Positions 1 through 35,332 of a stretch of DNA of 35,332 bases are shown piece after piece. Every line of letters begins with the position of its first letter. Within the stretch, counting starts at the first letter, position 1. The stretch is taken from contig JAKUNN010000006.1 in the NCBI GenBank assembly GCA_022451885.1, forward strand, positions 1 through 35,332, written 5' to 3'. This DNA comes from Dehalococcoidia bacterium (GTDB lineage: Bacteria > Chloroflexota > Dehalococcoidia > Tepidiformales > Tepidiformaceae). Under the pieces are notes generated by a model. That model did not search any database. It had not been told where the DNA came from and worked only from the letters and a program-made list of their open reading frames with translations. The translations under genes and the position numbers were made by a program.

Positions 1-1857
1 AGCGGTACATATGGTTTTTCTTACCCTACTTCAGGAGCCTTTGCCGCAGCTTTCATGTCTGGAATTGGCTCCAATATGACTTTCTCAGGTGGTACGATTG
101 ATCAGCCTGCAAAGCCTATTGCTCGTGCTTATCATGGGAATTGGGGTGCTGGTCCGCAGATGTTTGATGATTCAGATGTTTGGATGTTGGTTGGTGCAAA
201 TCCTATTGTTTCCATGTGGGGTGGCATTCCCCAATACAATCCAGCGCGACGACTACACGAAGCAAAGAAAAGAGGCCTTAAGCTAGTAGTCATTGACCCA
301 CGGCGGACGGAAGTTGCAGAAAAAGCTGACCTTTTCCTGCAAGTTAAACCTGGAGAAGACCCTACGTTGCTTGCGGGTATTTTACGTGTGATCTTCCAAG
401 AGAACCTTGTTGACGGAGACTTCTTATCTGCGCATGTGGTAGGTGTCGAAGAGCTTAGAAATGCTGTTGACCCTTATACGTTGGATTATGTTGAAGAACG
501 TACTGGAGTTCCAGGAAGACTTGTGGAAGAAGCTGCAAAAATTTTTGGTTCAGGTAAAAAAGGTTCTATAACTTCAGGTACAGGGCCTGATTTTTCCCCT
601 CACCCAAATGTCACTGAGTATCTTATCAATGGCATAAATACAGTTTGTGGCCGTTGGGTACGTGAAGGTGAGAAGATTCCTAATCCACCAGTATTGCGGC
701 AACCGAAGGAATATCATGCGCAAGCGTATGAGGAAGATACTGACTGGGATGCTCGTGAAAAGATGAGAATACGTGATTTACCCATAACGAATATTGGACC
801 TCCTACAAGTGCTCTCGCTGAAGAAATCCTTTTGCCAGGTCCTGGTCAAATAAAGGCACTTATTTGTATAGGTTCCAATCCAATGGCTGCATGGCCTGAT
901 CAGCTTCGAACATATGATGCTTTGCGTTCACTTGACCTTCTCGTATGTTTAGACATCAAAATGTCTGCAACGGCAAAAATGGCTAATTACATTATTGCGC
1001 CCAAGCTTTCCTTTGAACGTGAAGACACAACTTTTCCTAACGAATCCTTGTCAGGAGTTTTTGGTTTTGCTCAGGGTTATCCGGTTCCGTATGCACAATA
1101 TGGACCCAAATTGATAGACCCCCCAGTTGAATCTGATGTGATTGAGGAGTGGGAATTTTTTTGGGGTATTGCCAATCATATGCGTGTACCGCTCCAAACT
1201 GCGTGGGGCTCAATTGATATCGACAAAAAACCTACTTCTGCCGAGTTAATGGAAGTAATGTTTCAAAATTCACAAATTTCCTTGGATGAGGTAAAAAAAT
1301 ATCCACATGGACATATTTTTGACGAGGTAGAAACAGTTGCCTTACCACGAGAAAGAAGCTCCAAAGATCGGTTAAATGTAGGGCATCCTGAAATACTTTC
1401 TGAAATAGAAGCAATTCGAGAAGAAGAATTCTTTGAGGGGGCAAGTTATGAATCGAATAGTGAATATACACATCGTTTGATCAGTAGACGTATGCTTGAA
1501 TCTTATAATTCATCAGGTCGTGATATCCCCAAGCTTATGAAAAAGTATAAAGATATGGGTAATCCTGCTTACATGAATCCGCTAGATCTTAAGGGGTTAG
1601 GGTTGGAGCCAGGGGAGCTGGTTGAAATTAGCTCAGAGCGTTCTTCTATTTATGCTGTTGTACAAGCAGGTGATGATGTTCGAAGTGGTTCAATTTCAAT
1701 GGCACATGCGTGGGGTGATGCACCATCAGAAGATGATCGAGTTCGGGAAATTGGTGCAAGTACAGGGCGGCTGTCGGATACGACTCGAGGATTTGATCCT
1801 ATTACGGGAATTCCATTAATGAGCGCAATTCCTGTAAATATTAAACGTGTTCCCTAA
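1..1857 (+). CDS. Molybdopterin-dependent oxidoreductase, DMSO reductase family (5' truncated by window)
   Basis: The frame is open from base 1 (SGTYGFSYPTSGAF...), so the ATG at 55 in the ORF track is internal and the gene starts outside the window. About 618 residues are visible. The middle carries the family core, with GANPIVSMWGG and VIDPRRTEVAEKADLFLQVKPGEDPTLL typical of the molybdopterin oxidoreductase domain (PF00384 type). A later IGSNPMAAWPD repeat of the dinucleotide-binding theme follows. The last ~110 residues (MNPLDLKGLGLEPGELVEISS...) match the molybdopterin-dinucleotide binding domain. The N-terminal Fe-S region and probably the metal-ligand segment lie outside, so the substrate cannot be told; no Cys is seen in the visible N-terminal stretch where formate-dehydrogenase-like members carry Cys/Sec. 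No Tat signal can be judged. The gene precedes a P450 on the same strand with a 48-nt gap. Family assignment is secure; function is open. Confidence 0.9.
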   Translation, partial: SGTYGFSYPTSGAFAAAFMSGIGSNMTFSGGTIDQPAKPIARAYHGNWGAGPQMFDDSDVWMLVGANPIVSMWGGIPQYNPARRLHEAKKRGLKLVVIDPRRTEVAEKADLFLQVKPGEDPTLLAGILRVIFQENLVDGDFLSAHVVGVEELRNAVDPYTLDYVEERTGVPGRLVEEAAKIFGSGKKGSITSGTGPDFSPHPNVTEYLINGINTVCGRWVREGEKIPNPPVLRQPKEYHAQAYEEDTDWDAREKMRIRDLPITNIGPPTSALAEEILLPGPGQIKALICIGSNPMAAWPDQLRTYDALRSLDLLVCLDIKMSATAKMANYIIAPKLSFEREDTTFPNESLSGVFGFAQGYPVPYAQYGPKLIDPPVESDVIEEWEFFWGIANHMRVPLQTAWGSIDIDKKPTSAELMEVMFQNSQISLDEVKKYPHGHIFDEVETVALPRERSSKDRLNVGHPEILSEIEAIREEEFFEGASYESNSEYTHRLISRRMLESYNSSGRDIPKLMKKYKDMGNPAYMNPLDLKGLGLEPGELVEISSERSSIYAVVQAGDDVRSGSISMAHAWGDAPSEDDRVREIGASTGRLSDTTRGFDPITGIPLMSAIPVNIKRVP

Positions 1858-1905
1858 GTTGAATATTTACATGCTATTTTAGTTTCGGGAGTTTGCAAAA
1901 AACGG

Positions 1906-3150
1906 ATGTCAAAAGCAGATATTGAATCAATTAATTTCCTTGATCCTTCAACGCAAAGTTGCCCGTATGAAGCATACAAAACGTTAAGGGATGAATGCCC
2001 TGTCTATAAAATACCGGAAGTCGGTTCGTACATGATTACCAGATATGATGATGCGCGAACCATTCTTACCAATCCGAAGACCTTTTCTAGCACATTTCCT
2101 CCTCAGGATCGGCCCCTGAGTGAGGGCATGAAAAAGCACGCGGATATCCTAAATGTCTATGGCTTAGGAAGAACAGGTACTTTACAGCGCCTAGATCCAC
2201 CAATGCATACTACGTACCGGAAGTTGTTGAATAAAGCTTTTACTGCAAAAAGAATGCGAGAAATACAGCCCTATATTGATAAAGTTGTAAATGATCTGAT
2301 TGATAAATTTATCGATGGCGGAAGTTGTGAATTTGTTAATGAATTTGCTGTTCCAATTCCATGCACAATCATTGCCGATCAGCTTGGCGTTTCACGTGAG
2401 TATTTGCCGAAACTGAAAGTTTGGTCAGATGCAATGCTTCTTCCTGCAAGCATGATGGCAACTGCTGAGGAAATGGAGGAAGCTGCTCTTCTTGAAGTGG
2501 AAGCACAACATTATTTTGCCGAAGTCTTTGAGGAGAAGAGGCATAACCCGACTGATGACATTATTTCTGAATTAGTAAACTTAGACTTTGAAGGTGAAAG
2601 AAAGCTGACCGATCCTGAATTGCAGGATTTGATGCACCAACTTTTAACTGGTGGGAATGAAACAACTACGAGTTCTATTTCACACGGTATGTGGTTATTG
2701 ATTCAGCATCCTGAGCAGATGAAGAAGCTTCTAAATAATTTGGAGTTGGTTCCCAATTTCGTAGAAGAAACGTTACGTTATGAAACGCCAGTTCAGAGTC
2801 TAAATAGAGCGACGACTGAAGATGTAGAGATCAGAGGATTCAAAATACCGAAGGCGAATAGTGTGATGGTTCGATATGGGGCATTGAATCGGGATGAAGA
2901 TGTTTTTGAGAACCCAGAGGTTTTTGATATTGAGCGGGAAAATGCTGCTAGGCATATGGCATTTGGTGCTGGTGCGCATCACTGTATCGGAGCAATGCTA
3001 GCCAGGGCAGAAATGGAAACTGCATTCAGGTGTTTTTTCTCAAGGATAAAAAATGTCGAGTTAGAAAAACCTTTGGCAGAAGTGCCTCATCATCCGAGTA
3101 TTTGGCTTCGTCAGTTGAAGGAACTTCCAATTACTTTTACAAAAATTTAA
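1906..3150 (+). CDS. Cytochrome P450 (bacterial soluble class)
   Basis: Predicted haem-thiolate monooxygenase of 414 residues, the usual length for bacterial soluble P450s. The sequence shows the I-helix oxygen-activation motif GGNETTT (about 249-255, acid E252 and T253), the K-helix ExxR as ETLR (288-291), and the haem-binding loop FGAGAHHCIGAMLARAE with the ligand Cys at about 360. There is no N-terminal membrane anchor, so it should be cytosolic and need a ferredoxin and reductase; none is encoded in the window. The ATG at 1906 has a GGGAG stretch about 14 nt upstream. A TGC-TATTTT extended -10-like element at 1872-1880 could give it its own promoter. It lies between a molybdopterin oxidoreductase and a convergent CoA-transferase, which suggests a role in breaking down a recalcitrant organic compound. 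The substrate is unknown. Confidence 0.95.
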   Translation: MSKADIESINFLDPSTQSCPYEAYKTLRDECPVYKIPEVGSYMITRYDDARTILTNPKTFSSTFPPQDRPLSEGMKKHADILNVYGLGRTGTLQRLDPPMHTTYRKLLNKAFTAKRMREIQPYIDKVVNDLIDKFIDGGSCEFVNEFAVPIPCTIIADQLGVSREYLPKLKVWSDAMLLPASMMATAEEMEEAALLEVEAQHYFAEVFEEKRHNPTDDIISELVNLDFEGERKLTDPELQDLMHQLLTGGNETTTSSISHGMWLLIQHPEQMKKLLNNLELVPNFVEETLRYETPVQSLNRATTEDVEIRGFKIPKANSVMVRYGALNRDEDVFENPEVFDIERENAARHMAFGAGAHHCIGAMLARAEMETAFRCFFSRIKNVELEKPLAEVPHHPSIWLRQLKELPITFTKI

Positions 3151-3158
3151 ATCTGCTC

Positions 3159-4379
3159 TTATATTGCGCCACTTTCTTTCATAACAGTGAGGTCGTCCCA
3201 GTTGTAGCCTAATGAAAGTAAAATTTCTTCGGTGTGGAACCCTAATTCTGTGCCGCCTCCCTGAATGCGAGGGGGTGTTTTGTTCATACGAACCGGAGGA
3301 CCTGGCACGCGCATCCTACCCAGATTAGGGGTTTCAATATCTTGTAAATAGCCGTTAGCCCAAAGCTGTTCATGTTCTACGAGATCGTGATAGCTCATCA
3401 CTATTGAATTTGGTACGTCAGCATCAGTTAAAATTCTTGCCCAGTACGTAGCTGGCTTCTTTAAGAAAGCCTCTTCAAGCAAACTTACTAGGGCTTTTTT
3501 GTTATCTGCTCTTCCGAAGGGATCTCTAAAACGTTTGTCGTTGGAGAGAGTTGTAAGTTCCATTGCAGAGCACATATTTTCCCAAAATCGCTGAGTGGTT
3601 GCCGCTATAGCAATATAGCCTTCATCTGAGCAGCGATAGTGAGTGTAGGTTGCCATTCTCCGTGGTTCAAAGCCAATTTGTTGTCCTGTTCGTAAATAAC
3701 GAGTAATTGGCATAGCTTGAAGTGCTGTCATAGCACCAATTAGTGATACGTCTATATGTTGACCGATTCCAAAATTTGCGCGTGCAACCAGGGCAGAGGT
3801 TATACCAAAGGCTAGGAGCATAGCACCGATTTGGTCGGCAAAGCCGCCAATTAAGGCTTGCGGTATTTCAGTTGGACCACCACCTTGCTCAACCATAACT
3901 CCGCTAAAAGCCTGTCCGATATGATCGAATCCTGGCCGATTTCCCCAAGGTCCATTTCTGCCGAAAGATGATCCAGAGGCCAGAATTATATCTTGACGTA
4001 GATTGACAAGATCATCGTATCCAAGTTGCCATTTCTCCATTGTTCCAGGTCGAAAATTTTCAACTATAACATCGCAACTTGGTATTAGTTTGTATACTGC
4101 TTCTCTTGCAGATTCGTGATGTAGATCTAACGTAATGCTTTTTTTCCCTCTATTATGGGCTTCAAAATAGGCTGAAAAACCATCTTTTTGTAGTCCTGTT
4201 GCACGTCCAGGTTCTCCCCCAGGTTCTTCAACCTTTATGATCTCTGCTCCCATGTCAGAAAGCAGGACTGTTGCAAAAGGTCCCTGTTGGTAGCGAGTGA
4301 AGTCAAGAATTCTAATTCCCTCAAGTGCAGATTGACTTAAAGGGGCATTTTGGTCTTTATGGTTTAGTGCTTCAGTCAT
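3159..4379 (-). CDS. CaiB/BaiF family (class III) CoA-transferase
   Basis: Predicted family III CoA-transferase, 406 residues, which moves CoA between carboxylic acids through an aspartyl-CoA thioester. The start region GIRILDFTRYQQGPFATVLLSDMGAEIIKVE is the hallmark N-terminal Rossmann-like segment. VIVENFRPGTMEKWQLGYDDL and SGSSFGRNGPW are further family blocks. GGFADQIGAMLLAFGI places the likely catalytic Asp at about 182, equivalent to Asp169 of formyl-CoA transferase. The ATG at 4379 is preceded by GGAG with 5-nt spacing. The gene converges on the P450 with only 8 nt between stops and no visible terminator. Substrate pair unknown: L-carnitine, formate, succinate/mesaconate and aromatic acid CoA-transferases all share this fold. 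A link with the nearby MaoC/ccr genes is possible but unproven. Confidence 0.92.
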   Translation of the reverse strand: MTEALNHKDQNAPLSQSALEGIRILDFTRYQQGPFATVLLSDMGAEIIKVEEPGGEPGRATGLQKDGFSAYFEAHNRGKKSITLDLHHESAREAVYKLIPSCDVIVENFRPGTMEKWQLGYDDLVNLRQDIILASGSSFGRNGPWGNRPGFDHIGQAFSGVMVEQGGGPTEIPQALIGGFADQIGAMLLAFGITSALVARANFGIGQHIDVSLIGAMTALQAMPITRYLRTGQQIGFEPRRMATYTHYRCSDEGYIAIAATTQRFWENMCSAMELTTLSNDKRFRDPFGRADNKKALVSLLEEAFLKKPATYWARILTDADVPNSIVMSYHDLVEHEQLWANGYLQDIETPNLGRMRVPGPPVRMNKTPPRIQGGGTELGFHTEEILLSLGYNWDDLTVMKESGAI

Positions 4380-4421
4380 GGCTACTCCAGTAACTTACAT
4401 TTTTTTAAAAAGTGATAATCA

Positions 4422-4427
4422 ATTGTA
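4422..4427 (-). promoter_or_regulatory. Candidate -10 box (TACAAT) for the CoA-transferase gene
   Basis: On the minus strand the sequence reads GGCTACAATTG, giving a TACAAT hexamer about 42 nt upstream of the ATG at 4379. This would leave a ~36-nt leader that contains the GGAG ribosome site. No good -35 hexamer is visible at 16-18 nt. The call rests on similarity to the other TACAAT boxes in this window. Confidence 0.35.
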
Positions 4428-4541
4428 GCCTTCTGTGAAGGGGATAACACGATTTTTCAGTGAAGATGCATTATTTTGTTTGCTCGTTAACTTATTTAAC
4501 AAAGTTACGTTTTACTTTATGTGGGGTCGGAGTAGATTGAT

Positions 4542-4760
4542 ATGCCTGCTTTACAAGAAGCACCCCCAGCTAATTGCCCTAAGTGTAATGGGCGCATAGT
4601 AGTAGAACGAGATTGGCATGGTACTTATGGAAGCTGCATCACGTGTGGCTATATGCATGAGGTTCTTACTAAGCCCCCAGTTGATGTTGTTGCAGAAGAG
4701 GCAGCAATGCCAGTACGTCTTCGCCGTCGACAGCCGTCGCATGGCAAGCTTCGTCTTTAA
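4542..4760 (+). CDS. Small single zinc-ribbon protein, function unknown
   Basis: A 72-residue protein with two CxxC knuckles, C12-x2-C15 (CPKC) and C32-x2-C35 (CITC), followed by GYMHEV. This is a one-domain zinc ribbon of the kind found in many small bacterial proteins. The C-terminus is basic (RLRRRQPSHGKLRL) and could touch nucleic acid. The ATG has a CGGAG ribosome site with 9-nt spacing, which supports real translation, and the gene fills a gap otherwise empty of coding sequence. It converges on another zinc-ribbon gene. I do not recognise a named family, so a role in regulation or RNA/DNA binding is only a guess. The antisense ORF 4551-4742 is its shadow. Confidence 0.75.
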   Translation: MPALQEAPPANCPKCNGRIVVERDWHGTYGSCITCGYMHEVLTKPPVDVVAEEAAMPVRLRRRQPSHGKLRL

Positions 4761-4790
4761 TTAAAAATTATTTATCAAGGATTCTGGCGC

Positions 4791-5348
4791 CTAGTCAGAG
4801 GCATTTGTTGTGCTATCTGGTGGCTGGCTGTTAGTGTCGCGGCGTCGAGAAATAATCATTGGTGCAGCTTGCTGCAGTACAGGGCGTTCCCATGCACAAA
4901 ATGGACAAATCGGCCATTCATTTGCTAAAGGCTTTTTGCAAGTTGGGCAGGGTTCTTTAAGCTGCTCTGTACAATTTGGGCAGCGTAAATAATCTTCTCT
5001 CACTTGTTGTTGGCAGCTAGGACAAATTAGCTTTGCTTGTAGGTCCTGCAGTAAAGTTTCTTCCTCTAGCGTGCGATCATATACAGTAGCTAACGTTTCC
5101 CTGGGGCGGAGCATCAAGTAAATCCAATAACCAAGCATGAAGGTGACCAAAACTAGAATCACGCATATGAACTGAAGAATCGGATCCTTTGTTCTTTGAC
5201 GAATATCTCTAAAAGTCCAAAAAACCAGTGAAGCCCAAAGAATAGCAACATAAATAATTCCCGCGATTAGAAGAATACGTAGCGATGCTTCCCACGATCC
5301 CCCGGGCCAAGTTTGGAGCATCGTTGCACTGAAATTGCTATTTAGCAT
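4791..5348 (-). CDS. Two-TM membrane protein with cytoplasmic double zinc ribbon
   Basis: A 185-residue protein with two hydrophobic helices (about 24-45 and 57-80), a linker with RPRETLATVYDRTLEEETLLQDL, and then four CxxC pairs at about C109/C112, C123/C126, C134/C137 and C148/C151. This is a double zinc-ribbon tail of the DZANK/zinc-ribbon type. The two-helix head resembles the small phospholipase D-nuclease N-terminal type module. From memory, RPRETLAEAYERxLEEE-like proteins are common in Chloroflexota, but I could not search. The tail should be cytoplasmic and metal-binding. The start at 5348 is strongly suggested because a perfect TGC-TATAAT element lies just 6 nt before this ATG, implying a leaderless mRNA. 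It is divergent from the helicase gene. Function unknown. Confidence 0.85.
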   Translation of the reverse strand: MLNSNFSATMLQTWPGGSWEASLRILLIAGIIYVAILWASLVFWTFRDIRQRTKDPILQFICVILVLVTFMLGYWIYLMLRPRETLATVYDRTLEEETLLQDLQAKLICPSCQQQVREDYLRCPNCTEQLKEPCPTCKKPLANEWPICPFCAWERPVLQQAAPMIISRRRDTNSQPPDSTTNASD

Positions 5349-5354
5349 TGAGAG

Positions 5355-5363
5355 ATTATAGCA
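5355..5363 (-). promoter_or_regulatory. Extended -10 promoter TGCTATAAT, predicted leaderless start
   Basis: The minus strand reads TGCTATAATctctcaATG: a consensus extended -10 (TGn + TATAAT) with only 6 nt between the box and the ATG at 5348. Transcription normally starts about 7 nt after the -10, which would place +1 at or next to the A of the start codon. No -35 match is visible, as expected for an extended -10 promoter. Confidence 0.6.
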
Positions 5364-5399
5364 TCGTCAGTTTCTAGCTCGGTTAGTTTCGCTGATAAA

Positions 5400-5408
5400 T
5401 GCTACAAT
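5400..5408 (+). promoter_or_regulatory. Extended -10 promoter TGCTACAAT for the helicase gene
   Basis: The plus strand reads TGCTACAATcgtgcgccATG, with 8 nt between the -10 and the ATG at 5417. The predicted start of transcription is at about 5415, so the mRNA would be leaderless or nearly so. This also means that the ATG at 5399, used in the ORF track, lies inside the promoter and is unlikely to be the real start. It faces the opposite promoter at 5355-5363. Confidence 0.55.
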
Positions 5409-5416
5409 CGTGCGCC

Positions 5417-7642
5417 ATGAATTTTTCTGTAGCAGATCTTAATGCAGAACAGTTAGCTGCTATACAGTTTGAGCAAGGTGCCCAATTAGTTGTCGCTGGG
5501 CCTGGAAGTGGCAAAACTCGAGTGATTACTCATCGGCTTGCTTGGCTAGCGGAAAGTGGCCTTGTACAGCCTTGGCATATGTTAGCTGTCACGTTTACTA
5601 ATAAAGCAGCGCGGGAGATGCGGGAGCGAGTTGAAGGACTGTTAGGGGACAAAGCTGCTGGGCTACAAATAGGAACTTTTCATGCGATGTGCGCGCGGTG
5701 GTTATCAATGTATGGTGAGGCAATTGATATCCCAGCAAATTATGCTATATACGATGCTGAAGATCAGTTGGCTCTTATGAAGAGAGTCGTCGAGAATCTG
5801 AATCTTGATCCTAAAAGATTTGCACGTCCAGTTCTTTCAACTGTTTCACGTGCAAAAAATGATGCGCTTACTCCAGAAAAATTTAAAAAAAGGGTCGAAG
5901 AGGATTCCTCATCAAGTTATTTTCAAGAAGTCACAATACGTGCTTATAGTGATTACCAGAATGCACTTAGACAAGTCCCAGCTTTAGATTTCGATGACTT
6001 GTTAGTGGAGACTGATAGGCTCTTAGGAGAAGATTTAATAACTCGAGATCGTCTCGCAGGTAGATATCAGCATGTGTTAGTCGATGAGTTTCAAGACACT
6101 AACAGTTTGCAGTATCGTATTGCTCGTTCCCTGGCAAGTATTCATAGGAATATTTGCGTCGTTGGTGACCCAGATCAAACTATCTATTCGTGGAGGTCTG
6201 CTGATCCTCAGAACCTAAACACTTTTCTCACAGATTTCCCTGACGCAAAGACAGTTTTACTTAATCAGAATTATCGTTCTACGCAACCAATTCTGGATGC
6301 TGCATCGAATTTGATTCAACACAATAAAAATCGTGTCGCACGAAAACTTTGGACTAATCGTTCTGGTGGAGACCCAATTGGGCTTTATGTCGCGGGTAAT
6401 GATGATGACGAAGGGGTTTTTGTTGCAAAAGAGATTCAAAGATTGTTGACCGATGAGGACAAGACGTTGTCCGATATAGCAGTTCTCTATCGTACCAATG
6501 CACAGTCGCGGGCATTTGAAGAAGCTTTAAATCGGTTCAGGATTCCATATCGTATTGTTGGAGGTATCCGTTTTTACCAGAGACGTGAAATAAAAGACCT
6601 TATTGCTTATTTAAGGGTTATTCATAATGTTTTAGACGAAGCAGCACTTCTCAGAATTATAAATGTTCCGTCTCGTGGTATTGGTAGGACAACAATTGAC
6701 CGTCTCCGGCGAATTGCTGAGGGAAGCGAAATTTCACTCTGGGATGCATGCGAATTAGTTGCAGATCACAAAACGAACGAAATCCCAGATCGTTCAATTC
6801 CAGCTGTTTTGCGATTTGTAAATCTTATAAGAGGTCTGCATGAGGGTGTGGCCGAGTTGGAACTTCCTGAATTACTAAAAAAGATTATTGATGATTCGAA
6901 TTACGTGAATGTTCTAAATGAAAAAGCTGCACCAGAGTTGGAAGATCAACTTGATAATTTACAAGAACTTTTTGGAGTTCTTACTGCTTATAGCGAAAGG
7001 TCTGAGGAAATTTTTTCTGACGATCCTGAACTCGAGGTGACCGGTACCCCGCTTACTCAATTTTTGAATGATGTTGCTTTAGTTGCAGATGCGGATGAAA
7101 TAGAAAGCGAAACTTCAGCTATTACTCTAATGACTTTACATACCGCGAAGGGGTTGGAGTACGGAACAGTTTTTATTGTTGGTATGGAAGAAGGGTTGTT
7201 GCCACACTCTCGTTCTATAGAGGCCGGTGATGCTGCATCTATAGAAGAGGAAAGACGCCTTGCTTACGTTGGGTTAACTCGAGCAAAAGATCTTTTGTAT
7301 CTCACTTATGCTAGTTATCGGTATCGTCAATTTAATGGTGGCCAACCTTCACGTTTCCTAGAGGAGATTGATTTTTCACTTTTAAAGCAAGTAAATAGCG
7401 TGCGGTTACCGGTTTCTTCAATAGATTTAGAACCTGCTGATACGAAAAAAGATATAGAGAGTGAAAAAATAAGTGAGCTTTGGAAACCTGGAGATCGGGT
7501 TCGCCACCCTAATTTTGGATCTGGTGTGGTGGTTGAAGTTAGAGAACGTCGCGATGATATTGAGGTTGCTGTGGCCTTTGAGAGCAAAGGGGTACGTCGA
7601 TTATTGCAGTCTTATGCTCCTTTAGAAGCCGATCCTAATTAG
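5417..7642 (+). CDS. pcrA: UvrD/PcrA-type superfamily 1 DNA helicase
   Basis: ATP-dependent 3'-5' DNA helicase of nucleotide excision repair, replication restart and removal of stalled RNA polymerase or RecA. All SF1 motifs are present in order: LNAEQLAAI (Q-motif), GPGSGKT (Walker A), VDEFQDTN (DExx box), GDPDQTIYSWRSAD (III), QNYRSTQ (IV), TLHTAKGLEY (V) and YVGLTRAK (VI). The C-terminal ~50 residues, WKPGDRVRHPNFGSGVVVEV...VAVAFESKGVRRL, form the Tudor-like domain that in PcrA/UvrD contacts RNA polymerase. I place the start at 5417 (MNFSVADLNAEQ, 741 residues) rather than 5399 because a TGCTACAAT promoter overlaps the earlier ATG. The 3' end overlaps the convergent MaoC gene by 8 nt. The symbol pcrA versus uvrD is a matter of convention. 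Confidence 0.95.
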   Translation: MNFSVADLNAEQLAAIQFEQGAQLVVAGPGSGKTRVITHRLAWLAESGLVQPWHMLAVTFTNKAAREMRERVEGLLGDKAAGLQIGTFHAMCARWLSMYGEAIDIPANYAIYDAEDQLALMKRVVENLNLDPKRFARPVLSTVSRAKNDALTPEKFKKRVEEDSSSSYFQEVTIRAYSDYQNALRQVPALDFDDLLVETDRLLGEDLITRDRLAGRYQHVLVDEFQDTNSLQYRIARSLASIHRNICVVGDPDQTIYSWRSADPQNLNTFLTDFPDAKTVLLNQNYRSTQPILDAASNLIQHNKNRVARKLWTNRSGGDPIGLYVAGNDDDEGVFVAKEIQRLLTDEDKTLSDIAVLYRTNAQSRAFEEALNRFRIPYRIVGGIRFYQRREIKDLIAYLRVIHNVLDEAALLRIINVPSRGIGRTTIDRLRRIAEGSEISLWDACELVADHKTNEIPDRSIPAVLRFVNLIRGLHEGVAELELPELLKKIIDDSNYVNVLNEKAAPELEDQLDNLQELFGVLTAYSERSEEIFSDDPELEVTGTPLTQFLNDVALVADADEIESETSAITLMTLHTAKGLEYGTVFIVGMEEGLLPHSRSIEAGDAASIEEERRLAYVGLTRAKDLLYLTYASYRYRQFNGGQPSRFLEEIDFSLLKQVNSVRLPVSSIDLEPADTKKDIESEKISELWKPGDRVRHPNFGSGVVVEVRERRDDIEVAVAFESKGVRRLLQSYAPLEADPN

Positions 7643-8117
7643 AAGTTTCACGTTTTGGAACCATCACTTTCCGCACAAAAGTGAGTACTGTTTCATCACG
7701 TTGATTGTAGCCTCGTGTTGAGACCGTTACGATCCCACGGTCGGGCCGAGAGCTTGATTCCACCTTATCTGTGACTGTTGTCTCTGCGTAGACAGTGTCG
7801 CCATGAAATGTTGGTGCTACATGTTTAAGGGATTCAATTTCCAGGTTAGCTATGGCTTTCCCAGAAATTTCACTTACTGTCATACCAAAAATGATTGAAT
7901 AAACCAGCGTTCCTACCACTACATTTTGTCCAAATTGTGTTTCATTTTCTGCGTAGTTCGTGTCTATATGTAAAGGGTGATGGTTCATTGTTTGCATGCA
8001 GTGAAGTACATCGTCATATTCAGTTATTGTTCTTCCTGGCCAATGTTTAAAAATATCTCCAATTGTAAATTCTTCATAAAAATTCCCAAAAGTTTCTTTG
8101 CCGTCATGTACAGTCAT
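7635..8117 (-). CDS. MaoC-like acyl-CoA hydratase (mesaconyl/itaconyl-CoA hydratase type)
   Basis: A 160-residue single-hotdog enoyl-CoA hydratase. The N-terminal FGNFYEEFTIGDIFKHWPGRTIT and the active-site region TMNHHPLHIDTNYA (equivalent to the hydratase-2 DxxNPxH loop) are visible, followed by VVGTLVYSIIFGMTVSEISG and PTFHGDTVYAETTV. This form resembles the stand-alone MaoC proteins that sit beside acyl-CoA dehydrogenases in actinobacterial clusters and act on branched C5 dicarboxyl-CoA esters; that comparison is from memory. It is the third gene of the ccr operon, 28 nt after the acyl-CoA dehydrogenase, with AGGAGA 5-6 nt before its ATG. In that context mesaconyl-CoA hydratase of the ethylmalonyl-CoA pathway is the most likely role, although classical Mch is a longer double-hotdog protein. 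A general (R)-specific enoyl-CoA hydratase is the alternative. Confidence 0.85.
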   Translation of the reverse strand: MTVHDGKETFGNFYEEFTIGDIFKHWPGRTITEYDDVLHCMQTMNHHPLHIDTNYAENETQFGQNVVVGTLVYSIIFGMTVSEISGKAIANLEIESLKHVAPTFHGDTVYAETTVTDKVESSSRPDRGIVTVSTRGYNQRDETVLTFVRKVMVPKRETSN

Positions 8118-8145
8118 CAGCTTCTCCTCTATTTAGTTTGAGAAA

Positions 8146-9318
8146 TTAGATTTGGTATTCGCGCAGTAGATTCCGAGCAATCACTAATTTTTGGATATCG
8201 CTGGTTCCTTCAGCGATCACCATTACGGGTGCATCTCGATAATAACGCTCGAGTGGTAATTCATTGCTATAACCGACTCCGCCATGTATACGCATTGCTT
8301 CTAGGACAACTTCTTGTGCAACTTCTGTAGCGTATAGTTTTGCCATTCCTGCGTCTAAGTCAGTTCTTTGTCCAGCATCTTTTTTTCTTGCTGCATCGAA
8401 AGTTAATAGGCGTGCGGCACGAATCTTTGTAGCCATTTCGGCAAGGCGTAATTGTTGCGCTTGATGTTGTGCAATTGGTTTTCCGAAAGCTGTTCTCTGT
8501 TGAGCATAGTGAATGGAGTCTTCAAAAGCGGCTTGAGCTACGCCTACTCCACGAGAAGCAACGTTTATACGGCCAACCTCTAATGCGCTCATAACGTGTT
8601 GGAATCCGCTGCCCTCCGATCCCCCCAAGATATTTAAAGCGGGTACTCTAGCGTTTTCAAAAGATAATTCTGTTGTTTCAACTCCTTTATACCCCAATTT
8701 TTCTAATTTACGTCCTACCGTAAAGCCTTCTGTTCCTGCATCCACAAGGAAAGCACTAATTCCCTTATGAGGTGGAGTTGTGTCCATTTCGGTTTTAGTT
8801 AGTACGAGATAAACTCCTGCCCTTTGCCCATTTGTAACCCACATTTTTTGTCCGGAAATTAGGTAATCATCACCATCGCGCCGTGCCTGCGTCTTTATCG
8901 CTTGTGCATCAGAACCAGCATCAGGTTCCGTTATGCTCAAAGCTGCACGGATTTCGGGTTCAACCATTCGACGGAGGTAGTTTTCTTTTTGTTCTTCGGT
9001 TCCATAAGCATTGATAGCCCATGCAACCAAAACATGGGTATTTAGAACCCCAGCTAAACTCATCCAGCCTCGTGCCAATTCAATGCAAACACCTGCGTAG
9101 CATTCAAAACTTAAATCAAGGCCACCATATTGTTCGGGTATTTTAATTGCGAACAATCCCATTTCCGCCATTCCATTAACCAGTGGTTCTGGAAATTCAT
9201 CAGCGTGTTCAAATTCACTCGCTACAGGGACGACTTCCTTATCTACCCAAACCCCAACATTATTCACTACTTCTTTGGCAATGGGGTCTAAAATGTCTGC
9301 GGCATGGTCTCTTGGCAT
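8146..9318 (-). CDS. Acyl-CoA dehydrogenase, possible methylsuccinyl-CoA dehydrogenase
   Basis: FAD flavoprotein of 390 residues that oxidises an acyl-CoA at the alpha-beta bond and passes electrons to ETF. Visible family marks are ALSITEPDAGSDA and YLISGQKMWVTNG (FAD-binding middle domain), ALEVGRINVASRGVGVAQAAFE (C-terminal helical bundle) and VMVIAEGTSDIQKLVIARNLL, where E370 is the likely catalytic base. The length is that of a standard short-chain enzyme and lacks the N-terminal extension of proteobacterial Mcd (about 550 residues). It sits 2 nt after ccr and 28 nt before the MaoC gene, so the operon order ccr-ACAD-MaoC follows successive redox and hydration steps of the ethylmalonyl-CoA pathway. 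Isovaleryl-CoA or another short branched-chain acyl-CoA dehydrogenase remains possible. ETF genes are not in the window. Confidence 0.92.
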   Translation of the reverse strand: MPRDHAADILDPIAKEVVNNVGVWVDKEVVPVASEFEHADEFPEPLVNGMAEMGLFAIKIPEQYGGLDLSFECYAGVCIELARGWMSLAGVLNTHVLVAWAINAYGTEEQKENYLRRMVEPEIRAALSITEPDAGSDAQAIKTQARRDGDDYLISGQKMWVTNGQRAGVYLVLTKTEMDTTPPHKGISAFLVDAGTEGFTVGRKLEKLGYKGVETTELSFENARVPALNILGGSEGSGFQHVMSALEVGRINVASRGVGVAQAAFEDSIHYAQQRTAFGKPIAQHQAQQLRLAEMATKIRAARLLTFDAARKKDAGQRTDLDAGMAKLYATEVAQEVVLEAMRIHGGVGYSNELPLERYYRDAPVMVIAEGTSDIQKLVIARNLLREYQI

Positions 9319-9320
9319 AA

Positions 9321-10586
9321 TTATGTAGTGCTTGGCTCAAACGTTTTTGTGTCAGGTTCCTTGGCGCCTACTAAAATTGCCATATTTCCGTCCGGATGTG
9401 CATTATCCATCATCAATTGGTGACATAAACCTGTTTCATCGAATTTAAATGTTCGGGAAAGACAAGGATCAATTTTTTGTGCGCGTACTAAATCATTGAA
9501 TGCTGTCGCTTCATCATCATTTGCGAAGTGCGAACCTTGCAGTCGCTTTTGACGCATCCACAGATAACGTAAGTCAACATCTGCGTTATATCCAGAAGTT
9601 CCGGCACAAATAGCAACCATTCCTCCGGTAGAGCAGACGAACATAGAGGTGGGGATGGTATCTTCACCTGGGTGTTCAAATATGATTCGAGGATTTTTTC
9701 GTTCACCTAGCGCATCCCAAATTGCTTTGCCGAAAGAACGTGCTCCAGCCAAGAAGTTCCCCATTTCCTCGTTGTTTTCCCAGCCAGGAAGTCTACCCCA
9801 GTGTGAAAATTGTTTTCGATTGATATAGCCAGCAGCTCCCAGACTTTCACAGTAGGCTCCTTTTTCATCGTTTGAAACAACTGCAATTGCTTTTCCTCCT
9901 GCTAAGGCAACCAGTTGAATAGCCATGGAGCCTAAGCCACCTGCCCCTCCCCAAATTAAAACGACGTCATCTTCACGTACATTGTGTGGGCTCCAACTAT
10001 GTAACATACGGTAAGCAGTCGCACCTACTAAAGTTGGTGCAGCAGCTTCTTCCCATGTCAGATGTTGAGCTTTTGGTAGGCATTGGTGAGCTTGCACTTT
10101 TGTAAATTGTGAAAAGGATCCCCAATTCGTTTCGTAACCCCAGATACGAAACGAAGGATCGAACATAGGATCTTCTCCCGCCAATACGGACGGGGCAGAA
10201 ACATCCCATTCTCCACAGTGGACGATTACCTCGTCCCCAACTTTTACGTTTTTCACATTTTCACCAATGGCATAAACGATTCCTGATGCGTCGGAACCAC
10301 CTATATGAAAATCTTCAGTCTCTCCAGCTTTTTGTCTTGAAGCTATTACGTCGACTGGGCTGCCTAATGAAGCCCAGACATTGTTGTAGTTGACGCCTGC
10401 AGCCATTACATAGACAAGAGCATCGTCTGGCCCTACTTCTGGAATAGGAATCAATTCAGTTTGAAAAGCATCCTTTGGTTCGCCATAACGTTCTTGTCGG
10501 ATTAACTGGGCGTGCATCTTTTTCGGCACATGACCTATTGGTGGTGCTTCGCCGACAGGGAAGGATTCAGCCTTTTGATTTACCAT
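9321..10586 (-). CDS. ccr: Crotonyl-CoA carboxylase/reductase
   Basis: NADPH-dependent enzyme that reductively carboxylates crotonyl-CoA to ethylmalonyl-CoA, the committed step of the ethylmalonyl-CoA pathway and also a source of polyketide extender units. It belongs to the MDR superfamily. Diagnostic blocks are [44 protein letters not shown] (NADPH-binding Rossmann loop), [54 protein letters not shown]. The Asn in NYNNVWA, the Glu in GYETN and the His in QGSHFAN appear to match published CO2-pocket residues; a Tyr precedes the Glu where Kitasatospora has Phe. The track starts at a GTG (10598), but the ATG at 10586 has a strong GAGGAG site 4 nt upstream, so I prefer it; both fit. First gene of a three-gene minus-strand operon, divergent from nuo. 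Confidence 0.95.
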
Positions 10587-10618
10587 TACACTCCTCACAG
10601 TGTGTCCTCAGTGTATCG

Positions 10619-10624
10619 ATTGTA
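10619..10624 (-). promoter_or_regulatory. Candidate -10 box (TACAAT) for ccr
   Basis: The minus strand reads GGTTGTACAATCG about 33 nt before the preferred ccr ATG, with a partial -35 match (TCCACA, 4 of 6) 16 nt further upstream. The 10600-10798 gap thus carries the divergent ccr and nuo promoters. The 64-codon ORF drawn across it (10600-10794) is not supported. Confidence 0.35.
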
Positions 10625-10743
10625 CAACCTTGTTTTCACGTGTGGAATTATTAGAAAAATTCAGTGAAAATTGCTTATTTTTTTATTGTACAGCTCATAT
10701 AGCAACAGAATTATGGATAACTTTGTATGATTTTGAGACTACA

Positions 10744-10752
10744 TGCTATATT
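10744..10752 (+). promoter_or_regulatory. Extended -10 promoter TGCTATATT for the nuo operon
   Basis: TGC followed by TATATT makes an extended -10, with TTGTAT 18 nt upstream as a weak -35. Transcription would begin near 10759, leaving a leader of about 40 nt before the GTG of nuoA. The TGC-TAtAtT form matches the elements at 5355-5363 and 5400-5408. Confidence 0.45.
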
Positions 10753-10798
10753 TCGTCGCCCTTTAGTGAAAATTTTGTAAACTATTGTAGGTAAATAC

Positions 10799-11173
10799 GT
10801 GCTTCACGAATATGGTCATATTGCTGTACTAGTAATTATCGCTCTGGTCTTTCCGGCAGGGGCGCTTGTTCAGTCTTGGGTTTTTCAATTCGTTCGTGTA
10901 CGTCCACGGGTAAGTTCTGACCCTGTCAAAGAAGATACATACGAGTGCGGAATGGTTACTCGTGGTTCTTCTCTCCCACAGTTCAATTTTGGCTTTTATG
11001 TTTTTGCTTTGTTGTTTTTGTTAATTGACGTAGAAATCGTTTTTCTTTTTCCTTGGACTCTTGTTTTTGAAGAAGCTGGTGCAGCGGGTCTTCTCAAAGT
11101 GGTCATTTTTCTTGCCACTTTTGTAGTTGGTGGCCTTTATGCTTGGCGAAAACGTTTATTGGAGTGGCGCTAA
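10799..11173 (+). CDS. nuoA: NADH-quinone oxidoreductase subunit A
   Basis: Membrane subunit of complex I, 124 residues with three predicted helices (about 9-29, 62-82 and 95-115). The conserved loop between helices 1 and 2 is present as DPVKEDTYECGM, including the Cys that in the active/deactive studies becomes exposed, and FYVFALLFLLIDVEIVFLFPW is the family signature. The start is GTG with an AGGT site 6 nt upstream. The gene ends in TAATG shared with nuoC, so nuoB, which nearly always follows nuoA, is missing here. First gene of the operon. Confidence 0.95.
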   Translation: MLHEYGHIAVLVIIALVFPAGALVQSWVFQFVRVRPRVSSDPVKEDTYECGMVTRGSSLPQFNFGFYVFALLFLLIDVEIVFLFPWTLVFEEAGAAGLLKVVIFLATFVVGGLYAWRKRLLEWR

Positions 11174-11700
11174 TGTCTACTCGTTGGTGGTCTTCTACAG
11201 AATTTGCCGAGTTTTTATCTAAACTTGTACCTGATTCAATTTCTCGTGTTGAAGAAAATGCATGTTATCTGGTCCCTGAAAAGTTGGTGGAAGCAATGAT
11301 GGCCTTAAGGGATGATGCTGATAGTAATTTTGTGCATCTTACCAATCTTTGTGCAGCAGATTATTGGGATAAGTTTGAAGTTATTTATCATATACAGTCC
11401 CTCGAAAAGAATTGTATAGCGTCAGTGAAGGTCGAAGTTTTAGATAGGGAAAATCCCGTTTTGCCGAGCGTAACTTCTGTTTGGCATGGTGCTTGGTTGC
11501 AAGAATGTGAAGCCTATGATTTATACGGTATCCGTTTTGAAAATCATCCTAATCTGACTAGAATTTTATTGTGGGAAGGGTACCCCGGTTGGCCTCTGAG
11601 AAAGGATTTCTTAACGATGCCAGGAGGTCTTCAGCCAGGGTTAAATGAATTTGCAGGAACCGCAGCTAAACCTGAACCACCGGTGCATACAGTCGAATGA
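11173..11700 (+). CDS. nuoC: NADH-quinone oxidoreductase subunit C
   Basis: Peripheral-arm 30-kDa subunit of complex I, which carries no cofactor. The track start (11143) overlaps nuoA by 31 nt; I prefer the ATG at 11173, which forms a TAATG stop-start overlap and has GGAG at 8-nt spacing, giving 175 residues (MSTRWWSSTEF). Family blocks are LTNLCAADYWDKFEVIYHIQSL, LPSVTSVWHGAWLQECEAYDLYGIRFENHPNLTRILLWEGYPGWPLRKDF. The usual WxERExxDxFG box is changed to WLQECEAYDLYG. It overlaps nuoD by 4 nt (ATGA), so translation is likely coupled. Confidence 0.95.
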   Translation: MSTRWWSSTEFAEFLSKLVPDSISRVEENACYLVPEKLVEAMMALRDDADSNFVHLTNLCAADYWDKFEVIYHIQSLEKNCIASVKVEVLDRENPVLPSVTSVWHGAWLQECEAYDLYGIRFENHPNLTRILLWEGYPGWPLRKDFLTMPGGLQPGLNEFAGTAAKPEPPVHTVE

Positions 11701-12806
11701 GTGAAATAGTTAAAACCGAACCGTTTGTCATGAATATTGGGCCGCAACACCCTTCTACACATGGTGTTTTTCGTGTGAAGGTAACCGTCGATGGTGAGCA
11801 AATTACGGATGCTGAAATGGTTATCGGATATTTACATAGGTCGATGGAAAAATTGGCAGAAGAACGGACGTACACACAGAATATTCCGTTTACAGACCGC
11901 ACGGATTATTTGTCTTCCATGTCCAATAATTTGGGGTATTGTCTAGCGGTTGAAAAGTTAGGAGGCCTGTCCGTTCCAGCTCGAGGGCAGGCGATAAGAG
12001 TGATAATGGCGGAATTGCAACGCCTTGCTAGTCACTGCATGGGGGCTGGTGCTTTTGCGAACGATACTGGTGCTTGGCAAACGCCTGTGATGTGGTTTAA
12101 CCGCGAACGTGAGCGTATTTTAGATATTTTTGAAATGACTAGTGGAGCTCGATTGACCTGTAATTACATGCGTATAGGTGGAGTAGCGTTTGAATTACGT
12201 TCAGGATTTGAAGAAGCTGTACGTAATTTATTGCCTCGTTTACAACAAACCATTGCTGATGGGCAGGAGCTTTTAGCTGAAAATGAGATCTTTATTGCGC
12301 GTGCTCGAGATGTTGCTGTTGTTTCGCCAGAAACAGCGATTGGAGCAAGTCTAACCGGCCCAATGCTCCGTGGTAGCGGTGTTGCTTGGGATATCCGAAA
12401 AGCAGATCCCTATTCTGGTTATGAGAAGTATGATTTCCAGATTCCCATTGGCTATAAAGGCGATGCTTACGATCGTTTTACTGTCAGGCTTGAAGAGATG
12501 AGGCAAAGTATCAAAATTGTTGAACAAGCGCTTGATGACTTGCCGGGAGGTCCTCATAGCACTGAAGTTCCGCTTGCTTTTCGTCCTCCGGCAGGCGAGG
12601 CATATGCGAGAATTGAAAGTCCCCGTGGGGAATTAGGATATTACCTTATCAGTGATGGTGGACCTTCGCCGTTTAGGTTCCATATACGTCCTCCATCCTT
12701 GATAAACCTTTCGGTACTCAAAGAAATGACCGTGGGGGCCAGTGTGGCGGATGCGATTATTGCGCTGGGGTCTGTCGATATTGTTGTAGGGGAGATTGAT
12801 CGTTAA
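11697..12806 (+). CDS. nuoD: NADH-quinone oxidoreductase subunit D
   Basis: The 49-kDa subunit, 369 residues, forming the quinone site together with NuoB and NuoH. The N-terminal IGPQHPSTHGVFRVKVTVDGE holds the quinone-contact His, and FTDRTDYLSSMSNNLGY holds the conserved Tyr. GASLTGPMLRGSGVAWDIRKADPYSGYEKYDFQIP, LEEMRQSIKIVEQAL and the terminal LGSVDIVVGEIDR are all intact. Because the quinone-site residues are kept, the protein should still pair with a NuoB carrying cluster N2, yet no nuoB is present in this operon. Start and stop overlap the neighbours (ATGA with nuoC, TAATG with nuoH). Confidence 0.97.
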   Translation: MSEIVKTEPFVMNIGPQHPSTHGVFRVKVTVDGEQITDAEMVIGYLHRSMEKLAEERTYTQNIPFTDRTDYLSSMSNNLGYCLAVEKLGGLSVPARGQAIRVIMAELQRLASHCMGAGAFANDTGAWQTPVMWFNRERERILDIFEMTSGARLTCNYMRIGGVAFELRSGFEEAVRNLLPRLQQTIADGQELLAENEIFIARARDVAVVSPETAIGASLTGPMLRGSGVAWDIRKADPYSGYEKYDFQIPIGYKGDAYDRFTVRLEEMRQSIKIVEQALDDLPGGPHSTEVPLAFRPPAGEAYARIESPRGELGYYLISDGGPSPFRFHIRPPSLINLSVLKEMTVGASVADAIIALGSVDIVVGEIDR

Positions 12807-14074
12807 TGCTTTCCTTTCTAGCTACTGATCACTGGTACGATTTAAGAGATTTGGCAAATCTTTACCGTGTTGTTCTTGAAGGATTAGATCATATTTTTCC
12901 AACTGGTTTGGTTTACGTACTTACAGCACTTTTAGGGTTCATTGCTTTTTTTGTTGTATTCGTTTTACCTTCTCAACTCTACGTTGGAGTTTATGGTGAA
13001 CGTCGCCTCATTGGACGGATGCAAGCTCGTCAAGGACCTAATCGGGTTGGGCCATTAGGTCTTCTTCAACCAGTTGCAGATGCAATTAAACTCTTGCAAA
13101 AAGAAGCATTAACTCCTCGCTCTGCTGATCGCCTAATCATGTGGGCTGCTCCTGTTTTGTTCGTGGCTCCCGCCATTTTAATATTTGCGGTTATCCCATT
13201 TGGGCCACGTATGGTTTTTGCAGATATCCCAGTTTCGCTCATGTATTTTTTGGCAATTTCATCCCTGCCTGTTATCGCTTCTTTCATGGCTGGCTGGAGC
13301 TCGAATAATAAATACAGTCTTTTTGGAGCTATGCGTATTGTAGCGATGTCAATTTCGTATGAAATTCCACTTGTATTAGGATTGCTTGCTGTGTCGGTTC
13401 TCTCTGGCACGATGAGTTTACAAGGAATGGTTTACTGGCAGCAGGATATACCTACATGGATGATCTTGATTCAACCGATTGCTTTCGCCGTTTATTTTAT
13501 TGGAGTGAGTGCTGAATTAAATCGCACCCCCACTGATATTGCTGAAGCTGAATCAGAAATTGTTGCCGGATATTTAACCGAATATTCCGGAATGCGATGG
13601 GGTTTGTTCTATGGTATGGATATTGCCTATGCTTTGGGAGCATCTGCTTTCGCAGCTACTATTTTCTTCGGTGGCTGGTCATTATTTGGACTTGAGCAAT
13701 GGGTGCCGCCTTGGTTAATTTTTATTCTTAAAACGTACCTATTCTACTTTGTGTTTATATGGACGAGAGGTACCTTGCCGCGTCTGCGGATAGATCAATT
13801 AATGTCATTTGCTTGGAAGTTTCTGTTGCCTATTGCGTTGATTAATCTCCTTGTAGTAGCAGTAGAGCGTTTAATTTGGACTTCAAACGATTTGCCTGAT
13901 GCAATTGTTTGGGCATTCGGTGCGGTGAATATTGTCCTGATGGTGGGAATTGTTTTCATTTGGGCAAAGGTTTTTAAATATGATCCGAAAAAAAGACCTA
14001 CGAAGCCACGTCTTGTAAATGAACCGGGTGGATATCGTCCAGTAGATCTTGAACAAGGAGGCCCATCTTTATGA
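12806..14074 (+). CDS. nuoH: NADH-quinone oxidoreductase subunit H
   Basis: Membrane subunit of 422 residues with about eight to nine helices, linking the quinone cavity to the proton channels. GERRLIGRMQARQGPNRVGPLGLLQPVADAIKLLQKE and MAGWSSNNKYSLFGAMR are diagnostic. The quinone-cavity loop reads AELNRTPTDIAEAESEIVAGYLTEYSGM; the family norm is RxPFDxxEAExELVAG, so Phe is replaced by Thr (about T243). The C-terminus has a hydrophilic tail of about 30 residues (DPKKRPTKPRLVNEPGGYRPV...). The next gene would normally be nuoI; instead nuoJ overlaps by 4 nt, with AAGGAGG upstream of its ATG. Confidence 0.95.
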   Translation: MLSFLATDHWYDLRDLANLYRVVLEGLDHIFPTGLVYVLTALLGFIAFFVVFVLPSQLYVGVYGERRLIGRMQARQGPNRVGPLGLLQPVADAIKLLQKEALTPRSADRLIMWAAPVLFVAPAILIFAVIPFGPRMVFADIPVSLMYFLAISSLPVIASFMAGWSSNNKYSLFGAMRIVAMSISYEIPLVLGLLAVSVLSGTMSLQGMVYWQQDIPTWMILIQPIAFAVYFIGVSAELNRTPTDIAEAESEIVAGYLTEYSGMRWGLFYGMDIAYALGASAFAATIFFGGWSLFGLEQWVPPWLIFILKTYLFYFVFIWTRGTLPRLRIDQLMSFAWKFLLPIALINLLVVAVERLIWTSNDLPDAIVWAFGAVNIVLMVGIVFIWAKVFKYDPKKRPTKPRLVNEPGGYRPVDLEQGGPSL

Positions 14075-14586
14075 GTGGTTTCGGGATCACCGTTGCATTT
14101 TGGATTCTTGCCGCATTAACCTTAGCTTCTGCGGGAGGAGTTATGGCTTCCCGTAACTTAATTCACGCAGTTCTTTTCCTGATAGTTGCATTTTTGGGTG
14201 TTTCTGGATTTTTCATTTTGCTTTCTGCAGATTTTTTGGCTATGGCACAGATTATTATTTACGTAGGTGCGATTTCAGTTTTAATTTTGTTTGCGATCGT
14301 ACTTACACCACGCGCAGAGCGTGACAATAGTGAAACAAGTATGGTTTTGCCGGCTCTCTTATTGGGAACTACTCTTGCTGCCGTATTGTTATTCGTTCTC
14401 TACGATGCTAATTGGAACGTGACTAATGTTGAACCAGGTTTATCTGCTGAGGTATTGGGTTCTGCTTTGCTATCTGTGTGGGTGTTACCTTTTGAACTTG
14501 CATCGGTTTTGCTGACAGCTGCTCTAGTAGGGGCACTCATGATTGTTCGAAGACAAGAAGATGAGGAAGGAGACAGCGCGTCGTGA
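14071..14586 (+). CDS. nuoJ: NADH-quinone oxidoreductase subunit J
   Basis: Membrane subunit of 171 residues with five predicted helices. Helix 3 contains MAQIIIYVGAISVLILFAIVLTPR, the typical NuoJ block with the pi-bulge helix involved in coupling. An AAGGAGG ribosome site precedes the ATG, which overlaps the nuoH stop (ATGA). The C-terminus ends with RRQEDEEGDSAS and overlaps the GTG of nuoK. In most bacteria nuoI lies just before it; it is absent here. Confidence 0.93.
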   Translation: MSGFGITVAFWILAALTLASAGGVMASRNLIHAVLFLIVAFLGVSGFFILLSADFLAMAQIIIYVGAISVLILFAIVLTPRAERDNSETSMVLPALLLGTTLAAVLLFVLYDANWNVTNVEPGLSAEVLGSALLSVWVLPFELASVLLTAALVGALMIVRRQEDEEGDSAS

Positions 14587-14897
14587 CTTTAACACTTGAA
14601 CATTTCTTAACAGTTTCGATTCTTCTGTTTGCTATGGGTCTCGTAATTGCACTTTCGAAACGTAATTCAATTGGTATTTTGATGGGTGTTGAGCTAATGC
14701 TTAATGCTGTGAACCTTGTGCTTATTACCTTTGCTCGGTTTGGTGAAAGCACAATGAGTATTACTGGGCATGCGTTTGTCGCTTTTATAATCACAGTAGC
14801 TGCTGCAGAAGCTGCTGTCGCGTTGGCGCTGGTTATTTCTGTTTATCGTACTCGCGGTACTATTGAAGTCGATCGACTTAAATTGCTTAGGTTCTAA
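14583..14897 (+). CDS. nuoK: NADH-quinone oxidoreductase subunit K
   Basis: Small three-helix membrane subunit of 104 residues, homologous to MrpC. The two buried glutamates needed for proton pumping are seen at about E37 (MGVELMLNAVNLVLI) and E76 (AAAEAAVALALVISVYR), matching E36 and E72 of E. coli. The start is GTG inside the nuoJ stop (GTGA), with AAGGAG upstream. The stop is followed by only 2 nt before the next ORF. Confidence 0.95.
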   Translation: MTLTLEHFLTVSILLFAMGLVIALSKRNSIGILMGVELMLNAVNLVLITFARFGESTMSITGHAFVAFIITVAAAEAAVALALVISVYRTRGTIEVDRLKLLRF

Positions 14898-14899
14898 AT

Positions 14900-15097
14900 A
14901 TGTGGGTTGAATTTATGACTGTTCCGAATGCATATATAGCCGAGACCTGGTGTGAGATTTTTGCTGCCGAGGGATTACGGCTTACTCCAATTCCTCCCAT
15001 AGGACACGGTGAAGATGCTTCGATGTGGGACGAGCGTGTTTTACATGTTCCTAGTGGTAAAGCACATGTTGCTCGAGAAATTTTGAGGAAGATTTAG
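14900..15097 (+). CDS. Small DUF2007-like protein embedded in the nuo operon
   Basis: A 65-residue ORF placed precisely between nuoK and nuoL, 2 nt after one stop and 2 nt before the next ATG, so it is almost surely translated. The sequence MTVPNAYIAETWCEIFAAEGLRLTPIPP...VPSGKAHVAREILRKI looks like the DUF2007 'putative signal transducing' fold: a short beta-alpha-beta unit in which a protein substitutes an ALA/A-E-x-x-x-x-L-x-x-E-G helix, then a strand, then an ACT-like ending. No membrane segment or cofactor motif is visible. The start could also be the ATG at 14915. Its site suggests a role in assembly or control of complex I, but nothing in the sequence proves this. Confidence 0.7.
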   Translation: MWVEFMTVPNAYIAETWCEIFAAEGLRLTPIPPIGHGEDASMWDERVLHVPSGKAHVAREILRKI

Positions 15098-15099
15098 TA

Positions 15100-17055
15100 A
15101 TGCCAGTATATTTTTTAGTTACTGAAGCTGGTGTTCCATCAATAAGTGAAGGAATTCTATGGGCTATTTTAGGAATTCCAGTATTTGCCTTTCTAATCAT
15201 TTTTGGTTTACGACAACGTATTCCTGAGTTGACGTCAGGATATATAAGCATAGGTGCTATTGCTGCCACACTTGTGCTATCTATCGTTGTGCTTTTCAAC
15301 GTTATTGGTGCGGATGGTGGTATTGCTATTCATACGCACAATTGGTTATCAATCGGTGACTTCGATTTTAATTTAGGGGTTCGAGTTGATGGGTTGACTG
15401 CAATCATGTTGATTGTTGTTACCAGTGTGGCCACGCTAGTGCAGATTTACTCGCAAGGCTACATGCATGGAGATCCAGGATATAGGCGTTATTACGCGTA
15501 TATGAGTTTGTTTGCGACGTCAATGCTGGGCCTTGTCCTTGCTGACAACCTTCTTATGCTGTTTGTTTTTTGGGAATTGGTAGGCTTGTCCTCGTATCTT
15601 CTCATTGGGTTTTGGTTCCATAAGCCATCAGCCGCTGCTGCTGCGAAGAAGGCCTTCATAGTTACAAGAATTGGAGACCTTGGACTTTTAGCAGCATTGC
15701 TGTTGATTGGTACTCGTGCGTCGACTTTTCAAATAGATGCAATTCATGAACTTGTCCTCGCAGGTACGCTTGCCGGAACGACCTTAACACTTTTTGGTTT
15801 GGGTATTTTTGCCGGAGCAGTTGGGAAAAGCGCCCAATTTCCATTACATGTTTGGCTTCCTGATGCAATGGAAGGACCGACGCCAGTTTCTGCACTTATT
15901 CATGCAGCCACAATGGTGGCCGCAGGTGTGTATCTTGTGGCACGGTTTTTTCCAATATTCGAAGCGTCACCAGATGCGCGTGAAGTTGTTGCTTGGGTCG
16001 GTGCTATAACTGTTGCAATAGGTGCGTTGATAGCGTTAGTTCAGACTGATCTAAAACGTGTTTTGGCTTATTCCACAATCAGTCAACTTGGGTACATGAT
16101 GTTGGCCTTAGGTGTTTTTGGATATGGTGCTGCTGTTTTTCATTTATTTACACATGCATTCTTTAAAGCATTACTTTTCCTTGGTTCAGGATCCGTTAAT
16201 CATGCGACGAACACGTTTGATATGGGAAAAATGGGCGGATTACGTCACACAATGCCAATTACATTTATTACTTTCCTGATTGGTTCTCTTAGCCTTGCGG
16301 GGATTTTTCCGTTGGCAGGTTTCTTTTCCAAAGATGAAATTTTGGCAGAAGCTTGGATCGAAAATCGTACTTTGTATGGGATTGCTGCGATTGCTGCATT
16401 TTTGACTGCTTTATATATGTTCCGGGCTATTTTCCTCACTTTTTTTGGTGAATATAAAGGAGGGGAAGTGGTTCCAGAGGAAGATAAAAACATTCATTTT
16501 GATGGGATCCCATCAGTCCCTCATGAATCGTCTCGGGTGATGACAATACCGTTGTTAATACTTACGATTGGGGCGATTGGAGCTGGCTGGCTGGCTTTCG
16601 GACGTACCTTCCATGAATTTGTTGAAGCTGCTTTACCCGAACCACCGCACCACGTAGTTCCTTTTAGTTATGGTATTGCAATTTCCTCGAGTGTAATTGC
16701 TTTGTCAGGCATAGCAACAGCTTGGGTAATTTATCAAAAGAAGCTGATTCCAGCTTCAGAAATTTATAAAACTGCTTTCCCTTTTGCCCGTCTTTTTGAG
16801 CACAAATTTGGGTTTGACTGGCTATATGAAAAGATTTTTGTTACAAGGGTATTTCAGCAGTCTTGGAATCGACTAATTGAGCAGTTCGACACTAGGGTGG
16901 TAGATGCTGTTGTTAACGCATCTGGCACTATAGTTCTTGTGTTTGCCCAGGGTGTCCGTGTTGTTCAAAATGGTCAAGTTCAATTGTATGGAGTCGTATT
17001 GGGCGTTGGATTAATTGCCATCGTTATTATTGTCTTCATCGCAAACCCATTGTAG
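15100..17055 (+). CDS. nuoL: NADH-quinone oxidoreductase subunit L
   Basis: Antiporter-like proton-pumping subunit, 651 residues, with about 16 helices and the long lateral helix near the C-terminus (about 530-600). Key residues are present: Glu159 in FVFWELVGLSSYLLIGFW and Lys243 in AVGKSAQFPLHVWLPDAMEGPTPVSALIHAATMV, equivalent to E144 and K229 of E. coli NuoL. The YSTISQLGYM and FSKDEIL blocks are also normal. It begins 2 nt after the small DUF2007-like gene and ends 8 nt before the GTG of nuoM. Length and motifs indicate a complete, working subunit. Confidence 0.97.
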   Translation: MPVYFLVTEAGVPSISEGILWAILGIPVFAFLIIFGLRQRIPELTSGYISIGAIAATLVLSIVVLFNVIGADGGIAIHTHNWLSIGDFDFNLGVRVDGLTAIMLIVVTSVATLVQIYSQGYMHGDPGYRRYYAYMSLFATSMLGLVLADNLLMLFVFWELVGLSSYLLIGFWFHKPSAAAAAKKAFIVTRIGDLGLLAALLLIGTRASTFQIDAIHELVLAGTLAGTTLTLFGLGIFAGAVGKSAQFPLHVWLPDAMEGPTPVSALIHAATMVAAGVYLVARFFPIFEASPDAREVVAWVGAITVAIGALIALVQTDLKRVLAYSTISQLGYMMLALGVFGYGAAVFHLFTHAFFKALLFLGSGSVNHATNTFDMGKMGGLRHTMPITFITFLIGSLSLAGIFPLAGFFSKDEILAEAWIENRTLYGIAAIAAFLTALYMFRAIFLTFFGEYKGGEVVPEEDKNIHFDGIPSVPHESSRVMTIPLLILTIGAIGAGWLAFGRTFHEFVEAALPEPPHHVVPFSYGIAISSSVIALSGIATAWVIYQKKLIPASEIYKTAFPFARLFEHKFGFDWLYEKIFVTRVFQQSWNRLIEQFDTRVVDAVVNASGTIVLVFAQGVRVVQNGQVQLYGVVLGVGLIAIVIIVFIANPL

Positions 17056-17063
17056 GAGGGGTT

Positions 17064-18524
17064 GTGGAATTAACTGCTTTAGTCTTTCTTCCTGCTGCTG
17101 CTGCTGTATTAATACTTCTTTTGCCGCAGCGATATGCAAAAATTTCTAAGTGGATTGCATTAGCTGCCGCAATTGCTGCATTAGTCCTTTCGGTTGTGTT
17201 GTTCTTCTCTTTTGAGCATGGTGCAGGATACCAGTTTGTTGAACGCTATTCGTGGATACAAATAGCAGGATTTGATATTCAATATGCTTTAGGTGTAGAT
17301 GGTTTAAGTTTGCCTTTGGTTGTACTGACTACATTTTTAACAGTCGCAGCTGTATTAGTTTCGTTTCGTATAAATTTGCGAGAACGTGCGTACTTTGCTT
17401 CTTTATTGGTGCTTGCTACCTCTGTTCTTGGCGTGTTTACGGCACTCGATTTCTTAATGTTCTTCCTTTTCTGGGAACTTGAATTATTCCCTATGTTCTT
17501 GTTGATCACTATTTGGGGTTCAGGTAGGCGAGATTATTCAGCAACCAAGTTTGTACTTTACACCTTGGCTGGTTCGGCTTTCATGCTTGTTGGTATTTTG
17601 ACCCTTGCTTCATCGGCGGGAACATTTGACCTTGAAATACTGGCTTCCTCGGTCTTCGGGAGCACTATGATTCCTCTCTCTGTTGTTTTTGCATTTTTGT
17701 TTGTTGGATTTGCTGTGAAGTTACCGATAGTGCCATTACATACATGGTTGCCTGATGCGCATAGTGATGCACCAACTGCTGTATCGGTAATGCTTGCGGG
17801 GGTTCTTTTGAAGATGGGAGGTTACGGCATTATACGTACTTGTATAACGATCCTTCCCGATCAAGCTAAGGATTTTGATATCGTTTTTGCAACTATTGGC
17901 GCGTTAAGTGTCTTGTATGGTGCGTTTGTTACTTTCCGTCAAACCGATGTTAAACGTCTTATAGCCTATTCTTCGGTTAGTCATATGGGATTAGTTCTGC
18001 TGGGCCTTAGTGGTCTCGGTGTTACTGGATTAGCCGGTGCAACGTATCAGATGCTTGCCCATGGATTGATTACGGGGATGCTTTTTGTAGTTATAGGGTT
18101 AATGTACGATAGGACGCATACCAGAGAAATTTCCCAATTAGGTGGACTTGCTCGTCAGATGCCATTGCTTGCAACCGGTCTTGTGTTTGCTGGTTTTGCA
18201 AGTGTTGGATTACCATCACTTGCTGGTTTTATTGCGGAAATTACAATTTTCCTAGGTGCTTTCCAAGCATTTGAGTGGGCGGTTATATTAGCTATTTTTG
18301 GTGCGGTTCTTTCCGCTGGATATATTTTGTGGACGTTACAGCGTGTAGTTTTTGGGCCACCGAAATCTGAGTGGGATTCACTCACAGATCAAAATCAATG
18401 GTGGGAGCATGTTCCCGTATTGGGTTTGGCAGCTCTAATTGTGCTTTTGGGTGTATATCCTGCAATCATCACTGATATGTTAAATCCGACCTTGGAGTTT
18501 GTTGTGGCGAGGCTCAGTATATGA
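17064..18524 (+). CDS. nuoM: NADH-quinone oxidoreductase subunit M
   Basis: Second antiporter-like pump subunit, 486 residues and about 14 helices. Functional residues are Glu138 in FLFWELELFPMFLLI and Lys219 in AVKLPIVPLHTWLPDAHSDAPTAVSVMLAGVLLKMGGYG, matching E144 and K234 in E. coli. The start codon is GTG with a very strong AGGAGGGG just upstream. It overlaps nuoN by 4 nt (ATGA). Confidence 0.97.
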   Translation: MELTALVFLPAAAAVLILLLPQRYAKISKWIALAAAIAALVLSVVLFFSFEHGAGYQFVERYSWIQIAGFDIQYALGVDGLSLPLVVLTTFLTVAAVLVSFRINLRERAYFASLLVLATSVLGVFTALDFLMFFLFWELELFPMFLLITIWGSGRRDYSATKFVLYTLAGSAFMLVGILTLASSAGTFDLEILASSVFGSTMIPLSVVFAFLFVGFAVKLPIVPLHTWLPDAHSDAPTAVSVMLAGVLLKMGGYGIIRTCITILPDQAKDFDIVFATIGALSVLYGAFVTFRQTDVKRLIAYSSVSHMGLVLLGLSGLGVTGLAGATYQMLAHGLITGMLFVVIGLMYDRTHTREISQLGGLARQMPLLATGLVFAGFASVGLPSLAGFIAEITIFLGAFQAFEWAVILAIFGAVLSAGYILWTLQRVVFGPPKSEWDSLTDQNQWWEHVPVLGLAALIVLLGVYPAIITDMLNPTLEFVVARLSI

Positions 18525-19987
18525 ACCCCTTTGAACTAATTAGTCCACAGTTAGCTATCTTAATTGGCGCTGGTTTAATTCTTGTCTATGATGCCATTTT
18601 TCCTAAAGATAATCGTTATCTCCCCTGGATGGCATTGGCTGCGATTGCAGTATCTGTTTCGTTTGCCATTAGTTTGGCTGTGCGCGGAGAGTATCATGTC
18701 GGATTCGAAGGGACATACAGTGTAGATAAGTTTTCTGTTTTCTTTAGTGTGGTTTTTGCTGGGATAGGGGCTGCAGTGGTATTTGCTTCGATGAATTGGG
18801 TCGATCGGGTCGGTCGACGTAAATCCGAGTACTATGCTCTTCTTTTAACTGCCACTGCGGGTTTGATGTTTCTTGCTGGAGCAAGAGACTTAATAACTAT
18901 TTTTATTGCTCTAGAACTTTCCTCGATTCCTCAATATATATTAGCGGGTTGGGGTAAAGATGAGCGGTCAGGTGAATCTGGACTGAAGTATTTGTTACTC
19001 GGTTCAATAGCATCTGCGCTGCTACTTTTTGGTATGGCCTTGTTATATGGTTTGTCTGGTTCAACTTTTGTACCCGAGATTGCGACCTTTATCGGAGAAA
19101 ATGCTTCAGATAATCGTTCACTTCTGATTCTTGCAAGTACACTCATCATAGCTGGATTTGGTTTCAAAATGGCTTTAGTGCCTTTTCAGATGTGGGTTCC
19201 CGATGTTTATGAAGGTGCTCCCACACCAGTAGCAGCGTTTCTATCTGTTGGCTCGAAGGCGGCAGCATTTGCCGTTGTGCTGCGGATTTTCTTTGAAGGC
19301 CTTAATGCAGAAATACTTAGTAATGACTGGGCAATGATTTTTGCAGTTTTAGCTGCAATTTCAATGACTGTTGGAAATATATTTGCACTTGTTCAGTCCA
19401 ATATTAAAAGAATGCTGGGTTATTCTTCTGTTGCCCAAGCTGGTAATTTCGCCATCGGTTTAGCTGCTATAGCAGTTGTAGGTCAGGAGTTTACTTTAGC
19501 TGCAAGTGCTGTGCTGTTCTTTGTCGTGGCATATGCCTTTACAAATTTGGCTGTATTTATTGCAGTAATTGCTATTTCCCGCCATTTGGAGAGTGACGAT
19601 ATAAATGCTTATGAGGGGCTTGCGAAAAGCGCGCCTTTACTCGCTCTAGCCCTTGGAATTGCATTAATTTCACTCACGGGTATTCCTCCATCTGCAGGAT
19701 TTTGGGCGAAGTTATACATCTTTAATGCTGCTGCACAAGCAGATCTTGCCTGGCTAGTAATTGTTGCTGTGTTGAATTCTGTTCTTGCGGCTTTCTATTA
19801 CCTTCGAATTGTCCGTTTGATGTTTAGAAATGTAGAAGACCAGATTGGTTCAGCACCTTTTGCTATTCCAAAATCAATTGGCTTTGTATTAGGTATTACT
19901 GTGCTAGGTGTGCTTGTTTTTGGATTTTTCCCAACTCCAATAATTTCAGTTGCGCGCGAAGCAGCTGCGATTTTCTCGATTGGCTAG
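18521..19987 (+). CDS. nuoN: NADH-quinone oxidoreductase subunit N
   Basis: Third antiporter-like subunit, 488 residues and about 14 helices. Glu132 (IALELSSIPQYILAGW) and Lys216 (FGFKMALVPFQMWVPDVYEGAPTPVAAFLSVGSKAAA) are the expected pump residues. SNIKRMLGYSSVAQAGN is the broken-helix block shared with NuoL and NuoM. It is the last nuo gene. ybeY follows within 12 nt, so transcription probably continues into the dnaX-recO genes; no terminator is visible. Confidence 0.96.
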   Translation: MNPFELISPQLAILIGAGLILVYDAIFPKDNRYLPWMALAAIAVSVSFAISLAVRGEYHVGFEGTYSVDKFSVFFSVVFAGIGAAVVFASMNWVDRVGRRKSEYYALLLTATAGLMFLAGARDLITIFIALELSSIPQYILAGWGKDERSGESGLKYLLLGSIASALLLFGMALLYGLSGSTFVPEIATFIGENASDNRSLLILASTLIIAGFGFKMALVPFQMWVPDVYEGAPTPVAAFLSVGSKAAAFAVVLRIFFEGLNAEILSNDWAMIFAVLAAISMTVGNIFALVQSNIKRMLGYSSVAQAGNFAIGLAAIAVVGQEFTLAASAVLFFVVAYAFTNLAVFIAVIAISRHLESDDINAYEGLAKSAPLLALALGIALISLTGIPPSAGFWAKLYIFNAAAQADLAWLVIVAVLNSVLAAFYYLRIVRLMFRNVEDQIGSAPFAIPKSIGFVLGITVLGVLVFGFFPTPIISVAREAAAIFSIG

Positions 19988-19999
19988 TTGTTTCAAAAT

Positions 20000-20461
20000 A
20001 TGAACATCAATTTCATTACTGAATGTGATACGCAAGGTATAGATCTTAAGGATCTCCACTCACTAGCAGAAACTGTTTTAGCCAAAGAGTGTGAAGATGA
20101 TAGTGTTCAAGTGACGGTTTTACTGACTAGTGACGAAGTACTGAAAGAGCTTAATTTTAAGTTTTTTGGTATTGATGAACCGACTGATGTGCTTGCTTTT
20201 CCAGATACGATTCAAGATGATGTGTTTGTCTTTCCGCAACAATCATCTGATTCGTACTCACTTGGAGATATTGCGATAAGTGTTCCTAATGCGGGGCGGA
20301 AAGCATCGAATTCTATCTTTTCTTTGCAAGAGGAAGTAGCACACCTTTTAACGCATGCTTGTTTACATTTATGTGGGTTTGATCATGAAACCGCAAAAGA
20401 AACGCGAGTAATGCAGAAAAAAGAAGAAAACTATCTAAAAAGCACAAAAATACATACCTGA
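20000..20461 (+). CDS. ybeY: Endoribonuclease YbeY, rRNA maturation factor
   Basis: Zinc-dependent endoribonuclease acting in 16S rRNA 3'-end maturation and ribosome quality control. The hallmark HxxxHxxxxxH is present as HACLHLCGFDH near the C-terminus, together with the DEPTDVLAFP and LGDIAIS blocks. The track uses a TTG at 19988 directly after the nuoN stop; I prefer the ATG at 20000 (MNINFITECD, 153 residues). Family length is usual. It lies between nuoN and dnaX on the same strand. Confidence 0.92.
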   Translation: MNINFITECDTQGIDLKDLHSLAETVLAKECEDDSVQVTVLLTSDEVLKELNFKFFGIDEPTDVLAFPDTIQDDVFVFPQQSSDSYSLGDIAISVPNAGRKASNSIFSLQEEVAHLLTHACLHLCGFDHETAKETRVMQKKEENYLKSTKIHT

Positions 20462-20478
20462 CCCATATTTGTTTTCGG

Positions 20479-20484
20479 TATACT
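20479..20484 (+). promoter_or_regulatory. Candidate internal -10 (TATACT) before dnaX
   Basis: TATACT lies 26 nt before the preferred dnaX GTG. Transcription from it would start near 20491, just after the ATG at 20489, which argues against that ATG. No clear -35 is seen. A GGAGG ribosome site follows at 20501-20505, 4 nt before the GTG. Confidence 0.3.
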
Positions 20485-20509
20485 TTTTATGCTCGTCATT
20501 GGAGGGTTT

Positions 20510-21964
20510 GTGCTCTATAGCAAGTGGCGCCCAAAAGGGTTTGAAGAAGTGGTGGGTCAGGAACCCATTGTAACGACTTTAAGAAATGCGCTCAGTTCTG
20601 ATCAGGTTGCGCATGCCTACTTATTCTCAGGTCCCCGTGGAACTGGAAAAACTACTACTGCTCGTATTTTGGCAAAGGCTATCAATTGTGAAGATCTAAA
20701 CAATGGAGATCCTTGCAATCAGTGTAGTAGTTGTAATTCAATAAACGAGGATGTGGCTTTTGATCTCATAGAGATGGATGCTGCTAGTAATAGAGGGATC
20801 GATGATGTTCGTGATTTGCGGGAGCGCATTGCTTTTTCTCCATCTGTTATGAAGCACAAGGTGTATCTGCTAGATGAAGTACACATGTTGACGACAGGTG
20901 CTTTTAATGCACTTTTAAAAACATTAGAAGAGCCGCCATCGTATGCAATTTTCGTACTTGCAACAACTGAGTTGCATCAAGTCCCAGCGACAATTGTTTC
21001 TAGGTGTCAAAGGTTTGATTTTCGTAGGGTGCCTAATGACGCTATTGTGCAGCGGCTTGCTTTTATTGCGAAAGAAGAAGGTTGTACAATTTCTGAAGAA
21101 AGCTTAAGTGTAATTGCTCGACAGTCTCGAGGTGGGATGCGTGATGCTATTACAATGTTCGAGCAAGTAGTTGCGTTATTTGGCCTAACCCCCACCGTTG
21201 AAGAAGTAAATAATATGTTGGGGATCATAGAAGATGACAGAACTAATGAATTGGCAAGTGCGCTTGTTTCAGATGATCTTGTTCGAGCACTAGAGTTGTC
21301 TCGAGAGGTGTCTGATGATGGGTTAGATCTTACAAAATTTACGAAGGCAACAATAAATATTTTGCGTGAACGCTTACTTGTTACTGCGCGTTCTAAGGAC
21401 GTTGACTTAATCAGTCTTTCAAAACTTTCTCGTATCATCGCTAATCTTGCAGCTGCTGATTTTCGACGTGATCCGAGTGACGCGATCCCCCTAGAAGTAG
21501 CTTGCACGACAGCATTAATTGTAGAGCCTGAAAATTCAAGTATTAATAGTGTTCAAAAAGTGGACAATTCGGTGGCTACAACCAATAGTAATACTACTGG
21601 TAGCGCAAGGGATGTTCCTATTGAAGAGAGTGAGGAAGATCGTTTCATTCAGGCTTTGTACCAGAAATGTCGAGAAAAGGATGTAAAAGCCGGGGCGTGG
21701 TTAAATGGTTCTTGTGAGGTACTTTCCATGGATGGAAACATTTTGAAATTAGGATTTTATAAACCCTTCCATATGCAGAAAGTCGAAAATGAAGGGCGTA
21801 CTCTTGTAGAACAGCAGGCAAGTATTCTTTTAAAGCGCGATGTTACTCTGGAAGTACAGCTTGTTAATGATAAGAAGCCCCGGCGAGCACCTCAGCGGGG
21901 TCATTTAGCCAAAGCTGCTTTGGAGTTAGGTGCTAAGCCAGTTCATTTGGAAGGGAAGGATTAA
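20510..21964 (+). CDS. dnaX: DNA polymerase III subunit gamma/tau
   Basis: Clamp-loader ATPase of the replisome. LYSKWRPKGFEEVVGQEPIVTTLRNAL is the classic N-terminus, followed by GPRGTGKTTTARILAKA (Walker A), the zinc module with four Cys (C-x8-C-x2-C-x2-C in NCEDLNNGDPCNQCSSC), DEVHML (Walker B) and SRCQRFDFRRV (SRC arginine finger). A low-complexity Ser/Asn-rich linker (about 340-380) leads to a short C-terminal tau-like domain. The track's ATG (20489) has no ribosome site, while the GTG at 20510 has GGAGG, so I choose GTG (484 residues); family members with a few residues before LYxK keep the ATG possible. No slippery frameshift site was evident. It overlaps ybaB by 1 nt (TAATG). Confidence 0.94.
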   Translation: MLYSKWRPKGFEEVVGQEPIVTTLRNALSSDQVAHAYLFSGPRGTGKTTTARILAKAINCEDLNNGDPCNQCSSCNSINEDVAFDLIEMDAASNRGIDDVRDLRERIAFSPSVMKHKVYLLDEVHMLTTGAFNALLKTLEEPPSYAIFVLATTELHQVPATIVSRCQRFDFRRVPNDAIVQRLAFIAKEEGCTISEESLSVIARQSRGGMRDAITMFEQVVALFGLTPTVEEVNNMLGIIEDDRTNELASALVSDDLVRALELSREVSDDGLDLTKFTKATINILRERLLVTARSKDVDLISLSKLSRIIANLAAADFRRDPSDAIPLEVACTTALIVEPENSSINSVQKVDNSVATTNSNTTGSARDVPIEESEEDRFIQALYQKCREKDVKAGAWLNGSCEVLSMDGNILKLGFYKPFHMQKVENEGRTLVEQQASILLKRDVTLEVQLVNDKKPRRAPQRGHLAKAALELGAKPVHLEGKD

Positions 21965-22341
21965 TGGCAAAAAGTAGTGGTAGAAATAGATATTTGCGTC
22001 GTGGAGGTTCCAGAGGTGGTGGAACGTCACGTTCCGCACCACAGAATGCAGGACAAATGGCCGAGGCACAGGCACTTTTACAAAAAGCACAAGAAGAGCT
22101 TGCCGCGGAAACCGTTGAAGGGACTTCAGGTGGCGGAGCGGTTGTCATTACCATGAATGGAGAGCAGAAGATTACTAACGTTCATATAAATCCTGAGGTT
22201 ATCGATCCTGAAGACAGCGCTATGTTGGAAGATCTGGTCTTAGCTGCTATAAGGGATGCTTCTGATCGAGTTGCGCAGCTTCAATCGCAATCCCTGGGCT
22301 CATTGACTGCAGGTTTTAATATTCCCGGACTGAGTGATTAG
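21964..22341 (+). CDS. ybaB: YbaB/EbfC family nucleoid-associated protein with RG-rich N-terminus
   Basis: DNA-binding protein of 125 residues that forms dimers and coats the nucleoid. MAEAQALLQKAQEELAAETVEGTSGGGAVVITMNGEQKITNVHINPEVIDPEDSAMLEDLVLAAIRDA is the usual domain (helix, three strands, helix). Before it lies an extra ~30-residue basic, glycine-rich segment (SSGRNRYLRRGGSRGGGTSR) in place of the short Met/Gln-rich leader of typical members. It sits between dnaX and recR, its standard place, with a TAATG overlap with dnaX and an 8-nt overlap with recR. Confidence 0.93.
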   Translation: MAKSSGRNRYLRRGGSRGGGTSRSAPQNAGQMAEAQALLQKAQEELAAETVEGTSGGGAVVITMNGEQKITNVHINPEVIDPEDSAMLEDLVLAAIRDASDRVAQLQSQSLGSLTAGFNIPGLSD

Positions 22342-22954
22342 TAAGGTGAATAGTTTTAGCGGAGTTCCGGAGCCTTTAACGAGACTAATTAATGAACTTT
22401 CTAAGCTTCCGGGGATTGGTCCTAAATCTGCGCAAAGGCTGGCATTTCATTTATTGCGTTCGTCAGAGGAAACAACAAAAGCGTTGGTTATTGCTGTAGA
22501 AGATATGAAAAAACAAGTGGACTTATGCAGTATCTGTTTCCATATAACTGACAAGGACCCTTGTCAGTTATGTCAGGATGAAGAAAGGGACGAGTCGGTT
22601 TTGTGTGTAGTTGAACAGGCGCTTGACGTTATTGTTCTGGAGCGTACAGGTCAATATAGAGGTCGATATCATGTTTTACAGGGTGTGTTAAATCCTATGG
22701 AAGGTATTGGCCCCGAAGATCTAAGAATTAGTGAATTATTGCAGCGTGTGCAGTCAGGGAATATCGGAGAGGTAATTATGGCGACAAATCCTTCTCTTGA
22801 GGGCGAATCTACCGCTATGTATGTGCAACGTTTGCTTACGCCACACGGTGTCAGGATAACTCGTTTAGCTCGTGGCTTGCCATCAGGAGCTGATTTGGAA
22901 TATACCGATGAAATAACGCTGGCGCATGCTTTCGAGGGCCGTCAGACTTTTTAA
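22334..22954 (+). CDS. recR: Recombination mediator RecR
   Basis: Acts with RecO (and RecF) to load RecA onto SSB-coated DNA. The 206-residue protein contains the helix-hairpin-helix segment ELSKLPGIGPKSAQRLAFHLL, a C4 zinc finger with C65, C68, C77 and C80 (CSICFHITDKDPCQLC), and a Toprim domain (LCVVEQALDVIVLERTGQYRGRYHVLQGVLNPMEGIGPEDL). The start is GTG inside the end of ybaB; a second GTG at 22346 is possible. A perfect 13-bp inverted repeat sits in the zinc-finger codons. recO follows 2 nt after the stop. Confidence 0.96.
   Translation: MISKVNSFSGVPEPLTRLINELSKLPGIGPKSAQRLAFHLLRSSEETTKALVIAVEDMKKQVDLCSICFHITDKDPCQLCQDEERDESVLCVVEQALDVIVLERTGQYRGRYHVLQGVLNPMEGIGPEDLRISELLQRVQSGNIGEVIMATNPSLEGESTAMYVQRLLTPHGVRITRLARGLPSGADLEYTDEITLAHAFEGRQTF
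22544..22571. repeat. Perfect 13-bp inverted repeat inside recR
   Basis: ATAACTGACAAGG, a 2-nt spacer AC, and CCTTGTCAGTTAT. The 28-nt near-palindrome encodes residues 71-80 of RecR, within the zinc finger. It lacks a following T-run, so it does not look like an intrinsic terminator. Confidence 0.85.
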
Positions 22955-22956
22955 TT

Positions 22957-23727
22957 GTGACTAGTAGGGAACGTACTTATCGAATAGAGGGCATAATTAT
23001 CCGTCGTCGTAATATTGGCGAAGCTGACAGCATATTTACAATTTTTAGTAATACCCAAGGGAAGATTGATGCCGTTGCTCGGAGTATTCGTAAGCCGCGA
23101 AGTAAAATGCGAGGCCACCTTGAGACCATGGTGCAAAGTAGTCTATTCGTTGCTAGGGGGAGAAGTTTAGATATCCTTACGCAGGCCCAGACGATTGATT
23201 CGTATCAAGAAATTCGTGGGAATTTAGAAAAGAGTGCTGCCGCATTATATTGTTTTGAACTAGTTGATTTATTTGTGGAGAAAGGTGAACCATTGCCAGA
23301 ATTGTACAGAGGCTTAAAGCAGTTTCTAGAAGTTCTTAAAGCAACGAGCTCTCCTCTCTCTGTGCGCTATTTTGAGTTGTATTTGTTGAACCTGTTAGGT
23401 TATGAAGTGCGTGTATTCGAATGCGTTGTCTGTGATTCTCGCTTGCCTGAACAAACAGCTTTATTAGTGCCTGAGGCAGGTGGACTTGTATGTGGGAATT
23501 GTCGATTGAATACTGGTCCAGGGAGATTGATTCCTGTTCCTATAATTAAGCTTTTTCGCTTTGCTGCGAGAGTTAGCTTGGAAAATTATGTCACAATTCG
23601 TGTAACCGAGGAAAATTTGAATTTATTGCGCTTGGCCACCATTGATTTAATTCGTTACCACTTAGAGAGAGAACCAAAATCACAATATTTCCTAGAAAAT
23701 TTGCCTCCACCACCTCAAAAACCTTAA
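22957..23727 (+). CDS. recO: DNA repair protein RecO
   Basis: Partner of RecR in the RecFOR pathway; binds DNA and SSB. The N-terminal OB-fold starts with TYRIEGIIIRRRNIGEADSIFTIFSNTQGKIDAVARSIRKPRSKMRGHLETM, the usual RecO block. A zinc-binding insertion has Cys pairs in CVVCDSRLPEQTALLVPEAGGLVCGNC, followed by the C-terminal helical domain. It is 256 residues, the normal length, and starts with GTG only 2 nt after recR, so recR and recO are very likely co-transcribed. Confidence 0.93.
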   Translation: MTSRERTYRIEGIIIRRRNIGEADSIFTIFSNTQGKIDAVARSIRKPRSKMRGHLETMVQSSLFVARGRSLDILTQAQTIDSYQEIRGNLEKSAAALYCFELVDLFVEKGEPLPELYRGLKQFLEVLKATSSPLSVRYFELYLLNLLGYEVRVFECVVCDSRLPEQTALLVPEAGGLVCGNCRLNTGPGRLIPVPIIKLFRFAARVSLENYVTIRVTEENLNLLRLATIDLIRYHLEREPKSQYFLENLPPPPQKP

Positions 23728-23755
23728 TGCGAAACCATATTTTGGCAAGAAACGG

Positions 23756-23789
23756 TAGAATAAACGTCTATTGATTTTTTCTTGAGAGG
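23756..23789 (+). promoter_or_regulatory. Candidate -10 (TAGAAT) and ribosome site for the FmdB-like gene
   Basis: TAGAAT at 23756-23761 lies 34 nt before the ATG, and GAGAGG at 23784-23789 sits 6 nt before it. A TTGGCA upstream is only 8 nt away, too close for a -35. The recO to fmdB gap (68 nt) shows no terminator. Confidence 0.3.
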
Positions 23790-23795
23790 TAGATC

Positions 23796-24272
23796 ATGCC
23801 ATTATATGAATACTATTGTCAGCCATGTCACGGCATTTTTGAAGAATTACGTCCAATGAGAGAGGCAACTGAGGCAGTACCTTGCCCAGAATGCTATGAA
23901 GATTCTGATCGTATTATGCCAACTTCATTTGCAGCGTTTACCTTTAGAGATGGTTATCCGAGGAGAATTCCTGATGATGGTGGCTATTACCACTTAGGGA
24001 AAAAAGTTACTACGCGTGTGACAGGTGGGCGTCCTAATGAGCATCCAGAGCTCAACAAGCCTAAGCCAGCACCGCAACCGATGCAGGGAGAGGTAAGTGA
24101 ACTTGTTGATATGCAGGAAGCTGCTATAAAGGGTGATCTTGTAGACATGTATAACCAACCTATTGAAATTGATGATGTGGCAGGTGCAGTAGAACGCCGT
24201 GATGTCCTTAAGAAAGGCACTCCGGATAGAGCTCCAAGGCATTTGAAGCGTACAAAATATGGAAAAGATTAG
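23796..24272 (+). CDS. FmdB-type zinc-ribbon protein with long C-terminal extension
   Basis: The first ~50 residues (MPLYEYYCQPCHGIFEELRPM...VPCPECYEDSDRIMP) are the FmdB/CxxC_CXXC_SSSS zinc ribbon, with C8, C11, C30 and C33 as likely ligands. This domain is named after a regulator of formamidase but is common and poorly understood. The protein is 158 residues, longer than the usual 70-110. The extension is hydrophilic, with a proline-rich stretch (ELNKPKPAPQPMQGE), an acidic helical part (VSELVDMQEAAIKGDLVDMYNQP) and a basic tail (APRHLKRTKYGKD). Good ribosome site. It converges on the polyprenyl synthase with a 12-nt gap. Function unknown. Confidence 0.85.
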   Translation: MPLYEYYCQPCHGIFEELRPMREATEAVPCPECYEDSDRIMPTSFAAFTFRDGYPRRIPDDGGYYHLGKKVTTRVTGGRPNEHPELNKPKPAPQPMQGEVSELVDMQEAAIKGDLVDMYNQPIEIDDVAGAVERRDVLKKGTPDRAPRHLKRTKYGKD

Positions 24273-24284
24273 GCTTAACGACTC

Positions 24285-25262
24285 TTAATTGTTCCTTTGT
24301 AAAACGTAGTCACCTAGTTTTTCTAACTTTGTTTTGCTATCGTTTTCTGGAAGTATTTTAAGCGCCTCTCTTGCACGCTCTACGTAGTCTTCTGCAATTT
24401 TTTGAGATTCAAGCAATGCAGGCGAATTGGTGATTTCAAAAACGGCTTCTTGCAGGTACGACTGACGTTCCTGTTCGGTTTCCAGAAATTTTTTAACTAC
24501 ATTTTCCGGATTTGCTGATTGCAAATATAGCAGTGTAGGTAAAGTGATAGTGCCTTCTCTAAGGTCACTTCCTACGGGTTTCCCCATTACTTCTTCAGTG
24601 CCTTCAAAATCAAGAATATCATCTACGATTTGAAAGGCCATTCCTAGGTTGTAACCATAAGATCTTAACGCCTCAACACCCTCGTTTGAGCAGCCTGCTA
24701 ACACTGCACCGCCTTCAGTTGCGTTTTCCATTAATGAAGCAGTCTTACCTCCAATTCTTGATAAATAGCTTTGTACGTCACGCCCTACATCAAAGGCAGC
24801 TGTATCTTGATCGAGTTCGCCGCTCGTCATTTTCATTAGTGTCAATGAAAAAAGTCTCGTTACTTTTAGACTCCCGGTCCGGGTAACCATTTCTGCTGCA
24901 TTTGCAAAGAGAAAGTCACCTAGTAATACAGTTAACGCATTATCAAAAAGACTATTTGCCGTTGGTTTTCCTCTTCGGTTTTCTGCACTATCTATTACAT
25001 CGTCATGGACAAGGCTTGCTGTATGTAGTAGTTCGATTGCTGTACCAAGCGGTACAAGCTTATTTAGGTCGTAATTACCGAAAGTACCTGCCAATAAGAC
25101 TAGTGCTGGTCTTAAACGTTTCCCCCTGGATTCAAGTGCATGTTCGAGCATCTTTTGTAGTGCAGAGATGTCTACGCTTTTAACAGACTCCAATAGTTCT
25201 TCTACCAATGCTAGATCTTTAGCGATTGGTCCATAAATTTGTGTAGTTTGATCTTCAGGCAT
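24285..25262 (-). CDS. Polyprenyl diphosphate synthase (trans, probably long-chain)
   Basis: Condenses isopentenyl units onto an allylic diphosphate to make the side chain of a respiratory quinone. The 325-residue protein has the first Asp-rich motif DDVID (87-91, in LVHDDVIDSAENRRGKPT) and the second DDILD (214-218, in GMAFQIVDDILDFEGT), plus GKRLRPALVLL near the start. The residue five before the first motif is a small Ala (A82), which in this family usually lets longer chains form, so a C35-C50 product is likely; this is inference. Last gene of rsmI-metG-tatD-ispB-like operon, 1 nt after tatD. A quinone product would serve the Nuo complex encoded in the window. Confidence 0.93.
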   Translation of the reverse strand: MPEDQTTQIYGPIAKDLALVEELLESVKSVDISALQKMLEHALESRGKRLRPALVLLAGTFGNYDLNKLVPLGTAIELLHTASLVHDDVIDSAENRRGKPTANSLFDNALTVLLGDFLFANAAEMVTRTGSLKVTRLFSLTLMKMTSGELDQDTAAFDVGRDVQSYLSRIGGKTASLMENATEGGAVLAGCSNEGVEALRSYGYNLGMAFQIVDDILDFEGTEEVMGKPVGSDLREGTITLPTLLYLQSANPENVVKKFLETEQERQSYLQEAVFEITNSPALLESQKIAEDYVERAREALKILPENDSKTKLEKLGDYVLQRNN

Positions 25263-25263
25263 G

Positions 25264-26073
25264 CTACATGGGTTCCGTTTTATTAGGCTGTTGTATTAGA
25301 AATTGTAAAGCATTTACTGTTGTGATTTTAGCTATTTCCATGAGGCTTGTATTCCTTGCGACCGCCATTACTTCTGCAATTAACTTTATATAGCTGGGCT
25401 CATTAGTTTTACCACGATATTTTTGAGGTGGTAAGGCTGGACTATCCGTTTCGAGTAGGAGTGCTTCATTAGGTAATTGAGAGGCCATTTCCCTTAGTTC
25501 AGAGTTTTTAGGATATGTAAGGGGTCCTGCGAAGGATATTAAAAAGCCTTGTTCATAGTACTCTAATGCGAGCTTTAGGTTGCCGCTAAAACAATGCAAG
25601 ATCCCATGGATTTCTCGTTGGCTTTTTTGTACGAAATTTTTTAAATGTGGTCTTAATTCATTTTCTGCATTGCGCGAATGAATACTTACAGGTAGGCCTA
25701 TTTCTGCTGCTATTGAAAGTTGCGATTCGAAAATATCATGTTGTATTTTGGGTGGTGAAATATTCCGATAAAAATCAAGCCCAATCTCACCAATAGCGCA
25801 AACTTCTTTGTTTCTTGCAAGCTCTTTTACTTGGTCGAGTTTTCCTAAAGTTGCTTCTGAGGCATTGTGTGGGTGGAATCCTACCATTGCTGTAATTCTT
25901 GGATCTGTTTGTGCAAGTTTGACTGCAGCTTGACTTGAAGAGATGTCCTCACCGCACACAAAAATATGTTCGACCCCTTCCTCTCGTGCTCGTGCAATAA
26001 CTTTTTTTCGATTATCGTCGAAAATTTCATCTTGTAAGTGAGTATGACTATCGATCAACCCAAGCGTAGTCAT
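25264..26073 (-). CDS. tatD: TatD family metal-dependent deoxyribonuclease
   Basis: TIM-barrel hydrolase of 269 residues. Metal-binding and signature motifs are visible in order: DSHTHLQDE (HxH), IGEIGLDFYRN (Glu), SIHSRNA (His), GILHCFSG (His), LLLETDSPALPP (Asp). Family members show 3'-5' exonuclease or DNase activity. The neighbour arrangement metG-tatD is conserved in many bacteria. It starts 2 nt after metG and ends 1 nt before the polyprenyl synthase, so these genes are surely one transcript. Confidence 0.94.
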   Translation of the reverse strand: MTTLGLIDSHTHLQDEIFDDNRKKVIARAREEGVEHIFVCGEDISSSQAAVKLAQTDPRITAMVGFHPHNASEATLGKLDQVKELARNKEVCAIGEIGLDFYRNISPPKIQHDIFESQLSIAAEIGLPVSIHSRNAENELRPHLKNFVQKSQREIHGILHCFSGNLKLALEYYEQGFLISFAGPLTYPKNSELREMASQLPNEALLLETDSPALPPQKYRGKTNEPSYIKLIAEVMAVARNTSLMEIAKITTVNALQFLIQQPNKTEPM

Positions 26074-26075
26074 TT

Positions 26076-27710
26076 CTAATCACTTTCCAATTTGCTATAT
26101 AAGGCTTTTGATTTTGCAAGACGAGTACCTTCAGGTACGCTGTTGCGTGACCAATTTTTTCCAATATCTTCAGAATCAAATCCCAAATTCTCGAACAATT
26201 CAGTAGTTGAGTGTGGAAGTATAGGGTGCAGAAGCTTGGCTATCCCTGAAATTGCTTGGATCGATATATTAAGTGTTTCTGCAGTATGCTCCGGATCCTC
26301 TTTAATAGCTTTCCAAGGTGCTCTCGTATCTAAATACCGATTGGTTAATTGTGCAATCCGTAAGGATTCACGTAGTGCTGTTCTAAATTCACAAGCTGCA
26401 TAGGCATTCCCTATCGTTTCAAATGCAGAATCGATTTCACTAAGTAATGAGATACTTTCAGTACTTATATTATTGCAGCTTGGCATTTCTCCAGAGAAAT
26501 TTTTGTGGATCATCGCAAACACACGATTTACTAGATTTCCCCATGTTGCGATAAGCATTTCGTTGTTGGAGCGGATCAATTCCTCTTCTTGAAATTCTGA
26601 ATCGCTTGTCTCAGGAAGGATGCTTGTTAAATAAAAACGTATGACATCAGGGTCGTATGTATCGAGTAAGTCTAATATCCAATTGCCAGTTCCTTTAGAT
26701 TTACTTTGTTTCTGTCCTTTTGAAAAGTTGACGTATTGATTCGCCGGAACGTTATACGGAAGATTTAAGTTACCGTATCCGAGGAGCATTGCCGGCCATA
26801 TAATTGTATGAAAGACGATATTGTCTTTTCCAATGAAGTAGTAAGAGCGAGTGTTTTCGTCTTCCCAGAATGCTTTCCAGGATTCTGGAGATTCGTTAGA
26901 TGCTGCCCATTCTTTTGCAGCGGAAAGATAGCCAATTACAGCATCAAACCACACGTAAATTCGCTTAGATTCGTAACCATCAATAGGAACAGGAATACCC
27001 CACGAGATGTCGCGGGTAATGGCTCGGTCTTTTAAGCCTTCATCAAGTACCCCAAGAGTGAAGTTTTTGACATTTCTTCGCCAGTGGTTCTGGCTTCCTA
27101 CCCATTCCCTTAATTTTTCTTCAAACGCGGATAAGCGTAAGAAAAAGTGTTCGGACTCACGAATTTCAGGATTTGCTCCACTAATTATGCTTCTAGGTTC
27201 AATCAGATCTACTGCATCAAGTTGTGCTCCACAAGAGTCACATTGATCCCCCCTGGCATCTTTATAGCTACATAGCGGGCAGATGCCTTCCACATAGCGG
27301 TCAGGTAAGAAGCGGTCAGATTCTGGATCGTAAAGTTGTGCCTGTTTGTCTGTGTATAAGTATCCTTCTGAAAGAAGTTTTGTAAAAACGTCTTGTGTTG
27401 TTTCATAATGATTTTCTGTGAGTGTTGTGGTGAATAGGTCGAACGAAATACCTATTTTTTCCCAAGCCTCAAGAATTTTGGGGTGATAGCGGTCAACAAT
27501 ATCTTTCGGCGATACATTTTCCCGGTCAGCAGTTACTGTGATAGGGGTGCCATGGCAATCTGAACCGGAGACCATAAGCACTTCATTCCCAATAAGTCTT
27601 TGGTAGCGTGCAAATATATCTGCAGGAAGATACGCTCCCGCTACCTGTCCTACGTGGAGCAGGTAATTGGCATATGGCCAAGCTACTGCAACTAAAATCC
27701 GTTCAGACAA
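26076..27710 (-). CDS. metG: Methionyl-tRNA synthetase
   Basis: Class I aminoacyl-tRNA synthetase, 544 residues, charging tRNA-Met. AVAWPYANYLLHVGQVAGAYLPADIFARY is the nucleotide-binding start; the HIGH box reads HVGQ (19-22). MVSGSDCHGTPI follows, with a zinc knuckle at about C144, C147, C157 and C160 (CPLC...CDSC). The KMSKS box reads KQSKS (334-338) in KGQKQSKSKGTGNW. FDAVIGYLSA and YFIGKDNIVFHTIIWPAML confirm MetRS. There is no C-terminal tRNA-binding domain. The start codon is TTG at 27710, with AGAGGG 5 nt upstream. It lies 70 nt after rsmI and 2 nt before tatD. Confidence 0.95.
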   Translation of the reverse strand: MSERILVAVAWPYANYLLHVGQVAGAYLPADIFARYQRLIGNEVLMVSGSDCHGTPITVTADRENVSPKDIVDRYHPKILEAWEKIGISFDLFTTTLTENHYETTQDVFTKLLSEGYLYTDKQAQLYDPESDRFLPDRYVEGICPLCSYKDARGDQCDSCGAQLDAVDLIEPRSIISGANPEIRESEHFFLRLSAFEEKLREWVGSQNHWRRNVKNFTLGVLDEGLKDRAITRDISWGIPVPIDGYESKRIYVWFDAVIGYLSAAKEWAASNESPESWKAFWEDENTRSYYFIGKDNIVFHTIIWPAMLLGYGNLNLPYNVPANQYVNFSKGQKQSKSKGTGNWILDLLDTYDPDVIRFYLTSILPETSDSEFQEEELIRSNNEMLIATWGNLVNRVFAMIHKNFSGEMPSCNNISTESISLLSEIDSAFETIGNAYAACEFRTALRESLRIAQLTNRYLDTRAPWKAIKEDPEHTAETLNISIQAISGIAKLLHPILPHSTTELFENLGFDSEDIGKNWSRNSVPEGTRLAKSKALYSKLESD

Positions 27711-27780
27711 GTTTCCCTCTGCTTTATGGTTTACTATTTAGAAACTAACATAGCTCACCTTTATCCCCCACCAAGCCTTT

Positions 27781-28599
27781 TTAATCAGGCCATAGAGAGT
27801 ATGCCAATTTCCTCTCAATACTAAAGCGACGTGCTGCCTCTGAGGCTGCAGCAGCACGCTTGGCTCCGGCTCGATGCATTTCTTGCATATATACAGATGC
27901 TTCTTCTAGATCATTATTCTCAGGCCAATTACTGCTATTAATGACGATAGTGCACTCTCCTCGCGGAGAGTTGAGTTGGTTTGCTAACACGGATGCGTTG
28001 TTTCTAATAGTTTCTTCATGAAGTTTTGTTAGTTCACGGCAGACTACCGTTACTGGATCGTTAAGCCAATTTGCTATTTCTGTAAGTGTTCTTGTTAACC
28101 TACTAGGATTTTCATAAACAACTAGTGTTTTGGCAGTTCGAGCTGTTGTTTGGATTAACTTTTTCCTGTCATTTGTTCTTCGTGGTAAAAAACCTAAAAA
28201 ATGTGTATCGCCACTAAAACCTGAAATTGATATTGAAGCTGAAAGTGCAGATGGTCCAGGAATTGCAAACACTGGAATATTTTCTATATGTGCTGTTTCA
28301 ACTATTCGGGAACCCGGATCTGAAATTGCTGGGGTTCCTGCATCTGATGTTAATGCTGCAATTCCTTCTCGAGCTATTGCTAGTATTTTAGGAGTTTGTC
28401 TTGGGGTATTGTGTTCTGTGACATGCAGTAATTTTTGCGATGGTACGTCAATACCAAGGTGTCTAAATATTTGGGTGTTTTCTACAGCTATTAAATCAGC
28501 CTGCTTAAGAATTTCGATAGCTCTAGAGCTTAGATCGTTAAGGTTTCCAATTGGTGTTGCAACAATGTATAAACCGGATTGATTTTTTTCTTTTACCAT
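27781..28599 (-). CDS. rsmI: 16S rRNA (cytidine1402-2'-O)-methyltransferase
   Basis: SAM-dependent methyltransferase of the tetrapyrrole-methylase fold, modifying C1402 in the ribosomal P site. The 272-residue protein starts GLYIVATPIGNLNDLSSRAIEILKQADLIAVENTQ and contains SDAGTPAISDPG and IPVFAIPGPSALSASISISGF, all typical. The common AEDTR box is changed to AVENTQIFRHL. GAGGGG precedes the ATG by 5 nt. It is the first gene of the minus-strand operon and is divergent from guaB3. The 150-codon ORF on the other strand is its shadow. Confidence 0.95.
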   Translation of the reverse strand: MVKEKNQSGLYIVATPIGNLNDLSSRAIEILKQADLIAVENTQIFRHLGIDVPSQKLLHVTEHNTPRQTPKILAIAREGIAALTSDAGTPAISDPGSRIVETAHIENIPVFAIPGPSALSASISISGFSGDTHFLGFLPRRTNDRKKLIQTTARTAKTLVVYENPSRLTRTLTEIANWLNDPVTVVCRELTKLHEETIRNNASVLANQLNSPRGECTIVINSSNWPENNDLEEASVYMQEMHRAGAKRAAAASEAARRFSIERKLAYSLWPD

Positions 28600-28637
28600 T
28601 GCGTCCCCTCTGCTTCACAAAACAATGCTCTTTTCTG

Positions 28638-28657
28638 AAAATTTTGTAAAATTTTGT
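28638..28657. repeat. Tandem 10-bp direct repeat in the rsmI/guaB3 gap
   Basis: AAAATTTTGT occurs twice head to tail. The 177-nt gap (28600-28776) between the divergent genes otherwise holds the guaB3 -10 and ribosome site. The stretch GAAAATTTTGTAAA also appears at 10768-10781 before nuoA. Confidence 0.8.
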
Positions 28658-28720
28658 TCTTAATGTTGACCTGTTAGCATCTGCCCTTCACACTCATGTA
28701 ATAGTAGTTTTTTGCTGGTT

Positions 28721-28729
28721 TGTTATATA
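28721..28729 (+). promoter_or_regulatory. Extended -10 (TGTTATATA) for guaB3
   Basis: TGT followed by TATATA gives a TGn-TATAAT-like box. Start would be near 28736, leaving a leader of about 40 nt with GGAGGA at 28761-28766 ahead of the ATG at 28777. No -35 match is visible. Confidence 0.4.
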
Positions 28730-28776
28730 TTTCCAGTGAAGCCTTCTAGTTAGCTGACTTGGAGGAGACAGGGTAA

Positions 28777-29922
28777 ATGACTGGTCATAATTTGAAAGAG
28801 CTTCACCACGCATATGGTTTCGATGATGTAGCTATTGTGCCAGGTGATGTGACCTTAAATCCTGAGTTGGTGAAGATTGGATTAAATCTCGGAGACCATC
28901 ATTTTGAAATACCTTTTTTAGCTGCTGCCATGGACGCAGTAGTTGATCCTGCGTTTGCTATAGAAATGCATAAAGTTGGCGGTCTTGCTGTTTTAAATAT
29001 AGAAGGTGTGTGGTCACGTTTTGATGATCCAGAGCCAATTTTGCAAGAAGTTGCTTCAGGAAATCGAGAAGAATCTACTGCAATTTTACAAAAAGCTTTT
29101 ACAAGTCCGATACGTGAGGATTTGATTGCAAGGCGTATTCAACAAATCAAGGAAAGTGGTGCCATTGCAGCTGTCTCCGTGACACCTAGGTACACAAAAA
29201 ATTTCGCTCCGGTTATTCAAGAAGCAGGAGCAGATTTTTTGGTTGTACAGAGCACTGTTACAACTGCACGCCATGAATCAACGAGTGTAGAAGGATTAAG
29301 GTTTGATCAGTTATTAAAAGAAATTCACATCCCAGTTATTGTTGGGAATACTGTTGGTTACAACGCTACGCTTGAGGTGATGCGAACAGGTGTGGCAGCC
29401 GTTCTTGTTGGCGTTGGCCCTGGCGCAGGCTGTACCAGTCGTGAAGTTCTAGGTATTGGTGTTCCTCAAGTTACTGCAACCATAAATTGTGCAGCAGCTC
29501 GTGATGCTTATTTCGAAGAATCTGGCCGCTATGTTCCGATAATTACTGATGGCGGGATCCGTACGGGAGGAGATGTGTGTAAATCTTTTGTTGCCGGTGC
29601 CGATGCCGTTATGATGGGGTCTCCCTTTGCAGCGACCACTGAGGCTCCTGGACGAGGTTATCACTGGGGTATGGCTACTCCACATGCTGATTTGCCTCGA
29701 GGGACACGCATTGCGGTAGGTGTACGTACTACCTTAGAGAAAACTCTCTTTGGTCCCACGAGTCGAACCGATGGAACCGAGAATTTGGTTGGTGCATTAA
29801 AAACCGCTATGGGCATGTGTGGAGCTCATACTATTCGCGAGTTTCAAGATACTGAAATGGTTATAGCCCCCTCAATCAAAACTGAAGGAAAAATTTATCA
29901 ATTTGAGCAATCAGATACGTAA
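28777..29922 (+). CDS. guaB3: GuaB3-type IMP dehydrogenase family protein
   Basis: A 381-residue TIM barrel of the IMP dehydrogenase/GMP reductase superfamily, without the CBS-domain insert of classical GuaB. AYGFDDVAIVPGDVTLNPE, LAAAMDAVVDPAFAIEMHKVGGLAVLNIEGVWSRF and GVGPGAGCTSREVLGIGVPQ (catalytic Cys at about 219) match the GuaB3 branch found in actinobacteria, cyanobacteria and Chloroflexota. ITDGGIRTGGDVCKSFVAGADAVMMGSPFA is the phosphate-binding region. Members are proposed to oxidise IMP to XMP for guanine nucleotide synthesis; the exact role is less established than for GuaB. Strong ribosome site. Its 3' end overlaps the next gene by 20 nt. Confidence 0.92.
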   Translation: MTGHNLKELHHAYGFDDVAIVPGDVTLNPELVKIGLNLGDHHFEIPFLAAAMDAVVDPAFAIEMHKVGGLAVLNIEGVWSRFDDPEPILQEVASGNREESTAILQKAFTSPIREDLIARRIQQIKESGAIAAVSVTPRYTKNFAPVIQEAGADFLVVQSTVTTARHESTSVEGLRFDQLLKEIHIPVIVGNTVGYNATLEVMRTGVAAVLVGVGPGAGCTSREVLGIGVPQVTATINCAAARDAYFEESGRYVPIITDGGIRTGGDVCKSFVAGADAVMMGSPFAATTEAPGRGYHWGMATPHADLPRGTRIAVGVRTTLEKTLFGPTSRTDGTENLVGALKTAMGMCGAHTIREFQDTEMVIAPSIKTEGKIYQFEQSDT

Positions 29923-30523
29923 AATTTTCCTAATTCTATTGATTCCTTTTCTTGCCGGTATCGCGGCAATGTCTTTTTTTCAAGATGCATATGCTCATGA
30001 AGGAGCATGTGAGGTGTTGGATCTTACGGATCTTTATCGATCAGTCAGTGAATACGATGTAATTGTTCTTGCAGAGGTTGGTAATATCTTGGAAACCTCA
30101 CCTAAAAGTATACAATTGCATGTGGTTGCTTATTTCAAAGGTCCTCCGACAGCTCATGTGTTAACGCCTATATATACAGATGGTCACTGTGAAGCCCAAT
30201 TATCTTCTGGCGACATCGTAGTTGCAGCACTTAGAGGTTTTCCAGGAGCAAAAATTTTGTGGCCTTCCAAGGGCTCAGTTTTTTTTATCAAAAAAGGAAA
30301 TGTTTTTGATAATGAGGGTTCAAGTTTAGGGTTTACAAGAGAACAATTCATCGAAGTGCTTCGTGAGTCTACCGGTCAGTATGCGATTCCCGCTAAACTT
30401 TCTAGTGAGGCAGCTTCTTTAAATATACGGTCCGTTATAATTCCGGTTCTTATTGCTGCTGTATGTATTTTGGGGATTGGGTTGTTTCTTCAGAGGATTT
30501 GGCAAAAAATTGACCCTGAATAA
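29903..30523 (+). CDS. Secreted, C-terminally membrane-anchored protein, possible NTR/TIMP-like fold
   Basis: A 206-residue protein. The N-terminus (NQIRKIFLILLIPFLAGIAAMSFFQDAYAHEG) is a signal peptide with probable cleavage after AYA. A second helix near the end (SVIIPVLIAAVCILGIGLFLQRIW, about 176-199) is followed by a short basic tail, so the middle ~140 residues should face outside. That middle reads CEVLDLTDLYRSVSEYDVIVLAEV...IQLHVVAYFKGPP...GHCEAQLSSGDIVVAAL, which resembles the bacterial TIMP/netrin-like OB-fold pattern (early Cys, 'ADVVFxGxV', 'VxxxxKG', second Cys, 'GxxYLV'). This is recognition by pattern only. The start is TTG inside guaB3 with GAAGGA 13 nt before, so coupling is likely; no better start exists upstream of the signal. 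Confidence 0.7.
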   Translation: MSNQIRKIFLILLIPFLAGIAAMSFFQDAYAHEGACEVLDLTDLYRSVSEYDVIVLAEVGNILETSPKSIQLHVVAYFKGPPTAHVLTPIYTDGHCEAQLSSGDIVVAALRGFPGAKILWPSKGSVFFIKKGNVFDNEGSSLGFTREQFIEVLRESTGQYAIPAKLSSEAASLNIRSVIIPVLIAAVCILGIGLFLQRIWQKIDPE

Positions 30524-30558
30524 TTACCTTTGTCTTTACTAAATCGATACTAAAATTG

Positions 30559-31374
30559 CTATGACCAGCGCCCTATAACAACTCGCTCAATGCCTGCTAA
30601 ATCATGGTGTATTTCAGTACTAGCATCTTGTTTTTTTAATAATCGTGCAATATTTTTTGCTTGTCCAAATCCTACTTCTAATGCAATCAACCGTGGTTTT
30701 AATCGTTGTCCACAGTCAGATATTAATTCTGATAACAATTCGATTCCAGTATGGCCTCCATTTAAAGCATGAAGTGGCTCCCAATTTTTTATTTCTTTTG
30801 GTAGTTTCGCTAACTCATTTGTGGGGATATATGGCAAATTCGCCACTATGATGTCGGCAATTCTAATTGATGATGCGAGATGGGATCTAATAAAACTAAT
30901 TTCTGTTTTGTGTTCGACAGCATTTTTCTGTGCTTGCTGAAGAGCTAATGTACTGATATCTGTTCCTATAATTTTACTTTGCGATGTTTGGTCGAAGAGG
31001 GAAATAGCAATGCACCCGCTGCCAGTGCCAATATCGATTACGGTGTCGTTATCATGAATCTCTCCACTCACCAATTGCACCAGAAGTTCAGTTTCAGGCC
31101 TTGGGATTAGGACAGATGGGCTAACTTGAAATTTCATTCCATAAAATTCTCGTGCGCCCAGTATGTAAGCTGAAGGTTCGTTTTTTAACCGTCTACTTGC
31201 AAATCCATGCAAGCTTTCGAGTTCTTTAGTGACTAAATCGGCTCCTGCGTAAAATTCTACGCGTGTTAAATTTCCAGCGTGTCTTGTTAGGAGTTCAGCC
31301 TCGAGTGATGAATCTTCAATTCCTGCTTTTTCCAGTTGTTCTTTTAAGTCTTTTCCTGCTTTTTGTGCTTTCAC
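30559..31374 (-). CDS. prmC: Release factor glutamine methyltransferase
   Basis: SAM-dependent enzyme that methylates the Gln of the GGQ loop in RF1 and RF2. The 271-residue protein has an N-terminal helical domain, PRPETELLV (91-99), the SAM-binding motif DIGTGSGCIAIS (114-125) and the catalytic tetrapeptide as NLPY (179-182), where most PrmC proteins have NPPY. The start is GTG, overlapping the prfA stop by 4 nt (GTGA), so enzyme and substrate are translationally coupled, a widespread arrangement. It converges on the secreted-protein gene with a 35-nt gap lacking a visible terminator. Confidence 0.94.
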   Translation of the reverse strand: MKAQKAGKDLKEQLEKAGIEDSSLEAELLTRHAGNLTRVEFYAGADLVTKELESLHGFASRRLKNEPSAYILGAREFYGMKFQVSPSVLIPRPETELLVQLVSGEIHDNDTVIDIGTGSGCIAISLFDQTSQSKIIGTDISTLALQQAQKNAVEHKTEISFIRSHLASSIRIADIIVANLPYIPTNELAKLPKEIKNWEPLHALNGGHTGIELLSELISDCGQRLKPRLIALEVGFGQAKNIARLLKKQDASTEIHHDLAGIERVVIGRWS

Positions 31375-32441
31375 TCGTTTAATCGTTCCGCTTCAGCTGC
31401 AGAAGCAACAGCGTCAACTATGTCGTCGATATTCCCATCTAATCTATCTGGAATATTGTGCACTGTTAATCCAAATCGATGATCTGTTATACGGTCTTGC
31501 GGGAAATTATAGGTACGAATTTTTTCTGAGCGATCGCCACTCCCTACCTGTAGTTTTCGTTCAGCAGATTCCTCTTTTTGTTGCCGTTCTTGTTCTACTG
31601 AAAGTAGGCGTGCCCTTAAAACAGACATTGCATTGACTCGGTTTTTGAGCTGAGAGCGTTCATCTTGACATATCACTACTTGTCCGGTTGGTATGTGTGT
31701 TATGCGTACTGCGGTTGCTACCTTATTAACATTTTGTCCGCCTGCACCTGATGCATGAAATATATCGACGCGTAAGTCTTTCTCCTCAATTTCTATATCT
31801 ACATCTTCAGCCTCGGGAAGTACTGCGACTGTAGCTGTAGATGTATGTATGCGTCCTTGTGTTTCGGTTTCTGGGACCCGTTGTACTCTATGGACTCCGC
31901 TCTCGTATTTCAGGCGAGAAAAAGCCCCTTTTCCTTCTACTGAGAAAGTTACTTCTTTAAAACCACCCATGGCTGCTTCGGAAATATTGATAACAGATGT
32001 TTTCCATTTTTGGCGTTCACTGTAGCGGACATATAGGCGATACAGGTTTGATGCGAACAGTGCAGCTTCCTGTCCACCAGCACCTGCACGTATTTCTACA
32101 ATTACATTGTGGTCGTCACGAGGATCCTTCGGCAGCAAGGCCCTAAGGATTGCATTCTCTAATTTTTCAAGTTCTTTTTCTGCCTCTGCAATTTCTATCT
32201 CTGCTAGTTCCCTTAATTCTTGGTCTTCTTCGCTTAAAATTCTTTGTGCATCAGCCAAAGTATGTGCATGATTTTCATACTCGGACATTAAATCTACTAC
32301 AGGCGCGATCAAGGTTCTTTCACGCACCAATTGAGCCATTTGTTCATAATTAGCAGCCACATCGGGTTCGCCCATTTGTGCAGTTAACGCGTCATATTGT
32401 GAACGTAACGATTCCAATTTTATGCGGACTGTTTCATTCAT
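31371..32441 (-). CDS. prfA: Peptide chain release factor 1
   Basis: Terminates translation at UAA and UAG. The 356-residue protein has the full set: a helical domain 1, EIRAGAGGQEAALFA (120-130), the anticodon-like PxT tripeptide as PET (190-192, in HRVQRVPETETQGRIHT), and the catalytic GGQ (234-236, in HASGAGGQNVNKVATAV). PxT rather than SPF shows it is RF1, not RF2. Middle gene of hisS-prfA-prmC, 33 nt after hisS. AGGAG is seen upstream of its ATG. Confidence 0.96.
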   Translation of the reverse strand: MNETVRIKLESLRSQYDALTAQMGEPDVAANYEQMAQLVRERTLIAPVVDLMSEYENHAHTLADAQRILSEEDQELRELAEIEIAEAEKELEKLENAILRALLPKDPRDDHNVIVEIRAGAGGQEAALFASNLYRLYVRYSERQKWKTSVINISEAAMGGFKEVTFSVEGKGAFSRLKYESGVHRVQRVPETETQGRIHTSTATVAVLPEAEDVDIEIEEKDLRVDIFHASGAGGQNVNKVATAVRITHIPTGQVVICQDERSQLKNRVNAMSVLRARLLSVEQERQQKEESAERKLQVGSGDRSEKIRTYNFPQDRITDHRFGLTVHNIPDRLDGNIDDIVDAVASAAEAERLNE

Positions 32442-32474
32442 CGCTAGTAAGCTCCTGAGTCGAGTATATCGTTT

Positions 32475-33752
32475 CTATTGATTCAGTATCTTGACGACTT
32501 CAGTTATTGTTTCACTAATTGGTGTTTCTATTTGAGACTGATCTGTCTGCATAGACTTTATTACGGCAGTACCCTTCTTAATTTCTTCTTCGCCAATGAT
32601 TATTGTAATTTTTGCACCTGATGTGTTAGCTCTGCGTAACTGTGCTTTCAGTGACCTTGTGGATTCACCAATGCTACAGGCTATATCGTTTTTCCTTAAC
32701 TCTGCCGCAAGTCTTACGCTCTCTTTGCCTGCTTTACTGCCGAGATGTGCAATGTATACGTTTACGCTATCTAGTGGGCTAGGGGTCTTTTTCTGGCGTT
32801 TCATTTCAAGAATTATGCGTTCAAAACCTGCAGCGAAACCAACTGCTGGTGTGTGGGGTCCACCAAGAATTTTGATAAGTTCATCATATCTCCCTCCACC
32901 ACCAATTGTGCTTTGTGCTCGTTCATCTTCTTTTGGAACAAACTCAAATACTGTTCGATTGTAATAATCGAGTCCACGTACTAGTAATGGGTCAATTGTG
33001 AAAGGTATTTTTGCTGCAGTTAGGGCTTCTTTTACTGTTGTAAAATGTTGTTCGGACTCTTCGCTTAGACGATCAATTAGCTTGGGGGCCTTTTCTTTAA
33101 AGGAAATATCTCGTTCATCTTTGCTATCTAGTAATCGGAGAGGATTGCTTTGTAGGCGCCTCTGGCTATCCTCTGATAATAGATTGGATAGAGGTTGATA
33201 GTAGTTCGTGAGATCTGAGATATATTTTTTTCGAGACGTAAGGTCATCAATACTACTTAATCGTAATTCTATATCTGTTAATTCAAGGTGCTCATAAAGT
33301 CGCCACAGGAGTTCTATCAGTTCAGCATCGACGTACGGGTCTGCTGAGCCGATTACTTCGCAGTCAAATTGGGTAAATTGACGCAGTCGTCCCTGCTGAG
33401 GTCTGTCATAGCGAAACATAGGGGCAGTGGTGTAAAGGCGGATAGGTTGCGGTTGGCTTCCCATTCCATTTTCAAGATAAGAGCGGCAAAGGGCTGGTGT
33501 TGCTTCAGGTGTTAAAGCAAGCATGTCACCACCTCTATCTGCAAATGTATACATCTCTTTTTCTACAATATCTGTCGTATCACCGGTTCCTTTTTCGAAG
33601 AGTGCTGCATTTTCAAAAACAGGCGTGTCGATTCTTGAGTAGCCAAAGAGTGTGGTAACCTCCTGGATCGATTTATTAATCATCGTCCAATATGGTTGCA
33701 TATCAGGGAGTATGTCTTCAGTTCCGCGAGGTTTTTGAAATTGTTTGCTCAT
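32475..33752 (-). CDS. hisS: Histidyl-tRNA synthetase
   Basis: Class II aminoacyl-tRNA synthetase of 425 residues. FQKPRGTEDILPDMQPYW starts the catalytic domain. Motif 2 reads APMFRYDRPQQGRLRQFTQFDCEVIGS, the histidine-specific motifs are VRGLDYYNRTVFEF and GGGRYDELIKILGG, and motif 3 is AVGFAAGFERII. The C-terminal anticodon-binding domain (VNVYIAHLG...ARELR-like repeat to IIGEEEIKKGTAVIK) is complete. First gene of the minus-strand operon, divergent from rel with a 44-nt gap. Confidence 0.95.
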   Translation of the reverse strand: MSKQFQKPRGTEDILPDMQPYWTMINKSIQEVTTLFGYSRIDTPVFENAALFEKGTGDTTDIVEKEMYTFADRGGDMLALTPEATPALCRSYLENGMGSQPQPIRLYTTAPMFRYDRPQQGRLRQFTQFDCEVIGSADPYVDAELIELLWRLYEHLELTDIELRLSSIDDLTSRKKYISDLTNYYQPLSNLLSEDSQRRLQSNPLRLLDSKDERDISFKEKAPKLIDRLSEESEQHFTTVKEALTAAKIPFTIDPLLVRGLDYYNRTVFEFVPKEDERAQSTIGGGGRYDELIKILGGPHTPAVGFAAGFERIILEMKRQKKTPSPLDSVNVYIAHLGSKAGKESVRLAAELRKNDIACSIGESTRSLKAQLRRANTSGAKITIIIGEEEIKKGTAVIKSMQTDQSQIETPISETITEVVKILNQ

Positions 33753-33774
33753 CGTTTAAAACTACTTCCTAAAG

Positions 33775-33780
33775 TACAAT
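33775..33780 (+). promoter_or_regulatory. Candidate -10 box (TACAAT) for rel
   Basis: AGTACAAT ends 16 nt before the ATG at 33797; transcription would start near 33787 and leave a leader of about 10 nt. No clear -35 is visible. A weak AAAGG lies before the start codon. Confidence 0.4.
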
Positions 33781-33796
33781 AAAGGCTTCTAAAGTG

Positions 33797-35332
33797 ATGC
33801 AGAAGCAAATTGTTCAATCCAATTATAACTTGGCTTCCCCACCAGAAATTGGGGAAGTGTTAGCAGATGCTGCAGCATACCTACCTCCAAAACATTTACC
33901 TGAGATACGTAATGCTTATGAATTTGCTTTTAGTCAGCATAAGGGTCAATTGCGCGAGTCCGGTCATCCTTATATTACCCACCCTCTTGCTGTCGCGCAG
34001 ATCGTGGCTAGGCTTGAGTTGGATCATTCGGCTATTTCTGCTGCGCTTCTACATGATGTCCAAGAAGATTGTGATGTTTCAAACAAAGAAATAGCTGAAT
34101 TGTTTGGTGATGATGTAGCTAGTCTAGTTGAAGGTCTTACGAAATTAGATAATCTCCCAGCGCACTTTGGTGATAATCCAGACTCTCAGGATGCTGTACA
34201 AGCGCAGAATTATCGAAAGATTTTTCTAGCGATGGCTGAAGATATCCGTGTTGTTCTTGTAAAGCTGTGTGATCGTCTCCACAACATGCGCACTTTAGAT
34301 CCACTCCCTCCGGAAAAACAATTACGTATTGCTAGGGAGACAATGGAAATTTATGCCCCACTTGCTAATAGGTTAGGTATTTGGCAATTAAAGTGGGAAT
34401 TAGAAGATTTAGCATTTCGTTATTTGTATCCGGAACGTTATCAGGAGATTTCAAAACGTCTTGAACTTACCCGGGAGGCACGTGAAAAATACATAGCTCA
34501 ATGTGGTCGGGTTCTGACTGATCGTTTAGAAACCGAAAAAGTGTCTGCCGTTGTTAGTGGGCGAGCTAAGCATATATTTTCTGTACACGAGAAGCTTGAA
34601 AGATATGGGCAAGACGCAAAGTCATTCAATGATATTTACGATATTTTGGCTTTGCGTGTCATTGCTCCAACTGTAGCTGATTGCTACCAAGTTCTCGGGA
34701 TAGTGCATTCGGCATGGCGACCACTGCCAGGGCAATTTGATGATTATATTGCTAGTCCTACAGATCGGATGTACCAATCTTTACACACTACTGTCGTGAC
34801 TGAGACAGGTAGGCCTCTTGAGGTTCAAATCAGGACGGAAGAGATGCACCGAGTTGCGGAATATGGGGTTGCTGCACATTGGCGCTATAAAGAGGGTGTT
34901 GACCAGCAGTCTAAAGATGAAGACCGTATTTCTTGGTTAAGGCAACTACTTGAGTGGCAACGTGATTTTTCTGGTGATGAAGATTTTGTTGAATCTGTTA
35001 AAACAGATATTTTTGATGATCAGGTGTTCGTTTTTACACCTAAGGGAGATGTGATTGATCTTCCAGTAGGTGCTACGCCACTAGATTTTGCATACAGGAT
35101 TCATACAGATTTGGGACACCAAACTGTAGGTGCAAAAGTGAACGCTAAAATGATCGCCCTGAGTGCTGAACTTAAAAATGGTGATGTAGTAGAAATTATG
35201 AGAAGCCGTTCTAGTAGGGGGCCATCTAGAGATTGGATGAGTGAACATCTTGATTATTTGCATACATCTCATGCAAAACAAAAAGTTCGGCAATGGTTTC
35301 GAAAACAAGAACGTGTTGAGAGTATTACTCGT
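33797..35332 (+). CDS. rel: Rel/SpoT-family (p)ppGpp synthetase/hydrolase (3' truncated by window)
   Basis: My translation from 33797 gives 512 residues open to the last base; the ORF track missed it and shows only a shadow (33867-34094). A stop at 33770 bounds it upstream; GTG 33794 is an alternative start. The N-terminal HD hydrolase domain has HKGQLRESGHPYITHPLAVAQIVARL (from about 48) and the metal site HDVQED (86-91). The synthetase domain has DIYDILALRVIAPTVADCYQVLGIVHSAWRPLPGQFDDYIASPTDRMYQSLHTTVV and VQIRTEEMHRVAEYGVAAHWRYKEG. A TGS domain starts at about 409 (VFVFTPKGDVIDLPVGATPLDFAYRIHTDLG). The ACT domain lies beyond the window. The HD site is intact, so it should make and degrade ppGpp, but the synthetase motif is QFDD rather than RxKD. 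Confidence 0.93.
   Translation, partial: MQKQIVQSNYNLASPPEIGEVLADAAAYLPPKHLPEIRNAYEFAFSQHKGQLRESGHPYITHPLAVAQIVARLELDHSAISAALLHDVQEDCDVSNKEIAELFGDDVASLVEGLTKLDNLPAHFGDNPDSQDAVQAQNYRKIFLAMAEDIRVVLVKLCDRLHNMRTLDPLPPEKQLRIARETMEIYAPLANRLGIWQLKWELEDLAFRYLYPERYQEISKRLELTREAREKYIAQCGRVLTDRLETEKVSAVVSGRAKHIFSVHEKLERYGQDAKSFNDIYDILALRVIAPTVADCYQVLGIVHSAWRPLPGQFDDYIASPTDRMYQSLHTTVVTETGRPLEVQIRTEEMHRVAEYGVAAHWRYKEGVDQQSKDEDRISWLRQLLEWQRDFSGDEDFVESVKTDIFDDQVFVFTPKGDVIDLPVGATPLDFAYRIHTDLGHQTVGAKVNAKMIALSAELKNGDVVEIMRSRSSRGPSRDWMSEHLDYLHTSHAKQKVRQWFRKQERVESITR

Follow-up and report, generated by a model that had tools for sequence, protein, structure and literature searches.

A complex I operon without nuoB and nuoI in a marine Dehalococcoidia bacterium, and the dispersed genes that probably complete it

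In complex I, electrons pass from FMN through the clusters of NuoG to N6a/b in NuoI, on to N2 in NuoB and finally to quinone at the interface of NuoB and NuoD, and the membrane subunits pump. We analysed a 35,332-nucleotide stretch of DNA (the window) from a marine member of the Dehalococcoidia, which carries a complex I operon without nuoB, nuoI and nuoEFG, the genes of the five cofactor-binding subunits. This raises the question of whether the operon encodes part of a working respiratory enzyme and, if so, where its redox subunits come from. The reading that we favour, with a probability of roughly 0.8, is a functional 14-subunit NADH:quinone oxidoreductase with dispersed genes and an input arm related to formate dehydrogenase (FDH)-type proteins.

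The window operon

The operon comprises ten genes, all on the + strand (10799-19987), in the order nuoA-C-D-H-J-K-x-L-M-N, and every open reading frame was found at the coordinates given here. NCBIfam and Pfam profiles identified the nine complex I subunits. nuoA (10799-11173; PF00507, 98 bits, and NCBIfam NuoA) has a GTG start as listed and is followed by nuoC (11173-11700; PF00329, 130 bits; TIGR01961) and nuoD (11697-12806; NuoD models, 450-481 bits), the product of which keeps the HPSTHG motif at residue 18. Next come nuoH (12806-14074; NF004741, 338 bits), nuoJ (14071-14586; NCBIfam NuoJ, 117 bits) and nuoK (14583-14897; NCBIfam NuoK, 106 bits), and after gene x the operon ends with nuoL (15100-17055; TIGR01974, 659 bits), nuoM (17064-18524; TIGR01972, 523 bits) and nuoN (18521-19987; TIGR01770, 394 bits). 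Gene x (14900-15097) encodes a 65-aa DUF2007-type protein, for which PF09413 was matched in 20 of 37 orthologues and the AF2 model has a pLDDT of 95.5. Its orthologues lie between nuoK and nuoL in most of the complex I operons sampled from Dehalococcoidia, both the intact and the dispersed ones, and x is a candidate accessory or assembly subunit of complex I.

An earlier note on this DNA had described a stop-start overlap at each of the two places where a gene is missing, and both are indeed present. At the A/C junction, TAATG (11171-11175, + strand), the nuoA stop TAA (11171-11173) overlaps the nuoC ATG (11173-11175); this is the position of nuoB in sister families (loci L131 and L135-L154). 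At the H/J junction, ATGA (14071-14074, + strand), the nuoH stop overlaps the nuoJ start, where the same sister loci have nuoI. These tight junctions leave no space for either gene. The gene order and absences reported in that note also agree with our profile searches of the window's contig, which gave zero matches to PF01058 (NuoB), TIGR01971 (NuoI), PF01512 (NuoF) or PF10588 (NuoG).

Location and co-descent of the redox genes

The genome (G000; 1.43 Mb, 87 contigs, 86.8% complete) gave two profile matches for NuoB, two clear matches for NuoI, and one each for NuoF and a NuoG-type protein. An orphan nuoB stands alone on contig C38 (6777-7439), contig C28 carries nuoI and, after it, a NuoG-type gene for 822 aa (17881 down to 14927), and a nuoE-nuoF pair lies on contig C24 (12480-14857). 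Together with the window, these contigs encode all 14 complex I subunit types, at four loci. The earlier note had predicted that the redox genes would be found grouped at one other locus; all of them are present, but they occupy three loci, B, I-G and E-F. It had also expected a partner carrying cluster N2, and the orphan NuoB, with its Cys ligands intact, is just such a protein. B, I, F and E have intact sequence motifs for the clusters and the NADH site.

The orphan nuoB is arranged head-to-head with a cofD-like gene of F420 biosynthesis (L013, 5506-7439). We dropped a link to F420, since cofD gave no match near nuoB in G011, a relative with a single contig.

A second complex I is encoded on contig C6 in the order A-B-C-D-H-I-J-K-L-M-N; it has 11 subunits, including its own B and I, and is without EFG. 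Because E-F is the sole NuoF-type copy in the genome, it could also serve this second complex or another enzyme. The NuoI of the C6 complex (L011, 6463-7734) is 423 aa long with a long, charged, low-complexity C-terminal extension, and several relatives have similarly long open frames at this position.

Comparison of operon order in relatives, as the earlier note had proposed, showed that the operon without B and I occurs at more than 30 loci of related genomes and that the window-type arrangement is old and common to about ten Dehalococcoidia families. In 21 sampled genomes of other families the genes form one operon, A-B-C-D-H-I-J-K-(x)-L-M-N, with B and I inside, some of these operons being cut by contig ends. 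The note had reasoned that ordinary scatter in all relatives would make the arrangement routine; the scatter is instead conserved, characterises one clade and is not the rule in the class. Tepidiforma, a cultured candidate for this arrangement, has been isolated and falls in the order that also includes UBA2991, a genus from sponges and seawater (PMC10284905).

In the single-contig relatives G011, G012, G029 and G032 the pieces are 0.15-1.15 Mb apart, except for E-F, which lies ~13 kb from nuoD in G012, G029 and G032. In G007, E-F lies ~700 bp downstream of nuoN on the same strand. The sister-family genomes that we examined have E-F-G' as one cluster outside the operon. The grouping of redox genes that failed in the window's own genome is found in part elsewhere, with B-I-G clusters away from the operon in five families (G055; G057/G090/G108; G096; G072; G112), G lying a few kb from B-I in the G057/G090/G108 family. 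B is separate from I-G in the window's family and several others. As G070 and G096, two members of one family, differ in the position of B, this gene seems to have been separated more than once. The B-I-G cluster is likely an intermediate state between the intact operon and full dispersal, and B and I probably left the operon as one event; the direction of rearrangement would be from the intact order seen in other families. G072 appears to have two B-I-G copies, on contigs C10 and C26 (L120, L119).

We built quick trees, with SH-aLRT support only, for NuoD, NuoB, NuoI, NuoG and NuoF. The dispersed proteins formed one group in each: 19 of 20 rows for NuoD (support 98), 20/20 for NuoB (91), 18/18 for NuoI (92), 17/17 for NuoG (100) and 12/12 for NuoF (99). 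The position of G055 was not settled by the NuoD tree. The second complex I was included in the D, B and I trees only, and there the dispersed groups were distinct from it. This co-descent speaks for the orphan B and I as the window operon's own partners.

The gene blocks follow the electron path: E-F forms the input, I-G (with B in some families) the wire, and the operon the connector and pump. The window operon would then provide the connector at the quinone site, made of C and D, and the pump in the membrane, made of A, H, J, K, L, M and N, and three remote loci would provide the electron wire and input, with nuoB supplying cluster N2, nuoI-nuoG supplying N6a/b and the NuoG clusters, and nuoE-nuoF supplying the NADH site, FMN, N3 and N1a. 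From the sequences we infer that the proteins of the four loci form one complex and that NADH is the electron donor, so that electrons would run from NADH through F/E, G, I and B to quinone at the B/D interface. In the ancestor of the ten or so families, nuoB and nuoI may have left an A-B-C-D-H-I-J-K-x-L-M-N operon and come to lie beside an FDH-type nuoG-like gene without the Mo ligand, with B separating from I-G in a later step.

The input arm and competing readings

The input-arm proteins G, E and F resemble the FDH/Hyd/Hox type more closely than the canonical complex I type. G scored 219.8 against the NCBIfam NuoG equivalog (cut-off 470) and F scored 423.6 against nuoF_fam (cut-off 558.7), both below threshold. 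G is closest to the alpha subunit of NAD-linked FDH (E 4e-59, compared to 6e-31 for the best complex I subunit), and F to HydB, HoxF and related proteins (1e-153, compared to 9e-101 for E. coli NuoF). A structure comparison did not settle the matter: the best five matches of G were FDH alphas, followed by E. coli NuoG, with a model that is weak in the Fe-S region. The sequence relationships lend some support to the reading that the earlier note had ranked second, a membrane/connector module that takes another input module.

The Cys/Sec-His pair that ligates Mo is absent from all 17 I-linked G proteins, and is present in the E-F-G proteins of G052, G061, G069, G073 and G055 (in the last as Sec, TGA). 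In trees with NuoG and NuoF of other phyla, the canonical proteins fell on one side (100), and in the best trees the dispersed G and F grouped with E-F-G proteins of the class, some of which have the catalytic pair. By the AU test, placing the dispersed and canonical proteins in one group was not rejected for G (p = 0.13) and only just rejected for F (p = 0.040). A single clade of all non-catalytic G proteins was rejected (p = 0.0005), and thus the catalytic pair has changed more than once. It is possible, although we hold it only as a tentative and rather doubtful proposal, that in this clade the NADH arm arose anew: an NAD-linked FDH would have lost its Mo site, taken on the role of NuoG in an 11-subunit complex I and come to lie beside nuoI and nuoB. 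If true, the NuoEFG arm would have originated a second time, and its intermediates would still be alive in sister families.

Two PF10588-type Cys motifs stand in tandem in G, a feature shared with the E-F-G' proteins of the class. In G055 the second complex I operon is immediately preceded by E-F, two Nfn-like genes and an FDH alpha gene with an in-frame TGA that probably encodes Sec (L192, 10390-18683).

The character of the input arm also bears on the strongest competing reading, that the operon and the orphan B and I make a complex I-like enzyme of 11 subunits (A, B, C, D, H-N), which takes its electrons from ferredoxin or some other carrier, and that E-F and G form a separate soluble NAD-linked enzyme. 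In its favour, NAD-linked FDH, HydB and HoxF proteins are the nearest to E, F and G, operons without E, F and G are common in Dehalococcoidia, and sister families have E-F-G outside the operon. However, G is linked to nuoI, and in some families also to nuoB, across the dispersed clade, E-F adjoins nuoN in G007, and the linked G, lacking the Mo-ligand pair, is unlikely to be a formate dehydrogenase. We consider this reading improbable. Several points count against the dispersed 14-subunit enzyme as well: the assembly is fragmented and 86.8% complete, E-F is the sole NuoF-type copy, the NuoD tree does not place G055, and in G of G000, as in that of G011, a Cys of the ferredoxin domain is replaced by Ser (CDFSGAC compared to CDFCGAC; L014, 14927-17395).

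Far less probable is a pump half that works alone, or one docking onto B and I from the C6 complex, while the orphan genes do other jobs. The genome does hold a second B and I for such docking, but the orphan B and I track window-type NuoD through the class, apart from the C6-type proteins in the trees. Mis-assembly or a binning error, by which the contig lost B and I and another organism supplied the orphan copies, gains only from the 87 contigs and 86.8% completeness and is rejected on the clean overlapping junctions, the placement of both orphan proteins inside family f1 by the trees, and the same window-type operon in independent relatives, single-contig genomes among them.

The split and known systems

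The absence of exactly the cofactor-binding subunits carries less weight than it first appears to. The naive chance of this exact split, with five cofactor subunits out and nine in, is 1/2002; however, since the sister families also have E, F and G away from the operon, only the departure of B and I from 11 genes is informative, with a chance of 1/55. The statistical weight of the pattern is small, and the idea that five genes departed because they bind cofactors is correspondingly weaker.

Complex I is thought to have been assembled from dehydrogenase, connector and pump modules, and this clade divides its complex I genes along lines close to those modules. It retains a graded series, from the intact operon through the B-I-G wire cluster to B alone with I-G, and the sister-family relatives of the input arm that have the FDH active-site pair make the transition from a soluble enzyme to a respiratory arm testable. 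The arrangement is also a warning for annotation, as operon-based scoring would label such genomes as having an incomplete complex I.

Split nuo genes are already known, in Chloroflexota among other groups, and in most clades split complex I occurs alongside the single-cluster form (PMC12361115). We found no description of the exact B/I/EFG split in the literature searched, which covered few subscription papers. In the '2M' complex I of cultured Chloroflexi, nuoBCDI are split off together, CD is fused and there is an extra nuoM (PMC7117926). The two cases share a phylum and the placement of some nuo genes apart from the operon, but here only B and I leave, C and D stay and there is one nuoM, so that this is not a 2M enzyme. 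Chloroflexus aurantiacus has two complex I sets, of which the second cluster is loose, with nuoF far off and without a clear nuoG (PMC3150298). The two sets, the remote nuoF and the lack of a clear nuoG in the cluster recall our genome; B and I, however, remain in the C. aurantiacus cluster.

Compared to the canonical 14-subunit complex I (nuoA-N), all 14 subunit types are present and B, I, F and E keep their cluster motifs, but the genes are at four loci, G is nearer to FDH alpha and E-F is nearer to FDH, HoxEF and HydB. The 11-subunit operon of the sister families (L131, L135-L154) shares the gene order, orthologous subunits and, in most cases, the DUF2007 gene between K and L; there, in contrast, B lies between A and C, I lies between H and J, and E-F-G' form one cluster elsewhere. 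Finally, E, F and G resemble the FdsGBA (NAD-linked FDH), HydABC and HoxEFU modules in domain layout and sequence, and differ from them in that the I-linked G is without the Cys/Sec-His pair and is encoded beside nuoI.
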